Source: Bacteroidales bacterium (GTDB lineage Bacteria; Bacteroidota; Bacteroidia; Bacteroidales; JAIOZK01). Taken from it: DNA of 64,000 nucleotides. The notes beneath the pieces were generated by a model. The model worked only from the letters and a program-made list of their open reading frames with translations. It had not been told where the DNA came from and ran no database searches. The stretch spans positions 1 through 64,000 of the forward strand of contig JAIOZK010000019.1 in the NCBI GenBank assembly GCA_021740625.1, in the 5' to 3' direction. Shown here piece after piece: positions 1 through 64,000 of the stretch (within the stretch, counting starts at the first letter, position 1; every line of letters starts with the position of its first letter). The translations under genes and the position numbers were made by a program.

Positions 1-30
1 CTGCCTTGCGGCAGCGGGCTTTTTTTATCT
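1..30. terminator. Bidirectional terminator cut by window edge
   Basis: CTGCC-TTGC-GGCAG forms a hairpin, and the right arm continues as CGGGC followed by a run of seven T. The matching left arm (GCCCG) would lie just outside the window. On the minus strand the same hairpin follows the hsp20 stop codon. Seen directly apart from the missing left arm. Confidence 0.6.
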
Positions 31-40
31 TAAACTCACC

Positions 41-451
41 TTATGAAATCTCTATCTGCTTTTTAACTTTCTTTTCTTCTTCTTTCTTCGGCAATGTTAC
101 ACTCAGAATACCATTTTTGTAGTTTGCCTTGATCTTTTCTACATCAACCGTTTCGGGAAGTGAGAAAGAACGGCAGAATGAGTGATTGCCAAATTCACGA
201 TGTGTGTAATTGGTGCTGTCTTCCTTACCGTTTTCGTATTTGATGCTCAGAACGTCCTTGTCAACATCAATCTGGAAATCCTTTTTGCTCAAACCGGGAA
301 CCGAAAGATCCAGTTCAATTGCCTCGTCATTGTCAATGATATTGGTTGCAGGTCTGTAGCAGTTATGATTTTCATTTTCTTCACTTTCATTGAAAAAACG
401 ATCAAAAGCATTGCGAAAAGCGGGGTGATTTCTCCATTTTACGATATACAT
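41..451 (-). CDS. Small heat shock protein (Hsp20/alpha-crystallin)
   Basis: A cytosolic ATP-independent holdase chaperone of 136 residues, a normal bacterial Hsp20 length. The N-terminal 30 residues are aromatic-rich (RNAFDRFF). The alpha-crystallin domain runs from about residue 35 to 125 and ends with the conserved NGILSVTLPK segment that matches the family's A-x-x-x-n-G-v-L signature. A short charged tail (KKEEEKKVKK, then QIEIS) follows, and its IEI could serve as the I-x-I anchoring motif. The start is supported by a strong AGGAGG seven bases upstream of the ATG, which is rare in this phylum and suggests strong translation. Upstream sequence holds a sigma-54-like promoter and a direct-repeat operator candidate. 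Monocistronic; it ends at the window-edge terminator. Family assignment is secure; substrates cannot be inferred. Confidence 0.95.
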   Translation of the reverse strand: MYIVKWRNHPAFRNAFDRFFNESEENENHNCYRPATNIIDNDEAIELDLSVPGLSKKDFQIDVDKDVLSIKYENGKEDSTNYTHREFGNHSFCRSFSLPETVDVEKIKANYKNGILSVTLPKKEEEKKVKKQIEIS

Positions 452-458
452 TGTTTTT

Positions 459-464
459 CCTCCT
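459..464 (-). promoter_or_regulatory. Strong Shine-Dalgarno site of hsp20
   Basis: AGGAGG on the minus strand, seven bases before the ATG at 451. Most genes in this window have no recognisable Shine-Dalgarno sequence, so this one fixes the start and points to high translation. Confidence 0.75.
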
Positions 465-507
465 ATTATTTTTGTTTTTATTTTTTAAACAATCACCCAC
501 TTTTTTT

Positions 508-523
508 TCAATTGATGTGCCAA
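508..523 (-). promoter_or_regulatory. Sigma-54-like promoter upstream of hsp20
   Basis: The minus strand reads TTGGCACATCAATTGA. The GG of TGGCAC and the G of TTGA have the spacing of the -24/-12 elements of RpoN promoters (consensus TGGCAC-N5-TTGC); only the last -12 base deviates. It would start transcription roughly 45 bases before the hsp20 ATG. No good TAnnTTTG box is seen in the same place. Inference from pattern only. Confidence 0.35.
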
Positions 524-550
524 TGGAAATTTCAACCTGATTTTGATAAA

Positions 551-599
551 ATTAAGCCATATTGGCAGCACAATCAAGAAATTAATGCCATATCGACAG
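551..599 (-). promoter_or_regulatory. Paired direct repeats upstream of hsp20, candidate operator
   Basis: Two copies of ATTAA(t)GCCATAT(T/C)G(G/A)CAG lie at 551-568 and 581-599, their GCCATAT cores 31 bases apart, about three helical turns. Same-face spacing suggests cooperative binding of a regulator, possibly the activator a sigma-54 promoter requires. The repeat is seen; the role is inferred. Confidence 0.35.
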
Positions 600-744
600 T
601 TGTCAATTGTTAATTATGAATATCACATTTACCAAACAATTCCTTTTCTAACTTTTTTGTTTTGTCTAAAATCAATTTAAATTTAGATGCTCTTACATGC
701 ACTGATCATTATTCTCCTGCTGATAATCATCAGTTTTCTCATGC

Positions 745-952
745 TGAGAAGTCATAAAAGCACATCTTGAACTGCGTGGGAGAAAAGATCGGCCTGTTCC
801 TGGCAAATTTCTTTACACGCATTCCCGGCCTGAAAAAATACAAGCCGATTCCCGGTAAAGAAGTCGCAGCCGCCATGATCCGCGCAATTGATATAGAGCA
901 GGAAGAAAAAACCAGAATTTACTCTCTGGATGAGATAATGTCTGTAATTTGA
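745..952 (+). pseudogene. C-terminal remnant of an NAD(P)-binding oxidoreductase
   Basis: The open stretch from about 767 encodes a 61-residue peptide (VGEKIGLFLANFF, then LKKYKPIPGKEVAAAMI) that resembles the C-terminal tail of atypical SDR/NAD(P)H-binding proteins, where an R-x-G-E-K-I-G segment is followed by a KYrpI...VAkAMi helix. Residues just before it (HLELR) continue the same motif but in another frame, so a frameshift lies near 775-785. No N-terminal Rossmann part (GxxGxxG) exists upstream and no convincing start codon is present. It is best read as a decayed 3' gene fragment. Its downstream end runs directly into the 96-bp tandem repeats. The family call is from recall of the tail motif and is tentative. 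Confidence 0.4.
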
Positions 953-1138
953 ATTATTTATATCGTGACTCGATCTCCTCAATCCCATTGTAAATATAAT
1001 GATCTGGAGCTGCCCGTTTAAGGAGAGATCGAGTCCCTGGAGATTTGAATTATTCAGTTTTGCATCCTGACTCGATCTCCACAATCCTATTGTGAATATA
1101 ATGATCAGGAGTTACCCGTTTAAGGCAAGATCGAAACC
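947..1138. repeat. Two tandem copies of a 96-bp hairpin-forming unit
   Basis: The unit beginning ATTTGAATTATT at 947 recurs at 1043, exactly 96 bases later. Both copies share GACTCGATCTCC, then CCyATTGTrAATATAATGATC, then CCCGTTTAAGG. In copy 1, GACTCGATCTCC near 967 is nearly complementary to GGAGAGATCGAGTC near 1022, so the unit can fold into a long hairpin; in copy 2 the second arm has decayed (CAAGATCGAAACC). It lies between the oxidoreductase remnant and the 3' end of the PEP-binding gene. Confidence 0.7.
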
Positions 1139-1170
1139 TTGAAGCCCCGGCTGCCTCCTGCCAAGTGCTT

Positions 1171-1228
1171 ACTGCCACTGCAACTGCTACTGCCACTGCA
1201 ACTGCTACTGCCACTGCCACTACCGCTA
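1171..1228. repeat. 18-bp period GGCAGT-rich tract at a gene 3' end
   Basis: The plus strand holds ACTGCCACTGCAACTGCT at 1171 and 1189, followed by a diverged third copy up to 1227. The tract abuts and includes the TAG stop codon of the minus-strand PEP-binding gene. A homologous tract with the same junction sequence lies at the stop codon of the methylmalonyl-CoA mutase large subunit at 32,238-32,290. Confidence 0.75.
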
Positions 1229-4200
1229 CTCCTCCCCATTCACTGAGATCACCGAGATCCTCTTCTTTCCGTCCATCCTCACGACCAGTGGTTTTTCAAA
1301 GCGAACATGCCGGAAATATTGGGTGCTCTCAATCAATTTTTGCTCGGCCAGCTTTTCATATCGAATATAACTGTCGCTGATCTCGGGCTGCACGCTGAAA
1401 TAGCCCACATTCATGGAAGTTACATTATGGAAAAAATGTGATCCGGAAGAAGCATCCAGGGGATAGTCTTCAAGGCTTGTCTCCACGATGACTTTGGCAT
1501 TGGAGATCTGTGGCCATTTCACCGGGATACCGATCCATTTGTCACGCGTTCCCCAGCGGCCCGGTCCAATCAGTATGTATTTGCGATTTTCTTCATACAT
1601 TTTTTTGTTGAGGACATCGATCTCTTTGGCCATTTCTTCAGTTTTGCTTTTGTCGAAAACATTCTGATCAACATATATCACATCCTCCACATCTTTAATC
1701 ACACCATTACCCATGCCTTTTTCGGTGAACAGGACAATATCATCATTTTTGATCTTGGAAAGATCCACATTATAATCCTGTGCGCTGCCGATCAGGGGTT
1801 TGATCTGCAGCAGGTAAAAAGAAGCCCGGTTGAATTCATCCTTGTTCAGGTCGACAGCAAATTCAATTTCCACGGGCGAACCGATGGCTTCTTTCACAAT
1901 ATCCAGCACCACTTCAATCGTTTTGGCCAGTGGAATATAATTGTACTTCAGAATATTGGCAAAATTCACAATCCGCGGACCCGGCTTGTTCAATCCCGGG
2001 TAGATCATATTGCTGTCGGCATCGTAAACGGAAGCCATGTGTTTCAGGTTGCCGTGCATCTCCGCATCATCGATATCGAGCAGGCGCAGGCCGGCAGTAT
2101 CTCCCTCCAGCAGGTTCACGTTTTTCTTTTTCATGTCCACTGCGAAAAACTTAACCTGTGAATTCTTGTACTGATCTTTGGGTGAAAGAATCTCTGTTGA
2201 AGGGTACTGAGGTGAAAAGCGGAAGGCCTTATCCCCGTCGACGACGTATTTACCAAGTCCTGCAGCAATTACCGCAAAACCTTCCTCGGGTTTCATATGT
2301 GCAAAAGGGTAATAATTGTAGGATTGTGCCACACCGCTGATATGCGGGTAAAAAACATCCTCGTACTGGTTTCCAACAACCTCCTGTATGATCACCGCCA
2401 TGCGTTCTTCTTCAATTTTATAATTGATAGCTTTTACATAACCGCGGGCCGTATCCGAATAAGTAGAAGCAAAGACAAGCTTGATTGCATTCATCAGTTG
2501 CTCCAACCTCACTTTGATATCAGGATGATTGTTGGGCAAAAGGTAAGTTTCAAAAATCCCCGCAAAAGGCTGCATCATAGAATCTTCAAACAAACCGGAC
2601 GAACGGATGGCAAGTGGTTTTTTGATCTTTTTGAGGATCACCCGCAAACGCTTGATCAGGGAGTCTGTCAGACTACATTGTATGAATTTCTTTTTGATTG
2701 CCTCATAACTTTCCTCCTGCAGCACATAATCCCGCAATTTGTTCTTTTCCATGAAAAGGTCAAACTCATCCGTGCCGATCACCGAAGTTTTGGGTGCTTT
2801 GATGTTGATGTTGGACACATGCTGTGTGAAATCGTAATTGTATATGAGGGAATTGATGAAAGCCAGTCCACGACCTTTGCCGCCCAGGGAGCCATCGGAA
2901 AGGCTCACTACATTGCTCTCATCCAGGATGGCAGATTCTTCGAAGGGAATGATCTTCCCCTTGTTTTGCTCATTCCTGAATTTCTGGATCACATCGATCA
3001 GGACTTCCCGCAATTTGGCCGGACTTTCAAAATCTGTGATCTTATAAGGATTCAGGATTTTGGCAGCCTGTATTTCACCCCGCGCCATCAGCCAGAGCGA
3101 AAAATGATCCTTGCGGGCATGATACAGGAGAGATTCATCAGGAATGGTGCGCAGGTGGTTTTCGAAATCGCGCAAAGACTTGGCCACACCGATCTGCTTA
3201 CCACTTTTATCCCGGTAAATGAAATTACCGAAACCAAGGTAATAATTGATAAAGCTTTGCAGGTCCTGCACCAGGGTTTCTGAATTCTTATTGATAAAAG
3301 TCGCATTCAGTTCATGGGCTTTTTCTTCATTTTCAGCATCCGAGGACTGGACTATGGTCGGAAGTCCTTTGATAATATTCCTGGCAAACCTGGCCAGTTC
3401 GAACCCTACATTGGGATCCACCTTGCCGCCTTTGCTGTATTTGACATCCGTGATCAGGCAAAGCAGGTAATCCTTGTATTTATCAATGATCTTTCTGGCC
3501 TCTTCATAATTGGCAGCCAGGATGATTTTCGGCCGGGCCCGCATCCTCAGCACCTTGTACAACTCATCCGTACTAACATCCTGGATGATCCTCTTGGTTT
3601 GCTCCATGACGATCTTATAGAGCACCGGCAGGTATCGGGAATAATATTTGGGCGAATCTTCAACCAGCAGGATCACCCTGACCAGCCCAATCTTGGTGTC
3701 ATTTTCCAGGTTGATGTTGTCCTCAACCAGTTTGATCATGGAGAAGAAAATGCGGGAATCCCCGTTCCAGACGAACAAGCGATCAACACCGGATAAGTAT
3801 TTTTCTCCGGACTGAAAATGCTGGATATCTTTGTTGTTGTTCAACAGCAGGAAAATAGGAATATAAGGAAAGTCTTTTTTTATCTCGGCACTCAGGTAGA
3901 CAGGGGTTTGTTTGTCGGCACCTACCATGATGATGATCAGGTCGAAATGTTTGTTGCTGAGCTGCTCAAAAACTTCATCCGGTGAGGAAACTCCTGTAAT
4001 GCGCGGTACTGAGGTTAGGTTCAGTTGATGGTATTCCCCGAGCACATGTTCCGAAAATCGCCCCTCCTTTTCAATGCTGTAAGCATCATAGAGGTTTGAC
4101 ACCAACAGGATTTCCTTTACCTTGAAAGTCATCAGGTCGTGGTATATGTCACGATCGAAGTTGTTCTTGTTCAGGAATTGTTGCAAAAGTTTGCGGCTGG

Positions 4201-4714
4201 TAATGGGAGATTCCTTGTAAAACTGTTGCTTGTCGCTAATCTTTCTCTTGGGCGAATAGGATTTCCTGATGATGGAACTGCCTTTGAGTTTATCAATGTA
4301 GCCGGAAATCAGGTTGGAAAGATTGATGATCAGATCCCTTTCTTCCTTCAGGAAAGGTCCTTCGTCCGCTTCCTCGAAAGGTTTCAGGTAGCAAACCTCA
4401 ATATAACCTTTCTGGTTGTCGATGGTTTCGAATTCCTGTTTCTGCGCCCAGTTGCTGCGAACAAAACCAGGAGATTTGAACTCCATCTCACCATAACGAA
4501 TACGGGCCACAGTTTGATCAGGATACTGCCAGGCTTCCGGAAGTATTAAGACGATATGCTGCAATGTTTCTTCAATCGATTTTCCTTCCTTGAGGATGTT
4601 GGTAGTCTTGTTGATACACTCCAGCTCCTTGAGGCGCTCGCGGTATTCCGCCTTCAATTCCTGCAATCCTTTTCCGGTTTCTTCTTTCATCTTGTCATTA
4701 AAATTATCATTCAA
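1226..4714 (-). CDS. PEP/pyruvate-binding protein with receiver domains
   Basis: 1,162 residues. An N-terminal coiled segment and GAF-like region (about 1-145) is followed by a degenerate receiver-like fold (198-300, EILLVSNLYD). A second receiver-like domain (345-480) has an acidic pair at E352-D353 (LLVEDS), a candidate phospho-acceptor D423 (LITDV), SSD at 457-459 and FINK near 473-476. From about 605 onward comes the ATP-grasp nucleotide-binding domain of the PEP synthase/pyruvate phosphate dikinase N-terminus (GSLGGKGRG at 608-616, LAIRSSGLFEDS at 701-712). The phosphohistidine swivel and PEP-binding TIM barrel of true PEP synthase are absent; instead there is a long C-terminal region with GPGRWGTRDKW. 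Enzymatic output is therefore unknown. It follows the sulfotransferase by 24 bases, probably in one transcript. Its last codons merge into the repeat tract. Confidence 0.8.
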   Translation of the reverse strand: MNDNFNDKMKEETGKGLQELKAEYRERLKELECINKTTNILKEGKSIEETLQHIVLILPEAWQYPDQTVARIRYGEMEFKSPGFVRSNWAQKQEFETIDNQKGYIEVCYLKPFEEADEGPFLKEERDLIINLSNLISGYIDKLKGSSIIRKSYSPKRKISDKQQFYKESPITSRKLLQQFLNKNNFDRDIYHDLMTFKVKEILLVSNLYDAYSIEKEGRFSEHVLGEYHQLNLTSVPRITGVSSPDEVFEQLSNKHFDLIIIMVGADKQTPVYLSAEIKKDFPYIPIFLLLNNNKDIQHFQSGEKYLSGVDRLFVWNGDSRIFFSMIKLVEDNINLENDTKIGLVRVILLVEDSPKYYSRYLPVLYKIVMEQTKRIIQDVSTDELYKVLRMRARPKIILAANYEEARKIIDKYKDYLLCLITDVKYSKGGKVDPNVGFELARFARNIIKGLPTIVQSSDAENEEKAHELNATFINKNSETLVQDLQSFINYYLGFGNFIYRDKSGKQIGVAKSLRDFENHLRTIPDESLLYHARKDHFSLWLMARGEIQAAKILNPYKITDFESPAKLREVLIDVIQKFRNEQNKGKIIPFEESAILDESNVVSLSDGSLGGKGRGLAFINSLIYNYDFTQHVSNINIKAPKTSVIGTDEFDLFMEKNKLRDYVLQEESYEAIKKKFIQCSLTDSLIKRLRVILKKIKKPLAIRSSGLFEDSMMQPFAGIFETYLLPNNHPDIKVRLEQLMNAIKLVFASTYSDTARGYVKAINYKIEEERMAVIIQEVVGNQYEDVFYPHISGVAQSYNYYPFAHMKPEEGFAVIAAGLGKYVVDGDKAFRFSPQYPSTEILSPKDQYKNSQVKFFAVDMKKKNVNLLEGDTAGLRLLDIDDAEMHGNLKHMASVYDADSNMIYPGLNKPGPRIVNFANILKYNYIPLAKTIEVVLDIVKEAIGSPVEIEFAVDLNKDEFNRASFYLLQIKPLIGSAQDYNVDLSKIKNDDIVLFTEKGMGNGVIKDVEDVIYVDQNVFDKSKTEEMAKEIDVLNKKMYEENRKYILIGPGRWGTRDKWIGIPVKWPQISNAKVIVETSLEDYPLDASSGSHFFHNVTSMNVGYFSVQPEISDSYIRYEKLAEQKLIESTQYFRHVRFEKPLVVRMDGKKRISVISVNGEE

Positions 4715-4738
4715 AGTTAGTCAATTGTGAGATAGTCT

Positions 4739-5782
4739 TTAATCTGAACCTCTCAGTTTCATAAAAACTTTCACCAGCATCAGCGGACCTTTGTTTAAAA
4801 TAAATGCCCTGCTTTTATAGGGGAATATATCCACGATGGATGTGAGTATATAGATCATTTTTGCATAAAGAATACCCGGATAGGATCTAAAGCGGGTTTT
4901 CAGCCTGGCTTTTCTGAATTTTCTTTCATATCCCGCCCTTTCTGCATAATGCCCGGCAACAAAATCAGCGATCCTGATCTCCTTTTCTGTAAGCTGATTT
5001 TTCCACAAACCGATTCTCCGGGTATCTACAGGTTCAAATAAACTCCTGTGATGTTTCCTGGACCTTTCGGTTTTGAGTTGTTGCAGACTTTCCTCTTTCT
5101 TTTTTTGAAACTCCAGCGATTCTTCCCTGAATGCAATTCCAAGGAAATCACAAACCTCTTTGAACTTTACCGATGGATTTGCAGCCAGGTCTTCGTAATT
5201 CAGGAAAAATACTGAAGCGGGGTATTTTTTCTTGGCCTGCAGGGCTTTCCTGAAAAAATGCTTCCATTTATACACCACCACAGAAACCACAGGCAGTTCA
5301 AAATCCACATTTCGGATGGAATAAAAGTTATCCCGGTAGTCGCGGTTGATGAAAATAAATTTTGCATCCGGGTAGATTTTTTTCAGTTGATCCACATAAA
5401 TCGTGTACCCCGGATTCTTGTCGCCTATATACTGAATATCCCCTTTGGGATAAAGTGATTGGTGAGCCAGGTGAACTTTTTTACAAAGATCAGCATAGGA
5501 AACACCCGGATCACAAGCAAGAACATCCTCCCTGAGCCTTTCCCTGTCGATGCTCCAGAACTTGAATTGCCATGTAGCCATAACATCATGGTAAAAAGAC
5601 AGCAACTCTTTTTTTTGCCACCGCCTGATCTTACCATATTTGGAATACAGGTTGATGATGTACTGGCATTCCCAGGGAATGGTCACATTGGGGTGGGCAT
5701 CGAACATTTTCAGCAGCAGGGTGGTACCGGTGCGTGGCCGGCCAACAATAAAAAAAATGGGTATGTCCTGGATACTTTTCAT
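4739..5782 (-). CDS. Sulfotransferase family protein
   Basis: 347 residues, a typical length for PAPS-dependent sulfotransferases, which move sulfate from 3'-phosphoadenylyl sulfate to a hydroxyl or amine. Seen near the N-terminus is FFIVGRPRTGTTLLLKMF, the 5'-phosphosulfate-binding loop, and around residue 145 FIFINRDYRDNFYSIRN, the 3'-phosphate-binding segment with its conserved Arg and Ser. No signal peptide; it should act in the cytosol or at the inner membrane face. The substrate (lipid, glycan or small metabolite) cannot be told. It is first in a likely two-gene operon with the PEP-binding protein, and a TAAATTTG -7 box lies 20 bases before the start. Confidence 0.85.
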   Translation of the reverse strand: MKSIQDIPIFFIVGRPRTGTTLLLKMFDAHPNVTIPWECQYIINLYSKYGKIRRWQKKELLSFYHDVMATWQFKFWSIDRERLREDVLACDPGVSYADLCKKVHLAHQSLYPKGDIQYIGDKNPGYTIYVDQLKKIYPDAKFIFINRDYRDNFYSIRNVDFELPVVSVVVYKWKHFFRKALQAKKKYPASVFFLNYEDLAANPSVKFKEVCDFLGIAFREESLEFQKKKEESLQQLKTERSRKHHRSLFEPVDTRRIGLWKNQLTEKEIRIADFVAGHYAERAGYERKFRKARLKTRFRSYPGILYAKMIYILTSIVDIFPYKSRAFILNKGPLMLVKVFMKLRGSD

Positions 5783-5801
5783 GCAAAATCAGTCAGGGAG
5801 A

Positions 5802-5809
5802 CAAATTTA
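5802..5809 (-). promoter_or_regulatory. Bacteroidota-type -7 box for the sulfotransferase
   Basis: TAAATTTG on the minus strand matches the TAnnTTTG -7 consensus and lies 20 bases before the sulfotransferase ATG. No clear TTTG -33 element; only a T-rich stretch at about the right distance. Confidence 0.45.
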
Positions 5810-5810
5810 C

Positions 5811-5954
5811 CTATTCTTTATCCAATACATAAAACCTGTTTACGATATCTTCATTTGCTCCACCAATATCCTGATCCATGGCTTTTGCTAGATCAATGCG
5901 GTATTGAACATCATGCACCATCAAGGCTACCACAGCGATCTTGAATTTTTTCAT
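5811..5954 (-). CDS. Possible 47-residue small protein
   Basis: An ATG-initiated frame encodes a 47-residue peptide starting MKKFKIAVVALMVHDV and ending in FYVLDKE. Composition is protein-like (hydrophobic and charged residues mixed, no low complexity) and there is no overlapping gene. It sits 28 bases upstream of the sulfotransferase, and the -7 box of that gene begins right after its stop codon. I recognise no family. It may be a real short gene, a leader peptide or chance. Confidence 0.3.
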   Translation of the reverse strand: MKKFKIAVVALMVHDVQYRIDLAKAMDQDIGGANEDIVNRFYVLDKE

Positions 5955-6017
5955 TTTACTTTCAGAATTGCCACATAAAAATAGACAAAAACGCAGTTTT
6001 GAATAATGTAAAAACTA

Positions 6018-6025
6018 TATATTTG
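6018..6025 (+). promoter_or_regulatory. -7 box upstream of the radical SAM gene
   Basis: TATATTTG fits TAnnTTTG and lies 13 bases before the ATG at 6039. A TTTG at 5998-6001 is a possible -33 element, although the 16-base spacing is shorter than the usual 19. Confidence 0.45.
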
Positions 6026-6038
6026 TAACTTAAGCATA

Positions 6039-7424
6039 ATGAAGCAGCAATTCCTGAAGAAGAAACGGTATAAACTTTTATTGATCAATCCGCTCAACAG
6101 AAGACGGACGGGATTGATCCGTGACCCTAAGTCTATCTATCCTCCCATGTCACTGGGGATCATAGCTGCATTGACTCCATCCAACTGGGATGTTGAGATC
6201 CTGGACGAGAATTTTTCAAAGTTTGAATACAAGGAAGCTGATCTTGTAGGATTTACCGCCCTGACATCATCTGTTAACCGTTCGTATGAACTTGCCGGGA
6301 TTTACAAGAAAAACAAAGTACCCACTGTAATCGGTGGCATACATGTTTCCATGATGCCTGAAGAAGCATTACAATATGCAGATACTGTTGTAAAAGGGGA
6401 AGCTGAGCATGTATGGGCAAAAGTTATAGATGATTTTGAGAAGGGTAAAATGCAGAAGATATATGAGGCCAAACGTTTGCCCATGGTAGAATCACCCAAA
6501 CCCAGGATTGACCTGTATCATCCTGGATATACCTTTGGCAGCATACAAACAACCCGCGGTTGCCCCATGGACTGTGAGTTTTGTTCGGTACATACTTTTA
6601 ACGGTACAGCCTACCGCCCCCGTCCTGTAGAAGATGTGATCGAGGAATATGCCCTGATTCCAAAAAAGAAAGTGTATTTCGTTGACGACAATCTGGTTGG
6701 ATATTCCAGGCGATCCGCTGAAAGAATTAAAGAGATCTGCCGGAGAATTATCAAGTCGGGTGTGAAAAAACATTGGTTTTGTTCTGCTTCAATGAATATT
6801 GCCAAAGACGAAGAATTACTCGAATTGATGGCCCAGGCGGGGTGCAAGATGATCTTCCTTGGCATAGAAAGCGAACTGGTTGATCAATTGCAATCTGTGA
6901 ACAAGAATATGAACCTGAAGATCGGTGTTGATAATTTTGCCAGGATATACGATACCTTGCACAAACACAGGATTGCCGTGCTGGGCGCTTTCATTTTCGG
7001 GCTCGACTCAGATACGGCCGATTCAATCCGAAAACGTACGGACTATATCCTAAATGCCGGTATCGACTCCATTCAAACAACCATTTTGACACCCTTGCCG
7101 GGAACAAGGCTATACAATAGGTTCAGTAAGGAAGGGAGACTGCTTTATACCAATTACCCTGAAGACTGGGAACGCTATTCATTTGCGGAAGTGGTTTATA
7201 AACCAAAATTGATGGAAGTGCAGGAGTTTGAAGATGTTGTCCAGGAATCCTGGGAAAGGATGTACAACAAAAAGTCAATCGGAAAGCGCTTTATAAAAAC
7301 CCTGAAAGCCACCAATGATCCTGAAACAGCATCATGGGCCTATGGTTCAAATGTTCAGTACCATAACCTAACTTTTGAAGGTACAGATGAGGAAGTGCTG
7401 GATGCGGAATATCTTTTCAGATAG
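6039..7424 (+). CDS. B12-binding-domain radical SAM protein
   Basis: 461 residues. An N-terminal B12-binding-like Rossmann domain (about 12-145; LLINPLNRRR, then VGFTALTSS, VIGGIHVSMMPEEAL and VVKGEAE) precedes a radical SAM barrel whose Fe-S cluster motif is CPMDCEFC at about residues 176-183 (CxxxCxxC). The SAM-binding region follows (YFVDDNLVG, then FLGIES), and FGLDSDT and TPLPGTRLY are typical of the B12-radical SAM group that includes hopanoid and lipid methyltransferase-like enzymes. It probably performs a radical methylation or C-C bond reaction. The substrate is not evident: the neighbours are a divergent sulfotransferase and a downstream two-component pair. Cytosolic. Confidence 0.88.
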   Translation: MKQQFLKKKRYKLLLINPLNRRRTGLIRDPKSIYPPMSLGIIAALTPSNWDVEILDENFSKFEYKEADLVGFTALTSSVNRSYELAGIYKKNKVPTVIGGIHVSMMPEEALQYADTVVKGEAEHVWAKVIDDFEKGKMQKIYEAKRLPMVESPKPRIDLYHPGYTFGSIQTTRGCPMDCEFCSVHTFNGTAYRPRPVEDVIEEYALIPKKKVYFVDDNLVGYSRRSAERIKEICRRIIKSGVKKHWFCSASMNIAKDEELLELMAQAGCKMIFLGIESELVDQLQSVNKNMNLKIGVDNFARIYDTLHKHRIAVLGAFIFGLDSDTADSIRKRTDYILNAGIDSIQTTILTPLPGTRLYNRFSKEGRLLYTNYPEDWERYSFAEVVYKPKLMEVQEFEDVVQESWERMYNKKSIGKRFIKTLKATNDPETASWAYGSNVQYHNLTFEGTDEEVLDAEYLFR

Positions 7425-7492
7425 TATCTGATTTATATTTTATTTATATTTATCCGGACATGAAAATCCGGAACAGATCATATGATTAAACG

Positions 7493-8554
7493 ATGAACAT
7501 TAAAAACCTGAGAAATTACGAAAACACCTTCCTGATCGTTGTTTCATTATTGTTTTCCATTCTTTACACCCTTCCTTTTTTTCTGGGAGGTTTGCAGGGT
7601 AATGCGGGCAGCAGTAATCCGTTCAGGAACCCTGATTTCGTTATTCCCAGGAGCTTCTGGTATCTGGCACAAACATTCGCATCCTTTCTCATTTTTTCCT
7701 ATTTTAATTATCGCTGGAAGCATTATATCATTCCTGCTAAACTTACCAAAACAATACGCTGGCTACTGTTGTTTGTTTTCAACATCATCCTGATTGTTCT
7801 CATGCTTTTTTTTACGGTGCAGTTTGCTGAGTATACCGTCGGCAATCCTTTTGGAGCGGATAAGGCTTATTATTTCTATTTCTGGAAATACGTATTTGTA
7901 TTTCCTGTGGCCTTGCTTCTAGCCTATATCCTGCACCTGATCACCAAAACCAGGATCGTGGAGGTGGAAAATGCAAAACTCAAAGAGGAAAATCTGAGTT
8001 CACAACTGAAATCACTTAAAGATCAAATCAACCCGCACTTTTTATTTAACAGCCTCAATACCTTGAGTTCAACCATACGCCTCAACAAAAAGGACAATGC
8101 CCTGCGCTTTGTTGATGACCTTTCAAGTGTTTACCGGTATATTTTGGACCGGTATGAAGAAAACATGGTCAGGCTGGAGGATGAATTAAAGGTCCTGGAA
8201 TCATACATCTATATGCAAAAGCAGCGTTTTGAAGAAAAGCTTGATATACATATTGATATCCCCGGGCATTTCAAATCGGAATTTGTCCCACCTATGGCCT
8301 TGCATGTGCTGGTTGAAAATGCAATCAAGCATAATGAAATATCCGCTGCATCTCCATTGAGAATTGAGATTAAAGGAGAAGGGAAATATCTCAGTGTTTC
8401 GAATAATCTCCAGTTGAAAGTGATGGAACATGATAAACTCGGTCTGGGCTTGTCTAATTTGTCAAAACGTTATAACTTGCTTACCGGAAATGAGATCATC
8501 ATAAAGCAAAGCAAAGAAAGCTTTGTTGTAAAACTTCCGGTAATCAAGAAATAA
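7493..8554 (+). CDS. LytS-type sensor histidine kinase
   Basis: 353 residues. Four predicted transmembrane helices in the first 155 residues have no sizeable extracellular domain. A short coiled-coil (VEVENAKLKEENLSSQ) leads into the His_kinase domain with LKDQINPHFLFNSLN, phospho-acceptor His182, then an HATPase region with VLVENAIKH (N box) and GLGLSNLSKRY (G box). This is the LytS/YehU class found in Bacteroidota. It autophosphorylates and passes phosphate to the LytTR regulator downstream, whose ATG overlaps this stop codon by one base (TAATG), implying translational coupling. The inducing signal is probably sensed in or near the membrane. Confidence 0.92.
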   Translation: MNIKNLRNYENTFLIVVSLLFSILYTLPFFLGGLQGNAGSSNPFRNPDFVIPRSFWYLAQTFASFLIFSYFNYRWKHYIIPAKLTKTIRWLLLFVFNIILIVLMLFFTVQFAEYTVGNPFGADKAYYFYFWKYVFVFPVALLLAYILHLITKTRIVEVENAKLKEENLSSQLKSLKDQINPHFLFNSLNTLSSTIRLNKKDNALRFVDDLSSVYRYILDRYEENMVRLEDELKVLESYIYMQKQRFEEKLDIHIDIPGHFKSEFVPPMALHVLVENAIKHNEISAASPLRIEIKGEGKYLSVSNNLQLKVMEHDKLGLGLSNLSKRYNLLTGNEIIIKQSKESFVVKLPVIKK

Positions 8555-9321
8555 TGAAAGTATTAATTGCTGAAGACGAAAAAGCTGCCGCCAGGAATCT
8601 GATGGCTATCCTGCAGGAAATCGATGAAAGTATTGAGGTTGATGCAATTCTGGAAAGTGTTACCCAATGTGTAAATTATTTCCAGTCATCACCTGAAATA
8701 GATCTGGCCTTTCTTGATATTCAGCTTTCGGATGATATAGTCTTCAAGGTATTTGAAAAAAGCCAGGTAAACTGTCCCGTTGTTTTCACAACAGCCTATA
8801 ACCAGTATGCTGTAAGAGCTTTCAAAGTGAACAGCATCGATTATATCCTCAAGCCGGTTAACAAGAAAGCTGTTGAGCATTCCTTGCATAAATTCCGCAA
8901 CTTGCAATCATCCGTATTGAATTTCAGCCGGGAAAAGATTATTGAGATACTGCAGGAGATGAAATCTTTGGACAAGAAGCAATACAGGCAATCCTTCCTG
9001 GTACAGTACAAAGACAGGCTCATCCCGCTGGATGTTGATGATATTGCATATTTCAATATTGAAAACAGCATCGTATACGCCACAACCTTAAATAAGAAGA
9101 AATATGCGATGGATCAGAAGCTGGAAGCGCTGGAAGAGGATCTCGATCCGGAAGTTTTTTTCCGGGCAAACCGGCAGTTCATCGTGAGCAGGGAGGCCAT
9201 CCGGGACCTCAACCTGTATTTTAACGGAAAGCTTGTACTGAACCTGACCCCACCTGCAACAGAAAAGGTCATCGTAAGCAAGCTGAAAGCCCCTGAAATT
9301 AAAAAATGGCTTGGTGCATGA
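8554..9321 (+). CDS. LytTR-family response regulator
   Basis: 255 residues. The receiver domain (1-120) has the acidic pocket (AEDE), phospho-acceptor Asp55 in LAFLDIQLSD, the conserved Thr-Ala (VFTTAYNQYA) and Lys (ILKPVN). A linker helix is followed by a LytTR DNA-binding domain (about 145-255; VDDIAYFNIENS, FFRANRQFIVS). It binds DNA as a dimer at direct repeats and controls transcription. Overlap with the kinase stop codon shows the pair is one operon. It converges with the next gene, 11 bases away, with no hairpin between them. Targets unknown. Confidence 0.93.
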   Translation: MKVLIAEDEKAAARNLMAILQEIDESIEVDAILESVTQCVNYFQSSPEIDLAFLDIQLSDDIVFKVFEKSQVNCPVVFTTAYNQYAVRAFKVNSIDYILKPVNKKAVEHSLHKFRNLQSSVLNFSREKIIEILQEMKSLDKKQYRQSFLVQYKDRLIPLDVDDIAYFNIENSIVYATTLNKKKYAMDQKLEALEEDLDPEVFFRANRQFIVSREAIRDLNLYFNGKLVLNLTPPATEKVIVSKLKAPEIKKWLGA

Positions 9322-9332
9322 AAGCCGCGAGA

Positions 9333-10691
9333 TTATTCATTAACCTTTACTGCTTTTTGATGATACCGTATCTCTCCTTTTTCAAGATCTTCCAGGATTG
9401 AGTCTTTTTTATTCTTTTCCAGGTACACTTTGTACCTTCCTTTCTTATTCCTGCGGATCATAAGCAGGTTCGCACTGAATTCTGCAGCTTCCAGTTTCCT
9501 GGTGATACTGTCATCACCTGCTTTAATGAGAATTTCTATTTCGCTGTTATTAAAATCAAGTGTATCCAAGAAACAACTTTGCGGCCTGAGGCCGTGTATG
9601 CTTTTATCATTGCAGATAACATCCACATCCTGGTCCGGGCTGTATTCATTTTCATAATAGATAAAAAGATAAGACTTGTAGAAAAGATCGGATTGCACAG
9701 GCTTATAGGGACTGACCAGACCTGACGGAAGGTTGAGATAAATCCGGATCAGATCATTGTTCCGCAGGAAATAATAGGCAATACTCAATGGAAAACCGAT
9801 CTGATTAGCCATATATTTCCATGGCATCCTGTCCTTGTAATCTACATAATAGTATGTCCCCTCCTCAAATATCAGGGGTGGAAAATAGTCGCCAATACTG
9901 ATGAAGGCATACCGGCCATCCGAAACACCCCACACACCTGAGACAGGTGAATTCATTGACTTCCAGTAGGCCCTGATATAACGCAGGGAATCAAAGATGG
10001 TATCCCGATCGTAATAATCAATGCGGAGCTGGTGAAGCGTATCCGGACGATTATCCCTGAAGTCGGTAAAAGATTTGAAGATGCCCCGCCTGGGCCTTTG
10101 ACCCGGTTCGTAAATCCATTTGCGGTTTACCGGGGGAGCCAGGCACAGTTCTTCTTCCGGGATGAACCTTTTTTCAGGTCCTGCCGCCATTCTGTCGTTG
10201 AATTGCATGAAACAAAAACTGAAAGTGCGGGCAAGGAGCTCACTCGCTGTTGTGACTGCGTTTGAGGAATTCATGCTTTTGCTTGCCGTAAACAATTCAA
10301 CATATCCTGTATCCGCTTCCTGCAGGAAAGTCAGGTTGATCTCGGTCATCTTTCTTTTAAAGGCCGTAACAAACTCACTGTATCTTAATATATTGACTTT
10401 CAATAGAAGGGGTATATCACCCGGTGCTGTTTCCTGATTTTGATCAAAAAAAGACATTAATTCGTCCCGAAATCCATTCTGAAAATACAAGGGTACAGGT
10501 GCGCGACCCCTGCCTTTCAGTGCATAGCCTATGCATTCTTCAACTTCACGGCAATTGATAATCTCATTTATGTAATATCCCTGTAAATCTACTTTGAGCT
10601 CTTCCTTTTCAAGGGTTACGAGTATTTCACTTTTCCTGGCGAAGGCATTCAGTGAGAGCAGGATCAGGGTGGATATCAGAATAGATTTCAT
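9333..10691 (-). CDS. Secreted protein of unknown function
   Basis: 452 residues. An N-terminal signal peptide (MKSILISTLILLSLNAFA) points to export. The rest has no family I recognise: an early region with a Cys pair (INCREVEEC) and GRGRAPVPLYF, a middle rich in Tyr/Trp/Arg, and a C-terminal part with short beta-rich segments (EIEILIKAGDD, SANLLMIRRNKKGRYKVYLEK). The spacing of hydrophobic residues fits a periplasmic or surface beta protein. There is no lipobox, T9SS domain or transmembrane helix beyond the signal. It is divergent from gpmA across about 100 bases, which must hold both promoters. Confidence 0.75.
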   Translation of the reverse strand: MKSILISTLILLSLNAFARKSEILVTLEKEELKVDLQGYYINEIINCREVEECIGYALKGRGRAPVPLYFQNGFRDELMSFFDQNQETAPGDIPLLLKVNILRYSEFVTAFKRKMTEINLTFLQEADTGYVELFTASKSMNSSNAVTTASELLARTFSFCFMQFNDRMAAGPEKRFIPEEELCLAPPVNRKWIYEPGQRPRRGIFKSFTDFRDNRPDTLHQLRIDYYDRDTIFDSLRYIRAYWKSMNSPVSGVWGVSDGRYAFISIGDYFPPLIFEEGTYYYVDYKDRMPWKYMANQIGFPLSIAYYFLRNNDLIRIYLNLPSGLVSPYKPVQSDLFYKSYLFIYYENEYSPDQDVDVICNDKSIHGLRPQSCFLDTLDFNNSEIEILIKAGDDSITRKLEAAEFSANLLMIRRNKKGRYKVYLEKNKKDSILEDLEKGEIRYHQKAVKVNE

Positions 10692-10758
10692 AACGAAAAT
10701 GTTGCATTGAAATCAAAATTAACAATTTTATTGTTTTCGATATACACTTGATTATTTG

Positions 10759-10766
10759 TAAATTTG
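10759..10766 (+). promoter_or_regulatory. -7 box upstream of gpmA
   Basis: TAAATTTG fits the Bacteroidota TAnnTTTG -7 consensus and lies 23 bases before the gpmA ATG. No good TTTG at the -33 distance. Confidence 0.45.
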
Positions 10767-10789
10767 CCGTTTGAAAAAAAAGAAATATT

Positions 10790-11536
10790 ATGCTTAAACT
10801 CATACTGGTGCGACACGGTGAAAGTGTCTGGAACAAAGAAAACCGTTTCACGGGCTGGACGGATGTTGGCCTGTCGGAAAAAGGAATTGAAGAAGCCCGC
10901 AAAGCAGGAAAAGCCCTGAAAGAAGAAGGGTTCAAACCAAAACTGGCCTTTACATCCTATCTCACCAGGGCCATCAAAACCCTCTGGCTGATGCTGGAGG
11001 AGATGGACATGATGTACCTGCCGGAATACAAAAGCTGGCGATTGAATGAAAAACATTACGGCATGCTGCAAGGCCTGAATAAAATTGAAATGGCTGAGAA
11101 ATATGGAGATGAGCAAGTACATCTCTGGCGAAGAAGTTACGACTCCCCACCCCCGCCCCTGAGTGAACATGATGAAAGGAGCCCGAAACTCGATCCCAGG
11201 TATGCCGACCTGGATCCCAAAGACATCCCTTTGACGGAAGCATTGAAAGATGTTGTCGACAGGATGCTTCCATACTGGAAAGATACCATTGCTCCTGCTT
11301 TGCAGGAACACAAAGAAGTGATCGTTTCAGCCCATGGCAACAGCCTGCGCGCCGTGGTGAAATACCTGAAAGATATGGGCGAGGATGAGATCCTCAAATT
11401 CAATATCCCCACCGGTATTCCTTACGTTTTCGAATTTGACGATGATCTGAACCTGCAAAAGGATTATTTCACGGGCGACGAGGAAGCAGTGAGAAAAGCC
11501 ATGGAAAAAGTCGCCAACCAGGCAAAAAAGAAATAA
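10790..11536 (+). CDS. gpmA: 2,3-bisphosphoglycerate-dependent phosphoglycerate mutase
   Basis: 248 residues, the standard length of the cofactor-dependent enzyme that interconverts 3- and 2-phosphoglycerate in glycolysis and gluconeogenesis. The phosphohistidine motif LVRHGESVWN (His9) is at the N-terminus, followed by FTGWTDVGLSEKG and the second catalytic His in SAHGNSLRAVVKYL. GMLQGLNK and SYDSPPPPL are also as in GpmA. Cytosolic. Single gene with its own -7 box upstream and a rho-independent terminator 25 bases downstream. Assignment is secure. Confidence 0.97.
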   Translation: MLKLILVRHGESVWNKENRFTGWTDVGLSEKGIEEARKAGKALKEEGFKPKLAFTSYLTRAIKTLWLMLEEMDMMYLPEYKSWRLNEKHYGMLQGLNKIEMAEKYGDEQVHLWRRSYDSPPPPLSEHDERSPKLDPRYADLDPKDIPLTEALKDVVDRMLPYWKDTIAPALQEHKEVIVSAHGNSLRAVVKYLKDMGEDEILKFNIPTGIPYVFEFDDDLNLQKDYFTGDEEAVRKAMEKVANQAKKK

Positions 11537-11560
11537 TCTTTTTGATGAAAGAATGATAAT

Positions 11561-11595
11561 GCCTGCTTCCTGTTTGATTGGATGCAGGCTTTTTT
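11561..11595 (+). terminator. Rho-independent terminator after gpmA
   Basis: GCCTGC at 11,561-11,566 pairs with GCAGGC at 11,584-11,589, then TTTTTT. Located 25 bases after the gpmA stop codon. Confidence 0.8.
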
Positions 11596-11618
11596 GTATT
11601 TTGTGAAAAAGCATTCTT

Positions 11619-13019
11619 ATGAAACACAAAATACTTTTGATATTCATCCACCTTTTCCTGATCAATACACTCAATTCCCAACCGGAGATCGAACTGCAGG
11701 AATTTGCCATGGGATTTGACAATCCGCTTGGCATTACACATGCAGGCGACAGCCGTCTTTTTGTCGTTGAACAGCAAGGATACATACAGATACTTGATGC
11801 GGATGGGAATTTACTTGAAACCCCATTCCTCGATATCAGCGGGCGTGTTAAATCTGGCGGTGAGCAGGGTTTGCTGGGCCTTGTATTTCATCCGGATTAT
11901 AAGAATAACGGGTATTTTTATGTGAATTATACGGACCAGGAAGACAGCACGCACATCGCCCGATTTAGTGTTGATGAGAGTGATTCCAACCTGGCCCTGC
12001 CAAACAGCGAATATACCATCATGACCATATTCCAACCCTACACAAACCATAATGCCGGCGACCTGGCTTTTGGCCCCGACGGTTACCTTTACATTGGCAC
12101 CGGTGACGGGGGAAGTGGCGGGGATCCCGGCAACAGGGCACAGGATTCGTTAAGCCTGCTCGGGAAAATGTTGCGCATCGATGTTGATGGCAGCAATCCC
12201 TATACCATCCCTGAAGATAATCCTTTTGCCGGACTTTCCAATGTACGTGGAGAGATCTGGGCACTCGGTCTCAGGAACCCATGGCGGTACAGCTTCGACA
12301 GTCAAACAGGTGATCTCTGGATCGCAGATGTGGGACAAAATCAATATGAAGAGATAGACCTGCAGGCAGCTTCAAGTGGTGGAGGGGAAAATTACGGCTG
12401 GCGCTGTTACGAAGGAAACCATGAATACAATACAAACGGTTGCCTGCAAAGCAGCTTTTATACTTTTCCTGTGCATGAATACTCGCATGATGAAACAGGC
12501 GGCTGTTCGGTAACCGGAGGTTACGTGTACAGGGGCGATGAATATCCGGGCATGCAGGGCCACTATTTCTTTGCCGATTATTGCAATGACATGATCCGTA
12601 CTTTGTATGAAGAATCCGGCGAATGGAAAGTTAGCAGCCAAGGGGAATACCCGGGAAACAATTTCAGTGCTTTTGGCGAATCTGTGGATAAAAAATTATA
12701 CATCGCAGGTTTATCAAGTGGTATTATTTATGAGATCAGGGATAAATCATCCGGTACAGGTTATTTTGAAAAGGGTAAGGATGAATTGAAGATCTTTCCA
12801 AATCCCTTTAAGGATCAGTTCAGCCTGAAGATCAATAACCCCCGTTTGAAAGGAAGCCGGTTGAAGATTTTCAACCATGCAGGTATTCCGGTACGGGATT
12901 TTCGGATCACAAAAGAAAACGAACGAATCCGGCTTGATAATCTCCAGCCGGGCCTGTATATATTAAAAATCGAGTCGGAGGTATTTTCCCGTTTTCACAA
13001 ACTCATCAAAACCGGATGA
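11619..13019 (+). CDS. PQQ-type sugar dehydrogenase with T9SS sorting domain
   Basis: 466 residues. The signal peptide is MKHKILLIFIHLFLINTLNS. A six-bladed glucose/sorbosone dehydrogenase propeller (about 25-375) follows, with family hallmarks EQGLLGLVFHPDYKNNG, HNAGDLAFGPDGYLYIGTGD, ALGLRNPWRYSFD and IADVGQNQYEEID. Members oxidise aldose sugars with PQQ. The last 80 residues form a T9SS type A sorting domain (IFPNPFKDQF, LQPGLYILKIE), so the enzyme should cross the outer membrane and be fixed at the cell surface or released. Whether PQQ is made or scavenged cannot be seen here. It stands alone between the gpmA terminator and the phosphoesterase gene. Confidence 0.9.
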   Translation: MKHKILLIFIHLFLINTLNSQPEIELQEFAMGFDNPLGITHAGDSRLFVVEQQGYIQILDADGNLLETPFLDISGRVKSGGEQGLLGLVFHPDYKNNGYFYVNYTDQEDSTHIARFSVDESDSNLALPNSEYTIMTIFQPYTNHNAGDLAFGPDGYLYIGTGDGGSGGDPGNRAQDSLSLLGKMLRIDVDGSNPYTIPEDNPFAGLSNVRGEIWALGLRNPWRYSFDSQTGDLWIADVGQNQYEEIDLQAASSGGGENYGWRCYEGNHEYNTNGCLQSSFYTFPVHEYSHDETGGCSVTGGYVYRGDEYPGMQGHYFFADYCNDMIRTLYEESGEWKVSSQGEYPGNNFSAFGESVDKKLYIAGLSSGIIYEIRDKSSGTGYFEKGKDELKIFPNPFKDQFSLKINNPRLKGSRLKIFNHAGIPVRDFRITKENERIRLDNLQPGLYILKIESEVFSRFHKLIKTG

Positions 13020-13063
13020 CCATATATTCATCCGGAGTTCGCCCGGGATAACAAGCAAAAGCT

Positions 13064-13071
13064 TATCTTTG
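13064..13071 (+). promoter_or_regulatory. -7 box upstream of the metallophosphoesterase
   Basis: TATCTTTG fits TAnnTTTG and lies 30 bases before the ATG at 13,102. It overlaps an alternative TTG start at 13,069, which favours the downstream ATG. Confidence 0.45.
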
Positions 13072-13101
13072 CCTAACTTTATCCCCACTAAAACATTGTC
13101 T

Positions 13102-13818
13102 ATGAAAAACAGATGGGTAATACCCGACATACATGGATGTGCGAAAACCCTTAAAACACTCATTGAACAGCAGATAAAGCCCTCAAAAAATGATGAGCTC
13201 TTTTTTTTGGGAGACTATATCGACAGGGGTCCCGACGCAAAGGGTGTGATCGATTACATCCGCAACATGCAGGAAGATAAATACAACATAAGGTTGTTGC
13301 TGGGTAATCATGAAGATTATTGTATTCAGGCTGTGCATGCCGAGAAAAACCGGAAAAAAATCCTGGGCCTGAAAAAGGCAAACCTCATTCGCAAGGAATG
13401 GGAAAAGCATGGGGGCAAAGAAACCCAAGAAAGTTTTGGCCTTAAAAACCTGAAAGATTTTCCTTCAGATTATTTGAAATGGATGAAAAAGCTGGAACCT
13501 TATATTGAGTTGGAAGATTGTATACTTGTTCATGCGGGTTTGAATTTCGATATCAAAGATCCTTTTGAGGATGTCAGGGCCATGCTCTGGTTGCGTGATT
13601 TCAAAGTGAAGCCGGAGAAAATACAAAACAAAACCGTGATCCATGGACATGTACCTGTCAGCCTTGAATTCATCGACATGACCTTAAAGAGCGATCATTA
13701 TGATTTTATCGACCTCGACAATGGTGTGTATATGGAAAACCGGGGTGGCTTCGGCAACCTCTGTGCTTTGGAATTGAACAGCAAAGAGCTGGTGGTGCAA
13801 TCCAATATGGATTTTTAA
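13102..13818 (+). CDS. Calcineurin-like metallophosphoesterase
   Basis: 238 residues from the ATG giving MKNRWVIPDIHG. All metal-binding motifs of the PPP/ApaH-like family are present in order: DIHGCAKTL, GDYIDRGPD, GNHED, HAGLN and HGHVP. This is the architecture of bacterial serine/threonine phosphatases of the PrpA/lambda phosphatase type. It hydrolyses phosphoesters in the cytosol with two bound metal ions; the natural substrate (phosphoprotein or dinucleotide) is not shown by sequence. An in-frame TTG 33 bases upstream was rejected because it overlaps the -7 box. The gene ends at a perfect bidirectional hairpin. Confidence 0.9.
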   Translation: MKNRWVIPDIHGCAKTLKTLIEQQIKPSKNDELFFLGDYIDRGPDAKGVIDYIRNMQEDKYNIRLLLGNHEDYCIQAVHAEKNRKKILGLKKANLIRKEWEKHGGKETQESFGLKNLKDFPSDYLKWMKKLEPYIELEDCILVHAGLNFDIKDPFEDVRAMLWLRDFKVKPEKIQNKTVIHGHVPVSLEFIDMTLKSDHYDFIDLDNGVYMENRGGFGNLCALELNSKELVVQSNMDF

Positions 13819-13839
13819 ATCATAAAGAAATTTGGTTGA

Positions 13840-13880
13840 AAAGAATGAGGCCTTCACTGCGAGTGAAGGCCTCATTCTTT
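13840..13880. terminator. Perfect bidirectional terminator hairpin
   Basis: A 19-base arm starting AAAGAATGAGGCC pairs perfectly with its complement ending in CTCATTCTTT around the 3-base loop GCG. A-rich and T-rich flanks on both sides allow termination of the phosphoesterase (+) and of the exosortase operon (-), which converge here. Confidence 0.85.
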
Positions 13881-13905
13881 ATTTGCACTTAGCTGGAGGC
13901 AATAT

Positions 13906-14445
13906 TTACTGAACAGCTTTCCGCAGAAACACACTTTTTCCGAATACCCGGTACAACAGATTATCCTTGATCACCAGGATTACGGCAATCACATAAAAGG
14001 AATCCAACATGCTGGTATAAATAAATTTATTTGTTTCAGCATTGTAATATCCCGTCAGCAGATAAAGCAGGAAAACCTGTATCAGCAGAAAAGTACCCAC
14101 GTTCATACCCAGCGATGCGAATGCAGTCCTGATCCGCAAAACAAAGAAAAGAAAAATCTGCCACGACAAAACAATGACAAATGGTTGCAGCAATCCACCC
14201 AGTTCCTGTGGGTAATGCCCTTTCCTTCCCTGGACCAACGTATAGACCCTGAACTGGTATTTATCGTAATTTTTTTCAAGTTCGATATGTGTTTCATCCT
14301 TCACGATGCTGAGCACTACATTGCTGGTCCCGACCAGTGTCCTGGCATAGATCACTTCCAATCCTGATTCCCAGGCGGCAAATACAAGAATGGAAATCAG
14401 TATGATCAGTATGATCTTGTTTCTTGTTTTTCTTAGAAATTTCAT
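13906..14445 (-). CDS. Membrane protein encoded with the exosortase-like protein
   Basis: 179 residues from the ATG giving MKFLRKTRNKI. An N-terminal helix (IILIILISILVFAAW) is followed by a loop of about 60 polar residues and three further helices (FVIVLSWQIFLFFVL, FLLIQVFLLYLL, FYVIAVILVI). No family recognised. It lies 35 bases downstream of the exosortase-like gene on the same strand, so the two are likely co-transcribed, and the protein may be an accessory or substrate-presentation subunit. A longer reading from 14,538 overlaps the upstream gene and starts with a non-membrane-like segment; it was rejected. Confidence 0.7.
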   Translation of the reverse strand: MKFLRKTRNKIILIILISILVFAAWESGLEVIYARTLVGTSNVVLSIVKDETHIELEKNYDKYQFRVYTLVQGRKGHYPQELGGLLQPFVIVLSWQIFLFFVLRIRTAFASLGMNVGTFLLIQVFLLYLLTGYYNAETNKFIYTSMLDSFYVIAVILVIKDNLLYRVFGKSVFLRKAVQ

Positions 14446-14480
14446 TTCTGATGATGATTTTGATTTGAAAATTACTGTTG

Positions 14481-15068
14481 CTATCCCTGGGCTGACCTTT
14501 CCCTGACCCTGGCATCCATGGCAGGCTTGTATCTCCAAAGCCAGATCAGAAATACAAGAAATCCAAAAAAAATATTCCAGAGATAATCATGAATATAATC
14601 AAACATCTGCGGATTGTGCTTGCCCACATATCCCATGACAATAAAACGTAGATTATTGATCACAAAAATGGCCAGCAGGAAAATCAGCAGGGTGATGATC
14701 CTTTGTTTCCAGCTTACCGGTGAAAAAAGGCTCAGGTAGATCACGAAAATGTAAAAGTTATATGCCGTGCACTCCATGATCACTTCCATGGTATAACCGC
14801 TTACCGTGATATAAGGAAATGAAGGACTGCTAACCGGAAGGAACAACATCTTCCCGAATGCAACGGAGGATTCAAGAATAAAACCAACAAAGAAATGCAG
14901 TACTTCATCCCGGATAAAGGGCAAATGGATCAGGTTGATGGTTAGAAACCACAGGGCTACTGCTATGAGCAAGGGTTTGAACTGATGCAGAAATTCACGA
15001 TAGGCTTCTCGCCTGCTAATTTTCTCTTGGTCTTTTTGCTTCTTTCTTTTTGATTTTTTATTCGGCAT
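14481..15068 (-). CDS. Exosortase/archaeosortase-family protein
   Basis: 195 residues, short but typical of the Bacteroidota exosortase branches. After a basic N-terminus (KKSKRKKQKDQEK) come about four or five membrane helices. The three family residues are all seen in order: Cys in MECTAYNFYIF, Arg in NNLRFIVMG, and His in YIHDYLWNIFF. Exosortases are membrane cysteine transpeptidases that cleave and attach proteins bearing a C-terminal PEP-CTERM-like signal. No substrate with such a signal was recognised in the window. The pair with the downstream membrane gene ends at the bidirectional terminator. In this T9SS organism it would be a second, separate protein-anchoring route. Confidence 0.8.
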   Translation of the reverse strand: MPNKKSKRKKQKDQEKISRREAYREFLHQFKPLLIAVALWFLTINLIHLPFIRDEVLHFFVGFILESSVAFGKMLFLPVSSPSFPYITVSGYTMEVIMECTAYNFYIFVIYLSLFSPVSWKQRIITLLIFLLAIFVINNLRFIVMGYVGKHNPQMFDYIHDYLWNIFFGFLVFLIWLWRYKPAMDARVRERSAQG

Positions 15069-15195
15069 TGCATGCTGTTTTTATTCAACCCGTATTCTGT
15101 TTGATGAAATCTGAATGCTTCACTGTAATTAGAAATACTTGAATTATCAAAATTAATCAAAAAGATAATTTTACCAATAACATCAGGATTAACAC

Positions 15196-15203
15196 TAAAT
15201 TTG
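15196..15203 (+). promoter_or_regulatory. -7 box upstream of the propeller/transglutaminase gene
   Basis: TAAATTTG fits TAnnTTTG and lies 33 bases before the ATG at 15,237. A TTG start at 15,201 lies within the box and was therefore rejected. Confidence 0.5.
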
Positions 15204-15236
15204 TTATTGTTGCAAACAAAACCAATACAAAACAAA

Positions 15237-16877
15237 ATGAAATACTCAAAACAAATCCTGTTGTTACTTTTATTAACTTCAATTTCGTTTCTCTCCTTTT
15301 CATATCCCGGAGAAGAAATCAGATCATTTGAGGCACCCGGGAATTTTTGTACCGGCATAACCTTCGATGGTGAGCATTTGTGGATTGCCGACCGCAAGGA
15401 AGCTAAGCTATTTTGCATAAACCCACAGAACGGAGAGATCATTCGTTCCATTCCTGCTCCGGGCTACTGGCCCATGGGACTGGCCTGGGACGGGAAGTAC
15501 CTGTGGAACGTGGATGTGAAAGGCGGACTTCCTCTTTCCGAGAACTACGATGGCAAAGCATACAAGATCGATCCCAAAGATGGTACGGTGTTGAAAACGA
15601 TACCGGCGCCGACATCATCCCCATATGGACTTACATGGGACGGAAAATATCTCTGGTGCACCGACAACGGCAAAAATGAGCTCATTCAGTTCAGCCCAGA
15701 AGATGGAACAACCATCAGAAGCCTGAAAGCACCGGGGCACAATCCACAGGGCATCACCTGGGACGGCAGTTACCTCTGGGTTAGCGACCGCCGTCATGAT
15801 GAATTGTATATGGTTCACCCGGGCAATGCCGAAGTATTGATCCTCACCGATTCACCAGGTCCATATGCAAGAGGTGTATGTTTTGATAATGAAAACCTCT
15901 GGGTAGTAGATTATCAGACCGATAAAATCTACCAGCTAAAAGCAAAGGATGAGCAAAAGATCAGGAAAACAAATGAACATAAATCCCTGGTGACCTTCAA
16001 CCACCGCATCACCAATTTCGGTCCCGGCAAAGTGCTTACAGCAGATGTTTATTTCGGTATCCCGCTCGACAGGCCCAATCAAAAAATCAATACCCGTCCC
16101 GCCTATTCACCTGGTCCAGGCGGTTTTGTGAATGATAAATGGGGTTTTGAAACGGCACACTTTCATTATCAGAACATCGAGGCGGGAGAACAGAAAAATA
16201 CCGAAATGAAAGTAGAAGCTACCACCTGGGATATCCGTTATTTTATCTTTCCTGATGAAGTGGGCAGTCTGGATGAGATTCCACAGGATATCTCAGGCAA
16301 ATTCCTGGAAAACCATGAAAAATACCAGTACGATCATCCGTTGATACAGAAAGCTGTTAAAGAAGCAGTGGGATCAGAGAAGAATCCATACTGGATCGCC
16401 AGAAAGATATACAATTACCTGATGCCCCGCATGTATTATGAAATGACCGGCGGATGGAATACCGCTCCAACAGTGCTGGAAAGAGGTAACGGCTCCTGCT
16501 CCGAATATACTTTTGTATACATTGCCATGTGCCGGGCAGCAGGCTTGCCAGCCCGCTATGTTGGTTCTGTGGTCATCCGCGGCGACTATGCCAGTCTGGA
16601 TGATGTGTACCACCGCTGGGTGGAGGTTTACCTACCCAATTACGGATGGGTACCCGTGGACCCCAGCGGAGGCGACAGTGAATCACCCAGGCACCGGGCC
16701 AATTACTTTGGTGCACTTGCAAACCGCTTCCTGATCACGACAGAAAGTGGCGGTGGTTCGGAAACCATGACATGGACCTATAACTCAAATGAATTCTATA
16801 CCACAGAACCCAAAACCAACGTGTGTGTGGATCATTTTGCGGAATGGGAACCCGTGGATAAGAATAAAGCCTATTGA
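15237..16877 (+). CDS. Secreted beta-propeller plus transglutaminase-like protein
   Basis: 546 residues from the ATG giving MKYSKQILLL. After a signal peptide, about 240 residues form a propeller of roughly six repeats with the recurring pattern GI(T)WDG-x-(H/Y)LW-x-D (for example ITFDGEHLWIADR, GLAWDGKYLWNVD, GLTWDGKYLWCTD, GITWDGSYLWVSD). A linker leads to a transglutaminase-like cysteine-protease domain: Cys in GNGSCSEYTFVYIAMCRAAG, His in YHRWVEVYL, Asp in WVPVDPSGGD. All three catalytic residues are therefore present. It probably acts in the periplasm or outside, cleaving or cross-linking peptide bonds, with the propeller for binding. No T9SS tail. It is divergent from the exosortase operon. 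Confidence 0.85.
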   Translation: MKYSKQILLLLLLTSISFLSFSYPGEEIRSFEAPGNFCTGITFDGEHLWIADRKEAKLFCINPQNGEIIRSIPAPGYWPMGLAWDGKYLWNVDVKGGLPLSENYDGKAYKIDPKDGTVLKTIPAPTSSPYGLTWDGKYLWCTDNGKNELIQFSPEDGTTIRSLKAPGHNPQGITWDGSYLWVSDRRHDELYMVHPGNAEVLILTDSPGPYARGVCFDNENLWVVDYQTDKIYQLKAKDEQKIRKTNEHKSLVTFNHRITNFGPGKVLTADVYFGIPLDRPNQKINTRPAYSPGPGGFVNDKWGFETAHFHYQNIEAGEQKNTEMKVEATTWDIRYFIFPDEVGSLDEIPQDISGKFLENHEKYQYDHPLIQKAVKEAVGSEKNPYWIARKIYNYLMPRMYYEMTGGWNTAPTVLERGNGSCSEYTFVYIAMCRAAGLPARYVGSVVIRGDYASLDDVYHRWVEVYLPNYGWVPVDPSGGDSESPRHRANYFGALANRFLITTESGGGSETMTWTYNSNEFYTTEPKTNVCVDHFAEWEPVDKNKAY

Positions 16878-16927
16878 GCTAAATCAAGTAAGATTGATTG
16901 TCATTTATAACCGGAAAAGAAAAAACA

Positions 16928-17266
16928 ATGGACCATATTAGTAAATATATTGAATACGTGGCAAAGATCATTGAAGCAGCAGGCGTTCTGATCATTGCGG
17001 GTGGAAGTATATTTGTTTTGATCAGATCGCTATTTCATTTCGGTAAAGGCCTGTCGATGGAATACCGGGAAATCAGACAAAACCTGGGGAGGATTATCTT
17101 ACTTGGCCTGGAAATACTGGTAGCAGGAGATATCATTGCCACTGTTTCCACCGAGCCGACCATGCAAAGTGTGCTGGTTCTTGCTGTGATCGTACTGATC
17201 AGGACATTCCTGAGTTTTTCACTCCAGGTTGAACTGGAAGGTAAGTTGCCCTGGCAAAAGAAATAA
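16928..17266 (+). CDS. DUF1622-type membrane protein
   Basis: 112 residues from the ATG giving MDHISKYIEY. Three hydrophobic helices (AAGVLIIAGGSIFVLIRSLF, IILLGLEILVAGDIIATV and SVLVLAVIVLIRTFLSF) with the short basic loop YREIRQNLGR between them match the DUF1622 family of small inner-membrane proteins. Molecular function is unknown in the family. An ORF start 30 bases upstream exists, but the downstream ATG gives the usual family N-terminus. It lies 50 bases after the propeller gene and may share its transcript. Confidence 0.8.
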   Translation: MDHISKYIEYVAKIIEAAGVLIIAGGSIFVLIRSLFHFGKGLSMEYREIRQNLGRIILLGLEILVAGDIIATVSTEPTMQSVLVLAVIVLIRTFLSFSLQVELEGKLPWQKK

Positions 17267-17331
17267 CCATACAGGCAGCCATCATAAATATTCAGAAGGA
17301 TTATAAATTAGCTCTCTTCAACTGAACTGCT

Positions 17332-17361
17332 TTTGGTATGCAAAGCATTCTGTTAAATTTG
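17332..17361 (+). promoter_or_regulatory. Near-consensus Bacteroidota promoter
   Basis: TTTG at 17,332-17,335, an 18-base spacer, then TAAATTTG at 17,354-17,361. This matches the -33/-7 consensus (TTTG-N19-TAnnTTTG) better than any other site in the window. It places the transcript start near 17,368 and makes the ATG at 17,338 untranslatable. Confidence 0.7.
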
Positions 17362-17391
17362 TGCTGTAAACCAAATGATCTCACACCGATA

Positions 17392-18822
17392 ATGCCAGAT
17401 AATTATTTTTATTTCAAGATTCCATTCAGGACGAGCTTCAGCTTAAATGAAGGAAACATACTTCAGCAACATGCTGAATACCAGGAATTACTAAAAAGAA
17501 TAAACAAAAAAGAAATCAGGAAATACACAGGCGACAAGGATATTCCATATTCTTTTTCGCACCTGAAATTTAAATCTGAAAAGCTCCAATTTGAAAGTGT
17601 ACATGCCGACTCAAGCATGAATGATGCTTTCTCCCCTTGTTTTCTGGAAATCAAAGCACCCACCTGGTTCGAAGATCAGATCATTGAAATATTTGAAAAA
17701 AGATTTTCCAAAGATGAACTTCAGAATCTTAGCTTTCTCAGAAAATCCTGCAAGATTGAACTTTTCAGGAACACCTTTGCCACCATGGAATGCATCTTCC
17801 AAATTGACAAGGAAAATCATGAGATCAGCCTTGAAATGATCAAAAAGCTGGAGGACTTTTCTAACGAATATTCCGGGATCATCATCAAAGAACTTCATGA
17901 ATCGATCATCGAACCACTCTATAAGCTTTTTCGATCGACTGAAAAGCACGATCGCTTTTTCTGCATCAGGGGCAATCATACAGGGTTTCCGGATATTCCT
18001 GCAATGGGAAAAAATGAACGTATCATCACCAGAACAGTTAAAACAAATGAGCCACTGTGGGTAAGCCGGGCACTGATCATCGGTAAATACGATGATGGAT
18101 TTGAAGATTTATTCAGCCATTGGATCGTGGCAATGGAATCCAAAGAGGGAATACTCGGAAAAATCAAAAACAACCAGGGCGATGAGAAAAATCATGTTTA
18201 TCTGGGCTGGATGCATAGCATCATGCTTGGCGAACTGCATGAACAAGTAATACAGGATGCATTTTTCTCGCTGGGGCTGGCACAGTATTATTATACCATT
18301 TTCGATAGCCTCAACCAGAATCTTTCCCAGATCATCGGAATTTCGAACAACAGGGATTTCCAGAAAAGATCCAAACCCTATAAAAAGTTGCTGGAAGATA
18401 TGATCTACGTAACCGACCAGATCACGGTAAACTATGCTGATATACTCCAGGGATTACAACCCAACCGGACTTTCTTCTTTGAAAAACTGGTGGAACAATG
18501 GACCATCGACAACATCATGGAAAACGTGCGCAAGAAAATCAATATCTGCAAGGACAACATGAAGAAAATATACCAGAAGCGATTTAACAAAAGCCAACGC
18601 GCTGCCGAGATCCTTTTGTTCTTCATCAGCGGATTTGCCATCCTTGATTTTTTAAGCGGATTGTCGGAATTTATTTTCAAACCCGAAAGTATATCCAGGG
18701 ATGTATGGGGGATATACAACCTTGTGAAGTGGGCCGAACCCAACACCATGATGTGGTTCGGACTGGTAATCTTCCTGCTTGTACTCTCCATTTATCTCAT
18801 GAATCAAACCCGCAAAGGTTGA
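17392..18822 (+). CDS. Membrane-anchored protein of unknown function
   Basis: 476 residues from the ATG giving MPDNYFYFK; the earlier ATG at 17,338 lies between the -33 and -7 elements of a strong promoter and was rejected. The first 400 residues are soluble, with alpha-helical charged segments in the second half (LVEQWTIDNIMENVRKKI, DNMKKIYQKRFNKSQRAA). Two transmembrane helices close the protein (ILLFFISGFAILDFLSG and MMWFGLVIFLLVLSIYL). A long soluble domain with a helical stalk and two C-terminal helices recalls CorA-like and DUF155-type proteins, but I see no GMN motif, so no transport role is claimed. Its stop codon overlaps the next ATG (TGATG), so it is coupled to the EamA transporter. 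Confidence 0.75.
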   Translation: MPDNYFYFKIPFRTSFSLNEGNILQQHAEYQELLKRINKKEIRKYTGDKDIPYSFSHLKFKSEKLQFESVHADSSMNDAFSPCFLEIKAPTWFEDQIIEIFEKRFSKDELQNLSFLRKSCKIELFRNTFATMECIFQIDKENHEISLEMIKKLEDFSNEYSGIIIKELHESIIEPLYKLFRSTEKHDRFFCIRGNHTGFPDIPAMGKNERIITRTVKTNEPLWVSRALIIGKYDDGFEDLFSHWIVAMESKEGILGKIKNNQGDEKNHVYLGWMHSIMLGELHEQVIQDAFFSLGLAQYYYTIFDSLNQNLSQIIGISNNRDFQKRSKPYKKLLEDMIYVTDQITVNYADILQGLQPNRTFFFEKLVEQWTIDNIMENVRKKINICKDNMKKIYQKRFNKSQRAAEILLFFISGFAILDFLSGLSEFIFKPESISRDVWGIYNLVKWAEPNTMMWFGLVIFLLVLSIYLMNQTRKG

Positions 18823-19766
18823 TGAAAAATCCGAAAATTCTTGCAATACTGACCGTAATCTTCTGGAGCTTTTCAAGCGCCCTGGCCCGTTTGCTCACTT
18901 TTTCATCACCTTACCTGTTGTTTTGCTTTTCCTTTGCTTTTGCCCTGGTAATTTACCTGATATATGCAAAAAGAATTTATCGTCAGACTTTTTGGCAAAA
19001 GCTGAGATGCATACCCCCAAAATATTTCCTGATGGGGATTCTGGGTTACTATGCCATCTGGCTTGGGAATACTGAAAGTTTCCTGGCCTATGATTCTGCC
19101 TCCGAAACCACGGTGTTGAATTATACCTGGCTGATCTTTACGGTCTTCTTTTCTCAGTTAATCTTCAACCGACCGAAAAAAATAAGCGGGAACCTGATTG
19201 TAGGGAATGTGGGGGTATTGTTTTGTTTTTTGTCGGTCTATGTCCTGGCCGTGGAAGGCCGGGTAACCACATTCGATTTTACCAATATAAAAGGGCTTTT
19301 GTGGGGTTTGATAGGCGGTATGGCTTATGGATTATTCAGTGCTTACAGTTCAAAAGTTCCAGAGGAAGACCACCCCCTATTCCTGATCGCTGCCGTTTCC
19401 TCCAGCCTGCTGGCCATGATCATCACCTTTTTGGTAACAGTCGAATCTATGAAACAGGCTTTGATACAAATCAGTTTCCTGGATGTTTTCTATGCTTTTG
19501 CCCTGGGTGTCCTGGTGGATGCTTTTGGGTACATCATGTGGACGCGGTCACTGCAGGAAGCAGTAAAAACAGGAATCAATATTTCAAAGATCGCATCCAT
19601 CATTTTCCTGTTGCCCTTGCTCTCCCTGGTGATTGTTGCCATCGCATTCAGTGAAGACACCATTTTCAGGCAGTATTTTCTGTTCAGCATATTGCTGTTA
19701 TTGATCGGAATGGCTTTTTCGCAAAAGGCAGAAAGGATATCGTCCTATTTAAAACAAATTCGTTAA
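18822..19766 (+). CDS. EamA/DMT-family transporter
   Basis: 314 residues from the ATG that overlaps the previous stop codon; a longer reading frame begins inside the upstream gene and was rejected. Ten hydrophobic helices in two five-helix halves can be traced, beginning ILAILTVIFWSFSSALARLL, the usual opening of the EamA fold, with the second half starting around GLLWGLIGGMAYGLFSAY. These inner-membrane carriers export or import small metabolites such as amino acids or nucleotides; the substrate cannot be read from sequence. The middle gene of a coupled trio: TGATG overlap upstream, and the next ATG directly follows its stop codon. Confidence 0.85.
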   Translation: MKNPKILAILTVIFWSFSSALARLLTFSSPYLLFCFSFAFALVIYLIYAKRIYRQTFWQKLRCIPPKYFLMGILGYYAIWLGNTESFLAYDSASETTVLNYTWLIFTVFFSQLIFNRPKKISGNLIVGNVGVLFCFLSVYVLAVEGRVTTFDFTNIKGLLWGLIGGMAYGLFSAYSSKVPEEDHPLFLIAAVSSSLLAMIITFLVTVESMKQALIQISFLDVFYAFALGVLVDAFGYIMWTRSLQEAVKTGINISKIASIIFLLPLLSLVIVAIAFSEDTIFRQYFLFSILLLLIGMAFSQKAERISSYLKQIR

Positions 19767-20228
19767 ATGAAAAAGATATTATTCATCGGTGGATATAATT
19801 CGAGGGGAATGAAAGCGAACACCTTGGAAAGCAGAGGTTACAAAGTTCTTCGGTTGTTACCGGACTATGACAAGGGTTTATCCCCATGGATAAAACAGGC
19901 GGAAAAGATACGCAACGAAAATAAGATCGATGAGATCCATGCCTCATCAACGGGTGCACAGGTGGCCTGCAAATTTCCCGGTAAAAAAGTACTCTACAGT
20001 CCGGTCATCAATCCTTTCCGGCAGCCTCGTATCAGCATTTTCTCGAAAAGATTTCTGAAGGAAGCCTGGATCATTGAAACCGCTTATCAATGCAAAGTGA
20101 TCATCCCGGAAGAAGATGAAGTACTGGACAATGATATCACGCTAGAGTTTTGCAAAATGAATGGGATCAAACCCATTGTATCAAAAGGGGATGATCATGG
20201 ATTGACAAAGTTTTTTAATACTATGTGA
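19767..20228 (+). CDS. YqiA/RBBP9-like alpha/beta-hydrolase fold protein
   Basis: 153 residues, a compact size like YqiA-type esterases. It begins with a beta strand and glycine turn (KKILFIGGYNSRG), has a possible nucleophile elbow HASSTGAQVA around residue 60 and a C-terminal VSKGDDHGL with a candidate catalytic His. The elbow departs from the family's G-x-S-x-G: the first Gly is replaced by Ala or Ser and the last is shifted, so catalytic competence is uncertain. The ATG directly follows the transporter stop codon with no gap, indicating an operon with it and the upstream membrane protein. It could be an inactive relative that keeps only the fold. Confidence 0.6.
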   Translation: MKKILFIGGYNSRGMKANTLESRGYKVLRLLPDYDKGLSPWIKQAEKIRNENKIDEIHASSTGAQVACKFPGKKVLYSPVINPFRQPRISIFSKRFLKEAWIIETAYQCKVIIPEEDEVLDNDITLEFCKMNGIKPIVSKGDDHGLTKFFNTM

Positions 20229-20268
20229 TTGTCTATCTGTTTACAAAATAAATCCTGGTAACACCGTC

Positions 20269-21027
20269 TTAACCTGCATTCATCATCATATTGCTGTATT
20301 CTTCAAAGTCAACTTTTCTCAGGCCATCAGGAGGGGAAAAGCGGGCAGCCGGGATACTTTTCTTTTCAACTTCTGCTACTTCTTCGGTCCTTCCTTCCAT
20401 GACATCCTCACTCTTCATGATCATGCCTTTGCCCATAAGATTTTTATATTCCCCGGTATTTTCGTAAGTAACAATCCCGGTGAAACTTTGAAAAACATCC
20501 ATGATCTTTTCCATATCGATGATATCCAGTTCTTCTGAAATCCAGAGGCTTTCAACTTTTTGTCCGTTATCGAATACATCGTAGCATTTGCTGTTGTATC
20601 CAGCTATGCTTTGCATATCCCCTGTTGATTTCACTTCAACCTCTCCTTCATAAGGTCCTTCAGACATTCCCATTTGGGCAGCAATGGATGCCCGCATCTG
20701 TTCTCTTTGGTCAGCAGGCACCTGCTGCAACATTTGCTCAACCATCCGGTCGCTGAAAGCTTTGACTTTTCCCTCCAGTTCCGAAATCTTCTCTTCCATG
20801 TAATAACCTTCATCCTTCATGATCATGATGATCTTGTCGTTACCAAAATCCAGTATCACATCCGTTTCACTGTCGTCAAAGCGGATCTTGTCATCCTGGA
20901 AATAAGTCGTTGTGTAAGTTGTTTCTCCATCTGAAACGACCTTTGTTTTAATTACATAACCAGCATAAATACCTGACTGGAAAAGGATCATGAGCATCAG
21001 TATGCCCAGCATTTTAAAATTTCTCAT
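20269..21027 (-). CDS. DUF4412-like exported protein
   Basis: 252 residues. Signal peptide MRNFKMLGILMLMILFQSGIYAG, then a beta-rich region with TTTYFQDDKIRFD, DVILDFGNDKIIMIM and, late, AARFSPPDGLRKVDF, as in the DUF4412 group of periplasmic or outer-membrane proteins that bear some likeness to LolA/LppX folds. A helical insert rich in Gln and Met (MVEQMLQQVPADQREQMR) occupies the middle. Function unknown. It follows the T9SS esterase by 36 bases on the same strand, likely one operon, and converges with the YqiA-like gene. Confidence 0.7.
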   Translation of the reverse strand: MRNFKMLGILMLMILFQSGIYAGYVIKTKVVSDGETTYTTTYFQDDKIRFDDSETDVILDFGNDKIIMIMKDEGYYMEEKISELEGKVKAFSDRMVEQMLQQVPADQREQMRASIAAQMGMSEGPYEGEVEVKSTGDMQSIAGYNSKCYDVFDNGQKVESLWISEELDIIDMEKIMDVFQSFTGIVTYENTGEYKNLMGKGMIMKSEDVMEGRTEEVAEVEKKSIPAARFSPPDGLRKVDFEEYSNMMMNAG

Positions 21028-21063
21028 ATTAATTTGAATTTGGTTTATACTTGTTTTTCGATA

Positions 21064-22455
21064 TTAATATTTTACAAAGCGTCCTGTATAAGTTTGCTCT
21101 TCAGATCGCAACCGTAATAAATATATTCCTGGTGGTAATCCGGATACATTGATCCCATCAGTAAGGTCTGTATTTGTTTTCATCTTTAGATTCCCGGTTA
21201 TTCCAAAGATCATCACAGAAACTCCTTTCATATGTACATCTGTTTTGATCCGGACTTGGTCACGAACCGGGTTTGGAAAAATTTGAAGTGGTTTTGTTTT
21301 GCTTTTTTCCTCAAGCTTTGTTGCGTAAGTATTGAACAACCACAAATAGGCATCTGCAAAGTCACCCGCCCAGGTTTCCTCATTGTGGTCGCCTCCTTCG
21401 ATTACCTTGGAAGAAACATTTTGAAAACCCTGTATATTCAGGCTGTCCTCCATTTGATACATTCTATCAATGTATTGCCACCCCTCGTACTCTCCGGCGT
21501 TCTGGTAAAAGCGAATATCCTGCTGCAGACCTGTTTCGGAAATAAAAGGCCAGAGGCTGTCATAGTTGGCCCAGTATGCGGGTGAAAAAGGTCCGGATTT
21601 GCTAAACACATCCTGGTATTTCAAAGCACCATACAGGGAAATAACACCCCCCAGGGAGCTGCCCATAATTCCGGTGTTTTCTCTGTCGTCCAGGGTTCTG
21701 TAGTTTTCGTCAATATGGGGTTTGAGCGTTTCCACGATAAAGGCCATGTATTCATCTCCTTCTCCTCCGGCAAAATTCGGATTATAATAAGGAAGATATT
21801 CATTGGCTCGGTGCTGACCATCATTATCAATACCCACAACGATTGGCACCTGGTATCCCTGGTCGGCCAGATCGTTCAGGGTTTCATCCACTTCCCATTC
21901 GCCCAGAAAGGAAGTTTCCACATCGAAGAGGTTCTGGCCGTCGTGCATGTATAGTACGGGGTAATGATCCTGGCTGTCTTCATAATCCGGCGGCAGGTAC
22001 ACCCAGATGCGGCGGTAACGATCCAGTTGGGGCATGTAAAAGTCCTCATCCATAATGGTCACATTTTCGGCGGCCGTAGAGCCACCACCGCCATTGTTGT
22101 CAGCCCAGTTATATATCTTTACATAAACGGTTTCCCCGTTTCCAAAAGTAAAGGAGCGGTTCTCCATTTCTTCCCCCTTGGGGTCCTTCTCAACTGTGGC
22201 CCAGTCGCCTCGTGTAAATTTAAACTCAATGGTCTCGCCATTGGAAAAACCATTCAGTGTGATCTCCCAAAGATCCTGTGCGTTCTTCTGCATCATATAA
22301 GCAGGATCGCCGGCGTTCCAGCCGTTAAAATCTCCGGCGATGTAAAGATCATCCTCCGGCGGGGTGTAATCGGGCAATGAGTCGACGATGAAAGTAACCT
22401 GGGCCTGAAGAGAAAGAAATCCAAGAATCAATAATAAAGTAAAAAGCTTTTTCAT
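21064..22455 (-). CDS. Esterase D-type hydrolase with starch-binding-like domain and T9SS tail
   Basis: 463 residues. Signal peptide; an N-terminal carbohydrate-binding domain resembling CBM20/48 (DDLYIAGDFNGWNAGDP, about 35-125); a Gly-rich linker (NNGGGGSTA); an esterase of the PF00756 type (about 130-380) with YPVLYMHDGQNLFD, nucleophile Ser in GIMGSSLGG and catalytic His in EGGDHNEETW; and a T9SS type A sorting domain (LQIFPNPVRDQV, LPPGIYLLRLR, FVKY). It should be displayed on the cell surface and remove ester groups from polysaccharides or from siderophore-like compounds. The carbohydrate-binding module favours a glycan. Followed by the DUF4412-like gene. Confidence 0.9.
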   Translation of the reverse strand: MKKLFTLLLILGFLSLQAQVTFIVDSLPDYTPPEDDLYIAGDFNGWNAGDPAYMMQKNAQDLWEITLNGFSNGETIEFKFTRGDWATVEKDPKGEEMENRSFTFGNGETVYVKIYNWADNNGGGGSTAAENVTIMDEDFYMPQLDRYRRIWVYLPPDYEDSQDHYPVLYMHDGQNLFDVETSFLGEWEVDETLNDLADQGYQVPIVVGIDNDGQHRANEYLPYYNPNFAGGEGDEYMAFIVETLKPHIDENYRTLDDRENTGIMGSSLGGVISLYGALKYQDVFSKSGPFSPAYWANYDSLWPFISETGLQQDIRFYQNAGEYEGWQYIDRMYQMEDSLNIQGFQNVSSKVIEGGDHNEETWAGDFADAYLWLFNTYATKLEEKSKTKPLQIFPNPVRDQVRIKTDVHMKGVSVMIFGITGNLKMKTNTDLTDGINVSGLPPGIYLLRLRSEEQTYTGRFVKY

Positions 22456-22616
22456 AAGGCGCGTTTATATAAGTATTATAAATAGTTTGTGAAATTAATA
22501 AAAAGGTCACACATTATCGCGATTTAGATTTGTTGAGCATATGAATTATTGACAGGTATTGCCATAATTGATTTATTCTGGTCCTGGTAGCGATTGATAT
22601 AGATAAGTAAGCTTAA

Positions 22617-22918
22617 AATTAGAGTCTGTCCATAAACTTGCCCTCCTTCGGAAACCCCTCTAAGGGGCTGTCTCAAAAGGCATTTTAACCGCAATGAACG
22701 CGAAGTTTAAGCAAAGGGCGCAAATCGCAAAATAAACAATATGAGCAACATAGCATCCTTAGCGTAAGTCTTTGCGGTCATAGCGGTTAAGTTTTTGTTG
22801 CTTTTGAGACAACCTCAACCATCCAACCCCTTGGTTGTGTGGGGGATTTCCCATTCAGGGGACTAAGGGGGTGCGGGGGGTGGTGGTAAATTTGAGACTT
22901 TATGGACAAACTCTAATT
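22617..22918. mobile_element. 302-bp non-coding element with 20-bp terminal inverted repeats
   Basis: The left end (22,617-22,636) contains TAGAGTCTGTCCATAAA; the right end (22,899-22,918) is its inverted copy with one mismatch in 20. Outside the GAGTYTGTCCATAAA core both sides carry TA. There is no open reading frame inside. The ends resemble those of IS5-type insertion sequences, so this is best read as a MITE or an internally deleted insertion sequence. A second inverted-repeat pair (GGCTGTCTCAAAAGGCA at 22,666 and its inexact complement ending at 22,814) is nested inside. Confidence 0.65.
22684..22791. repeat. AACCGC palindromic repeat, copy A
   Basis: Starts TTTAACCGCAATGAACGC and ends CTTTGCGGTCATAGCGGTTAA, so its ends are inverted repeats. 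A relative lies at 27,952-28,057. It sits inside the nested inverted repeat of the 302-bp element. Confidence 0.6.
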
Positions 22919-22922
22919 AGTC

Positions 22923-22975
22923 CGATGTTCATACGATGTTCATACGTAATTAATCGTATTAACTACGTATTAAAT
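22923..22975. repeat. 11-bp tandem duplication and AT-rich palindromic stretch
   Basis: CGATGTTCATA occurs twice back to back (22,923-22,944), followed by overlapping TACGTA and TTAAT motifs. No gene is seen in the roughly 200 bases between here and the tRNA terminator. Origin unknown. Confidence 0.4.
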
Positions 22976-23116
22976 ACGGAGAAAGAACGAAGAAAGTAAT
23001 GAGGGGTGAGAAGTGAGCATTGGCAGGAAGAATTTTTTAACGGATGAATGGAAAGTTAAGTTTAAGGTAAATTATTTCAACTATGTTTCAACCTGGAGGA
23101 TTTTTTTGAAAATTTG

Positions 23117-23144
23117 ATCAAAAATAAAAAAGCCTTGAAGGCTT
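23117..23144 (-). terminator. Terminator after tRNA-Lys
   Basis: On the minus strand AAGCC-TTCAA-GGCTT is followed by TTTTTATTTTT. It lies 25 bases beyond the tRNA 3' end in the direction of transcription. Confidence 0.75.
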
Positions 23145-23168
23145 CTATCTTCAAAGCTTTTCGGCTTG

Positions 23169-23241
<73 letters not shown>

Positions 23242-23388
23242 TCTGGTATGCAAAATTACGAATTATTTTACAGAAATTGCTGAAACATGCCCCCCTGACA
23301 TTTTATTGACAGGCCATATGCTGAACTGATGCCCCGCCTTTCTTTTCAGCCTTTGGAAGTGATCATGAAATTTGATAACTTCGTTAAC

Positions 23389-24666
23389 ATGAGTTTGAAC
23401 ATACCGCAAACAGAAAAAGAAAGGATTGTTGTTGTGGGAGGTGGATTTGGCGGATTGAATTTCCTGAAGAAGATCAATCGTAAAAAATTCCAGATCGTAC
23501 TGATCGATAAAAACAATTATCACAACTTTCAGCCCCTCTTATACCAGGTGTCCATGGGTGGACTTGAGCCGGATTCCATCGCTTATCCTTTGCGGAAATA
23601 TGTGAAAGGTCTTGGCAAAGAAGTATTCTTCAGATTATGTGAACTGCAGGAGATCAAACCAAAAGAAAAAAAAGTCATTACTTCCAGAGGAGAACTGGAA
23701 TACGAACATCTTGTAATGGCTGCAGGAAGCCAGACCAATTTTTTTGGCAATGAAGCCATTAAGAATTATGGCCTGGAACTGAAGTCAGTACCCAATGCGC
23801 TCGATATCAGGAGTATTGTATTGCAAAACCTGGAAATGGCCCTTATGACCGATGACAAAGAAGAACGCAAAAAACTGCTGAACTTTGTGATCGTGGGTGG
23901 CGGTCCTACCGGTGTTGAGCTTGCCGGTGCCCTGAGCGAACTGAAGAAATTTGTTTTCCGAAAAGAATATCATGACCTCGACATCAGCGAAATGAACATC
24001 TACCTGCTGGAGGGAATGGACCGCTTGCTGGGCAGCATGTCGGAAAAGGCATCGCAAAAAACTTACCAGTATCTCGAAAAACTGGGTACCAGAATATTCC
24101 TCAATACCATGGTTGAAGATTATGATGGAGAAAAGGTTCACACTGGAGATGACAACTTCATTGCTTCCTTTAATCTGATCTGGACAGCCGGGGTAAAAGG
24201 CTGGGTACCCAAAGGGATCCCGGATAATCTCATCGCAAAGGGGAACCGCATCAAAGTAAATAAATACTGCCAGGCAGAAGGCATCGACAATCTTTTTGTG
24301 ATCGGGGATGCCGCAGCCATGATCAGCAAAGAAAGTACCAACGGCCATCCCATGCTGGCGCAGGTTGCCATTCAAATGGGAAAACAGGTGGCCCAAAACC
24401 TGAACCGAATTAAAAAAGGAAAAGAACCCGAAGCTTTTCATTACAATGACAAAGGCGTGATGGCCACCATCGGCAGAAAGAAAGCAGTTGCAGATTTCAA
24501 AACCCTGAAACTGCAGGGATTTCTTGCATGGATCGTATGGTTGTTCGTACATTTGATGTTCCTGGTGGGATACCAGAACAAACTGGTGGTGATGCTCAAC
24601 TGGTTCATCGGATATGTGAATTACGACAGTCCTTTAAGACTGATCATCAGACCATTTAAAAAATAA
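23389..24666 (+). CDS. NAD(P)/FAD-dependent oxidoreductase, NDH-2-like
   Basis: 425 residues from the ATG giving MSLNIPQTEK, the usual start for this family; a longer frame from 23,329 adds 20 unlikely residues. The FAD-binding motif VVVGGGFGGLNFLKK is at the N-terminus, the NAD(H)-binding motif VIVGGGPTGVELAGALSEL lies in the middle, and the FAD motif FVIGDAAAM follows. Near the C-terminus an amphipathic or membrane helix (FLAWIVWLFVHLMFLVGY) would hold it at the inner membrane face. It passes electrons from NADH to quinone without pumping protons. The gene is four bases upstream of the nitroreductase, probably an operon. The order and motifs are typical of Bacteroidota Ndh. Confidence 0.9.
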   Translation: MSLNIPQTEKERIVVVGGGFGGLNFLKKINRKKFQIVLIDKNNYHNFQPLLYQVSMGGLEPDSIAYPLRKYVKGLGKEVFFRLCELQEIKPKEKKVITSRGELEYEHLVMAAGSQTNFFGNEAIKNYGLELKSVPNALDIRSIVLQNLEMALMTDDKEERKKLLNFVIVGGGPTGVELAGALSELKKFVFRKEYHDLDISEMNIYLLEGMDRLLGSMSEKASQKTYQYLEKLGTRIFLNTMVEDYDGEKVHTGDDNFIASFNLIWTAGVKGWVPKGIPDNLIAKGNRIKVNKYCQAEGIDNLFVIGDAAAMISKESTNGHPMLAQVAIQMGKQVAQNLNRIKKGKEPEAFHYNDKGVMATIGRKKAVADFKTLKLQGFLAWIVWLFVHLMFLVGYQNKLVVMLNWFIGYVNYDSPLRLIIRPFKK

Positions 24667-24670
24667 TCAT

Positions 24671-25246
24671 ATGATCGATCAACTTGTACTGAAAAACAGG
24701 AGTTACAGGAGATTCTACGAAAATGACGCAATAGAAAGGGATACCCTGGAGGAATGGGTCAACCTGGCCCGGCTTTCACCCAGTGCTGCCAACCTGCAGC
24801 CTTTGCGCTTTTTTATTTCCCATCAGAGCGATACCAGTGATGTCATATTCCCGAAACTATCCTGGGCCGGCTATCTGAAAGAATGGCCGGGGCCTTTGAA
24901 TGGCGAACGCCCGGCTGCATACATCATTATCCTGGCCGACAAGAACAGTCCTAAACCGGCCGAATACGATGCGGGCATTGCAGCACAGAGTATTTTGCTG
25001 GGAGCCGTTGAGCTAGGATATGGCGGCTGTATCGTGGGTTCGGTAAAAAAAGATGAACTGTCCACAGCATTGTCAATTCCACAGAACCTCAAAATCATGC
25101 TGGTGCTGGCCCTGGGCAAACCCAGGGAGAAAGTAGTAACCGAGGACATGAAAGATGATGAAGACATTCAGTACTGGCGCGATGAGAGCAATATTCACCA
25201 TGTACCCAAAAGAAAACTTTCAGACCTGATCATCAATCCCGAATAA
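24671..25246 (+). CDS. Nitroreductase-family FMN protein
   Basis: 191 residues. The N-terminal FMN phosphate site (KNRSYRRFYENDAI) and ARLSPSAANLQPLRFFI are the family signature; GIAAQSILLGAVELGYGGCIVGSV and LVLALGKPREKV are the conserved dimer and flavin segments. Members reduce nitro, quinone or other electron-poor groups with NAD(P)H in the cytosol; the natural substrate is not evident. It lies four bases after the NDH-2-like gene and three bases before the GH18-like gene, so the three are probably one transcript. Confidence 0.92.
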   Translation: MIDQLVLKNRSYRRFYENDAIERDTLEEWVNLARLSPSAANLQPLRFFISHQSDTSDVIFPKLSWAGYLKEWPGPLNGERPAAYIIILADKNSPKPAEYDAGIAAQSILLGAVELGYGGCIVGSVKKDELSTALSIPQNLKIMLVLALGKPREKVVTEDMKDDEDIQYWRDESNIHHVPKRKLSDLIINPE

Positions 25247-25249
25247 GCT

Positions 25250-27028
25250 ATGAAATATTACATTCCCTTGATACTGTCCTTCCTTTGTATGAATCTTTTT
25301 TCACAAAGTTTCATTCCACATTCAATCCACCAGGAAGAGTCTGATTATTATAGAAAGAATTGGAAGAATCAATATGCAACAAAAATTCAAAATTCAAAAT
25401 ACAGAATACAAAATTATGTGCCCCATGAAAGTTGCCAATTAAACAAAACCGTCTTCGGCTACCACCCTTACTGGATGACAAACACATATTTTAATTACCA
25501 GTGGGACCTGCTTTCCGATCTATGTTATTTTTCTTATGAAGTAGATCCTGCTAGCGGTGATCCTGTTACCACCCACAACTGGCTCACGGCAGATGCCGTG
25601 GATTCGGCCCTGGCAAACGGAACAAGAGCTCACCTTTGCGTGACTTTGTTTTCATCTCACTCGATTTTTTTTATTGATCCCGACGCACAACAAAATCTCA
25701 TTGATAATCTGATCTGGTATATCCAGGAAAGGGAAGCCCATGGTGTAAACCTGGATTTTGAGGCTGTGCCCTATTCTCTTATCGAGGATTATCAGGATTT
25801 CATCATGGATTTTTCGGATCAGTTCCATGCTGCCATGCCCGAAGGATTGGTAAGCATTGCCATGCCCGCAGTCGACTGGAGCGGTGAATTTGATGTTGCC
25901 CTGTTGAGCGATTACATCGACCTTTTCATGATCATGGGATATGATTACTACTGGAACGGCAGCGCTGAAGCCGGTCCTGTATCCCCGCTTTACAGCCTGG
26001 CTGACAACTATGACTACAACCTCAGCCGTACCATTTCATATTATCAGTCGGAAGGAATGCCGCTGGAAAAAATGTTACTCGGACAACCTTATTATGCCCG
26101 TCAGTGGCCGACTGAGGGACCGGTGCCGCCATCCAGCACAACGGGAAATGGTACTGCCTATACATATGCCAACATACAAAACAATGTTAGCGGCCATTAC
26201 ACCCCCGAAAACCGGCACTGGGAAGAAAACTCCTTTTCGAATTACTATGCATTCGAGAGCAACGGATGGAAGCAGTGCTTCCTGGAAGAGCCTTACGGTT
26301 TGGGCAAAAGATATGATATTGTGAACCGCAGGCAGCTTGCCGGAATTGGTATCTGGGCGTTGGGATATGATGATGGATATCCGGAACTTTGGCAACTGAT
26401 AGCAGATAAATTCAGTAATTCTGCACCTGATATTATCTCCGATACCATTTATGATTCGGGCGGCCCTGCATGGAATTATTACAATAATGAAAACTATCAC
26501 TATGTCATTGGTTCCGAAGACGCAGATCTGCTCACCCTCGACTTTTACGGGCTTTCACTGGAATCAGGATATGATTCATTGTGGATTTTCGATGGCCCGG
26601 ATACTTTGGCCCCATTGATTGGAAGTTATTCAGGAATTGAAGTCCCGCCCATGATCAATACCACACAGCCCTTTGCCTGCCTGCAATTCAAAAGTGATGC
26701 AGGGGTGAGGGAAGAAGGATGGAAAGCAGTCTATCATTATGTCTGGTACTCGAATGTGGATGAATATCCATTCAGCATGGAAAAAGTGTTTCCAAATCCC
26801 TTCTCTGAGAAAATAAATCTGAGAATCAAGTCTGAAAGCACCAAAAAAACCGAAATAATAATACTGGATATACACGGTCGAAAACATCTGCAAGAGACCG
26901 TTACACTTTTTGAAGGAATAAATGAGATCACATTAAGGGGCACAAGCCTGAAACCCGGCATTTACTTTTTACAATTACAATCCGATGATCAAATCTCAAT
27001 CTCGAAAAAGATCATCAAAACGCGTTAA
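25250..27028 (+). CDS. GH18-like secreted protein with CUB-like domain and T9SS tail
   Basis: 592 residues. Signal peptide (MKYYIPLILSFLCMNLFS). A GH18-type barrel (about 65-385) has VFGYHPYWMT, HGVNLDFEAVP (catalytic Glu in the D-x-E of the DxxDxDxE motif, whose first Asp is not kept), YIDLFMIMGYDYYW and GIGIWALGYDDGYPEL. A CUB-like domain (about 395-500; SGYDSLWIFDGPD) and a T9SS type A sorting domain (VFPNPFSEKINL, LKPGIYFLQLQ) follow. It is similar to YaaH-type or chitinase-like proteins, so a chitin, peptidoglycan or other GlcNAc substrate is likely, at the cell surface. The stretch coding KIQNSKYRIQN near residue 45 is an AT-rich repeat-like insertion. It overlaps the convergent downstream gene by 14 bases. 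Confidence 0.87.
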   Translation: MKYYIPLILSFLCMNLFSQSFIPHSIHQEESDYYRKNWKNQYATKIQNSKYRIQNYVPHESCQLNKTVFGYHPYWMTNTYFNYQWDLLSDLCYFSYEVDPASGDPVTTHNWLTADAVDSALANGTRAHLCVTLFSSHSIFFIDPDAQQNLIDNLIWYIQEREAHGVNLDFEAVPYSLIEDYQDFIMDFSDQFHAAMPEGLVSIAMPAVDWSGEFDVALLSDYIDLFMIMGYDYYWNGSAEAGPVSPLYSLADNYDYNLSRTISYYQSEGMPLEKMLLGQPYYARQWPTEGPVPPSSTTGNGTAYTYANIQNNVSGHYTPENRHWEENSFSNYYAFESNGWKQCFLEEPYGLGKRYDIVNRRQLAGIGIWALGYDDGYPELWQLIADKFSNSAPDIISDTIYDSGGPAWNYYNNENYHYVIGSEDADLLTLDFYGLSLESGYDSLWIFDGPDTLAPLIGSYSGIEVPPMINTTQPFACLQFKSDAGVREEGWKAVYHYVWYSNVDEYPFSMEKVFPNPFSEKINLRIKSESTKKTEIIILDIHGRKHLQETVTLFEGINEITLRGTSLKPGIYFLQLQSDDQISISKKIIKTR

Positions 27029-27878
27029 ATGACATCGACAATCCCAGCCACTGTACCGTTACGAATTCGTACAGGCTGTAGGGCAGGTGACCGTTGTAAT
27101 ACTGTAGTATCAGCCGTACGGGCTGGTTTTCTGGTTTCCCCATTTCAATCCCTGCCACAACGTTCAGGTTGGGGCGGTAATGATACTCCTCCAGGTATTT
27201 GGTATCGATTCCACCGATCCAGCGAAAACTTCTGTTGCGCAAAGGTTTTTCAAAATTAAAGCCAAGCTGGACGCTGGCCCTTTCGCGTTCGTAAGTTACA
27301 TGGGTTACAATTCCCAATCCCCCGTAAAATCTGAAAATACCTTTCTCCTGTGAAAACAAAATATCCGCCTGTTCATAGATCACAGGATTGATGTAATAAC
27401 CCGGTACATTGTACCTGAAAATGAAATCATCGCCAAGATGAGCCGATACATGCCAGTATCTTACCCGGATAGACACTTCCCCTTCGCGATAGCTGAACTG
27501 CCCACCCACTTTAAAATCATTGTTCAGCAGGTTGGACTGGAAAAAATCTTTCGGTCTCAAAAACTCGAATTGTGTAAAGGTAGTTGCCGCAATGCCGAAC
27601 TCGAAACCATGATCGGCATCCTTTTCCCAGCGGAGGATCTCTCTTTGAAAACCAAGCGAGTAAGAAGCATAGATCTTGTCCTGAATTTCTTCATTAAACC
27701 AATACAAATACAAGCCGCCATAAATCTGGTTTTCGGTAGGATCGAGGTAAACAGGATCGAAATAATGACCTTTGGGAAGCCACTGGAAACTGTACCTTTT
27801 CTCCCCAACGGCTTGTGCAATAAGAAACCCGGGAAACAAAACTATAAATAAAAGGAGTAGAATATTTCTGTCCATCAC
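27015..27878 (-). CDS. DUF1207-like outer-membrane beta-barrel protein
   Basis: 287 residues. A signal peptide (NILLLLFIVLFPGFLIAQ) is followed by alternating aromatic/polar beta strands typical of an outer-membrane barrel, with FQWLPKGHYFDPVYLDPTEN near the N-terminus and LILQYYNGHLPYSLYE close to the end, features I associate with DUF1207 proteins. No known function. The last residues (LGLSMSFNAF) end with an aromatic residue, as barrel proteins do. Its 3' end overlaps the GH18-like gene by 14 bases in convergent orientation, so the two share that sequence on opposite strands. Upstream lies a palindromic repeat. Confidence 0.65.
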   Translation of the reverse strand: MMDRNILLLLFIVLFPGFLIAQAVGEKRYSFQWLPKGHYFDPVYLDPTENQIYGGLYLYWFNEEIQDKIYASYSLGFQREILRWEKDADHGFEFGIAATTFTQFEFLRPKDFFQSNLLNNDFKVGGQFSYREGEVSIRVRYWHVSAHLGDDFIFRYNVPGYYINPVIYEQADILFSQEKGIFRFYGGLGIVTHVTYERERASVQLGFNFEKPLRNRSFRWIGGIDTKYLEEYHYRPNLNVVAGIEMGKPENQPVRLILQYYNGHLPYSLYEFVTVQWLGLSMSFNAF

Positions 27879-27951
27879 AAACCGGGTTTGAAAGCCAAAA
27901 ATACGATTTATTTATGATCGATCTTAATGTTTGCACCCATGCTCATGAGGG

Positions 27952-28057
27952 TTTAACCGCAATGCACGCAGAGAAAGGTGCAAAGATCGCGAAGCATTAA
28001 ACATTAAAATATAACCTTTGTGTACTTAACAAGATCTTTGCGAACCTGGCGGTTAAT
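27952..28057. repeat. AACCGC palindromic repeat, copy B
   Basis: Starts TTTAACCGCAATGCACGC and ends CTTTGCGAACCTGGCGGTTAA. Ends match copy A at 22,684-22,791 while the middle has diverged. It fills most of the gap between two divergent genes. Confidence 0.6.
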
Positions 28058-28107
28058 CAATTCTGTTAAATAATTAACAATGCTTCGCCTATCCCATTGA
28101 ATTGTTG

Positions 28108-28115
28108 TAATTTTG
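28108..28115 (+). promoter_or_regulatory. -7 box upstream of the methylmalonyl-CoA mutase operon
   Basis: TAATTTTG fits TAnnTTTG, 47 bases before the ATG at 28,163. No clear -33 element. Confidence 0.4.
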
Positions 28116-28162
28116 CACTCCAATTGTAAAATAACACATTGATTTATAAAAGTTCAGTTTGA

Positions 28163-30052
28163 ATGAAGGATCAGGATAGCAAAAAAAATGAAAAGCTTTT
28201 CAGGGATTTTCCCCCGGTTTCGACAGAAGCCTGGAAAGAAAAGATCATCAAAGACCTGAAAGGCGCCGATTATGATAAAAAGCTGGTGTGGAAAACCGGA
28301 GAAGGATTTGAGGTACAGCCTTTCTATCGCTCTGAAGACCTGGAGGACCTGGAAAACCTCGATGTATTTCCTGGAGATTTTCCCTATGCAAGAAGCAACA
28401 AAAAAAACAATAACGACTGGCTGGTGCGTCAGGACATAAAAGTGAATGATATTCAGGTAGCAAACAAAAAAGCCCTGGATATCCTGATGAAAGGGATCAC
28501 TTCACTTGGATTTGTTCTTCCTGAAAAGAAACCCACAGAAAAAGAAATTGAAGATATGCTGGAAAATATCTTCGCCGACAGTGTGGAATTGAATTACCTG
28601 GCTGGTGAATACCAGCTCGAGGTGGTAAAGATTATCAACAACCTGGTGAGGAAATACAACCGTGACCTGGAGAAAATAAAAGGCTCGGTGGACTATGATC
28701 CAATCGGCAATCTCTTGTTACGGGGTAAGTTCAGAAAGGGTGAGAACCTGGCATTTGCTAATATTTCCGATCTTCTGAAAGAGGCCAAACACCTCCCCAA
28801 CTTTCACCTGGTCAGCATACAGGCAATTATTTATAAGAATGCAGGGGCTTCCCTGGTGGAAGAACTTGCGTTTGCCCTGGCCCATGGCAATGAATACCTG
28901 AAGAAAATGATTGATCTGGGCCATGATGTGAACGAACTGGCCCCAAGGATCAAATTCAATTTCGGGCTGGGCAGCAACTACTTCTTGGAAATTGCCAAGA
29001 TCAGGGCAGCCCGGATCTTATGGGCACATATCGTCAATGCCTATGGCCCCGATAAGCCGGAAACAACCAGGATGTTCATCCATGCCGAGAATTCCGACTG
29101 GAACAAAACCCTGTACGACAATTATGTAAACATGCTTCGCACCACCACAGAAGCCATGTCGGGCAGCATCGCGGGGATAGACTCCATGACGGTTAAAGGA
29201 TTCAACAGCATTTATGAAGATACAACGGATTTTTCCGAACGCATTGCAAGAAACCAGCAATTGATACTCAAAGAAGAATCTTATTTCGATAAAGTGGTCG
29301 ATCCGGCTGCAGGATCCTATTACATCGAAAACCTGACTCAATCTGTTTCCGAAGAAGCCTGGAAGATTTTCCTGGAAATGGATGATGAAGGAGGATTTCT
29401 GCAAAGCCTGAAAAATGGCTATGTGCAGGATAAGATCAAAAATTCTGTCCGGAAAAAAGACATGGCCATTGCGACACGCAAGATCAGCGTGCTGGGAACC
29501 AACCAGTATCCGGGATATGACGAGAAGATCGAAAAGGAAATGGATGAATCCTTGTTTGAGCCGCTCGATCTGACAGAAAATGATGCCATCATAGAAAGCC
29601 TGAAACCTTACCGCGGTTCACAATCTTTTGAAAAGGTACGCTATGCCACCGATAAGTTCTCCCTGAAAAACAAGCGGCCTTCCGTATTTCTGCTAACATA
29701 TGGCAACCTGGCCATGCGCAGGGCCCGGGCACAGTTTTCAGGAAACTTCTTTGCCTGTGCCGGTTTCAAGATCATCGACAACAATGGCTTTTCTTCGGCC
29801 AGCGAAGGCGTAAAAGCAGCCAGGAAGGCAAATGCCGATATCGTGGTGCTTTGCAGCTCAGATGAAGAATATGCACAGCTTGCCCCCGAAGCAAAAGAAC
29901 TGCTTGGCAGTGAAAAAATCCTTGTTGTTGCGGGTTATCCCAAAAACATCATGGAAGATTTAAAAGCCAGAGGGATTTCGAACTTCATCCACATCAAATC
30001 AAATGTACTGGAAACCCTCAGGAAATTTCAGAAAGAATTGAAAATCAATTAA
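28163..30052 (+). CDS. mutA: Methylmalonyl-CoA mutase small subunit
   Basis: 629 residues, the usual length of the catalytically silent small subunit. It keeps the mutase barrel fold (FKFNFGLGSNYFLEIAKIRAARILW, MLRTTTEAMSGSIAGIDSMTV, DPAAGSYYIENLT) and a C-terminal flavodoxin-like domain (VFLLTYGNLAMRRARAQFSGNFFACAGF region), but lacks the D-x-H-x-x-G cobalamin-binding motif, as expected. With the large subunit it interconverts methylmalonyl-CoA and succinyl-CoA, the B12 step in propionate production from succinate or in propionate use. Cytosolic. The large subunit gene starts 39 bases downstream, so the two form an operon. Confidence 0.93.
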   Translation: MKDQDSKKNEKLFRDFPPVSTEAWKEKIIKDLKGADYDKKLVWKTGEGFEVQPFYRSEDLEDLENLDVFPGDFPYARSNKKNNNDWLVRQDIKVNDIQVANKKALDILMKGITSLGFVLPEKKPTEKEIEDMLENIFADSVELNYLAGEYQLEVVKIINNLVRKYNRDLEKIKGSVDYDPIGNLLLRGKFRKGENLAFANISDLLKEAKHLPNFHLVSIQAIIYKNAGASLVEELAFALAHGNEYLKKMIDLGHDVNELAPRIKFNFGLGSNYFLEIAKIRAARILWAHIVNAYGPDKPETTRMFIHAENSDWNKTLYDNYVNMLRTTTEAMSGSIAGIDSMTVKGFNSIYEDTTDFSERIARNQQLILKEESYFDKVVDPAAGSYYIENLTQSVSEEAWKIFLEMDDEGGFLQSLKNGYVQDKIKNSVRKKDMAIATRKISVLGTNQYPGYDEKIEKEMDESLFEPLDLTENDAIIESLKPYRGSQSFEKVRYATDKFSLKNKRPSVFLLTYGNLAMRRARAQFSGNFFACAGFKIIDNNGFSSASEGVKAARKANADIVVLCSSDEEYAQLAPEAKELLGSEKILVVAGYPKNIMEDLKARGISNFIHIKSNVLETLRKFQKELKIN

Positions 30053-30091
30053 GGCAGGAATTATCAGAAGAATACTTGAAAATACCAGATT

Positions 30092-32248
30092 ATGAAGCCG
30101 AACTTTAAAAATATAGACATCAATCGCTCCCCGAAATCAAAGCTTTCAGCGAACGAATGGGAGAAAGAGAACAAAATAGCAGCCGACTGGAAAACCCCTT
30201 CCCTGATCAATGTGAAACCGGTTTATACCAAAGAAGACCTGAAGGAGATGGAGCACCTGGAATATGCTGCTGGACTGGCGCCTTTCCTCAGGGGGCCCTA
30301 CTCCACCATGTATGTTACCCGTCCCTGGACCATCAGGCAGTATGCCGGTTTTTCCACAGCAGAAGAATCCAATGCCTTTTACCGCAGGAACCTGGCAGCC
30401 GGACAAAAGGGTTTGTCGGTGGCTTTCGACCTGGCTACACACCGCGGATATGATTCAGATCATGACCGGGTTGTGGGTGATGTCGGTAAAGCCGGTGTGG
30501 CCATTGATTCCATTCTCGACATGGAAGTTCTTTTCAATGAGATCCCCCTGAACAAAATGTCGGTTTCCATGACCATGAACGGGGCTGTTCTGCCTGTGAT
30601 GGCATTTTATATTGTGGCCGGACTGGAACAGGGAGCCAAACTGGAAGAACTTTCAGGAACCATCCAGAATGATATCCTGAAGGAGTTCATGGTAAGAAAC
30701 ACCTATATTTATCCGCCTCTGCCTTCTATGCGCATCATTGCCGATATTTTCAAGTTTACCTCAGAAAAGATGCCCAGGTTCAACTCCATCAGTGTAAGCG
30801 GTTATCATATGCAGGAAGCAGGTGCCACACCCGACATTGAGCTGGCATACACCCTGGCCGACGGGCTGGAATACCTGAGGACGGGCGTTAATGCAGGCCT
30901 TGACATCGATTCTTTTGCACCGCGCATTTCCTTTTTCTGGGCCATTGGCATGAACCATTTCATGGAGATTGCCAAGATGCGCGCCGGCAGGATGCTCTGG
31001 GCCAAACTTGTAAAAAAATTCAATCCCAAAAATCCCAAATCCATGGCCTTGCGGACGCACTGCCAGACTTCGGGATGGAGCCTGACCGAGCAGGATCCCT
31101 TCAACAATGTGGCTCGAACCTGTATTGAGGCCATGGGAGCTACCCTGGGCCACACACAATCTCTGCATACCAATGCACTGGATGAAGCCATTGCATTGCC
31201 CACCGATTTTTCAGCAAGGATTGCAAGAAATACCCAAATATATTTACAGGAAGAAACTGAAATCTGCAGGCAGGTCGATCCCTGGGCAGGCTCTTATTAT
31301 GTTGAATACCTCACCCAACAGATCGCGCAAAGGGCATGGGAGCACATACAGGAAGTAGAAAGCCTGGGTGGTATGGCCAAAGCCATCGAAACTGGCTTGC
31401 CCAAAATGAGGATAGAAGAAGCTTCGGCAAGAAAACAGGCCAGGATTGATTCAAACAAAGATATCATTGTAGGCATCAACAAATACCGACTGGAGAAAGA
31501 AGATCCGATAGAAACCCTTGAGGTAGACAATACCGCGGTGCGGGAATCCCAGATCAAAAGACTTGAAAAACTAAGAGCAGAAAGAAACAATGATGAAGTG
31601 CAGAAAGCCCTGGATACCATTACCGAAGCATGCAAAACCGGTGAGGGAAATTTGCTGGAACTTTCGGTAGATGCGGCCAGAAAACGTGCTTCATTGGGAG
31701 AAATTTCGTATGCTTGTGAAAAAGTTTACGGTAGGTATAAAGCAGTCATCAGAAGTATTTCAGGCGTGTATTCATCAGAATCAAAAGACAACGAAACATT
31801 CAGCAAGGCCGTGGAACTGGCGGATCATTTTGCAGAACTGGAAGGTCGCAGGCCCAGAATCATGGTTGCCAAAATGGGACAGGACGGTCACGACCGTGGA
31901 GAGAAAGTAGTAGCCACCGGATTTGCCGATATAGGCTTTGACGTGGACATCGGTCCCCTCTTTCAGACACCGGCAGAAGCAGCTCGCCAGGCAGTGGAAA
32001 ATGATGTGCATATCCTGGGCGTTTCCAGCCTGGCAGCAGGTCATAAAACACTTGTTCCACAGGTGATAGAAGAACTCAAGAAACTCGGCAGGGAAGACAT
32101 TATGGTGATCGTGGGCGGTGTAATCCCACACCAGGATTACGACTTCCTCTACAAAGCCGGCGCAATGGCCATTTTTGGACCCGGCACCGTGATTCCGGAA
32201 GCAGGTGTGAAATTGCTGGAGATTTTGATTGAGGCAAGGGAGGAGTAG
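30092..32248 (+). CDS. mutB: Methylmalonyl-CoA mutase large (catalytic) subunit
   Basis: 718 residues, the standard length. The N-terminal barrel binds the CoA ester ([52 protein letters not shown]). The B12-binding domain (about 585-718) carries GQDGHDRG with His600, the lower cobalt ligand, and GVSSLAAGH and VGGVIP, which bind the nucleotide tail. Reaction: (R)-methylmalonyl-CoA to and from succinyl-CoA. It forms a heterodimer with the subunit encoded just upstream. No epimerase, mutase chaperone (MeaB) or propionyl-CoA carboxylase gene is in the window. Its last codons (GGGAGGAGTAG including the stop) run into a GGCAGT-rich repeat shared with the PEP-binding gene. Confidence 0.97.
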
Positions 32249-32290
32249 TTGGTAGTGGCAGTGGGCAGTAGCAGTGGCAGTGGGCAGTGG
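32249..32290. repeat. GGCAGT-rich tract after mutB
   Basis: GGTAGTGGCAGTGGGCAGTA continues with further GCAGTGG units directly from the mutB stop codon. It matches the tract at 1171-1228 in the same orientation relative to the adjacent gene. A second short repeat (CCTGCAACC twice) follows at about 32,330-32,352. No gene up to 32,469. Confidence 0.7.
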
Positions 32291-32439
32291 ATCGTGCTGG
32301 CAGGCAGTCTGGAGAATCTGCTTTCCCCAACCTGCAACCTGGAACCTGCAACCATCTCTTCATATATAATATTTCCCGATTTATTTTGTTATTATCCCAA
32401 TTAAGAATGATTACACATTCATGAATCAAAATATATTCA

Positions 32440-32447
32440 TATCTTTG
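32440..32447 (+). promoter_or_regulatory. -7 box upstream of a small membrane protein gene
   Basis: TATCTTTG fits TAnnTTTG, 21 bases before the ATG at 32,469. No clear -33 TTTG. Confidence 0.45.
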
Positions 32448-32468
32448 TGTTAAATTATTAACAAGCAG

Positions 32469-32834
32469 ATGAAGCTAGACCCCAAAATACGCAAATACCT
32501 TTCAGTAATAATCGCAGCAACTGTGCTGTGGATATTTCTGGGTTCGCTGATTAATTTTCATCAGCATCGTATCTGGGGCAAGCAACTCATCGAAGAAGTC
32601 AGCCCGGTGATCAAACCCAAGGATGAAAAAACCTTGTCCGTTCATTTCACGAACATTGAAGACAAACAGGAGCAGCACACCTACTTCTATTCCGTTATTT
32701 TTATGGCCCTGCTGTTCTCGATCATCGGTTATCTGATAAACTGGAGAAAGATTTTTTATCCTTCTTTCATTCAATCCATCAAGATTTCTGAATTTCCGAA
32801 TTATGAGAAATTCAGGGGTCCTCCTGCAGCTTAA
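32469..32834 (+). CDS. Small two-helix membrane protein, unknown function
   Basis: 121 residues. Helix 1 (YLSVIIAATVLWIFLGSLI) and helix 2 (YFYSVIFMALLFSIIGYLI) flank a polar loop of about 45 residues containing VKP-like and charged segments; a basic segment (NWRKIF) follows helix 2. No lipobox or signal cleavage site. I recognise no family. A -7 box precedes it and it is separated from the haem-uptake-like operon by 99 bases with no obvious terminator, so a shared transcript is possible but not shown. Confidence 0.65.
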   Translation: MKLDPKIRKYLSVIIAATVLWIFLGSLINFHQHRIWGKQLIEEVSPVIKPKDEKTLSVHFTNIEDKQEQHTYFYSVIFMALLFSIIGYLINWRKIFYPSFIQSIKISEFPNYEKFRGPPAA

Positions 32835-32933
32835 TTCCAGGATCTTTTCCTGATCATTCCCCTTTTGCATGGGCAGAACTGCCTTTTGCGACAATTTTCA
32901 TTTTTTTAAAATCAATCAATTAAATATAAAATC

Positions 32934-34181
32934 ATGAATAAACTATTACAATTTACTTTTACAGGGATAGTCATTATTTCACTGAGTATTTCAGGATTAT
33001 CCCAGACAACTGATTCCATCGAAATGGGTGGCAATTATGCAAATGACATTTTTTACAGTTTCGAGAATGGTGAAGTAAAAAGCGTTGACCGGGCCAACTG
33101 GGATATTGCTTTTTATACCGACATTTTTAGTGCTACAATTACCATCAATGAAGGCAGCGGTGTGGAACTCTGGGCATATCCCAACGGAGATACCTCAGCC
33201 TGGAACACAATTGACACCACAGGCCTGAGCACCTGGCCCAAACTTTATAATTCCGAAGAAACCTGGGATTTTGGTGCATTTAACCAGAATGCAGGCTCAC
33301 ATCCGGACTATGGCTGGGGAATATACAACGATATAACCCATAACCTCACTGGCGATTCACTGTTTATCATCAAACTGGCCAACGGTATGTATAAAAAGAT
33401 GTGGATCGTTAAAAAGTATTCTGCTGAAAACAGGTACATCTTCCGCTACGGGGATCTTGACAACAGCAATGAAATGGAGAAAGATTATGTTTTATCTGAC
33501 TACACTGCCAAAAACTTTTCTTACTATTCAATCAGCAATGATGAATTATTGGACCGCGAACCACCCAGGGATTCCTGGGATATTGTCTGGACAAAATACG
33601 TTGCGGCCCAACCCCAGGGAGGTGTTTATCCTGTTACCGGGATCCTGAGCAATGTTCATGTTGCGAACAGCAAATTTCACCCTGTCTCCTTAAACTATTC
33701 GGATTGGCTTGCAGCCCCACTGGATACTATAAAATCAGGCATTGGATTCGATTGGAAAGAGCTCGATTTTGTGAACTTTGAATATGATATTGTTGACTCG
33801 ACAGTCTACTTTGTGAAAGATGTAAACGATAACATTTATAAGTTATATTTTGAATCTTTCCAGATCGGCACAGGCAAAACAGTTTTCGTAAAACAAAATG
33901 TTTCATCAACCGATGTTGCAGAGTTTTTGCCCAGTATCGACATCAATGTCTATCCCAATCCGGCCAGAGATATTGTTAATATCGAAATGAATGGAACTGC
34001 TCATGAAACGAACATTGCTATCTATGATGTCACTGGAAAAGAAATGATCAGCAGAGATATCAACAAAGATCAAGCTGGTATCATTACATTTCAGCTTGAC
34101 CAATTAAAAGAAGGCATGTATTTCATGTTGATCAAAACGGGCAACCTTACTCAATCCCATAAGATCATGATCAGCAATTAA
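32934..34181 (+). CDS. HmuY-like protein with T9SS sorting domain
   Basis: 415 residues. Signal peptide (ISLSISGLSQ). Two HmuY-type hallmark segments are seen, ANWDIAFYTDIF near residue 55 and DSWDIVWTKYVAAQPQGG near 220, each followed by beta-rich sequence; between them are beta strands with KKMWIVKKYSAENRYIFRYGDLD. HmuY proteins bind haem (or act as haemophores) for TonB-dependent import. The last 85 residues form a T9SS type A sorting domain (DINVYPNPARDIVNI, LKEGMYFMLIKTG, KIMISN), so this copy should cross the outer membrane. It is first of a three-gene operon: the receptor starts nine bases later. Haem ligands cannot be assigned by eye. Confidence 0.8.
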   Translation: MNKLLQFTFTGIVIISLSISGLSQTTDSIEMGGNYANDIFYSFENGEVKSVDRANWDIAFYTDIFSATITINEGSGVELWAYPNGDTSAWNTIDTTGLSTWPKLYNSEETWDFGAFNQNAGSHPDYGWGIYNDITHNLTGDSLFIIKLANGMYKKMWIVKKYSAENRYIFRYGDLDNSNEMEKDYVLSDYTAKNFSYYSISNDELLDREPPRDSWDIVWTKYVAAQPQGGVYPVTGILSNVHVANSKFHPVSLNYSDWLAAPLDTIKSGIGFDWKELDFVNFEYDIVDSTVYFVKDVNDNIYKLYFESFQIGTGKTVFVKQNVSSTDVAEFLPSIDINVYPNPARDIVNIEMNGTAHETNIAIYDVTGKEMISRDINKDQAGIITFQLDQLKEGMYFMLIKTGNLTQSHKIMISN

Positions 34182-34189
34182 AGAGATCA

Positions 34190-36427
34190 ATGCATATCCA
34201 TAGAATATTCATAGTATTTATCATCAGCCTGCTGGCCGTTTATTCTGTCATGGGTCAGCAGGCTGTTATTACCGTTCTCGATCAAAAAAGTGACAAGCCT
34301 GTATCTTTTGCACATGTGAGTTTCGAACCCCTGGGCGATGGCAAGGTGTTCAAAGCACTTACCAATGAAAAGGGGATTGTGGAAAATAAAGCCAATACAA
34401 AAGCCAGCCTGGGTATCAGTTATGTCGGTTACAAAACACTTCAGCAGGAGATCGAGCCCGGAAAGAGCTACACCTTCAGGCTGATCCCCAATATTCTTAA
34501 CATTGATGAGGTAGTTGTAACAGCACAATACGCGCCCAAACGGGCTGATAAATCCATATATAAAGTAAAGGTGATCAATCGCCAGACCATTCAGAACAAA
34601 GCTGCCAACAGTCTGGATCAGGTCATGGAAAATGAATTGAACATTCGTGTTTCAAGAGATGGTGTGTTGGGATCGGGGATGAGCCTGAACGGTTTGTCGG
34701 GTGAACATCTGAAGTTTCTGGTCGATGGCGTTCCGGTGATCGGACGACTGAACGGGAACATCGACATAAGCCAGTTGAATGTTTACAACATTGATCACAT
34801 AGAATTTGTAGAAGGACCCATGTCGGTAATTTATGGCAGCAATGCCATGGCAGGGGTTGTAAATCTTATCACCAGCGAAAACCAGAATTATAAAAGCTAT
34901 ACAAATCTGCAGGGATATTTTGAGTCGGTTGGGGAATATAATTTCAATGCAACAACCTCCCTCAGATATGATCACCACATTTTCCAGGTTTCCGGCGGAA
35001 GGGATTTCTTTGCCGGATATTCCGAAAACAATACAGGCCGTTCCAAACTCTGGAAACCAAAGAGAGCCTATTTCCTGGATGGGTCATATATTTATGATAA
35101 GGAACGCTTCAAGCTCAAATTCAAAACTTCATATTATGATGAATTCCTGCTGAGCAAGGGCAATCTGAGAAAACCCTATTTTGAAACTGCATTTGACAGT
35201 TATTTTTATACCAAACGTTTTACCAACAAACTTGACATTAGCAAAAAAGTACTGTCGAACCGCTACCTGAACATCTTAACGGCTTATTCTGTTTTCGACC
35301 GGAAAACAAAAAATTACTTTGTGGATCTTACCAAGCTTGAAAAAACATTGCGGGATGCCGATACAACAAAATTTCATTCAGCTATGCTCAGGGGCACTTT
35401 CAGCAAAAGCGACGAAGGCAGGTTCAATTACCAGCTTGGTATTGATCTCAACCTGGATTATGGCTCCGGGGAGAAAATAGACGGGGGCTCTAAAGAGTTG
35501 GGTGATTACGCTGCTTTTCTCAGTATAAAATACAAACCCGTCGAAAAGCTTTTACTACAACCGGGTATCCGTCTGATCTACAATACGAATTACGATGCCC
35601 CCCTGGTATATTCCATGAATGCCAAGTATGACTTCTATGATCATCTGAGCATGCGAGGCTCCTTTGCCAGGGGATTCAGGGCACCGTCTCTCAAAGAACT
35701 TTATCTTGATTTTGTGGATGTAAATCATAAGATATTTGGGAACGAAAATCTGAAGGCAGAAAGATCATACAATATCAATGGCTCCTTATTATACCATGCC
35801 GATCGGGAAAAACATGTGTATGAAGCGGAGCTGAATTATTTCTATAACTATATAGAAAACAGCATTGACCTTGTTATACGCGAAGATGAGGTAGGCAATG
35901 ATCCGGCCAATTCGGTTCCTCCCTATACTTACCTGAACCTGAACAAATATGCAACAACAGGTTTTGGCCTGAGTCTGAATTACAGGTACTATCCCAATCT
36001 CAATGTTAAAGCAGGACTTAATCGCACAAACAGCATCATTTCACACGAAAATGTTGCAGATCAGCAGGCCATGAGTACCGATTATAATCTGTCATTGAAT
36101 TACAAATGGATCAGGTATGATCTGGATATTTCAATCTTTTACAAGTACAATGGCAAACTTCCGATCTTCAGCGTGAACACGGAGGATGAGATCGCCCTGA
36201 CCTACAAGGAGAATTTCCAGAACCTTGACTTCGCAATCGGGAAATCCTGGTTTGAGAACAGCCTTTACACAAACGCCGGTTTGAAAAATATTTTTGACAA
36301 CAAAAGGATTCCATATACTGGAAGTACTTCAGGTGGAGTGCATACCGGGGGAGATGGTTCTTCGCTTGTCGGCTATGGCAGAACGTTTTTTCTCTCCGCT
36401 TCTTATACCATAAAATACCTGAAATAA
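34190..36427 (+). CDS. TonB-dependent outer-membrane receptor, haem-receptor-like
   Basis: 745 residues. Signal peptide, then a carboxypeptidase-regulatory-like domain (about 25-110; VLDQKSDKPVSFAHVSF), a plug (about 115-240; NSLDQVMENELNIRV, VDGVPVIGRLNG, VEGPMSVIYGSNAMAGVVNLI) and a 22-strand-type barrel ending with an aromatic-containing strand (SASYTIKYLK). The barrel carries GFRAPSLKELYLDFVDVNH and GNENLKAERS, resembling the FRAP and NPNL boxes of haem receptors such as HmuR. It imports its ligand using TonB energy. Flanked by HmuY-like genes on both sides; the next ATG overlaps this stop codon (TAATG). Haem specificity is inferred from these boxes and the neighbours. Confidence 0.88.
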   Translation: MHIHRIFIVFIISLLAVYSVMGQQAVITVLDQKSDKPVSFAHVSFEPLGDGKVFKALTNEKGIVENKANTKASLGISYVGYKTLQQEIEPGKSYTFRLIPNILNIDEVVVTAQYAPKRADKSIYKVKVINRQTIQNKAANSLDQVMENELNIRVSRDGVLGSGMSLNGLSGEHLKFLVDGVPVIGRLNGNIDISQLNVYNIDHIEFVEGPMSVIYGSNAMAGVVNLITSENQNYKSYTNLQGYFESVGEYNFNATTSLRYDHHIFQVSGGRDFFAGYSENNTGRSKLWKPKRAYFLDGSYIYDKERFKLKFKTSYYDEFLLSKGNLRKPYFETAFDSYFYTKRFTNKLDISKKVLSNRYLNILTAYSVFDRKTKNYFVDLTKLEKTLRDADTTKFHSAMLRGTFSKSDEGRFNYQLGIDLNLDYGSGEKIDGGSKELGDYAAFLSIKYKPVEKLLLQPGIRLIYNTNYDAPLVYSMNAKYDFYDHLSMRGSFARGFRAPSLKELYLDFVDVNHKIFGNENLKAERSYNINGSLLYHADREKHVYEAELNYFYNYIENSIDLVIREDEVGNDPANSVPPYTYLNLNKYATTGFGLSLNYRYYPNLNVKAGLNRTNSIISHENVADQQAMSTDYNLSLNYKWIRYDLDISIFYKYNGKLPIFSVNTEDEIALTYKENFQNLDFAIGKSWFENSLYTNAGLKNIFDNKRIPYTGSTSGGVHTGGDGSSLVGYGRTFFLSASYTIKYLK

Positions 36428-37440
36428 TGAAGAAAGCATTATTCATATTGATCATATCCATCGGATTGACCTCCTGTTTTAAAGAGGATGAAAGATTAGA
36501 GCCACACGATCCGGGTGATGCAGTGACCGTGCAGGTAGATATGACAAAGGATTACAGATACCAGGTTTATTACGACCTGGAATCAGAGCGTATTGTATCA
36601 CAAAACCTCAAAACAGAATGGGACCTTGGATTTGAAACTTCGGATACCGGCTGGCATGTGATCCTGAACACTGCCAATTTTATGTGGGCCGGAAATACCG
36701 GGAAAACGGATTTCTCCCAGAGCATAGATACTACCGGACTGGAATGGAAGTTTGACAAATCCGATGGAAACCTCGATTCAACGGCCATCGGCAGATGGTT
36801 TGAAATATTGGCTGGAGATACCACTTACACCAATCATGTATACGCCATTAACAGAGGATATACGCCTTCGGGTGATTTGCGCGGTATTAAAAAGATAATA
36901 TTTCAATTTGTTGATAATAATCAATACCGGATTGCCTGGGGTAATGTTGATGACACAGAACCCAATGTATTCACCATTGAAAAAGACAGCAGCATGAACT
37001 TTGTTTTCTTTTCCTTTGGTGATGGTGGTCAGCAGAAAAACCTGGAACCCCATAAAAAAGATTGGGATCTGTGGTTTACACAATACACCACAATCTTGTT
37101 GACCAACGAGGGCGATCCCTATCCATACCTCGTAACGGGTACCCTGATCAATAAATATCAAAATACAATGGTAACACAAGACAGCATTGCAAGTTTCCAA
37201 CAAATTGATTATCAAAAGGCATTGGCACTGAACTATACCAAAGCTCTGGATGTTATTGGTTACAACTGGAAAGTAATAGAAGGGGATGTGCAATCAGGGA
37301 ATGTGAATTATGTGATCCGGGAGAATTTGTTCTACATTATACGGACACAGGATGATTTTTATTACAAACTGAGGTTTATTGATTTTTATAATGATGTGGG
37401 TGAGAAAGGTTATCCTACATTTGAATTCCAGCGATTATAG
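36427..37440 (+). CDS. HmuY-like lipoprotein
   Basis: 337 residues. N-terminal lipobox LTSC (Cys at residue 16), so it should be lipid-anchored, probably at the outer leaflet. The same paired hallmark seen in the first HmuY-like protein recurs: TEWDLGFETSDTGWH near residue 65 and KDWDLWFTQYTTIL near 215, with TGTLINKY after the second, as TGILSNVH follows in the paralogue. It is translationally coupled to the receptor by a one-base overlap. It probably captures haem or a similar porphyrin and hands it to the receptor. The operon ends at a terminator 45 bases downstream. Confidence 0.85.
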   Translation: MKKALFILIISIGLTSCFKEDERLEPHDPGDAVTVQVDMTKDYRYQVYYDLESERIVSQNLKTEWDLGFETSDTGWHVILNTANFMWAGNTGKTDFSQSIDTTGLEWKFDKSDGNLDSTAIGRWFEILAGDTTYTNHVYAINRGYTPSGDLRGIKKIIFQFVDNNQYRIAWGNVDDTEPNVFTIEKDSSMNFVFFSFGDGGQQKNLEPHKKDWDLWFTQYTTILLTNEGDPYPYLVTGTLINKYQNTMVTQDSIASFQQIDYQKALALNYTKALDVIGYNWKVIEGDVQSGNVNYVIRENLFYIIRTQDDFYYKLRFIDFYNDVGEKGYPTFEFQRL

Positions 37441-37484
37441 ACCTTTACCAAAGGGAATTAATCGATGTTTTATTTGTTTGTTTG

Positions 37485-37515
37485 GCCCCTGGCGGTTTTT
37501 CGTCAGGGGCTTTTT
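37485..37515 (+). terminator. Terminator of the HmuY-receptor operon
   Basis: GCCCCTGGCG pairs with CGTCAGGGGC (one G-U) around GTTTTT and is followed by TTTTT. Confidence 0.8.
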
Positions 37516-37519
37516 AATT

Positions 37520-37952
37520 GAAGTTTTTTATGCTGCCCCTTCGGGGCGCCATTTAAATACTGCATTTACATCATTTCACAGGGCGCTGCCCTGTGCTATG
37601 ATATGCTGGCCCTTCGGGGCGCCAGGTCTTGCATTTCTCATCCACAGGTGTAAGTTCCATGCAATGACATGTCGACCTTTAGGGCTGATTTAAATCCTAT
37701 TCTATATTTAAATGACCTTGTCTGGTGCGGAGGTATAATACCCCTTGGGTCGCAATTCAATAATGTTCATGAAAGGGTTGAAAAAGAATGCAATTTTTTT
37801 CAATAGGTTTTGATCTTGTCATACACTTATGCAAAAGACATATTTTGGCTGAAAGCCAAACATAACCTAACACAGGGCATCACCCTGTGATTTTTGAGCC
37901 AGAATCCTACATGCACCCCGAAGGGGCAGCATAATAATAAACTTCCTTAAAT
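37520..37952. repeat. Modular palindromic repeat of about 430 bp
   Basis: The outer arms are inverted: TTATGCTGCCCCTTCGGGG near 37,528 and CCCCGAAGGGGCAGCATAA near 37,916, with GAAGTTT/AAACTTC outside them. Inside are further hairpins: CACAGGGC-GCT-GCCCTGTG (37,577-37,595), GCCCTTCGGGGC near 37,609, TTTGGCTGAAAGCCAAA near 37,846 and CACAGGG-CATCA-CCCTGTG (37,871-37,889). A further weak pair (CCCAG/CTGGG) lies just beyond to about 37,975. No gene is supported in 37,440-38,050; short frames there are broken. Confidence 0.7.
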
Positions 37953-38050
37953 CCCAGAGTAGAAAGCCCTGGGCCAGTATTCCGATGCAGGACATCAGGG
38001 AACCTTCTCTTCGGCCGAAGCGAACGCTAAGGAGGGTAAAAGACCCAAAC

Positions 38051-40993
38051 CTATTCCCCCCTCGGATCCTGCCTGATCGGCAATTTCGCCATTTTCTCTA
38101 CTTCTATGGTAGCATAGCCGAATTCTTCCACTACCTTGCCTTTGATCAGGTACACCCCATATCCCTGAAAAGGATACCTCTGCAAGGATTGTGAAAAATG
38201 TGTGCAATCGAAAAACTCACCTTTTTGATCGACAAAAGTGCCGAATGCCATCCATTCTTTCTTCACCGTGATCACCTTCTTGATGGTGACCAGCAAACCC
38301 AGCATTCGTATGCTTTTTCCCAGATAATCGTTCAGTTGATTTGCTTCTGCCTCTCCCCTGAAACGGGTTTCAAGCAAATCGAAATAAGTCAGTGTAACCG
38401 GAAAACCCAGGTATTCGATCTCATCATAGGCATCCTCTATTTTATTATATGCAAGCTGAGGAAGCTTAAATCGCCGGGCAGGCGAAAAGAAAAGTTCGTG
38501 ATTCTTTCCCTGTTTTTTATCTTTGCTCAACATCATATGCGCCTCCCACAAAAGATGAGCTTTCTCCTTGCCGGTAAATGCAAATGCCCCCGTCCTGATC
38601 AGGATGATCAATTGCTCAATGCCCGTTGGAACTCTTTTTACAAAATCTTCCAGGCTTTTGAAATCTCCCCGCAACGCTCTTTCTTCAGATATCAAATGCC
38701 CAATTTTGTTTTCCAGGTCGGCAATGTGCACAAAACCGATGTAAATGGTATCGCCATCAATCCTGCTCTTGTAATGGCTTTTGTTGACCGAAGGGAGCAT
38801 GATCTTTGCCCCCTGCCGCCGGGCTTCGTTGAAATACACCCAACTGTGATAAAACCCGCCAAAGTTGTTGATCACTGCCGTCATGAATTCCAGAGGATAA
38901 TGCGCTTTCAGGTACAGGCTCTGAAAACTCTCCACGGCATAGGAGGCTGAATGGGCCTTGGAGAAAGAATATCCTGCAAAGGATTCGATCTGCCGCCAGA
39001 TCTCTTTGGTGGTTTCTTCGGGCCTCCCTTTTTTGCGACTGTATTCAAAAAATCGATCCACGATGCGCTGAAACTCCTCTTTGTTCCTGTATTTCCCGCT
39101 CATGGCCCGGCGCAGGATGTCCGCATCGGCCAGGTCAAGTCCCGCGTAATGATGACATATCTTGATCACATCCTCCTGGTATACCATCACCCCATAGGTT
39201 TCTTTCAGTTGTTCTTCCATCACCGGATGCAGGTAATCAAAACCCTCAGGGTAGTGAAAACGCTGAATATATTCCCGCATCATCCCCGATTTGGCCACAC
39301 CCGGGCGGATGATGGAACTGGCTGCCACCAGGCTGATATAATTGTCGCATCTGAGTTTTCTAAGCAATCCGCGCATGGCGGGGCTCTCGATATAAAAGCA
39401 TCCGTTCGTTTCAGCAGTCTTTAACTGCATTTTCACCTGGGGATCGCTTTTGAATTTTTTCACCTGGTGCACGTCAACCTTTTCTCCTCTGTTCTCCCGG
39501 ATGATCTCAACTGCCTCATTGATATGGCCGATCCCCCGCTGACTCAGTATATCCAGCTTTTCAAAACCGATATCCTCCGCCACATACATATCCCATTGCA
39601 CTGTTGGCAATCCCTTTGGAGGAAGATCCAGTGCAGAATAATAGTTGATGGGCCTTTCTGAGATCAACACCCCGCCTGCATGTATGCTCCTGATGTTGGG
39701 AAAATCGATCATCATCTGAGCAAAAGAGTATATGGTCTGATTGATGTGATTATCATGGATGTGTTTGTGGGGTTCGTTGGCCAGATCATCGATCTCCGCC
39801 TTTGGCAAGCCATATACTTTTCCCAGTTCACGATAAATGGATTTGCCTTTGAAAGTGGTGATGGTGCCAAGCAAGGCCGTATGTTCCCGGCTGAATTTCC
39901 GGAAAATATAATCATGCACTGCATCCCTGTCCTTCCAGGAATAATCTATGTCAAAATCAGGCGGACTGCTGCGGTGCGGGTTTATGAAACGTTCAAAATA
40001 AAGGTCAAGCTCAATGGGATCCACATCGGTGATCTTCAGGCAGTATGCCACAATACTGTTGGCACCACTACCCCTTCCTACATGGTAGATCCCCTGCGAC
40101 ATGGACCAGGAAATGATATCCCAGGTGATCAGGAAATAGGCAGAAAAACCCAGTTGATGGATCACTTCCAATTCATGATCAACCCGCCTGCGTGCCTCAT
40201 CATGCTTTTCGCCATAACGGTATGCAAGGCCTTCACGACAAAGTCTCTCAAGCAAAAGCTTATCTTCATATTTGCTCCCTGTATAAGTTGCTTTGTTTTT
40301 GATCGACTTATATTCAAAATCGATGTTGCATTCCCCAATCAATTTTTCAGTGTTCCGGATGATCCCGGGATAATCCCGGTAAGCTTTGGACAGTTCTTCT
40401 TTCGACACAAAATGCTCATTTTCCGGAGCGATCTGTTCAGGTCTCAGTTTCGTGATCAGCGTGTTGTGATCTATGGCCCGCAGGTTGCGGTGAAGATAAT
40501 AAGCTTTTTCATCCCTGAAGGTCACCGGCTGCCACATGATCAACCTATCCGTTGCATTTCTGAATTCCGACGTATATAACTTATTCAGTTGATTTCGTTT
40601 GATTCCAATATATTCGTTTTCTTTGAGATCTCTCAAAGATTTTGTACCAAAGGGGTAAACGAGGATGGCATGATCAAAATCGGGCGAAATTGCAGGAAGT
40701 TTCTGTTTACTCAGGTTATGATAGCTCAGGTACTCGTTCAACTCCTGGAAACCCGCATTGTTTTTAGCGATGCCTGTAAAAAGCCTTTGATCCTTATTCC
40801 TGAAATCAATTCCTGCAAGCGGTTTCACGCTCTTTTTTTTACATGCCTTCACAAAGTCGAGGATCCCGGTTGAATTGTTGATGTCGGCCATGAGTTGCCC
40901 CTCAAAACCATGTTTCAGGTTCTCATTGACAAGTTCGTCTATGGACATAGTCCCATAACGCAGGCTGTAATATGAATGTGATTTCAAGATCAT
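38051..40993 (-). CDS. DNA polymerase III alpha-type subunit, short DnaE form
   Basis: 980 residues, shorter than the replicative DnaE (about 1,150 or more). Catalytic Asp pair in PPDFDIDY (D346/D348, with D350) and the third site in EKLDILSQRG match DnaE polymerases. HVGRGSGANSIVAYCL, LREL-type fingers (YRELGKVYGLPKAEI) and MRREY-like motifs (YGVMVYQEDV, LRRAMSGK) are as in the family. The N-terminal PHP domain starts HSYYSLRYGTMS and lacks an H-x-H metal pair, so the PHP active site looks degenerate. These short DnaE proteins are often mutagenic or repair polymerases that work with ImuA/ImuB-like partners; none is adjacent. The replicative role is possible but less likely. Confidence 0.85.
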   Translation of the reverse strand: MILKSHSYYSLRYGTMSIDELVNENLKHGFEGQLMADINNSTGILDFVKACKKKSVKPLAGIDFRNKDQRLFTGIAKNNAGFQELNEYLSYHNLSKQKLPAISPDFDHAILVYPFGTKSLRDLKENEYIGIKRNQLNKLYTSEFRNATDRLIMWQPVTFRDEKAYYLHRNLRAIDHNTLITKLRPEQIAPENEHFVSKEELSKAYRDYPGIIRNTEKLIGECNIDFEYKSIKNKATYTGSKYEDKLLLERLCREGLAYRYGEKHDEARRRVDHELEVIHQLGFSAYFLITWDIISWSMSQGIYHVGRGSGANSIVAYCLKITDVDPIELDLYFERFINPHRSSPPDFDIDYSWKDRDAVHDYIFRKFSREHTALLGTITTFKGKSIYRELGKVYGLPKAEIDDLANEPHKHIHDNHINQTIYSFAQMMIDFPNIRSIHAGGVLISERPINYYSALDLPPKGLPTVQWDMYVAEDIGFEKLDILSQRGIGHINEAVEIIRENRGEKVDVHQVKKFKSDPQVKMQLKTAETNGCFYIESPAMRGLLRKLRCDNYISLVAASSIIRPGVAKSGMMREYIQRFHYPEGFDYLHPVMEEQLKETYGVMVYQEDVIKICHHYAGLDLADADILRRAMSGKYRNKEEFQRIVDRFFEYSRKKGRPEETTKEIWRQIESFAGYSFSKAHSASYAVESFQSLYLKAHYPLEFMTAVINNFGGFYHSWVYFNEARRQGAKIMLPSVNKSHYKSRIDGDTIYIGFVHIADLENKIGHLISEERALRGDFKSLEDFVKRVPTGIEQLIILIRTGAFAFTGKEKAHLLWEAHMMLSKDKKQGKNHELFFSPARRFKLPQLAYNKIEDAYDEIEYLGFPVTLTYFDLLETRFRGEAEANQLNDYLGKSIRMLGLLVTIKKVITVKKEWMAFGTFVDQKGEFFDCTHFSQSLQRYPFQGYGVYLIKGKVVEEFGYATIEVEKMAKLPIRQDPRGE

Positions 40994-41130
40994 GATAGTT
41001 GCATGAATTGAAATACCGGAAAAATATTTGATTAGTATTTAAGCATACCCGATTATCTTAAGGTACTACAATTTTACATGCGATCATAATTTAGACAGAA
41101 TATAAATGCAAGGAAGAGGACTGTATAAAC

Positions 41131-41161
41131 TTTCAGAATAAGCAACATTTGGGTAAATTTG
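41131..41161 (+). promoter_or_regulatory. Promoter of the cytochrome operon
   Basis: TTTC at 41,131-41,134, a 19-base spacer, and TAAATTTG at 41,154-41,161. The -7 box is perfect and the spacing ideal; the -33 element differs by one base from TTTG. The ATG at 41,175 follows 13 bases later. Confidence 0.6.
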
Positions 41162-41174
41162 TTTTTCGACCAAA

Positions 41175-42542
41175 ATGAACAAGATGAAAATCAAGCCACA
41201 ATTCATTTTTATACTTACTCTTTTTGTAATCCTGGTAAGTTCCTTCAGCCTGGTAAAAGAAATTGACAAGCGTTTCGGAAGTTTGAAATACAAGGATTTC
41301 GAGTCGCCGGAATATTGCGGAGCTTCCTGTCATGTGCAGTTTTACCGGCAGTGGGAGCAGGCCATGATGTCGCAGGCATATACACATCACTGGGATGAGA
41401 TCGAGTATTTCGAGCTGGCGGTACCCCATTCCGAAAATGATCCGGATTTTGAAGGTGTGCATGACGGATGCAACGGTTGCCACACCCCCATGGCTTATCT
41501 GGCGGGTGATGTACCTCCACCCCGGCCAGAAGAGGGCAGCCGCGCCAACGAAAGTGTTTCCTGCGACGTATGTCATACCATAACAGGCTTTGAAGGAGAT
41601 GTTCCTTTCAACTTTAATTATATCATTGAACCCGGCCAGACCAAATACAGCTCAAGAAAAGGAGAAAAAGATTCCCCCAATCATGAGATCAAAGTGAGCG
41701 AACTGCATGCAAAATCAGAATTCTGTGGCATCTGTCATAATGAAAAAAGCCCCTTTGACACCTGGGTTAAATCCACACATCTCGAATGGAAGGAAGGCCC
41801 CTATGCAAAAGAAGGTGTCCAATGCCAGGATTGCCATATGCCCAAAGCCCGGTTCAGAACTGCAGCCATGGGCACGACTTATGACGATACCAGGATGCAT
41901 CTCTTCCACGGTGCACACAGCCCGACCAAAATAAAAGGAGTTGTAGAACTCCGCATGAATCCTGATATCAGGCAGGCAGTTCCGGGAGAGCCTGTGGTTT
42001 TCACCCTTTCCCTCTTCAACCAGAAAACAGGACATAAATTCCCAACCGGTTCGGTAGAAGACAGGATATTATGGGTGCATGTGGAGGCCGAAGATGCAGA
42101 AGGCAATGTTTACCACCTGCCGGTGGATAAAAAAGATTTTGAAGGGGAAGAATATACCATTGCAAGTGATGTGTTGGCTTACCAGGATATGGCTGTCCCC
42201 CTGGAGAAACCTGACTTTAAAGGTGTGAGAAGAGAGGACGTGCCCTTGGGCGACAGAATTTTCCGGATGCCCTTTTTCGATCCGCAGGGAAGAATGACCA
42301 TTATGCAATGGAATACAGATTCTTTGGGCGTGGATTACCGCATCGGTCCGCGGGAAACAATAGTGGAAACCTATACTTTCAATCTCCCCTATGAAACAGC
42401 GCCCGGGATGATGAAAGTCAGGGCCATAATGAATTACCGGCTGCTGGTGAAACCCGTTGCAGAACTGCTGGGTGTACCGGAGGAGGAATATGCCATCCGC
42501 GAAATTAACAGAACAGAAACGGAAATAGAAGTTTTGCCATAA
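41175..42542 (+). CDS. Pentahaem c-type cytochrome
   Basis: 455 residues. An N-terminal hydrophobic segment (FIFILTLFVILVSSFSLV) is a signal or anchor. Five haem-attachment motifs are seen: C48-GAS-CH (three spacer residues instead of two), C99-NG-CH, C130-DV-CH, C184-GI-CH and C217-QD-CH. The region GASCHVQFYRQWEQAMMSQA resembles the first haem region of cytochrome c554-type proteins. The C-terminal half (about 265-455) is a beta-rich domain with TGHKFPTGSVEDR, common to this group. It should work in the periplasm or at the outer membrane carrying electrons. The next gene, a haem-porin fusion, starts 17 bases later, so the pair is an operon. No lipobox seen. Confidence 0.88.
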   Translation: MNKMKIKPQFIFILTLFVILVSSFSLVKEIDKRFGSLKYKDFESPEYCGASCHVQFYRQWEQAMMSQAYTHHWDEIEYFELAVPHSENDPDFEGVHDGCNGCHTPMAYLAGDVPPPRPEEGSRANESVSCDVCHTITGFEGDVPFNFNYIIEPGQTKYSSRKGEKDSPNHEIKVSELHAKSEFCGICHNEKSPFDTWVKSTHLEWKEGPYAKEGVQCQDCHMPKARFRTAAMGTTYDDTRMHLFHGAHSPTKIKGVVELRMNPDIRQAVPGEPVVFTLSLFNQKTGHKFPTGSVEDRILWVHVEAEDAEGNVYHLPVDKKDFEGEEYTIASDVLAYQDMAVPLEKPDFKGVRREDVPLGDRIFRMPFFDPQGRMTIMQWNTDSLGVDYRIGPRETIVETYTFNLPYETAPGMMKVRAIMNYRLLVKPVAELLGVPEEEYAIREINRTETEIEVLP

Positions 42543-42545
42543 AAC

Positions 42546-42552
42546 AAGGAGG
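42546..42552 (+). promoter_or_regulatory. Strong Shine-Dalgarno site of the haem-porin gene
   Basis: AAGGAGG, seven bases before the ATG at 42,560. It supports that ATG over the TTG at 42,554 and is unusual among genes of this window. Confidence 0.7.
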
Positions 42553-42559
42553 ATTGGAA

Positions 42560-43801
42560 ATGAAAAGATTTGTACACATTGGAATTGCTGTGATATTCGT
42601 ATTGCTCATAACAGATGCTGCACAGGCAATTCCGGCTTTTGCCAGAAAATACAACATGAGTTGTATGACATGTCATAATCCTATACCGCGGTTGAAAGCA
42701 TATGGAGATAGTTTTGCCGGCAACGGGTTTCAACTGGAAGACAGGAAAGCACCGCGTTATACAGTGGAAACAGGTGATAATTTGTTATCCCTGATCCGGA
42801 ATTTCCCCCTTGCCGTCAGGCTGGATGGTTATGCTTCCATTGAACATCATAAAAACAAGGAAAATGAAACCACTACTGATTTTAGAACACCCTTTCTTCT
42901 GAAATTATTGTCGGGAGGTTCGCTTTCAGAACACCTTGCCTACTATTTCTATTTTTACATGGATGAAAGAGGAGAAGTTGCCGGGGTGGAAGATGCCTAC
43001 CTGATGTATAACAATCTCTTCAACATAGACCTGGACATTTACCTCGGACAATTCCAGGTTTCTGATCCACTCTTTAAAAGGGAGCTGAGATTGACCCTGG
43101 AAGATTATCACATTTACACGGTATCTCCCGGAATTTCCAATATTAATTTAAAATACGACAAGGGTGTGATGGTGACACTGGGAACCAATTTCGGTACTAC
43201 CATCGTGGGCGAGGTGCTGAATGGCAATGGAATTGGGGAGGCCAATGAAAACTGGCAATTCGACAACGATAAGTATAAAAATCTGATGGGCCGGGTTTCC
43301 CAGGATGTCAGCGATTTCCTCCGCATAGGTGCATTCACATATTATGGCAATGAAGCCATACATTTCCAGGATCTTTATATTGATTCTGAAAAGATCGCAA
43401 CTTATGATGGTAAAAATGAAGCAGTTTTATGGGGCCCTGATATGAGCATTGCCCTGAATGATAAATTTGAGTTCAATCTTCAGTACTTGCAGAGGACCGA
43501 CAGCCGTGTGATTGATATGGATCCCAAAGGAGAATACCAGCTATATAAGGATGTAAAAACACAGGGCGGTTTCGGAGAAATAATATTCACTCCGAAAGGA
43601 GACAAAAGCCGATGGTATCTGGTTGGTTTATACAACTGGACAGATTCCGACCTGGATGACCTGGATTTCCAGTCGGCATCCATCCAGGCCGGATACCTGC
43701 TTAGGAGGAATGTTCGCCTCGTATCTGAATATTCTTACAACTTTTCACACGAGAACAGGGAATGGTGGCGGGGCAGCCTGGGATTTGTAGCGGCGTTCTA
43801 A
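42560..43801 (+). CDS. Cyc2-like cytochrome-porin fusion
   Basis: 413 residues from the Shine-Dalgarno-supported ATG. Signal peptide (IGIAVIFVLLITDAAQA), then a single haem c motif C35-MT-CH in the segment IPAFARKYNMSCMTCH, and a following PRLKAYGDSFAGNGF. This arrangement (PxFARxxxxxCxxCHxxxPxLxxxG) resembles the N-terminus of Cyc2-type fused monohaem porins. The remaining 350 residues are alternating beta strands of an outer-membrane barrel, ending in a strand with a terminal aromatic (WWRGSLGFVAAF). The family role is electron transfer across the outer membrane, with iron oxidation known for some members. Paired with a pentahaem cytochrome. Direction of electron flow and substrate are not known here. 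Confidence 0.82.
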   Translation: MKRFVHIGIAVIFVLLITDAAQAIPAFARKYNMSCMTCHNPIPRLKAYGDSFAGNGFQLEDRKAPRYTVETGDNLLSLIRNFPLAVRLDGYASIEHHKNKENETTTDFRTPFLLKLLSGGSLSEHLAYYFYFYMDERGEVAGVEDAYLMYNNLFNIDLDIYLGQFQVSDPLFKRELRLTLEDYHIYTVSPGISNINLKYDKGVMVTLGTNFGTTIVGEVLNGNGIGEANENWQFDNDKYKNLMGRVSQDVSDFLRIGAFTYYGNEAIHFQDLYIDSEKIATYDGKNEAVLWGPDMSIALNDKFEFNLQYLQRTDSRVIDMDPKGEYQLYKDVKTQGGFGEIIFTPKGDKSRWYLVGLYNWTDSDLDDLDFQSASIQAGYLLRRNVRLVSEYSYNFSHENREWWRGSLGFVAAF

Positions 43802-43926
43802 AATAACTGGTCAACGATTTTTATAATTTATCTGGATCAAAACAATTTTGAAGCTCAACCTATTCAATTTTTATTTCATTTGTTATACCTTTATCACTTT
43901 CACAAAAGCAAATGCCTTCTGGCAAT

Positions 43927-45138
43927 ATGAAATATATTGAGATCATCATCAGTCTTTTACTCATCACGCAATTCTCGTTTGCACAGCAGATTTTTCTCGA
44001 CCTGCAGGCAGACAAGCAATTTGATACAGATTTCAGGATCGTACAGGTACTCGACAACCGGCCCGAAAAATCGCACATTGGTATACATGCAGACAACAGC
44101 AAGGTGAATCTCAAGATGGGATTTGAACAGGAGATCAAATCCTTTTATGCACAATACCTGGAAGCAACACCCGGTTATACTCCCCTGATCTTAAGTTTCA
44201 GGAAAATGGCATTGTTACCGGAGAAACAGGCTGACAGGCTTGAATGTGAAGCCTCCTTTTTTATTCGCAACGGAGACATGTTGATCATGCTGGAACAGTT
44301 TAAAATTGAATCCCACTTTGATACAATGGATTCCACCACATATACCAAAGTCATTGAAGAATGCCTGGAAGAACTGATCGTTGATTTTAACCTGTCTGCA
44401 TGGCGTGAACATCCCATGACGACTTTCCTGCAAAGCAAACAGAAAGATGCACAGGAACAGCAAAAACCAGTGATGCGGAATGCGGTTCAGGCAAGTAAAA
44501 AATCCAATACATCCAATACAAAACAGAGTTCATTTATCAATACCAAGAATCATAAAATCTCATTCTCTGCCGGTTACTCAAGACGATTTGGAAGGATACC
44601 CCTGGGGACAGATGAAAAAATGGAAGAATATCTGCAAGGTCTGAACCATGGCTTAAACCTGGGTTTAAGTTATACCTACTTTTTTTCTGAGGAATATGGC
44701 ATGGGAGTCATAAGCAATTTTCTATTTCTTCAGAACAGCTATCAGGATTATACCCTATCGGTAGATACCAATAAAACCGAAACCCATGACCTGACGGAAA
44801 ACATTATGGTTGGCTTCCTGGGTCCTGCCCTTTTCGGAAGAGGAAGGCTTCTTAAAGATCTTGTTCAGATATACGGATATGCAACACTCGGGTATATGTT
44901 TTACCAGGACAACATGACGTGGTCAGCGGATGTCACACTTACAGGCAACACCATTGGATTTGGTATCGGTTTGTCCGCTGAGGCCAGGCTGACGGGAAAT
45001 CTTTATGCAAAGCTTACTGCCTGTTATTTCCATGGAAAACTGACTTCTATTGATGATGGCAGCTACTCCTACACCCTGTATGAATCAGAAAATATCAGTC
45101 ACCTGGATATCGATGGCGGTTTCAGCATCAGATTTTAG
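43927..45138 (+). CDS. Exported protein with C-terminal beta barrel, unknown function
   Basis: 403 residues from the ATG giving MKYIEIIISL. Signal peptide (ISLLLITQFSFAQ). An N-terminal soluble domain of about 170 residues (QVLDNRPEKSHIGIH, then DRLECEASFFIRNGDML) precedes a polar linker (SKKSNTSNTKQSS) and a beta-barrel-like C-terminal half (FSAGYSRRFG, YGYATLGYMFY, GLSAEARLTGNLYAKLTACYF) ending in DGGFSIRF, a typical barrel terminus. No family recognised. It lies 125 bases after the cytochrome operon and converges with the YfcC-type gene, with a single base between the two stop codons. Confidence 0.7.
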   Translation: MKYIEIIISLLLITQFSFAQQIFLDLQADKQFDTDFRIVQVLDNRPEKSHIGIHADNSKVNLKMGFEQEIKSFYAQYLEATPGYTPLILSFRKMALLPEKQADRLECEASFFIRNGDMLIMLEQFKIESHFDTMDSTTYTKVIEECLEELIVDFNLSAWREHPMTTFLQSKQKDAQEQQKPVMRNAVQASKKSNTSNTKQSSFINTKNHKISFSAGYSRRFGRIPLGTDEKMEEYLQGLNHGLNLGLSYTYFFSEEYGMGVISNFLFLQNSYQDYTLSVDTNKTETHDLTENIMVGFLGPALFGRGRLLKDLVQIYGYATLGYMFYQDNMTWSADVTLTGNTIGFGIGLSAEARLTGNLYAKLTACYFHGKLTSIDDGSYSYTLYESENISHLDIDGGFSIRF

Positions 45139-45139
45139 G

Positions 45140-46735
45140 CTAAAAGCCACTCAGGTTCATCGTCACTGTTGGTATCAATAACAAGAATCCCAGGATAACC
45201 AGAACAATCATCATAGGAGTGATCCAGCGAACCCACTTTTCATAAGGGATCTTGGCCACACCGAGAACTCCAATCAGCACACCCGATGTGGGGGTGATCA
45301 TGTTGGTAAACCCATCCCCGAATTGAAAAGCCATAACAGTGGCCTGCCTTGATATACCGATCAAATCAGAAAATGGAGCCATGATGGGCATGGTGATGGC
45401 CGCTTTGGCCGAACCCGAAGGTATGATGATATTGATGATACTTTGTATCACATACATGATTCCGACTGAGGCAATATTGCCAAGGTTGTTCATTGATTGC
45501 GAAAGACTGTAAAGGATGGTGTCGATCACCTGCCCATCTTCCAGAATAACGATGATACCACCCGCAAGTCCAACGATCACCGCTGCCGATAAAATATCCT
45601 TAACACCATCCAGAAAATAATTGGTGATCTTGTCGGGGTTATAATTCATGGCTATGCCGGCCATGATCCCCATAGCAAAGAAAAGGGTTGCGATCTTCAT
45701 GATGTACCAGCCGTAACCCATCACACCAACAATCAAAAAGTAAATGGTATACAAAAGCAGGCTGAGTACAAAGAAGTGAATGGACTTTCGAAGGGTCAGG
45801 ACTCCTGTTATGGCAAACAATACAGCAGAGATGGGTATCATGGGAGCATCTGCTGAAGAATTCCCAATTTTCATTTCGGTAACCGGATATATGAATGAAA
45901 AAATGATCAGTGCCGCCAGGATGATCCCGTAGGTCAGCCATCCAGATAAGGGGGTATGATATTTTATGGATTCTATGTCTTTATCACCCCGCTCACGCCA
46001 GTATTGGTCTTCTTCATAAACAGGGGATTTTTGGGGATCCTTTTTCACTTTAGAGGCATACCGCAGGATAAAGACAAATCCAACAATATTGATGATGATC
46101 CAGCAGATCAGGCGGTATTCAAGACCCGAAAAAAGCGGGATTCCGGCAATGCCCTGTGCAATTCCAATCGTAAAAGGGTTCAAAATAGCTCCTGCAAAAC
46201 CCAGGCCCGCAGCAACAAATACCATGGCAACCCCGGTAATGGAATCATATCCCATGGAAATGGCCAGGGGCACCAGGATGATGATGAATGCGATGGTTTC
46301 TTCACTCATGCCGAATATCGCACCAAAAGCACTGAACATCAACATGATCAAAACCATCAGGATGTTGTCGACCCCGACCTTTCTCAGGAAACGGTTCTTT
46401 TCCAATTTTTTTGTGTATTTCAAAAAAGAAAAGATACCCACATCTATGGCCTTGCTCTGGTTCATGATCCAGAAAGCACCACCGATCATCAGGATAAATA
46501 CGATGATCCCGGCTTGTTTTACAAAACCCTTGAATAATGCCCCAAAAACTTCCCAGGTTTGTGGCTGGCTTTCTGAATAATGAAATTCTAGTTCCGTATT
46601 TATGGTTCCATCTGGCGATACAACTTCCTTTTCAACATATTCTCCTCCCGGGATAAACCAGGTCATAACAGCAGCAATGAGTATAATGTAAAAGATGATC
46701 ACATATGTGTGCGGGATTTTTCTTTTCTTTAGCAT
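45140..46735 (-). CDS. YfcC/DcuC-family anion or amino-acid transporter
   Basis: 531 residues with about 12 to 13 membrane helices. The opening PHTYVIIFYIILIAAVMTWFIPGGEY, the tandem GFAGAILNPFTIGIAQGIAGIPLFSG and the C-terminal IIIPSGSAKAAITMPIMAPFSDL and QFGDGFTNMITPTSGVLIGVLGVAKI are diagnostic of the C4-dicarboxylate anaerobic carrier-like family (PF03606). Members move dicarboxylates, basic amino acids or related anions; the substrate here is not known. Inner membrane. The stop codon is one base from the convergent gene. It is divergent from the zinc-ribbon gene. Confidence 0.88.
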   Translation of the reverse strand: MLKKRKIPHTYVIIFYIILIAAVMTWFIPGGEYVEKEVVSPDGTINTELEFHYSESQPQTWEVFGALFKGFVKQAGIIVFILMIGGAFWIMNQSKAIDVGIFSFLKYTKKLEKNRFLRKVGVDNILMVLIMLMFSAFGAIFGMSEETIAFIIILVPLAISMGYDSITGVAMVFVAAGLGFAGAILNPFTIGIAQGIAGIPLFSGLEYRLICWIIINIVGFVFILRYASKVKKDPQKSPVYEEDQYWRERGDKDIESIKYHTPLSGWLTYGIILAALIIFSFIYPVTEMKIGNSSADAPMIPISAVLFAITGVLTLRKSIHFFVLSLLLYTIYFLIVGVMGYGWYIMKIATLFFAMGIMAGIAMNYNPDKITNYFLDGVKDILSAAVIVGLAGGIIVILEDGQVIDTILYSLSQSMNNLGNIASVGIMYVIQSIINIIIPSGSAKAAITMPIMAPFSDLIGISRQATVMAFQFGDGFTNMITPTSGVLIGVLGVAKIPYEKWVRWITPMMIVLVILGFLLLIPTVTMNLSGF

Positions 46736-46805
46736 AAGGATTTCATTTTAAGGGACGAAAATAGGAAAAATCCCGTTTTCATTCTGGTTAGAAACAATTT
46801 AAACT

Positions 46806-47036
46806 ATGATATTTATAGTAGGTGTAGGTGGTCCAAGATCAGAGCAGAAAAGAGACAATTTCAAAACCTTTTGTCCGCATTGCCGGAATGAAGACTACTG
46901 GATACGGGAAAAACAGCTGCAAAACCTGACCCTTTTCTTCCTGCCTGTTTTCCCGATAAAGACCGATTATGTTTACTATTGTCCCATATGTCATTATGGA
47001 AACAAGATCAGCAAAGAGGATTTTGAACGTTTCTGA
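46806..47036 (+). CDS. Small zinc-ribbon protein
   Basis: 76 residues. Two Cys pairs, CPHC and CPIC, 37 residues apart form a zinc ribbon; the segment between them contains NLTLFFLPVFPIK, typical of the zinc-ribbon-15 group. MIFIVGVGGPRSEQK opens the protein. No catalytic residues are evident. It probably binds a protein or nucleic acid; the role is unknown. Stands alone between divergent and convergent neighbours. Confidence 0.8.
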   Translation: MIFIVGVGGPRSEQKRDNFKTFCPHCRNEDYWIREKQLQNLTLFFLPVFPIKTDYVYYCPICHYGNKISKEDFERF

Positions 47037-47151
47037 GGTTTGTATATTCCCATTCTTTTGTTTTTCATCCCTCTTAGCTCGAATTTCGAAATATGGTAAA
47101 ATTCAAAACTCAAAACCAAATTTTATACAATATTAATCATGATGAAAGTGG

Positions 47152-48744
47152 TCAAAACTTTTCATCATATTTTGTCCAAAGCAGATCACCCAGTTTCCAG
47201 GCTTCTTCCACTACTTTGTTGCCCCATCTGTTTGTATAATCCGTCAGGAATTCGATACCTTTCTTAGGTTTTTTATCATACAACTGCAGGGCTTCTTCCT
47301 CGATCTTTGCTTGTTGCTCAAAGAGCTCTTTCTGCATAGGTTTCCATACAGCATCCACATCATGGCGCATATCACCCCAGCGCTGGCATGCCAGCGTTCC
47401 CATTCTGTTAAAAGCCCACCAGGCTGATTTGCGTGTAAATCCATTGGGTCGCCCCGGTGTTTTATAAGGTTCCGGTAAATCCGTTACCCCGCAGTACACC
47501 GGAATATATATGGATGACTGCACATTGTCCATGGCCAGCCATACCACTCCGCCAATAGGATCAGGCAACCAGTCGCGGCACTGTATGATGGTAGCATACA
47601 TGGTGTACCAGCGGGCGATGGTTCTTTCACCGCGCCAGCCCCAGCCGCCATTCACATTGAAGATCTTGTTCTCGTCATAAGGCATTTGCGGGTTAGCAAG
47701 TGGACTAATCACGCTGTTTCCTTCTTCATCTTCTACCTTCACGAATTTGCGCATATCAAAGGGTGTACCCTCATAATAATCCTGGAAAATATCAACCAGC
47801 TGATCCATGGTCACAGGTTGATCTGGTTTTACCGAAAAAGGAAAGTTTTCTGCATTGGGATCCAGTTTCAGCGAAGGAGCAACCATATCAAATACGCGCC
47901 ATTCTCTTCTACGGGCTGCAAGTGATGTTCTGCTATCAGGTGCGTATGCATAGGCAAAGCGAAAATCTTCCTTCGATTGACACCAGCCAGAATCAATTGC
48001 CATTTCATAAATATTATCAGATGCCATGAAAAAATCTTTGTCTTTCAGATCAATTTCCATGATACGGCTTGCATTGGCATTGACTGAAATTTCATCGTCC
48101 GGAACACGCTGTGCTACCCAAATGGCACCGGTCTTTCCTTTTCCAGGGCCTACGATTTCCAGGTGCCAGACTTCATCTGGGTCGGCGATGGTAAGGCATT
48201 CGCCGTAATCATTCCATCCGTATTCTTTCATCAGTTCACCGGCTGTTTTAATGGCATCACGTGCTGTAGCACAACGCTCCAGCATCAACTGACAAAGGCG
48301 CTGGCAATCGATCAAACCCTCATCCGATTGCAGGCTTTCCCTTCCGCCGAAAGTGGATTCACCAATTGCCAACTGCTGATCATTCATGCAAGGATAAGCT
48401 GTGTTGATGTAACCAAAGGTGTTTTCGAGCTGGGGTATTTCACCGATCTTATTGTGGGCATAGGATGGCATGGCAAATTCATCGGTGGCCACTCTCTTGT
48501 ACATGTTAACATATGTCCCTTCATCATGGTTTTTTGCAGGGACAATATCCATCCAGGAACGTGTCCGGTGGCTGTCGTCTGTATGGGAGGTAATTACTGA
48601 TCCGTCAGCGGTTGCATTCTTCCCGGCAGTTATGGATGTGCATCCATCCGGATAACCACCTTCCCAGTCGCTTTTATCCTGAGCCTGTAATTGTACATAT
48701 GAAACTGAAATGATGATCAAACAATAAGTGACAAGTTTTTTCAT
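47152..48744 (-). CDS. C69-family dipeptidase
   Basis: 530 residues. A signal peptide (MKKLVTYCLIIISVSYVQLQA) is followed shortly by WEGGYPDGCTSITAGKNATADG, where Cys35 is the expected N-terminal nucleophile of the peptidase C69 (Ntn-hydrolase) family. Further family segments are SHTDDSHRTRSWMDIVP, MNDQQLAIGESTFGGRE and EGTPFDMRKF. These enzymes cut dipeptides, and the mature form is thought to arise by removal of the short N-terminal extension. A periplasmic location is inferred from the signal sequence. Monocistronic, divergent from the PurF-type gene; a TAGTTTTG -7-like box lies about 30 bases before the start. Confidence 0.9.
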   Translation of the reverse strand: MKKLVTYCLIIISVSYVQLQAQDKSDWEGGYPDGCTSITAGKNATADGSVITSHTDDSHRTRSWMDIVPAKNHDEGTYVNMYKRVATDEFAMPSYAHNKIGEIPQLENTFGYINTAYPCMNDQQLAIGESTFGGRESLQSDEGLIDCQRLCQLMLERCATARDAIKTAGELMKEYGWNDYGECLTIADPDEVWHLEIVGPGKGKTGAIWVAQRVPDDEISVNANASRIMEIDLKDKDFFMASDNIYEMAIDSGWCQSKEDFRFAYAYAPDSRTSLAARRREWRVFDMVAPSLKLDPNAENFPFSVKPDQPVTMDQLVDIFQDYYEGTPFDMRKFVKVEDEEGNSVISPLANPQMPYDENKIFNVNGGWGWRGERTIARWYTMYATIIQCRDWLPDPIGGVVWLAMDNVQSSIYIPVYCGVTDLPEPYKTPGRPNGFTRKSAWWAFNRMGTLACQRWGDMRHDVDAVWKPMQKELFEQQAKIEEEALQLYDKKPKKGIEFLTDYTNRWGNKVVEEAWKLGDLLWTKYDEKF

Positions 48745-48830
48745 TGTAGCTGTCTATTTGGTTAATAAAACAACAAAACTATTATTTTTCGGTGAATCCA
48801 TGGTACAAAAATCAGTTCATTGAAAAAGCT

Positions 48831-48838
48831 TAATTTTG
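48831..48838 (+). promoter_or_regulatory. -7 box upstream of the PurF-type gene
   Basis: TAATTTTG fits TAnnTTTG and lies 17 bases before the ATG at 48,856. No clear -33 TTTG. Confidence 0.4.
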
Positions 48839-48855
48839 CATATAATATATGAACA

Positions 48856-50757
48856 ATGAGTGAATTGATCAAACATGAATGTGGAATTGCCCTGATACGT
48901 TTGTTGAAGCCTCTGGAGTATTATTTGTCCAGGTACGGAACCACTTTATATGGTTTAAACAAACTGCATCTCCTGATGCAAAAGCAGCACAATCGCGGGC
49001 AGGACGGAGCGGGTATAGCCAATATCAAGTTTGATCTGCATCCCGGTACTAAATATATCTCCCGCCTCCGCTCAAATGCGGCATCCCCCATCGCCGACAT
49101 TTTCAATAAAATATACAAGAGAATTGAGAAGGAAGTCCGCACAGCGCCAAATCGTCTCAATGATCCGGTATGGCTTAAACAAAATCTAGATTTTACCGGG
49201 GAATTGTTTATGGGTCATTTGCGTTATGGTACCTACGGTTCGAACAAAACATCCAACCTGCATCCGGTCGTCAGGAAAAACAACTGGATGACACGAAACC
49301 TTGTTCTGGCAGGTAATTTCAACATGACCAATGTTGAAGAGCTTTTCGACAAGTTGATCGAATTGGGACAATATCCGGTTGAAACTTCCGATACCATCAC
49401 CATACTCGAAAAAATAGGTCATTTCATTGATGAAGAAAATGAAAAATTATACCAGCAATACAGGAAAAAAGGATATTCGAAAAGGGATATCTCTTTAAAA
49501 ATTGCCGAGTCAATGGACATTCAGCGTGTTTTACGGAATTCCTGTGAAGACTGGGATGGCGGGTATGTGATCACCGGCATGGTGGGTCATGGAGATGCAT
49601 TTGTTCTGCGCGACCCTTCCGGCATCAGGCCTGCATTTTATTACCAGGATGAAGAAATCGTTGTAGCCACATCCGAAAGGCCAGCCATTCAAACAGCCTT
49701 CAACGTTGCGCTGGAAGCAATAAAAGAAGTAAAACCCGGACACGCCCTGGTGATCAAGAGGAACGGCAAAGTGGGTGAATACAAAACACGTGAGCCCCTG
49801 GAAAAAAAATCATGCTCCTTCGAAAGAATCTATTTTTCGCGCGGTACAGATGCCGACATTTACAAGGAAAGGAAAAAACTGGGTGCCTTGCTCACACCTG
49901 TTATATTGAAAAGCATTAATTATGACCTCGAGAACACGGTCTTTTCTTTCATCCCCAATACCGCTTCGGTAGCTTACCGGGGAATGCTGCAGGAGCTCAG
50001 CAAATTCTGTGATGCAATAAAACGGGACAGAATCCTGGATCTTGGGCCGGATGCAAATAAAACAAGCATTGGTAAGATCCTTGCCATCAGGCCCAGGGCA
50101 GAAGATGTTGCCGTAAAGGATGTAAAGCTCAGGACCTTCATCACCCAGGACGCACAGCGTGAGGACCTGGTAACCCATGTTTACGATGTTACTTATGGTT
50201 CGGTGCGGCCCGGGAAAGATAAGCTTGTGGTGATCGATGATTCCATTGTGAGGGGGACGACTTTGAAAAGAAGCATTATTCGCATCTTAGACCGCCTCAA
50301 ACCGAAGAAAATCATTGTAGCCTCCTCTGCCCCCCAGATCAGATACCCTGACTGCTACGGGATCGATATGGCCAAATTGAATGATTTCATCGCTTTCAGA
50401 GCTGCCATTGAGCTACTGAAAGAAAGCAAACAGGAAAGTATTCTGAATGAAGTTTACAGGGAAGCCAAAACTCAGGAGAAATTGCCCATGGACAAAATGA
50501 CCAATGTGGTAAAAAAAATATACAAACCCTTCAGCGCTCAGCAAATCTCCGATAAAATTTCGGAAATGCTTCATCCCGAAGAGATCCAGGCTGGAATCCA
50601 GATCATTTATCAGAGCATAGAAGACCTGCATGCTGCCATCCCGAACCACCGCGGCGACTGGTATTTTACAGGCGAATATCCCACACCGGGAGGAAACCGG
50701 GTGGCCAACCGCTCATTTATAAATTATATTGAAGGAAAAGATGAAAGGGCCTATTAA
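48856..50757 (+). CDS. Amidophosphoribosyltransferase-type protein, long form
   Basis: 633 residues, about 130 longer than typical PurF. N-terminal glutaminase: Cys9 in MSELIKHECGIALI (exposed after removal of an eight-residue leader) with QKQHNRGQDGAGIA and GHLRYGTYG. The PRTase domain has the PRPP-binding loop LVVIDDSIVRGTTLKRSI and YGIDMAKLNDFIAF. Reaction expected: PRPP plus glutamine to 5-phosphoribosylamine, the first step of purine synthesis. Bacteroidota often encode a second long PurF-like protein beside a shorter one, so this may be the paralogue. There is no purine-gene neighbour. The stop codon TAA overlaps the stop codon of the convergent HIT gene. Confidence 0.88.
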   Translation: MSELIKHECGIALIRLLKPLEYYLSRYGTTLYGLNKLHLLMQKQHNRGQDGAGIANIKFDLHPGTKYISRLRSNAASPIADIFNKIYKRIEKEVRTAPNRLNDPVWLKQNLDFTGELFMGHLRYGTYGSNKTSNLHPVVRKNNWMTRNLVLAGNFNMTNVEELFDKLIELGQYPVETSDTITILEKIGHFIDEENEKLYQQYRKKGYSKRDISLKIAESMDIQRVLRNSCEDWDGGYVITGMVGHGDAFVLRDPSGIRPAFYYQDEEIVVATSERPAIQTAFNVALEAIKEVKPGHALVIKRNGKVGEYKTREPLEKKSCSFERIYFSRGTDADIYKERKKLGALLTPVILKSINYDLENTVFSFIPNTASVAYRGMLQELSKFCDAIKRDRILDLGPDANKTSIGKILAIRPRAEDVAVKDVKLRTFITQDAQREDLVTHVYDVTYGSVRPGKDKLVVIDDSIVRGTTLKRSIIRILDRLKPKKIIVASSAPQIRYPDCYGIDMAKLNDFIAFRAAIELLKESKQESILNEVYREAKTQEKLPMDKMTNVVKKIYKPFSAQQISDKISEMLHPEEIQAGIQIIYQSIEDLHAAIPNHRGDWYFTGEYPTPGGNRVANRSFINYIEGKDERAY

Positions 50758-51158
50758 GCTAATTTTTCATAAGCTTCACTGATCTCAGCAGCTATTTCCT
50801 TAAATTCTTCTTCAGAGAATTTCAGCTTGGGTTGCTTAAAATCTATATCGTAAATGGTATTGATCGGGATTAAATGAACATGGGCATGAGGCACTTCCAG
50901 GCCAAGCACGGCAATCCCGATCCTCTTACAGGTGACAACAGTTTCGATGGCTTTGGCTACCTTCTTGCCAAAAGCAAACAAATCTTTATACAGATCGTCC
51001 TCAATATCAAAAAGATAATCTATCTCTTCTTTGGGGATCACCAGGGTATGTCCTTTGGCCAGCGGATTAATATCCAGAAATGCATAACATTTTTCATTTT
51101 CCGCTATTTTATACGAAGGGATTTCCCCATTCACGATTTTTGTAAAAATACTTGCCAT
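50754..51158 (-). CDS. HIT-family nucleotide hydrolase
   Basis: 134 residues, standard for HIT proteins. The histidine triad HAHVHLIP (H-x-H-x-H) is at about residue 90; ARIFTK-like N-terminus FTKIVNGEIPSYKI and AFLDINPLAKGHTLVIPK are also typical. These enzymes hydrolyse nucleotide phosphoramidates or dinucleotides in the cytosol. It follows greA by 11 bases, so it is very likely co-transcribed. Its stop codon interlocks with that of the PurF-type gene. Confidence 0.93.
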   Translation of the reverse strand: MASIFTKIVNGEIPSYKIAENEKCYAFLDINPLAKGHTLVIPKEEIDYLFDIEDDLYKDLFAFGKKVAKAIETVVTCKRIGIAVLGLEVPHAHVHLIPINTIYDIDFKQPKLKFSEEEFKEIAAEISEAYEKLA

Positions 51159-51169
51159 AACTATTTGAT

Positions 51170-51643
51170 TTAGCGTTTAATTTCCATGATCTCAAATTCT
51201 ATTTCGCCGGCGGGTACTTTTATTCTGGCTTTGTCACCCACAGATTTTCCAAGCAGGCCTTTTGCGATGGGCGAGCTGATGGATATTTTTCCCTCCTTAA
51301 GATTGGCTTCTTTTTCAGGCACCAAGGTATAAGACATAGTAGCATTGTTCTTAAGATTTTTAAGCGTAACATTCGACATTAAAAAAACTTTTGAGTTATC
51401 CATTTTTGATTCATCCATTATCCTGGCGTTGCTGATGAGTTCCTGAAGTCTGGAAATTTTCAACTCCAGCAAACCCTGTGCATCTTTTGCAGCATCGTAT
51501 TCGGCATTTTCCGAAAGGTCGCCTTTATCGCGGGCTTCAGCAATTTGCCTAGAGATGGCCGGTCTTTCTACACTGATCAGATGATCCAGCTCCTCCTTTA
51601 GTTTTTGCAATCCTTCCTCTGTGTAATATCTTATTTGTGACAT
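51170..51643 (-). CDS. greA: Transcription elongation factor GreA
   Basis: 157 residues from the ATG giving MSQIRYYTEEGLQKL; a longer frame from 51,706 would run through the terminator of the preceding operon and was rejected. The N-terminal coiled coil carries the acidic tip DLSENAEYDAAKDAQ that enters the RNA polymerase secondary channel, and the C-terminal domain has SPIAKGLLGKSVGD. GreA stimulates transcript cleavage in backtracked RNA polymerase. The HIT gene follows 11 bases later. Confidence 0.96.
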   Translation of the reverse strand: MSQIRYYTEEGLQKLKEELDHLISVERPAISRQIAEARDKGDLSENAEYDAAKDAQGLLELKISRLQELISNARIMDESKMDNSKVFLMSNVTLKNLKNNATMSYTLVPEKEANLKEGKISISSPIAKGLLGKSVGDKARIKVPAGEIEFEIMEIKR

Positions 51644-51664
51644 AAAGTTAAAGGTTTTAATATA

Positions 51665-51690
51665 CGAGAAAAGACCCTTTCTCAAGGGTC
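51665..51690 (-). terminator. Terminator after the PorV-like gene
   Basis: On the minus strand GACCCTT-GAGA-AAGGGTC is followed by TTTTCTCG. It closes the receptor/giant protein/PorV-like operon and separates it from greA. Confidence 0.75.
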
Positions 51691-51740
51691 CTTCATTCCT
51701 TATCAATTTAATAGTTATATGTAAATGTGGCTGTTAGCTA

Positions 51741-52811
51741 CTAAAGTGTAATAAACGCTCCAATGCTGTGTGTATTGTCAAAGGCATCCATTGCCCTGAA
51801 CGAATAACTGATTGAAAAGTTAGTACCTCTTTCTTTGTTCATGGGCACCTGAACGGTAAAACCTGCGCTGATACCTTTGAAGGCATTGGTTCTGCTTTCA
51901 GGATTGTCGATACCCTGATCAATACCTTCCTCGTAAGTATACGCACCACGGATCATCAGGTATTCTTTCAGGCTGAATTCTATACCGCCCGTAAACTGAT
52001 CTTTTGAGAAAGAGTTGGAGGTAAAATTACCGGCCAGGGTTAAACGAGAGTTTCCCTCGAACAGGAAATCATATCCGGCACCGATCAGCAACTGCGCCGG
52101 CATTTCGAAATCTTCCTTTCTTTGTTCCAATGTAAAAGCAGTGGTTTGCTCATCGGGAATTACCCTAAGGGAAAGACCATCACCTGAAAACTTCATGGTT
52201 GGACCCACATTCTTGAGGGTAATACCGAATTTAATGTTTTCCATTTCACCGGTCACATATTGAATACCTGCATCAATGGCAAGCCCCTGTGCACTCATAT
52301 CAGAAATGGATTCCGAGATGATCTTAAAATTAATACCTCCGTAAATTGAATTTGAAAAAATCCTTGAATAGGCAATATTGACATTCAAATAATTCGGGGA
52401 AAAATCACCGATTCCCCCATCGGGTTGCCCCGGTGTTGTAATCTGAATATCCCCAAAGGCCATCGACATTACACTCAATCCAAGTGCACCCGACTCTCCC
52501 ATTTTCTGGGCAAAGCCAAAAGAATACATATCGATTCCCGATCCTTTCAGCCACTGGGTATGGGTAAACCCAATTTCGGTATTTTTTGTAAATGCAAGAC
52601 CGGCTACATTTACATACATGGATTCAAGGCCTCTAATTCCTGATACACTTACACTTCCCCAACCTGAGCTTCTGGCCCAGGGGTTGATCAGCAATTCGCC
52701 TGCACCGGCCTGGCCGGAACGGTCCTTGTTTCCTGCAAGATTCTCTTGAGTTGGCAGCATAATCAATCCCAGAAGGAAAAGTGCGATAAAATATCTGTAA
52801 AAACTCTTCAT
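51741..52811 (-). CDS. PorV/PorQ-family outer-membrane protein
   Basis: 356 residues from the ATG giving MKSFYRYFIA; a longer frame starts inside the upstream gene. Signal peptide, then GAGELLINPWARSSGWGSVSVSG and LESMYVNVAGLAFTKNTEIGFTHTQWL, the opening of PorV/PorQ barrels (family of the T9SS shuttle protein). The rest is alternating strands with a C-terminal aromatic-containing strand (HSIGAFITL). PorV moves T9SS cargo from the translocon to the attachment complex; other members are less characterised. It is the last gene of an operon behind a giant T9SS cargo and a TonB-dependent receptor, which suggests a dedicated role for that cargo. Whether the housekeeping PorV is elsewhere is not known. 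Confidence 0.82.
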   Translation of the reverse strand: MKSFYRYFIALFLLGLIMLPTQENLAGNKDRSGQAGAGELLINPWARSSGWGSVSVSGIRGLESMYVNVAGLAFTKNTEIGFTHTQWLKGSGIDMYSFGFAQKMGESGALGLSVMSMAFGDIQITTPGQPDGGIGDFSPNYLNVNIAYSRIFSNSIYGGINFKIISESISDMSAQGLAIDAGIQYVTGEMENIKFGITLKNVGPTMKFSGDGLSLRVIPDEQTTAFTLEQRKEDFEMPAQLLIGAGYDFLFEGNSRLTLAGNFTSNSFSKDQFTGGIEFSLKEYLMIRGAYTYEEGIDQGIDNPESRTNAFKGISAGFTVQVPMNKERGTNFSISYSFRAMDAFDNTHSIGAFITL

Positions 52812-52852
52812 GCCTTTTGTATTTTTTGTTATAAAATTAAATTTCATTCGTT

Positions 52853-55800
52853 TTAGAATACATTCAGGTCGATTGGTCTGATTGCTCCGAACCATTTTAG
52901 GATACGTTCCCCTTCATCAGATTTTACATGGATCAGATAAATACCTCCGGCAATTGTAACACCGGCAAAGTTCTTCAAATCCCAATCCAGGTATGTAATA
53001 TCGCTGTCTTTCTTGTATTGCCTGATCAGTGTTCCTTTCACATTGAAAATGGTAACGGTACAGCTGTTGGGCAAATTGGTAATCTTCACGGTATTATCCA
53101 GTGAATTTTCCTCATAAGAGCCTGAATATGCGTAATAGGGGTTCGGTACTACATTGATCAGATCAAGATCTGTTTCGGCTTTTTCGGCACTGTAAAAGTT
53201 TGTTGCGACCGCATCCGTTGAAAACTTATACATGGGATTGTAATTGTTTTGTGTCGGATATGCGCTTGTCGTATCATCCAGTCGAGATACGTAGCGTTTA
53301 TAAGGTCGTCCGATTCTGATCTTCAGCTTGGCTTCATTCGCGAGCCAATCCGTTCCCTGTTTGCCCATGGGCATACCCACATACATGATCTGTCCGAATA
53401 TCAAGGGAATGAATTTCCTTTCGAAAGATGTTCCGGGATAGCTGAACAAGGAATCCAGCACCATAAAGTTCCATTTTCCGGCATCATAGGCGGGGCTAGA
53501 ATAAGAAACGCCCAATTGCGAACTTGAAATGGTATTGTGTCCAAATACGTAAACATAATGTTTACCACCGAATCTTACCTCATTATTAACGGTATTGTAC
53601 ATATTTGGATCCAGAATTGCAGGCAGATCCTCATTTCTCTTTGTGGGATTGAAGATCATATCTCTTCCGTTCTGTCCTACCAGCCAGGAGTCTTCACCAA
53701 AGGCAATGTTCAGTCTTTCACCTGTTTCCACATTGATGGCATATCCGGGGAACCAACCCATACCAAATTCACTGATATAATTTGGATCTTCAGGATTGCT
53801 GCTCGGGCCACTTCCAAGCGGAGCAGGATTCCCGTCCTTATCAACGGACTGCCCCCCTCTTACCATAAACCTTTCGGTGGGTTTTCCATTGGGTTGCGGT
53901 TCTGTAAGTGCTTCATCACTTCCCATTTCCAATACAACAGAGCGGGTCCATTTGGATTTATCAGGCGTTAGCACGATATCCACACTGTGGAGATAATTTA
54001 ACTTAGCCAAATCTTTGGAACGGTTATCAACTGATATGGTGGCACTGAATGCAGGTCCTACTGATTCAAAACCTACATTTTGTGTAGAACTCATTGTTAG
54101 ACAATAAGGTGCCCATGTGCCATTCTGTATTTTTTCAAAATATTCATTCGGATCCCAGGCAAAACCCGGTAAATCCCAGTCATTCAATTTTGGATTACCG
54201 GCCTGGCCGACTGCATAGGAACCGGCTCTGATCCAGTTCTGCGGTGATCTGGGCTCCTGGTTATCTCTGATTCCGGAAAGCCAGCGTTCTTCAACATCCG
54301 CATATTCAATCCCTGAAACGATTAGGCTATTATAATTTTCCTTGATCGCTGTTGTATCTCCCGGGTAAACAATTTGGGCAATGTTTACCGACAAACCAAT
54401 TTCTGGGATCAATTGCTCATTCACGAGATTGATGGTTGTATCAGAATCATATACATCACCGGTTTCCTGATCGATCACCTGCCATTTTGAACTGAGAATC
54501 TTTGCTGAATCCTTGATGCTGTCATACACAACATCCGTGAATTTCAAAATATAATCGGCGTCTTTCACATTGAGCGGGTCAACAACTCTCACATCAAGAG
54601 GTCCATAACCTATTTTATAAACAGGATTGTAAGCGATTGGATATTCGGGATCTCCGATCTTAATGGGCTCGCCCTCATCGTTCAGTGATCCAACAGGTTT
54701 TTTCGATAATATTTCTTCAACCGTTTCCTCTGTGAAATCAAGGGCAAGGTATCCATTACCATTTCCGTCGAGACGGGTAATCTGCGGCTGATCGCCATAA
54801 TCAGAATTCATCTCCAGACCATTCACGGTTTTATGCGGAATGGCGGTATAAACCTGAATATTCCTTCTTCCGGCCAGGTAAGGCTTCTTCTGACCATAGA
54901 GGAAAATCGGGTCAGCTTCATCAATCTTGAAAGGCATATATTCATTGTAGGCATAAGCCAATGCAAGATAATAATATTGTTTATGATTCACCAGTGTTCT
55001 ATCGCCTGTAGCAAACTGGTCTTCGGTAATCCTGAAGGAATGACGGATGCCATTGTCGCCCCCATCCACTTCTTCAACCGGAACGAGTGTACCCAAATCT
55101 TCATCTTTATAATAATTGATAAGCCTGGTGATACCGTTTGCTTTGTCAAACTGTGCAACGGGCCTGACCAAATCCGGGTCATGTATGCTTTCAACCGAAA
55201 CCGATGCATTTTTCAACTGAAAGATCTGGTAACCCTCAAAGTGATATAAAGAGTCATTTCTTTCGTTCGGATCAAGATAACTGGGTTGCGGGATCGTATT
55301 GTCATATTCCATATATGCTTCTTTGTAGTTATTGGAATTGACTGAATTTGTTATAAATACGATCAGTTCCTCGTCCAGTTCGACGAAATCAAGATCGGGT
55401 GCATCGGGGCCATCAATCACGTCGAAGCAGTTGTCAAAGAGAGCCTGACATTTGTCATCCACAGTTCTGAGCAATTCTACAGATGCCCAGGCACCACCTG
55501 ATCCTGCCCTTGCCCAGGGAATACCGACGGTGATATAGTTAACCGCACCGGAAGTCAGGGTAAAAGGACCTGCCGATTGCATAAAACGTCTGTCGCTTGG
55601 ATCATTCCCAACGGTTTCTTCCGTCCAGTATACTCCGTTTTGATTAAAACCGCCATTGGGTGGGGTTCCGTTTGTTCCCCAATTACAGGGGTCTGAATCT
55701 CCCGGAAACATAAAATTACATGCCGGTCCGACAGCACCCACTGTGGGGTGACCGTTTCCTCCGTACTGCATGCGGCTGTTATCAAGCCAGATACCACGCA

Positions 55801-57163
55801 GATAATTGTAGTAGTCGATGGCTTCATCGGGGGCACCGTTGATATTGCTTCCACTGTTGTTGTAATAAACGAATCTTCTCATTCCGAAACGCTCGTCATC
55901 GACGAGTCCGTTTCCGAAATTTACACCGTTGATGGCCATGGGATCCCATTCATTGGGAGATCCAATGATGGAGCAATCGCCGGTAAATGCAGGGTTATCT
56001 CTTCCATCGGGGTTGATATAGGGTCCCTGGAAAAAGTCAACACCTACGGCAGGGGGCTGGTCGCCATAAGCTTCCACCTGTCCGTTTCCATCAACGTCGG
56101 TACCATTATAACCATAACCCAATCCACGTCCAACGTCACATCCTACATAGTCATCCCATGCATAACCAAGATCGGTATCCATCCAGGGACTGAAATAGGT
56201 TTCAGAAAGTTCAAAAGTAGAACGGTTGATGATCTCATAACTATAAAAGGTCATGTTGTTGATCTCATCGTTTGTCGTAAAAGCAAATGCCTGTGCCCTG
56301 ATCTCAAGACCTATGGAAGCACCCTGTGATTCGGAGTGGAAATTTCCTTTGTCATTGAAGATCCACCAGAGCGTCTGGTCCCCTTTGATGACCTGGTCGG
56401 ACAAAATACTTCCGTGGACTTTTACGGGATAATCTTCATAAATTTCCTCAAAGGTGCGTTCCGGAGGATCATCCGGGTTCAGCAACCTGTTAAGGGGACA
56501 GAGGCTGTTATCAATATCGTAATAAGGATAATCACCGCTGTAGGGATCATATACACCATCATTGTTATTATCGTAGAAGGGTGCCAGGTAAAAACTCTGA
56601 TTTTTGGCTTCATTTCCGTGGGCAGGCCAGTTGAGGATTTCTTCAGGAATAACATAATCCGGGTATTCTTCTGCCCTGTTGTCACTTTCCCACCATGCGA
56701 TAAACTTATCCACCATGGCACGGGTCATAACAAAATGCTTATCCCAGTTGGCACAAACTTCTGCATCTACTGCTGCAGTTCCATCCACTGTAAGCGGGCC
56801 TGTCCAGTAGTCGTTCCCCACCTGCCTGTAACGCAGGGCGGCAAGTTTCAACTGGTCGTTGATGTCCAGCCCACCAATCCATAGGGCACTTGCAAAAAGT
56901 GATGTTGCTGTTCCCTCTTTGGGTATAAAATACTGTGAAATATCCTGGAGATCCCACCACATGTCTCCACCTGTATTGATCCTGGCCCGTACGTTGTTAA
57001 TGTCCAGAAAGCGGTAACTTGTAGCAGGCGAGCAACCTGCACTCGCTTCTTTAAGCTGTGCGTTGCTTTTGGAGGGTGCTCCGATATATTTTTCCGCATG
57101 ACCTGTATTGACTATGATAAAACTAAATAGAAGTATAGTCAGTTTTTGTAAGTTATTCTTCAT
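52853..57163 (-). CDS. Giant T9SS-exported surface protein
   Basis: 1,436 residues from the ATG giving MKNNLQKLTI; an ORF start eight codons upstream (57,187) is less likely. Signal peptide (LLFSFIIVNTGHAEK). The body is an acidic, aromatic, Asn/Gly-rich exoprotein: ASALWIGGLDINDQLKLAA, then DNNNDGVYDPYSGDYPYYD (calcium-loop-like) and WMDTDLGYAWDDYVG, DVDGNGQVEAYGD. The C-terminal 90 residues are a T9SS type A sorting domain (LINVVPNPYYAYSG, WDLKNFAGVTIAGGIYLI). The family is widespread in Bacteroidota but I recognise no enzymatic fold. Encoded between a TonB-dependent receptor and a PorV-like protein. Confidence 0.83.
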   Translation of the reverse strand: MKNNLQKLTILLFSFIIVNTGHAEKYIGAPSKSNAQLKEASAGCSPATSYRFLDINNVRARINTGGDMWWDLQDISQYFIPKEGTATSLFASALWIGGLDINDQLKLAALRYRQVGNDYWTGPLTVDGTAAVDAEVCANWDKHFVMTRAMVDKFIAWWESDNRAEEYPDYVIPEEILNWPAHGNEAKNQSFYLAPFYDNNNDGVYDPYSGDYPYYDIDNSLCPLNRLLNPDDPPERTFEEIYEDYPVKVHGSILSDQVIKGDQTLWWIFNDKGNFHSESQGASIGLEIRAQAFAFTTNDEINNMTFYSYEIINRSTFELSETYFSPWMDTDLGYAWDDYVGCDVGRGLGYGYNGTDVDGNGQVEAYGDQPPAVGVDFFQGPYINPDGRDNPAFTGDCSIIGSPNEWDPMAINGVNFGNGLVDDERFGMRRFVYYNNSGSNINGAPDEAIDYYNYLRGIWLDNSRMQYGGNGHPTVGAVGPACNFMFPGDSDPCNWGTNGTPPNGGFNQNGVYWTEETVGNDPSDRRFMQSAGPFTLTSGAVNYITVGIPWARAGSGGAWASVELLRTVDDKCQALFDNCFDVIDGPDAPDLDFVELDEELIVFITNSVNSNNYKEAYMEYDNTIPQPSYLDPNERNDSLYHFEGYQIFQLKNASVSVESIHDPDLVRPVAQFDKANGITRLINYYKDEDLGTLVPVEEVDGGDNGIRHSFRITEDQFATGDRTLVNHKQYYYLALAYAYNEYMPFKIDEADPIFLYGQKKPYLAGRRNIQVYTAIPHKTVNGLEMNSDYGDQPQITRLDGNGNGYLALDFTEETVEEILSKKPVGSLNDEGEPIKIGDPEYPIAYNPVYKIGYGPLDVRVVDPLNVKDADYILKFTDVVYDSIKDSAKILSSKWQVIDQETGDVYDSDTTINLVNEQLIPEIGLSVNIAQIVYPGDTTAIKENYNSLIVSGIEYADVEERWLSGIRDNQEPRSPQNWIRAGSYAVGQAGNPKLNDWDLPGFAWDPNEYFEKIQNGTWAPYCLTMSSTQNVGFESVGPAFSATISVDNRSKDLAKLNYLHSVDIVLTPDKSKWTRSVVLEMGSDEALTEPQPNGKPTERFMVRGGQSVDKDGNPAPLGSGPSSNPEDPNYISEFGMGWFPGYAINVETGERLNIAFGEDSWLVGQNGRDMIFNPTKRNEDLPAILDPNMYNTVNNEVRFGGKHYVYVFGHNTISSSQLGVSYSSPAYDAGKWNFMVLDSLFSYPGTSFERKFIPLIFGQIMYVGMPMGKQGTDWLANEAKLKIRIGRPYKRYVSRLDDTTSAYPTQNNYNPMYKFSTDAVATNFYSAEKAETDLDLINVVPNPYYAYSGSYEENSLDNTVKITNLPNSCTVTIFNVKGTLIRQYKKDSDITYLDWDLKNFAGVTIAGGIYLIHVKSDEGERILKWFGAIRPIDLNVF

Positions 57164-57202
57164 GGGTAAATATTTTTTATGTACCATTTTAAAATTCTTT
57201 CC

Positions 57203-60200
57203 TTATAAATTAAAAATCAATCCTAGCCTGATATACCTTGGGGCTGTGTAGTTACCCGGTCGATCAACGAAAATTCCATAGAGTTGTCTGAAAGACTCAG
57301 GACTGATCTGTGAATTGATCTCTTTTTGCCATTCGGCAGCAGCCAGGTAGCCGTCATCATCCGGGTTTCCGGTAAACGGATAAACATTGCTGACATTCTT
57401 CGTATCAAATACATTTAGTATTTGCAAATAGACATTGAAGTATGATTTGCGTTCGGATGATTCCTTGAATTTCACATAAAATTCTTTATCAATTCGGAGG
57501 TCCATTCTGAACTGCCATGGCAGCCGGGATCCTGAATAAGTACCCTTCAGCAGGTTATTACCACCTGAAATGGGCGAATTAATCGAACGTGATGCTGTAT
57601 ATGGCGTACCGGATCCACCGATGAAGGTCAGTGTAAATCCTGTATTTTTCAGGATCTGTGTATTCTGAATCACCGGACCATTGTAATCTTTTCCTTCGGG
57701 GAATCGATAATCCAGCACCAGGTTGATATTGTGTCTTCTGTCCCAGGGCATGGGGAAAGTCTGTCTCAGGTTCGGCTGGCCTGCCGCAATCAACGCAGCA
57801 GCGGTGGTTGGCGATGAACCCGTTGCTTCTGCAAACTGCAATGTGTATGCTGCACGAATCCTGGCGTTGTTGGTTCTTCTCAGGTCGTAGGTAACAGTAA
57901 GTCCTTTTACGGTACCAAAGTCAAGGTTGTTATAAGATACATATCTCCTGGGATAAGCTCCGGTAAACTCAAAGGCCTGGATCATATCCCGCATCTCGCG
58001 ATAAAAGGTTGTGATCTTCAGGGATGATGTATTGGTCAACTTTTGCTGGAATCCCAACTCGTAATCAATGGTTTTCGTGGGTTTCAGGTTGGGGTTATTG
58101 ATCCTTCCTGAAATTTCATTGAAGTAGTAATAAGTCGCCGGACTAACAACAATGCTTGATGTCGGCCTTTGCGTTAGCACATCATAGTGTGCAAAGAACA
58201 GGGCCTCATCCGAAATGGGGAATGAGAAAGAAATACGGGGCATCACGCTCCACTGGGGTTCATAATCCTCAAATGATTCGATGGTAGGCCTGTTCAGATC
58301 CGGATCTTCAATAAAGGGGGATATGCCCGATCCTTTGTCCAGATCGTTCGGGTCGGTGATCTCTGTTCCCTCTGCGTTGAACCATGTATCACCATTGCGG
58401 TAACCAACTACCGCTGTGGGGTTGCTCACGTTATCAACATAAACCACATAATCATCACCCATGTTTCCGGGCACCTGATCGAGATCCAGTTCGAGGTACT
58501 GCTGCGGTGTCAATTCGCCTACAGTAAATGCAGGATACAAAAGATAGGGATCTTTCAATACCATCTGGTTGGCATCGAAGCGGTCGACGCGAACACCAAT
58601 GTTGAAGATCAGGTCTCTGAAAGCAAATTTATCCTGGAGGTAACCTGCCATATAAATGGGCTCATAAGCGCCGATGGGGCGGGTATACATTCCATTTTCA
58701 TCCTGTTCATTGAAAAAGTCTTCAAAACTGGGTTTTGATTTCAGTTTATTTCCTTTATAATCATACCCTCTCCATGCAGCGAAACTGTTCCCAAAGTTCA
58801 GAAGCTCATCGGGGCTGAAAAGATCAATTGAATACAGGTCCTCATCTACATATGCAGTCTTCAGATTACCGTTTTTGTCATAATAACTGATCGATCTGTT
58901 TTCAAAATCATAGGAATCGGTAACGATGTAATCGACACCATCCACAGGCAGCCCGAGTCTTTGCCTCAGGTTTCTGTCGAAAATTTCCTGGGTGTTGGCA
59001 TCATAACGGAAGGGGTAATTAATGGTATCCTGGAAAACACCATCCTGATAAACCAGTTGCGGATTTTCAAAATCCAACTGTTGAATATGGCGGTTGGTCA
59101 GACCTCTCATAAGGGTCCACAAACCTACGGCATTTCCGTAATTGATAAATCTTTCGGTTCGTTGTTCATACTGGAAACCGAGCTTGATCTCATGGTTACC
59201 CACGTCTGCACTGAAAGCAGCATTGATTCCGATCTGGGAATTATCCTCTTCAAAATAACCGCTTTGCACTGCACCGGGGCTCTGGAACAACTGGTATACG
59301 CTGGCTGGCATGTTACCATTCAGCAAACCTCCATTACCCTGTACCTGGAAACGGTTTTCATAATTTCCAATCGGCAGTCCTTCATATATGCTGTAATAAT
59401 CAGTTGTCCAGTTGGATGCCAGCGGGTTGAACTGACCGGCATCGAAGGTATACAAAGTATCTGTTCGACCGGTAAACAACCATACATCCTCATATACCTG
59501 GCCATTGATGGTATCACTTCCCAGTGTATAACTGGGTTCTTTATATTCTTCAAATTTTCCCAGATATCCGTAATTGAACAACTTGTCCTCATGATCCGGG
59601 TCTTCCTGTTTGCGATAATATTTGGAATAATCCGCCTGGATCGAATAGAAAACATTCCTGAACAATCCCGGATTTTCCCTGTCTGTTTCGAAGCGCTGTG
59701 TAAACCTACCGAATACACGGTATGTTCTGTTCAGGTAATGGGTATTTTTATCATAATTTAACAACTGACTGGCCTGGTATCCGACGCCTGTAAAGTTTCC
59801 TTCATTCTGAACGAACTGTCCGCCAAATGTCAGGTTTATTGTTTTGGTTGTTTTAACATCGAATTTCGCAGAAACATTAATACCATAACGCGATGTATTC
59901 AATGTATTTTTTTGGTGTTTCAGATCATTCGTTGTTAAGAACTCTGCATTTTGCCAGGTACCACCTGCTTCCAATCCTGAAATCCTGAGCGGGTCTTGTT
60001 CCAGTCTTTTAAGAACATCGTCTTTGGCTGTATATATCCCGATCGGACTGGGCTCTCCGTCCTCGCGGAATGTCAGGTCGCCTGCAATGAAGAATCCCAG
60101 CAGGGAACTGATCCTTTCGCCCTGTTCATTCTTTTTGGAGAAAAGGGGTCCGTTCACATTAAACCCGAGCCTGTTATAGCCAAAGGCATCTAGGAACTGT

Positions 60201-60916
60201 GAAGTTACCAGTTCAGCTCCGGCACCAAACTTCCTGGAGGGCCCTTTGGTGGTAACGTTGATCACACCACCGGTAGCGTCCCCATATTGTGCGGGCAAAC
60301 CACCCAGGATCACTGATACCTGTTCGATGGCTGAAGGCGGCAATGCTGCAGAACCTGTTACTTTGATACCGTCAATATAGGTAACGGTACCATCGGTACG
60401 GGCTCCACGGATACTGCCCCTTTCACCGTCCCTGGAGAAAACACCACCTACCGTGGCGGCCACACCGTCGGCTGAACGGTTGGGCATTTTTTCAATTTCC
60501 TTGGAAGTCACTGTTGCTCCTGAGGCTGTCTGGTCCTTGCTAATCAGGGGAACTGAATAATCTACAATCTCGACTTCATCCAGGGTTTCGGCTGTAGGCA
60601 ACAATTCAATGTCAAGAAAAGTGATCTGGTCACCTGAAATAATTACACCCTGCACAAGCTGGGTTTTATAACCCACAAACGTAGCCTTAACATCATACTT
60701 TCCCGGCTGAATCGGCTTTACGATGTAGTTACCGTCAAAATCCGATGAGGCACCACCCACCTGTGTGCCTCCAAGTTCCACTACAATATTTGCAAATGGG
60801 ATGGGTTCTCCTGTTGATTTATCCGAAATCTTTCCTTTCAGGGTTCCCGATTGTGAAAACACTAACAAACTAGAAGTTAGTATGATACCAAGAGTTAAAA
60901 GTAAAGTTCTTAACAT
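57203..60916 (-). CDS. TonB-dependent receptor with carboxypeptidase-like N-terminal domain
   Basis: 1,237 residues. Signal peptide; a CarboxypepD_reg-like domain (about 22-110; LKGKISDKSTGEPIPFANIVV); a plug with YIDGIKVTG and LPAQYGDATGGVINVTTKG; and a long barrel ending PRYIRLGLIFNL. It lacks a SusD-type partner; the next genes are a giant T9SS cargo (39 bases downstream) and a PorV-like protein, all on the same strand, giving a three-gene operon. It could import a nutrient released at the surface or assist assembly. Ligand unknown. Repeats of F(N/D) and long hydrophilic loops are typical of the barrel. Confidence 0.88.
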   Translation of the reverse strand: MLRTLLLTLGIILTSSLLVFSQSGTLKGKISDKSTGEPIPFANIVVELGGTQVGGASSDFDGNYIVKPIQPGKYDVKATFVGYKTQLVQGVIISGDQITFLDIELLPTAETLDEVEIVDYSVPLISKDQTASGATVTSKEIEKMPNRSADGVAATVGGVFSRDGERGSIRGARTDGTVTYIDGIKVTGSAALPPSAIEQVSVILGGLPAQYGDATGGVINVTTKGPSRKFGAGAELVTSQFLDAFGYNRLGFNVNGPLFSKKNEQGERISSLLGFFIAGDLTFREDGEPSPIGIYTAKDDVLKRLEQDPLRISGLEAGGTWQNAEFLTTNDLKHQKNTLNTSRYGINVSAKFDVKTTKTINLTFGGQFVQNEGNFTGVGYQASQLLNYDKNTHYLNRTYRVFGRFTQRFETDRENPGLFRNVFYSIQADYSKYYRKQEDPDHEDKLFNYGYLGKFEEYKEPSYTLGSDTINGQVYEDVWLFTGRTDTLYTFDAGQFNPLASNWTTDYYSIYEGLPIGNYENRFQVQGNGGLLNGNMPASVYQLFQSPGAVQSGYFEEDNSQIGINAAFSADVGNHEIKLGFQYEQRTERFINYGNAVGLWTLMRGLTNRHIQQLDFENPQLVYQDGVFQDTINYPFRYDANTQEIFDRNLRQRLGLPVDGVDYIVTDSYDFENRSISYYDKNGNLKTAYVDEDLYSIDLFSPDELLNFGNSFAAWRGYDYKGNKLKSKPSFEDFFNEQDENGMYTRPIGAYEPIYMAGYLQDKFAFRDLIFNIGVRVDRFDANQMVLKDPYLLYPAFTVGELTPQQYLELDLDQVPGNMGDDYVVYVDNVSNPTAVVGYRNGDTWFNAEGTEITDPNDLDKGSGISPFIEDPDLNRPTIESFEDYEPQWSVMPRISFSFPISDEALFFAHYDVLTQRPTSSIVVSPATYYYFNEISGRINNPNLKPTKTIDYELGFQQKLTNTSSLKITTFYREMRDMIQAFEFTGAYPRRYVSYNNLDFGTVKGLTVTYDLRRTNNARIRAAYTLQFAEATGSSPTTAAALIAAGQPNLRQTFPMPWDRRHNINLVLDYRFPEGKDYNGPVIQNTQILKNTGFTLTFIGGSGTPYTASRSINSPISGGNNLLKGTYSGSRLPWQFRMDLRIDKEFYVKFKESSERKSYFNVYLQILNVFDTKNVSNVYPFTGNPDDDGYLAAAEWQKEINSQISPESFRQLYGIFVDRPGNYTAPRYIRLGLIFNL

Positions 60917-61042
60917 ATCATAAAATTTTATGTTAGATTATACATTGCGCTTCTAAAAGTCGGTAAAGTTAATAATAAATTAACTTAATAACCAAAAAAT
61001 TTAATGAACGCCTAATTTTTTTATTTGGCAATTTCAGAGGGT

Positions 61043-61588
61043 TTAATCGTAAGGTCGCTCTAAAATTGTCTGATATATAACAGCATTTCTGAGACTGAAT
61101 GTACCGGCATTTTCAGTTTCATTTTCGGCATCCAGATCGATGACTTCCTGCACTTTCTCCGGGCTGTCTGTATTTGTTATTCTATCTTTAGCTCTTCTGT
61201 TCCTGAAATAATCCTTTGAGAGGGAAGAATTGCCTTCTATGGCTGTACCCATTTGTTCGATGGATTCGAGGTTTTGTTTTTCGAAAGGATTTTTTGTTGC
61301 CTTTTTTGCTTTCTCTTCTCTCCTTTGTCGCTGGTAGATGGTTTCATATTCTGGTTTCTGCTCTTCCTGCTCAAACTCATGAAAGATCTGATCAATGAAG
61401 GATTCCTCTTTTTCATCTTCACGGTAAGTGTCCTGTTCGCTTTCTTCCTGCTTTCCAGAGCGTTCGGCTGCCCTTCTTTGCTTTTCTTTCAGCTTCTTTT
61501 GCTGTCCGTAAATTGAGAAGGCGATCCAGGCAATACCTATTAATATATATATGAAATCTTCCATTTTCTCGGGTTGCTGGTTTTCCAA
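61043..61588 (-). CDS. Membrane-anchored coiled protein of unknown function
   Basis: 181 residues. One N-terminal membrane helix (FIYILIGIAWIAFSIYG) followed by a highly charged Gln/Glu/Lys/Arg segment (about 30-100) of coiled-coil character, then a short conserved-looking end (FSLRNAVIYQTILERPYD). The C-terminal motif recurs in hypothetical Bacteroidota proteins, but I recall no function. The soluble part probably faces the cytosol. Monocistronic between the receptor operon and the LytTR gene. Confidence 0.65.
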   Translation of the reverse strand: MENQQPEKMEDFIYILIGIAWIAFSIYGQQKKLKEKQRRAAERSGKQEESEQDTYREDEKEESFIDQIFHEFEQEEQKPEYETIYQRQRREEKAKKATKNPFEKQNLESIEQMGTAIEGNSSLSKDYFRNRRAKDRITNTDSPEKVQEVIDLDAENETENAGTFSLRNAVIYQTILERPYD

Positions 61589-61699
61589 AATTATTCAATT
61601 CGTAAAAATAGAAAATTCTAAACGAACTGGAAAGAAATAATCAGTTAACGGTTTGCTGTGATCAGTTTCCGGCATTACGATGAACGGGAACCTCTCATA

Positions 61700-62449
61700 T
61701 TACAAGTGGTTGATGATATCGATCACGCTTTCCCTCTTTCTGCGTGAAACAGGGATCTTACTTCCATCTGTCATGTAAATATAACCTCCTTCGCTCCGGT
61801 TAAAACTTTTAATATAACTGATATTGATCAAATGCGACTTATGCGGCCGGATGAAATTATGTTCCCGCAGCAATTCTTCATTTTCCTTGAGTGTTTTTGA
61901 GATGAGCAAACGGGTGTCATCGGTAAAAAAGAAGCGTGTATAATAATTATCCGACTCGCATCTGATGATCTCATCGATGTTGACAACATGTATTTTTTCT
62001 GAAGTAGAAAGGATGATCTTGCGGGGTTCGTCTTTGTTGTCTTTGATGTTGTTCAGCAGCACATTTACATTTTTATTGAGGTTGCCTTTTTCCTTTTTCT
62101 GTTCCACCTTTTCAACAGCACTGATCAATTCTTCCGGAACGATGGGTTTTAGCAGATAATCGAGGGCACTGTATTTAATTGCTTTGATGGCAAACTGGTC
62201 GTAGGCTGTTGTGAAAATGATCTCAAAACTAATCTCACCCAGTTCTTCCAGTAATTTAAAACCACTGCCATCAGGCATTTGTATATCCAGAAAAAGCACA
62301 TCAACATCATTTTCGTGGAGGACTTTTATGCCAGCATGATATCCATCAGCCTCCTGAATGATTTCAACATTTTTGCAATAGCGTTCGATCAGCCCCCTGA
62401 GTGCCTCTCGCGATTTCAATTCGTCTTCAACAATGATGGCTTTTATCAT
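61700..62449 (-). CDS. LytTR-family response regulator
   Basis: 249 residues. Receiver with acidic pocket (VEDE), phospho-acceptor Asp55 in VLFLDIQMPDGSG, TTAYDQFA and LLKPIVPEE; then a LytTR DNA-binding domain (about 145-249; VNIDEIIRCESDNYYTRFFF, NFIRPHKSHLIN). It lies 50 bases downstream of its partner kinase on the same strand. It differs from the pair at 7.5-9.3 kb in that its kinase has a large extracytoplasmic sensor. Target genes are unknown. Confidence 0.93.
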   Translation of the reverse strand: MIKAIIVEDELKSREALRGLIERYCKNVEIIQEADGYHAGIKVLHENDVDVLFLDIQMPDGSGFKLLEELGEISFEIIFTTAYDQFAIKAIKYSALDYLLKPIVPEELISAVEKVEQKKEKGNLNKNVNVLLNNIKDNKDEPRKIILSTSEKIHVVNIDEIIRCESDNYYTRFFFTDDTRLLISKTLKENEELLREHNFIRPHKSHLINISYIKSFNRSEGGYIYMTDGSKIPVSRRKRESVIDIINHL

Positions 62450-62499
62450 AATTCCTATAAAATTTTGGTCCTGGTAAGCTTGTTAAAGATAAGCAATTT

Positions 62500-64000
62500 T
62501 TATGATTCACGAAATAAAATAATCAACTCCACCCGGGTTCCCAGTGCTTCACCTCTGCTGTTTTTCAAGTCAATAATTTTTACAGAAAATTTTTGTTTTT
62601 GCTGTTTACTCAGCAATTCCAGTCTTTCTTTTGTGATCATCAGTCCTCTTGACTTCCGGTTGAATCCGCTTTGTTTCTTAAGAATCTCAGACTGTTCCCG
62701 TCCGATGCCATTATCCTCAATAAAGCAATGTATCTTACCACCTTCCAGATTAAAAGAAATATTTATACGTCCCTTTTTTTCACTGTTGATCAAACCATGA
62801 ATGATGGCATTCTCAACATAGGGCTGCAGAAGCATGGGTGGAATCTCGTAAAATTCTTCATCGATCTCCCTGCTGATATTAATTTCATAGTCAAACTTAT
62901 CATCAAACCTCAGTTTTTCGATATCCATATAATGTTTCAGTGCAGTGAGCTCATCTTTCAGGGGGACATAGGTTTCCCGGCTGTTGGCGAGTATCAAACG
63001 CATCAGATGTGAGAATTTTGCAAGGTAATTGATGGCCTTGTCAGTATCATTGCTGATCACAAAACTCTGAATGGAATTCAATGAGTTAAAAATAAAATGA
63101 GGATTCATTTGCAATTGCAAGGCCTTTTGCTCAATATCGAACATTTGTTTTTCAATGCTCAACAGTCGTTTTTCAGCTTCGTGTTCTTTCCTGATGCTTT
63201 TAAACCTAAAATACAGAAAATACGAGAGCAAACCGAAAACCAGCAGGATTACAGGTACGCGAAATGCCCAACTGTTCCACCAGGCAGGGCTGATAATAAT
63301 TGTCAGTTCCTTTCCTTCATAATTCCAGTAACCATCGTTGTTGGAACCAATCACCCTGAAAGTGTAAGTACCCGGACTGACTTTGGTGTATTCAGCCGCT
63401 GGTTTGGATGCATCCGTTTCCCGCCAGTCCTTGTCTACTCCCTCCAGTTTATACCTGTATTTGTTTTTTGAAGGATTGGTATAATCAAGAGCAGCAAATT
63501 CGAAAGAAAAAAAGTTATCGTCGTGGTTCAGGTAAATGCTGTCCTTTTGCAACTGGGCGTATGGAAGCGCTTCATTAAAGACTTTAAAAGATGTTATTTC
63601 AATAGGAGGTATGTTGGTATTGGTTTTGATCTCACCAGGGTAAAAGCAATTAAAACCATTCATGCCCCCAAAGTACATTTTTCCATTTGAAGCTTTCAGC
63701 AATGCATTCCCGTTAAACTCGTAACTCTGCAAACCATCTTTGGCATCATAGTTTACAAAGCTTTCTTGATCGGGATTGAACCTCGACAGCCCCCAGTTTG
63801 TACTGATCCAGAAATTTTCCCGATCATCCGTCAAAAATCCATATACCACATTGTTGGGCAGACCGTCCTCTTCGGTGTATATGTTGAAAGTATTGCTATA
63901 TGTATTGAATTTTACCAGGCCCCCGCCTCTTGTACCCAACCAGAAGATGCTGTCGTTTTGGCGCCGGATCGAAAAAAGCTTATTGCTTGCAATCTGTCCT
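62500..64000 (-). CDS. Two-component propeller sensor histidine kinase (5' truncated by window end)
   Basis: The frame is open to the window edge; the part seen is at least 500 residues. At the start are two-component-propeller repeats (DSIFWLGTRGGGLVKFN, NFWISTNWGLSRFN, NGKMYFGGMNGFN), then a Y_Y_Y domain (KNKYRYKLEGVDKDW, SPGTYTFRVIGSNNDG), one membrane helix (VPVILLVFGLLSYFLYF), and a LytS-type kinase with QMNPHFIFNSLNSIQ and the N box (QPYVENAIIHGL). The N-terminal signal peptide and most propeller blades are outside the window. It senses an extracytoplasmic signal, often a glycan in related hybrid kinases, and phosphorylates the LytTR regulator downstream. Confidence 0.92.
   Translation of the reverse strand, partial: GQIASNKLFSIRRQNDSIFWLGTRGGGLVKFNTYSNTFNIYTEEDGLPNNVVYGFLTDDRENFWISTNWGLSRFNPDQESFVNYDAKDGLQSYEFNGNALLKASNGKMYFGGMNGFNCFYPGEIKTNTNIPPIEITSFKVFNEALPYAQLQKDSIYLNHDDNFFSFEFAALDYTNPSKNKYRYKLEGVDKDWRETDASKPAAEYTKVSPGTYTFRVIGSNNDGYWNYEGKELTIIISPAWWNSWAFRVPVILLVFGLLSYFLYFRFKSIRKEHEAEKRLLSIEKQMFDIEQKALQLQMNPHFIFNSLNSIQSFVISNDTDKAINYLAKFSHLMRLILANSRETYVPLKDELTALKHYMDIEKLRFDDKFDYEINISREIDEEFYEIPPMLLQPYVENAIIHGLINSEKKGRINISFNLEGGKIHCFIEDNGIGREQSEILKKQSGFNRKSRGLMITKERLELLSKQQKQKFSVKIIDLKNSRGEALGTRVELIILFRES

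Follow-up and report, generated by a model that had tools for sequence, protein, structure and literature searches.

Heptamer repeats near stop codons are already known in bacteria, as with the GGGAATC repeat of Xanthomonas, whose description we take to be that of Rehm (2015). In the portions of that report available to us (PMC4692102), the intergenic heptamers of Xanthomonas (GGGAATC) and Nostoc (GGGGATT) are described as G-rich on the sense strand and located at most 50 bp from a stop codon or overlapping it. They also occur in antisense orientation before start codons, and 70 inverted pairs are reported from one Xanthomonas genome. G-quadruplexes were proposed and no general association with mobile elements was noted; the same portions contain no match for S23, xcc0516 or four helix. 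The TAACTGA direct repeats of Beggiatoaceae and some Cyanobacteria and Bacteroidetes are likewise intergenic heptamers, some of which overlap the upstream stop codon (excerpts of PMC4679880).

The intervening sequence (IVS) in the 23S rRNA of Coxiella burnetii, according to excerpts of PMC4990558, carries an S23p open reading frame, stem-forming terminal inverted repeats, and heptameric repeats beside the frame. The same excerpts report that excision by RNase III has been shown and that an origin from a mobile element has been suggested. We found no paper linking such repeats to S23/IVP genes in the open-access library searched, outside which most preprints and subscription papers lie. Here we describe a little-studied and apparently mobile class of elements that normally carries a gene for a small helical-bundle protein, and to which two repeat arrays of a Bacteroidales genome probably belong.

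Two repeat arrays at stop codons

The window analysed is a stretch of 64,000 nucleotides (contig JAIOZK010000019.1, positions 1 to 64,000) of this genome (G000). Its relevant features are as follows.

1171–1225, minus strand: array of 9 degenerate hexamers (GGTAGT, GGCAGT, AGCAGT, TGCAGT), immediately downstream of the PPDK_N gene's stop and on the sense strand of that gene
1226–1236, minus strand: GGGAGGAGTAG, the final codons and stop of the PPDK_N gene
1226–4714, minus strand: PPDK_N-domain open reading frame (PF01326), 1162 amino acids, host of the first array
30092–32248, plus strand: mutB, methylmalonyl-CoA mutase (PF01642, PF02310), 718 amino acids, host of the second array
32238–32248, plus strand: GGGAGGAGTAG, the final codons and stop of mutB
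32250–32288, plus strand: array of degenerate 6/7-mers (GGTAGT, GGCAGT, GGGCAGT, AGCAGT), immediately past the mutB stop and on the sense strand of that gene
32325–32353, plus strand: pyrimidine-rich tract of CAACCTG-type 7-mers, located after the mutB array and before the gene that follows, recognized by eye

A first-pass annotation had noticed that two unrelated genes each end at a GGCAGT-type array, and this was confirmed by the presence of GGGAGGAGTAG followed by an array, with units of 6 and 7 nt, at both stops. Exactly two copies of GGGAGGAGTAG exist in the window; with one mismatch allowed, shuffled sequences contain 0.39 on average and 3 of 100 reach two. Nine matches to GGCAGTGGCAGT with at most one mismatch all fall at the two array sites (0.10 expected). 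Both host frames end in Glu-Glu-stop, which continues as TAG-C-GGTAGTGGCAGTGGCAGTAGCAGT after the PPDK_N gene and as TAG-TT-GGTAGTGGCAGTGGGCAGTAGCAGT after mutB. A scan for degenerate arrays of period 5 to 12 returned three in the window, the first at 1168–1237, and none in each of ten block-shuffled copies. Downstream of the first array, positions 945–1140 appear by eye to hold a sequence of about 75 nt twice, in similar form.

GGCAGT arrays across the genome

The annotation had further suggested a mobile repeat that targets 3' ends. Its positional part holds genome-wide. Among 31 GGCAGT arrays of at least three units, drawn from the window and the other retrieved stretches, 18 begin in the interval from 12 nt inside to 50 nt past the end of a frame on the same strand with 100 codons or more, compared with 901 of 13,600 random positions (6.6%), and none of the 31 does so in antisense. 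Several of the other 13 encode protein linkers or belong to histidine kinase-like genes; Gly-Ser or Ala-Thr linkers in coding sequence explain some of the pattern matches (L049, L064:1980–1996 and L079), all of which were kept in the denominator of 31. A triple-unit pattern has 29 matches in this genome and none in a sister species (G001). As to mobility, a mobile origin of the arrays is plausible from sequence comparison, because the sister species has neither of the window arrays and like arrays flank inserts carrying a gene of PF05635, the 23S-IVS/four-helix-bundle family.

Two histidine kinase-like genes (function assigned by eye) contain an inverted GGCAGT/ACTGCC pair inside the frame with no stop (L059:2137–2242 and L060:2198–2251). 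Elsewhere, GGCAGT arrays occur within another intergenic repeat family with shared flanks (L054:157–179, L070:2416–2432 and L071:2801–2811).

PF05635 genes between inverted arrays

The lead to these inserts was an array of the GGCAGT-type unit in genome G013 that adjoins an open reading frame for a four-helix bundle. PF05635 has 14 matches in the genome studied here and none in 14 control genomes, and most of the 14 have inverted arrays on either side, each locus with a unit of its own. GGCAGT-type arms surround PF05635 genes in this genome (L156/L074, where the gene is broken), in G013 (L143) and in G028 (L209). The only solved relative of the element proteins found by sequence was XCC0516 (2gsc).

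We compared the flanks of PF05635 genes in two sets, one from this order (79 of 88 frames, retained at E below 1e-16 and with 200-nt flanks) and one from many phyla of the GTDB (74 of 80 loci, retained with 150-nt flanks, from a conservation search with five closer proteins). The sets overlap, L196 and L293 being the same locus by junction sequence, and other genomes may be in both. At least three inverted 8-mers are shared between the two flanks of 55 of the 79 order loci, compared with 14.1% of 6162 mismatched pairs, and the mean number shared is 7.05 versus 1.05; the remaining 24 loci fall below three, and direct (non-inverted) sharing also reaches three or more in 28 of the 79. The corresponding figures for the GTDB loci are 45 of 74 versus 11.5% of 5402 mismatched pairs.

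Array detection was applied to the 155 loci with 150-nt flanks. An array was detectable on both sides of 95 of these, versus 2 of 54 control flanks from mutB and PPDK_N loci, and the period is the same on both sides in 85 of the 95. Period 7 predominates, in 73 of 116 arrays on the stop side and in 76 of 111 on the far side, followed by period 8 (27 of 116 and 23 of 111). The upstream neighbour of 116 loci is on the same strand in 98, on the opposite strand in 10 and of undetermined strand in 8. The distance from the upstream stop codon to the start of the stop-side array is at most 15 nt at 67 of these 98 same-strand loci (31/53 in the order set and 36/45 in the GTDB set). In the 85 loci with paired arms, C and G make up 10.8% and 27.8% of the stop-side arms and 28.0% and 10.7% of the far arms, and 72 of the 85 stop-side arms have more G than C.

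The RNA of one element (L155) is predicted to fold as a long stem formed by its arms (z -11.9, 20 shuffles), and an element with no gene fills the gap between stop and start codon at C13:70914–71004 of this genome (z -5.0). Three PF05635 elements (L152, L153 and L155) lie at most 6 kb apart at C44:146093–152078. In a relative (G030), a PF05635 gene sits just upstream of mutB, in the preceding junction (L201, C5:153082–153396).

L155 and its counterpart L225 in the sister species occupy one junction. Similarity between the two genomes extends to the stop codon, is lost beyond it and returns shortly after the start of the following gene (78% on each side). The gap from stop to next start is about 616 nt in the former and about 685 nt in the latter; no similarity was detected between the two inserts, which differ in PF05635 subfamily and in arms. 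At another junction the two loci compared (L152 and L199) have one PF05635 gene in common, and its arms have diverged in sequence but not in period.

A proposed class of intervening elements

Between co-oriented genes, a full element would thus consist, in order, of the upstream stop codon, a C-poor tandem array (mostly of period 7), the PF05635 gene and that array again in inverted orientation, followed by the next gene. Sequence comparison establishes the arms, their inversion, the element-specific units, the position at stop codons and the presence of two different inserts at one sister-species junction. The further steps are conditional. In the transcript the two arms would anneal to a long stem whose loop holds the protein gene, and the element could be excised by RNase III or another double-strand RNase, as happens to the intervening sequences of 23S rRNA. 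If the element left the transcript in this way, neither neighbouring gene would therefore be harmed. The elements may move or have moved, and copies that lost the gene and one arm may persist as plain repeats after stop codons, as after the PPDK_N gene and mutB.

We consider it probable that the window arrays are solo stop-side arms of this class, in which arms would give a stem, the stem would permit excision, and gene-less copies would be left as repeats. They share with stop-side arms a start at the upstream stop codon, the sense strand and the repeat unit, although almost all units of the GGCAGT family contain C, in which they differ from the many arms that are C-poor. We infer solo arms, and do not assign the arrays as full elements, because position, strand and unit fit but the gene and second arm are missing: none of the 14 PF05635 matches in the genome lies beside 1171–1225 or 32250–32288, the nearest on their contig being at C26:86603–86902, and no inverted 8-mer was found in the 600 nt downstream of either array. 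The tract at 32325–32353 resembles an arm on the side of the next gene, yet it shares no inverted 8-mer with the GGCAGT array.

The likeness to the 23S rRNA IVS, as far as the excerpted description extends, is that of a PF05635/S23 frame between paired inverted repeats, which the full elements also have. However, the IVS resides in rRNA, whereas the elements are found at stop codons in the gaps that separate protein genes, and their excision by RNase III is putative. A 23S rRNA location was rejected for the full elements: the 23S sarcin-ricin motif was near none of the 74 GTDB loci tested, and the flanks of the elements are open reading frames. Insertion sequences and MITEs have fixed terminal inverted repeats and a target-site duplication; the arms described here are inverted and vary from one element to another. 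Avd proteins of diversity-generating retroelements show some likeness, bAvd (PF22296) being matched by 6 and DivGenRetAVD by 8 of 11 element proteins; however, all 11 match PF05635 and TIGR02436. With the Xanthomonas heptamers, as the available text presents them, the elements share a G-rich sense strand at stops, and GGGAATC itself occurs upstream of some PF05635 genes (see below). The TAACTGA repeats differ, in the excerpts seen, in lying mostly by start codons, in having one fixed unit and in being read as a site of translational control.

A wider proposition, which we hold to be evenly balanced, is that PF05635 proteins belong to widespread operon elements that insert at stop codons, with inverted heptad arms and decayed remains that are a main source of the heptanucleotide repeats long observed in bacteria. 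If true, it would join two separate subjects: the S23/IVP proteins, encoded in rRNA intervening sequences and by otherwise unexplained four-helix-bundle genes, and the surplus of heptanucleotide repeats where bacterial genes end. Should the elements move and target stop codons, they would have a way to enter operons between genes while breaking neither.

Slippage and 3' function as alternatives

Tandem repeats may also grow by plain replication slippage under weak selection, for example just past stop codons, with no element involved. Degenerate units, variable lengths and the location of arrays in non-coding DNA would agree with this, as would the statement, in excerpts of PMC4679880, that heptanucleotide repeats are common in bacteria. 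Against slippage stand the strand bias of the GGCAGT arrays (18 sense to 0 antisense), the matching of inverted arms element by element around one protein family, and the density of arrays. Genomes with PF05635 hold 37 intergenic arrays per 800 kb (8 and 11 in 200-kb blocks of this genome, 8 in the sister species and 10 in G025), compared with 3 per 800 kb in genomes free of it (0 in G016, 2 in G022, 1 in G008 and 0 in G032), a difference that could follow lineage rather than the gene, since all four PF05635-free genomes are from other families. Of the 27 arrays in the first three blocks, 14 have an end no more than 20 nt from a stop codon, versus 5.1 expected (p 0.0005). We regard slippage as a rather unlikely sole cause, although it may act after insertion and shape the arms. 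From the array density in the blocks we estimate a total near 190 arrays in this genome, compared with its 14 PF05635 matches, and most of its arrays would thus be solo.

We think it quite unlikely that the arrays are instead functional 3' elements (a terminator, a G-quadruplex or a protein-binding site at mRNA ends) that selection maintains behind particular genes. Strict position and strand would suit such a role, and G-quadruplexes are among the proposals for similar heptamers in the available text of PMC4692102. However, the sister species does without both window arrays, the units vary from element to element, and neither window array folds better than shuffled sequences (z +2.1 and 0.0), so that a hairpin or terminator formed by these arrays themselves was rejected.

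Stop codons of the host genes

The strongest form of the earlier claim, in which the repeat lands in coding sequence, creates new stops and gives both proteins a shared Glu-Glu end, is highly improbable: two other genes (L050 and L072) have their stop codon inside an array, TAG is the stop at 31 of 70 array junctions versus 86 of 336 other gene ends (p 0.002), and C is depleted in the final 9 nt before array-side stops (52/630 versus 1141/6300 at -120 to -30; p 2e-11), but YKEE or FEE closes array-less mutB relatives at this very position, and the PPDK_N protein and mutB are both of normal length.

The mutB comparison comprised 30 loci, including this genome's own, among which several array-less relatives end in EAYKEE, ESYKEE or KFEE at the same place; the repeat is not what supplies Glu-Glu-stop. 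In the sister species, mutB (90% identical) has a TAA stop with no array, and the PPDK_N gene, also with no array, has TAA about six residues further on; the ends of PPDK_N relatives differ by a few residues. Because array-less relatives end alike, and the sister species has TAA stops with no array, we consider both host stops native, the orthologue ends speaking against the repeat as their maker. The C depletion and TAG excess near array-side stops indicate, therefore, that array composition reaches into the last codons, a weak form of the original Glu-Glu observation.

A genome-wide search for the shared end together with the repeat gave a divided answer, in that arrays recur at stop codons and the shared last codons do not. 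GAGGAGTAG joined to the repeat has 83 places with at most three mismatches, compared with 380 for a reversed control pattern, and was rejected as a fixed junction sequence. One place is exact (the PPDK_N gene), and the one place with a single mismatch (C26:71627) is also at a stop codon.

PF05635 genes in the Luteimonas family

PF05635 was found in 84 of 198 genomes of the Luteimonas family, where only visible arms were used. Inverted sharing averages 10.3 within loci and 8.2 in mismatched pairs, a control that is uninformative here because shared junctions are frequent among the loci and the G+C content is high. GGGAATC is present in the upstream flank of PF05635 genes at 5 of 30 loci examined. 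In two of these (L405 and L432) its exact inverted form lies downstream; by eye, their neighbours are genes for biotin carrier protein and biotin carboxylase. Six PF05635 genes of this family (L408, L410, L411, L415, L416 and L420) are at a site that resembles the carA–carB junction, as judged by eye at L411, L415 and L420, and some of them belong to reading frames that continue from upstream with no intervening stop.

Follow-up and report, generated by a model that had tools for sequence, protein, structure and literature searches.

Organization of the gene pair

The window analysed here, a 64 kb stretch of DNA from a Bacteroidales bacterium, carries on its forward strand two open reading frames that run in the same direction. 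The first (41175-42542) encodes a pentahaem c-type cytochrome of 455 residues, assigned to the PHC family and resembling T. tepidum c552 and ExtKL, and the second (42560-43801) encodes a Cyc2-like fused monohaem cytochrome-porin of 413 residues. The two reading frames are separated by exactly 17 bases, in agreement with the initial annotation, and this gap holds a Shine-Dalgarno ribosome-binding site, AAGGAGG, at 42546-42552 of the forward strand. The porin starts with the ATG at 42560, and its orthologues begin at the matching ATG. The left neighbour on the opposite strand (38051-40993) is DNA-polymerase-like by sequence and looks unrelated.

A near-consensus promoter had been described ahead of the pair, which our analysis did not bear out. 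The best sigma-70-like site on the forward strand before the start (41073-41101) reaches only 9 of 12, and sites of this kind upstream of 41175 are no better than chance, with 7 observed against 8.6 ± 3.1 in shuffled sequences. Nor was a promoter of the Bacteroidota type, TTTG-N17-23-TANNTTTG, found upstream of the pair; its single exact match in the 64 kb window lies far off, at 17332.

The Cyc2-like haem-porin

At the end of its signal peptide the porin bears the sequence AIPAFARKY (42626-42652, forward strand), an exact match to the Cyc2 signature AXPXFAR[QK][TY], for which a six-frame search of the window found no second occurrence. Shortly after the signal peptide, the motif search revealed the single haem c site CMTCH (42662-42676), and four residues past it lies PRL (42686-42694), the PXL motif. 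The N-terminal order therefore reads AIPAFARKY-NMS-CMTCH-NPI-PRL, with no more haem motifs in the long remainder of the protein. The segment IPAFARKYNMSCMTCH...PRLKAYG, from which a resemblance to Cyc2 had been deduced at first, is indeed present, and hhalign comparison extends the likeness past the motif into the barrel. Among 36 porin orthologues the signature is exact in 25 and replaced by close variants in the other 11, and all orthologues keep both the one haem site and the region of the Cyc2 motif.

The AlphaFold2 model, built with 12 orthologues, predicts a barrel of 16 β-strands (42812-43795) with a mean pLDDT of 70.5 and a pTM of 0.70. A fold search gave OprP (PDB 2O4V) as the best solved structural match, with an E value of 5e-14. 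The haem domain was modelled at a pLDDT below 50, and its position in the pore is not visible in the model. Thus the earlier description of a barrel with one N-terminal haem c site agrees with both the predicted strand number and the single CXXCH. No family matching the porin was found in Pfam or NCBIfam, and searches of PDB sequences with the porin, as a single sequence and as a profile, returned nothing meaningful; the fold search alone was informative.

OprP-type barrels conduct anions, which raises a reading that involves no conduit. The protein would be a solute porin with its haem as a sensor or redox gate, and the pentahaem cytochrome would be a soluble periplasmic reductase of nitrite, a sulfur oxyanion or selenite, fed by the admitted substrate. 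We regard this as rather unlikely, and the conservation of the single haem site and the Cyc2 motif region in every orthologue argues against it.

Relation of the porin to Cyc2

The definition of Cyc2 by Keffer et al. (2021; PMC8406198) asks for AXPXFAR[Q/K][T/Y] ahead of a CXXCH that is itself followed by PXL, and for an OprO/OprP-like porin of 16 strands. With 413 residues the protein lies above the length limit of more than 365 residues, and its 16 predicted strands form the C-terminal OprP-like porin of that definition. We compared the porin family with 17 Cyc2-like proteins of the Chlorobi type from the same phylum, picked by similarity and motif and not as a named reference. The two sets align over the whole length with an hhalign probability of 100% and an E value of 2.7e-42, and over the barrel only with 99.3% and 7e-21. 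In the phylogenetic tree, for which the program gave a long-branch warning, a branch with an SH-aLRT of 99 splits 36 porin-family proteins off from the 17 Cyc2-like proteins. Judged by its sequence, the porin is a member of the Cyc2 superfamily but belongs to a clade of its own, set apart from the sampled Chlorobi-type proteins.

To date, the Cyc2 proteins that have been tested are Fe(II) oxidisers (PMC8406198). Together with the signature and the predicted barrel, this is consistent with a conduit committed to uptake, in which the porin, as a genuine Cyc2-type enzyme, would oxidise dissolved Fe(II) or some other small donor and the pentahaem relay would feed the reduction of oxygen, nitrite or nitrate. 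We hold this as a tentative possibility, weakened by the position of the clade apart from the Chlorobi-type proteins and by the periplasmic partners described for Cyc2, which are Cyc1-type cytochromes and not members of the PHC family.

The pentahaem cytochrome

All five haem c sites of the cytochrome sit in its N-terminal half, on the forward strand. Site 1 is the non-canonical CX3CH motif CGASCH (C48-GAS-CH; 41316-41333, residue 48). It is followed by four CXXCH sites, CNGCH (41469-41483, residue 99), CDVCH (41562-41576, residue 130), CGICH (41724-41738, residue 184) and CQDCH (41823-41837, residue 217), all of which are invariant, site 2 in both of its cysteines and its histidine. The designation as pentahaem thus hangs on haem binding at the non-canonical site. 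Site 1 is CX3CH in 23 of the 31 full-length orthologues and CXXCH in the other 8, in which all five sites are therefore CXXCH, and at least four changes between the forms are required on the tree. Because some orthologues have CXXCH there, site 1 probably binds haem in both of its forms. CX3CH has also been counted among haem sites in earlier surveys (PMC5566968).

The alignment of orthologues revealed 11 invariant histidines, of which the haem motifs account for five. The other six would suffice as distal ligands for bis-His coordination of five haems, and His287, within the C-terminal domain, is a candidate for such a ligand. With enough invariant histidines for five haems, there would be no obvious open catalytic haem, which speaks against the cytochrome acting as a soluble reductase behind a solute porin; its weak local matches to NrfA-type reductases would fit that role. 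The cytochrome passes the cut-offs of PF13435 and PF03264. Its C-terminal domain (41937-42539) is β-rich and probably Ig-like, carries an invariant GHKxPxGS in the alignments, and aligns to 5ZE8 over the latter's C-terminal part. The structural model of the whole cytochrome, also with a β-rich C-terminus, is of low confidence (pLDDT 48.9).

The N-terminus of the cytochrome is of the Sec type. A periplasmic location is most likely, since no lipobox was found among the 31 orthologues and no T9SS tail in the window protein.

Relatives of the cytochrome

A profile of 30 cytochrome orthologues matched T. tepidum c552 (5ZE8) with an E value of 4.9e-10, in three ordered stretches running collinearly from the haems to the C-terminus. 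All 30 orthologues also match the ExtKL model NF040886; the window protein, however, scores 45.9 bits against a curated cut-off of 250 and lies below the ExtKL equivalog threshold. The PHC family, to which the sPHC of cable bacteria also belongs, has been described for these bacteria as taking in ExtKL, resembling c552 structurally, carrying an Ig-like domain and being linked through structure to the archaeal nanowire protein AvECN (PMC11976967). On these profile matches, the cytochrome is a member of the PHC family of T. tepidum c552 and Geobacter ExtKL. A TGA reported as a selenocysteine codon in one orthologue precedes its start codon, and the window gene has no in-frame stop, so that selenocysteine was rejected.

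Against AvECN (8E5G) the same profile gave only a weak match, confined to the haem region (E value of 0.003). By analogy with that protein, the cytochrome might polymerise into a wire docked on the haem-porin, forming a two-gene bacterial nanowire system. We consider this very improbable.

In Geobacter, the abundance of ExtKL is higher on Fe(III), and a link of ExtI/ExtKL to selenite reduction has been described (PMC5877670); c552 has been described as low-potential (PMC11976967). These properties suggest a conduit working outward, in which the pentahaem cytochrome would take electrons from the quinone-pool side and pass them through the haem-porin to Fe(III), humics, selenite-like anions or a partner cell. 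Ignavibacteriaceae, the kind of lineage rich in carriers of the pair, are listed among Fe(III)-reducing taxa (PMC6344600), which is in line with this direction. The similarity to ExtKL is remote, as the bit score indicates, and the locus has no gene for an outer-surface multihaem protein; we therefore give outward flow a measure of credence that stays well short of a preference. The Geobacter porin ExtI resembles phosphate-selective porins, adjoins ExtKL and has been proposed to admit selenite to it (PMC5877670), a precedent that would equally suit a solute porin serving a periplasmic reductase.

Conservation and distribution of the pair

We surveyed 395 genomes spread over the Bacteroidota for both genes, counting as porin orthologues only close ones with an E value below 1e-40. 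Both genes are present in 26 genomes, the porin alone in one (G148), the cytochrome alone in none and neither in 368 (Fisher p about 1e-39, with the kinship of the genomes ignored). Co-occurrence across the phylum, on which the initial annotation had staked its proposal, is thus upheld, 26 of the 27 porin-bearing genomes also having the cytochrome. At 36 of 37 porin loci, the gene directly upstream is that of the cytochrome; the intergenic gap, mostly 6-24 bases, is 18 bases or less in 28 of 35 measurable pairs. Numerous families from at least four phyla share the order, orientation and spacing of the two genes, which together with the co-occurrence effectively refutes an accidental adjacency of two genes with unrelated jobs.

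Apart from the Bacteroidota, the pair was found on contigs labelled Glassbacteria, Zixibacteria (Zixiibacteriota) and Krumholzibacteria (Krumholzibacteriia), labels of metagenome-assembled genomes that may be wrong. Hence, of the earlier description of a Bacteroidota version with its own multihaem partner, the fixed partner stands, but the wording was too narrow. Cyc2-like genes have already been reported in Bacteroidota, Ignavibacteriaceae and Krumholzibacteriota from metagenome surveys (PMC6344600, PMC9769843). In our survey one Ignavibacteria-like family (f18) has the pair most often. From inference that includes gene order, the cultivated Melioribacter roseus very probably carries it. None of the 39 genomes sampled from the window's order outside its own genus has the pair; related Bacteroidales contigs do carry it.

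This pentahaem partner was found at none of 20 other Cyc2-like loci, several of which have a small monohaem cytochrome instead. Therefore, pairing with a pentahaem cytochrome is a trait of this porin clade. No third gene is consistently near the pair; two-component regulators and a TonB-type protein recur around it, as do unrelated enzymes. The lack of the usual separate porin, noted at the outset, was confirmed, with neither a further porin nor a gene for an outer-surface multihaem protein consistently near the pair. Models of MtrC and DmsE gave weak local matches only.

Respiratory genes of the carriers

A haem-copper oxidase-family protein and an NrfD-family protein are both present in all 21 carriers tested. 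The presence of oxidase-family genes would accord with the uptake of electrons for oxygen reduction. As a clue to direction it is uninformative, since 368 of the 395 phylum genomes (93%) have such a gene. NrfA, which would likewise accord with uptake, was found in 21 of 26 carriers but in only 41 of 369 non-carriers. In the best-sampled family the difference is not significant (10 of 13 carriers against 5 of 12 non-carriers, p 0.11), and given this result we treat the association as confounded by ancestry.

Proposed electron conduit

We propose that the pair probably forms a two-protein outer-membrane electron conduit, made of a fused haem-porin and a dedicated periplasmic multihaem relay. The Cyc2-like protein would be exported and inserted in the outer membrane as a 16-strand porin, with its single N-terminal haem c held within the pore or next to it. 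The pentahaem cytochrome would have no lipid anchor and, once exported, would act as the periplasmic relay between the porin haem and the inner-membrane respiratory chain (alternative complex III, a cytochrome c oxidase or NrfHA). In this scheme the haem in the pore, the periplasmic place of the relay, the contact between porin and cytochrome and the flow of electrons are all inferred.

The proposal is based on the exact Cyc2 signature, the 16 strands with their OprP match and the homology of the barrel to Cyc2-like proteins. It draws further on the near-absolute pairing, the close spacing, the lack of a third gene and the absence of the partner from the 20 other Cyc2-like loci. The partner also falls in the family of ExtKL, whose Geobacter member adjoins the porin-like ExtI, and its six invariant histidines outside the motifs are in keeping with a relay. 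The oxidase- and NrfD-family proteins of the 21 carriers point the same way, though the oxidase says little, given its presence in most of the phylum sample. Counted against the conduit are genome G148, which keeps the porin without the cytochrome, and the low confidence of the models for the porin haem domain and the cytochrome. As to direction, the biochemistry of Cyc2 speaks for uptake, with Fe(II) or a different reduced compound as donor, while export is favoured by the low potential reported for c552 and by the link of ExtKL expression to Fe(III).

Cyc2 homologues recur in organisms not known as iron oxidisers. The clade described here offers a handle on their role there, as it comes as a widespread and nearly invariant two-gene unit with a multihaem partner of the ExtKL/c552 family. 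A search of open-access papers yielded no prior account of this porin clade or of its fixed pairing with a pentahaem cytochrome. Cultivation of Melioribacter roseus, the very probable carrier named above, makes the pair testable there. If the pair is a conduit, it would be of a minimal type, a haem-carrying barrel with one relay, in a layout unlike the Mtr, Ext and ordinary Cyc2 systems, and extracellular electron exchange would extend to many heterotrophic Bacteroidota and allied phyla.

Comparison with known systems

Similar to A. ferrooxidans Cyc2, Mariprofundus Cyc2PV-1 and Chlorobium Cyc2, the porin has the AXPXFAR[QK][TY]-CXXCH-PXL signature, a length of about 400 residues, a predicted 16-strand barrel with OprP as the structural template, and barrel-wide homology. 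It differs from them in its fixed pentahaem partner, and the carriers of the pair are mostly not known iron oxidisers. The cytochrome matches T. tepidum c552 (5ZE8) in its haem-rich and C-terminal parts, in the same order, whereas most of its members have CX3CH at haem 1 and its gene is coupled to that of a haem-porin. The likeness to AvECN (8E5G) is a weak profile match across the haem region; AvECN has four haems in 262 residues, in contrast to five haems and a C-terminal domain, and polymers are known from AvECN.

The nearest parallel in gene arrangement is ExtI/ExtKL of the Geobacter cluster extHIJKLMNOPQS, where a phosphate-porin-like barrel is likewise encoded next to a PHC-family pentahaem cytochrome. 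However, the window pair is a two-gene unit only, its porin has a haem of its own and no NCBIfam match, and its cytochrome has no selenocysteine and scores far under the ExtKL cut-off. In the porin-cytochrome complexes MtrAB/MtoAB and OmbB-OmaB-OmcB, the genes for the barrel and the multihaem cytochrome also adjoin, whereas here the barrel carries its own haem site and the unit does without an outer-surface multihaem gene.

Distribution and origin of the gene pair

In the porin tree, the Bacteroidales branch has Glassbacteria as its weakly supported neighbour, and the tree that contains both is rich in Ignavibacteria. Because of this placement, and because the pair of pentahaem cytochrome and Cyc2-like haem-porin genes is absent from most of the order to which the window belongs, a lateral transfer of the pair is hinted at. 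The nitrite reductase NrfA is far commoner in the genomes carrying the pair than in non-carriers of the Bacteroidota sample, an excess that ancestry may explain; among the interpretations that could be tested is an ammonification of nitrite linked to Fe(II).

The porin gene at locus L073 (G148:C13:33532-34662) is the sole close porin orthologue with the pentahaem gene absent genome-wide, in a genome estimated to be 100% complete. In the porin gene of L024 (genome G070), the codon of an invariant glycine (residue 55) is replaced by an in-frame TGA, reflecting either a sequencing error or a recent pseudogene.

About 4 kb upstream of the pair, positions 32934-37440 of the window hold a likely haem-acquisition cluster, which encodes an HmuY-like protein bearing a T9SS tail and another HmuY protein, together with a TonB-receptor-like protein.

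Comparison with other Cyc2-like genes and haem sites

Outside this porin clade, other Cyc2-like genes of the phylum adjoin a small monohaem cytochrome gene at loci L086, L089, L093 and L100, and a gene with 10 CXXCH motifs lies near two Cyc2-like genes at L088. Comparison of the first haem site of the pentahaem cytochrome (window 41316-41333) with the aligned sites of L002-L038 revealed at least four switches between CX3CH and CXXCH inside a single protein family, a natural experiment on how far the attachment of haem depends on a CXXCH motif.
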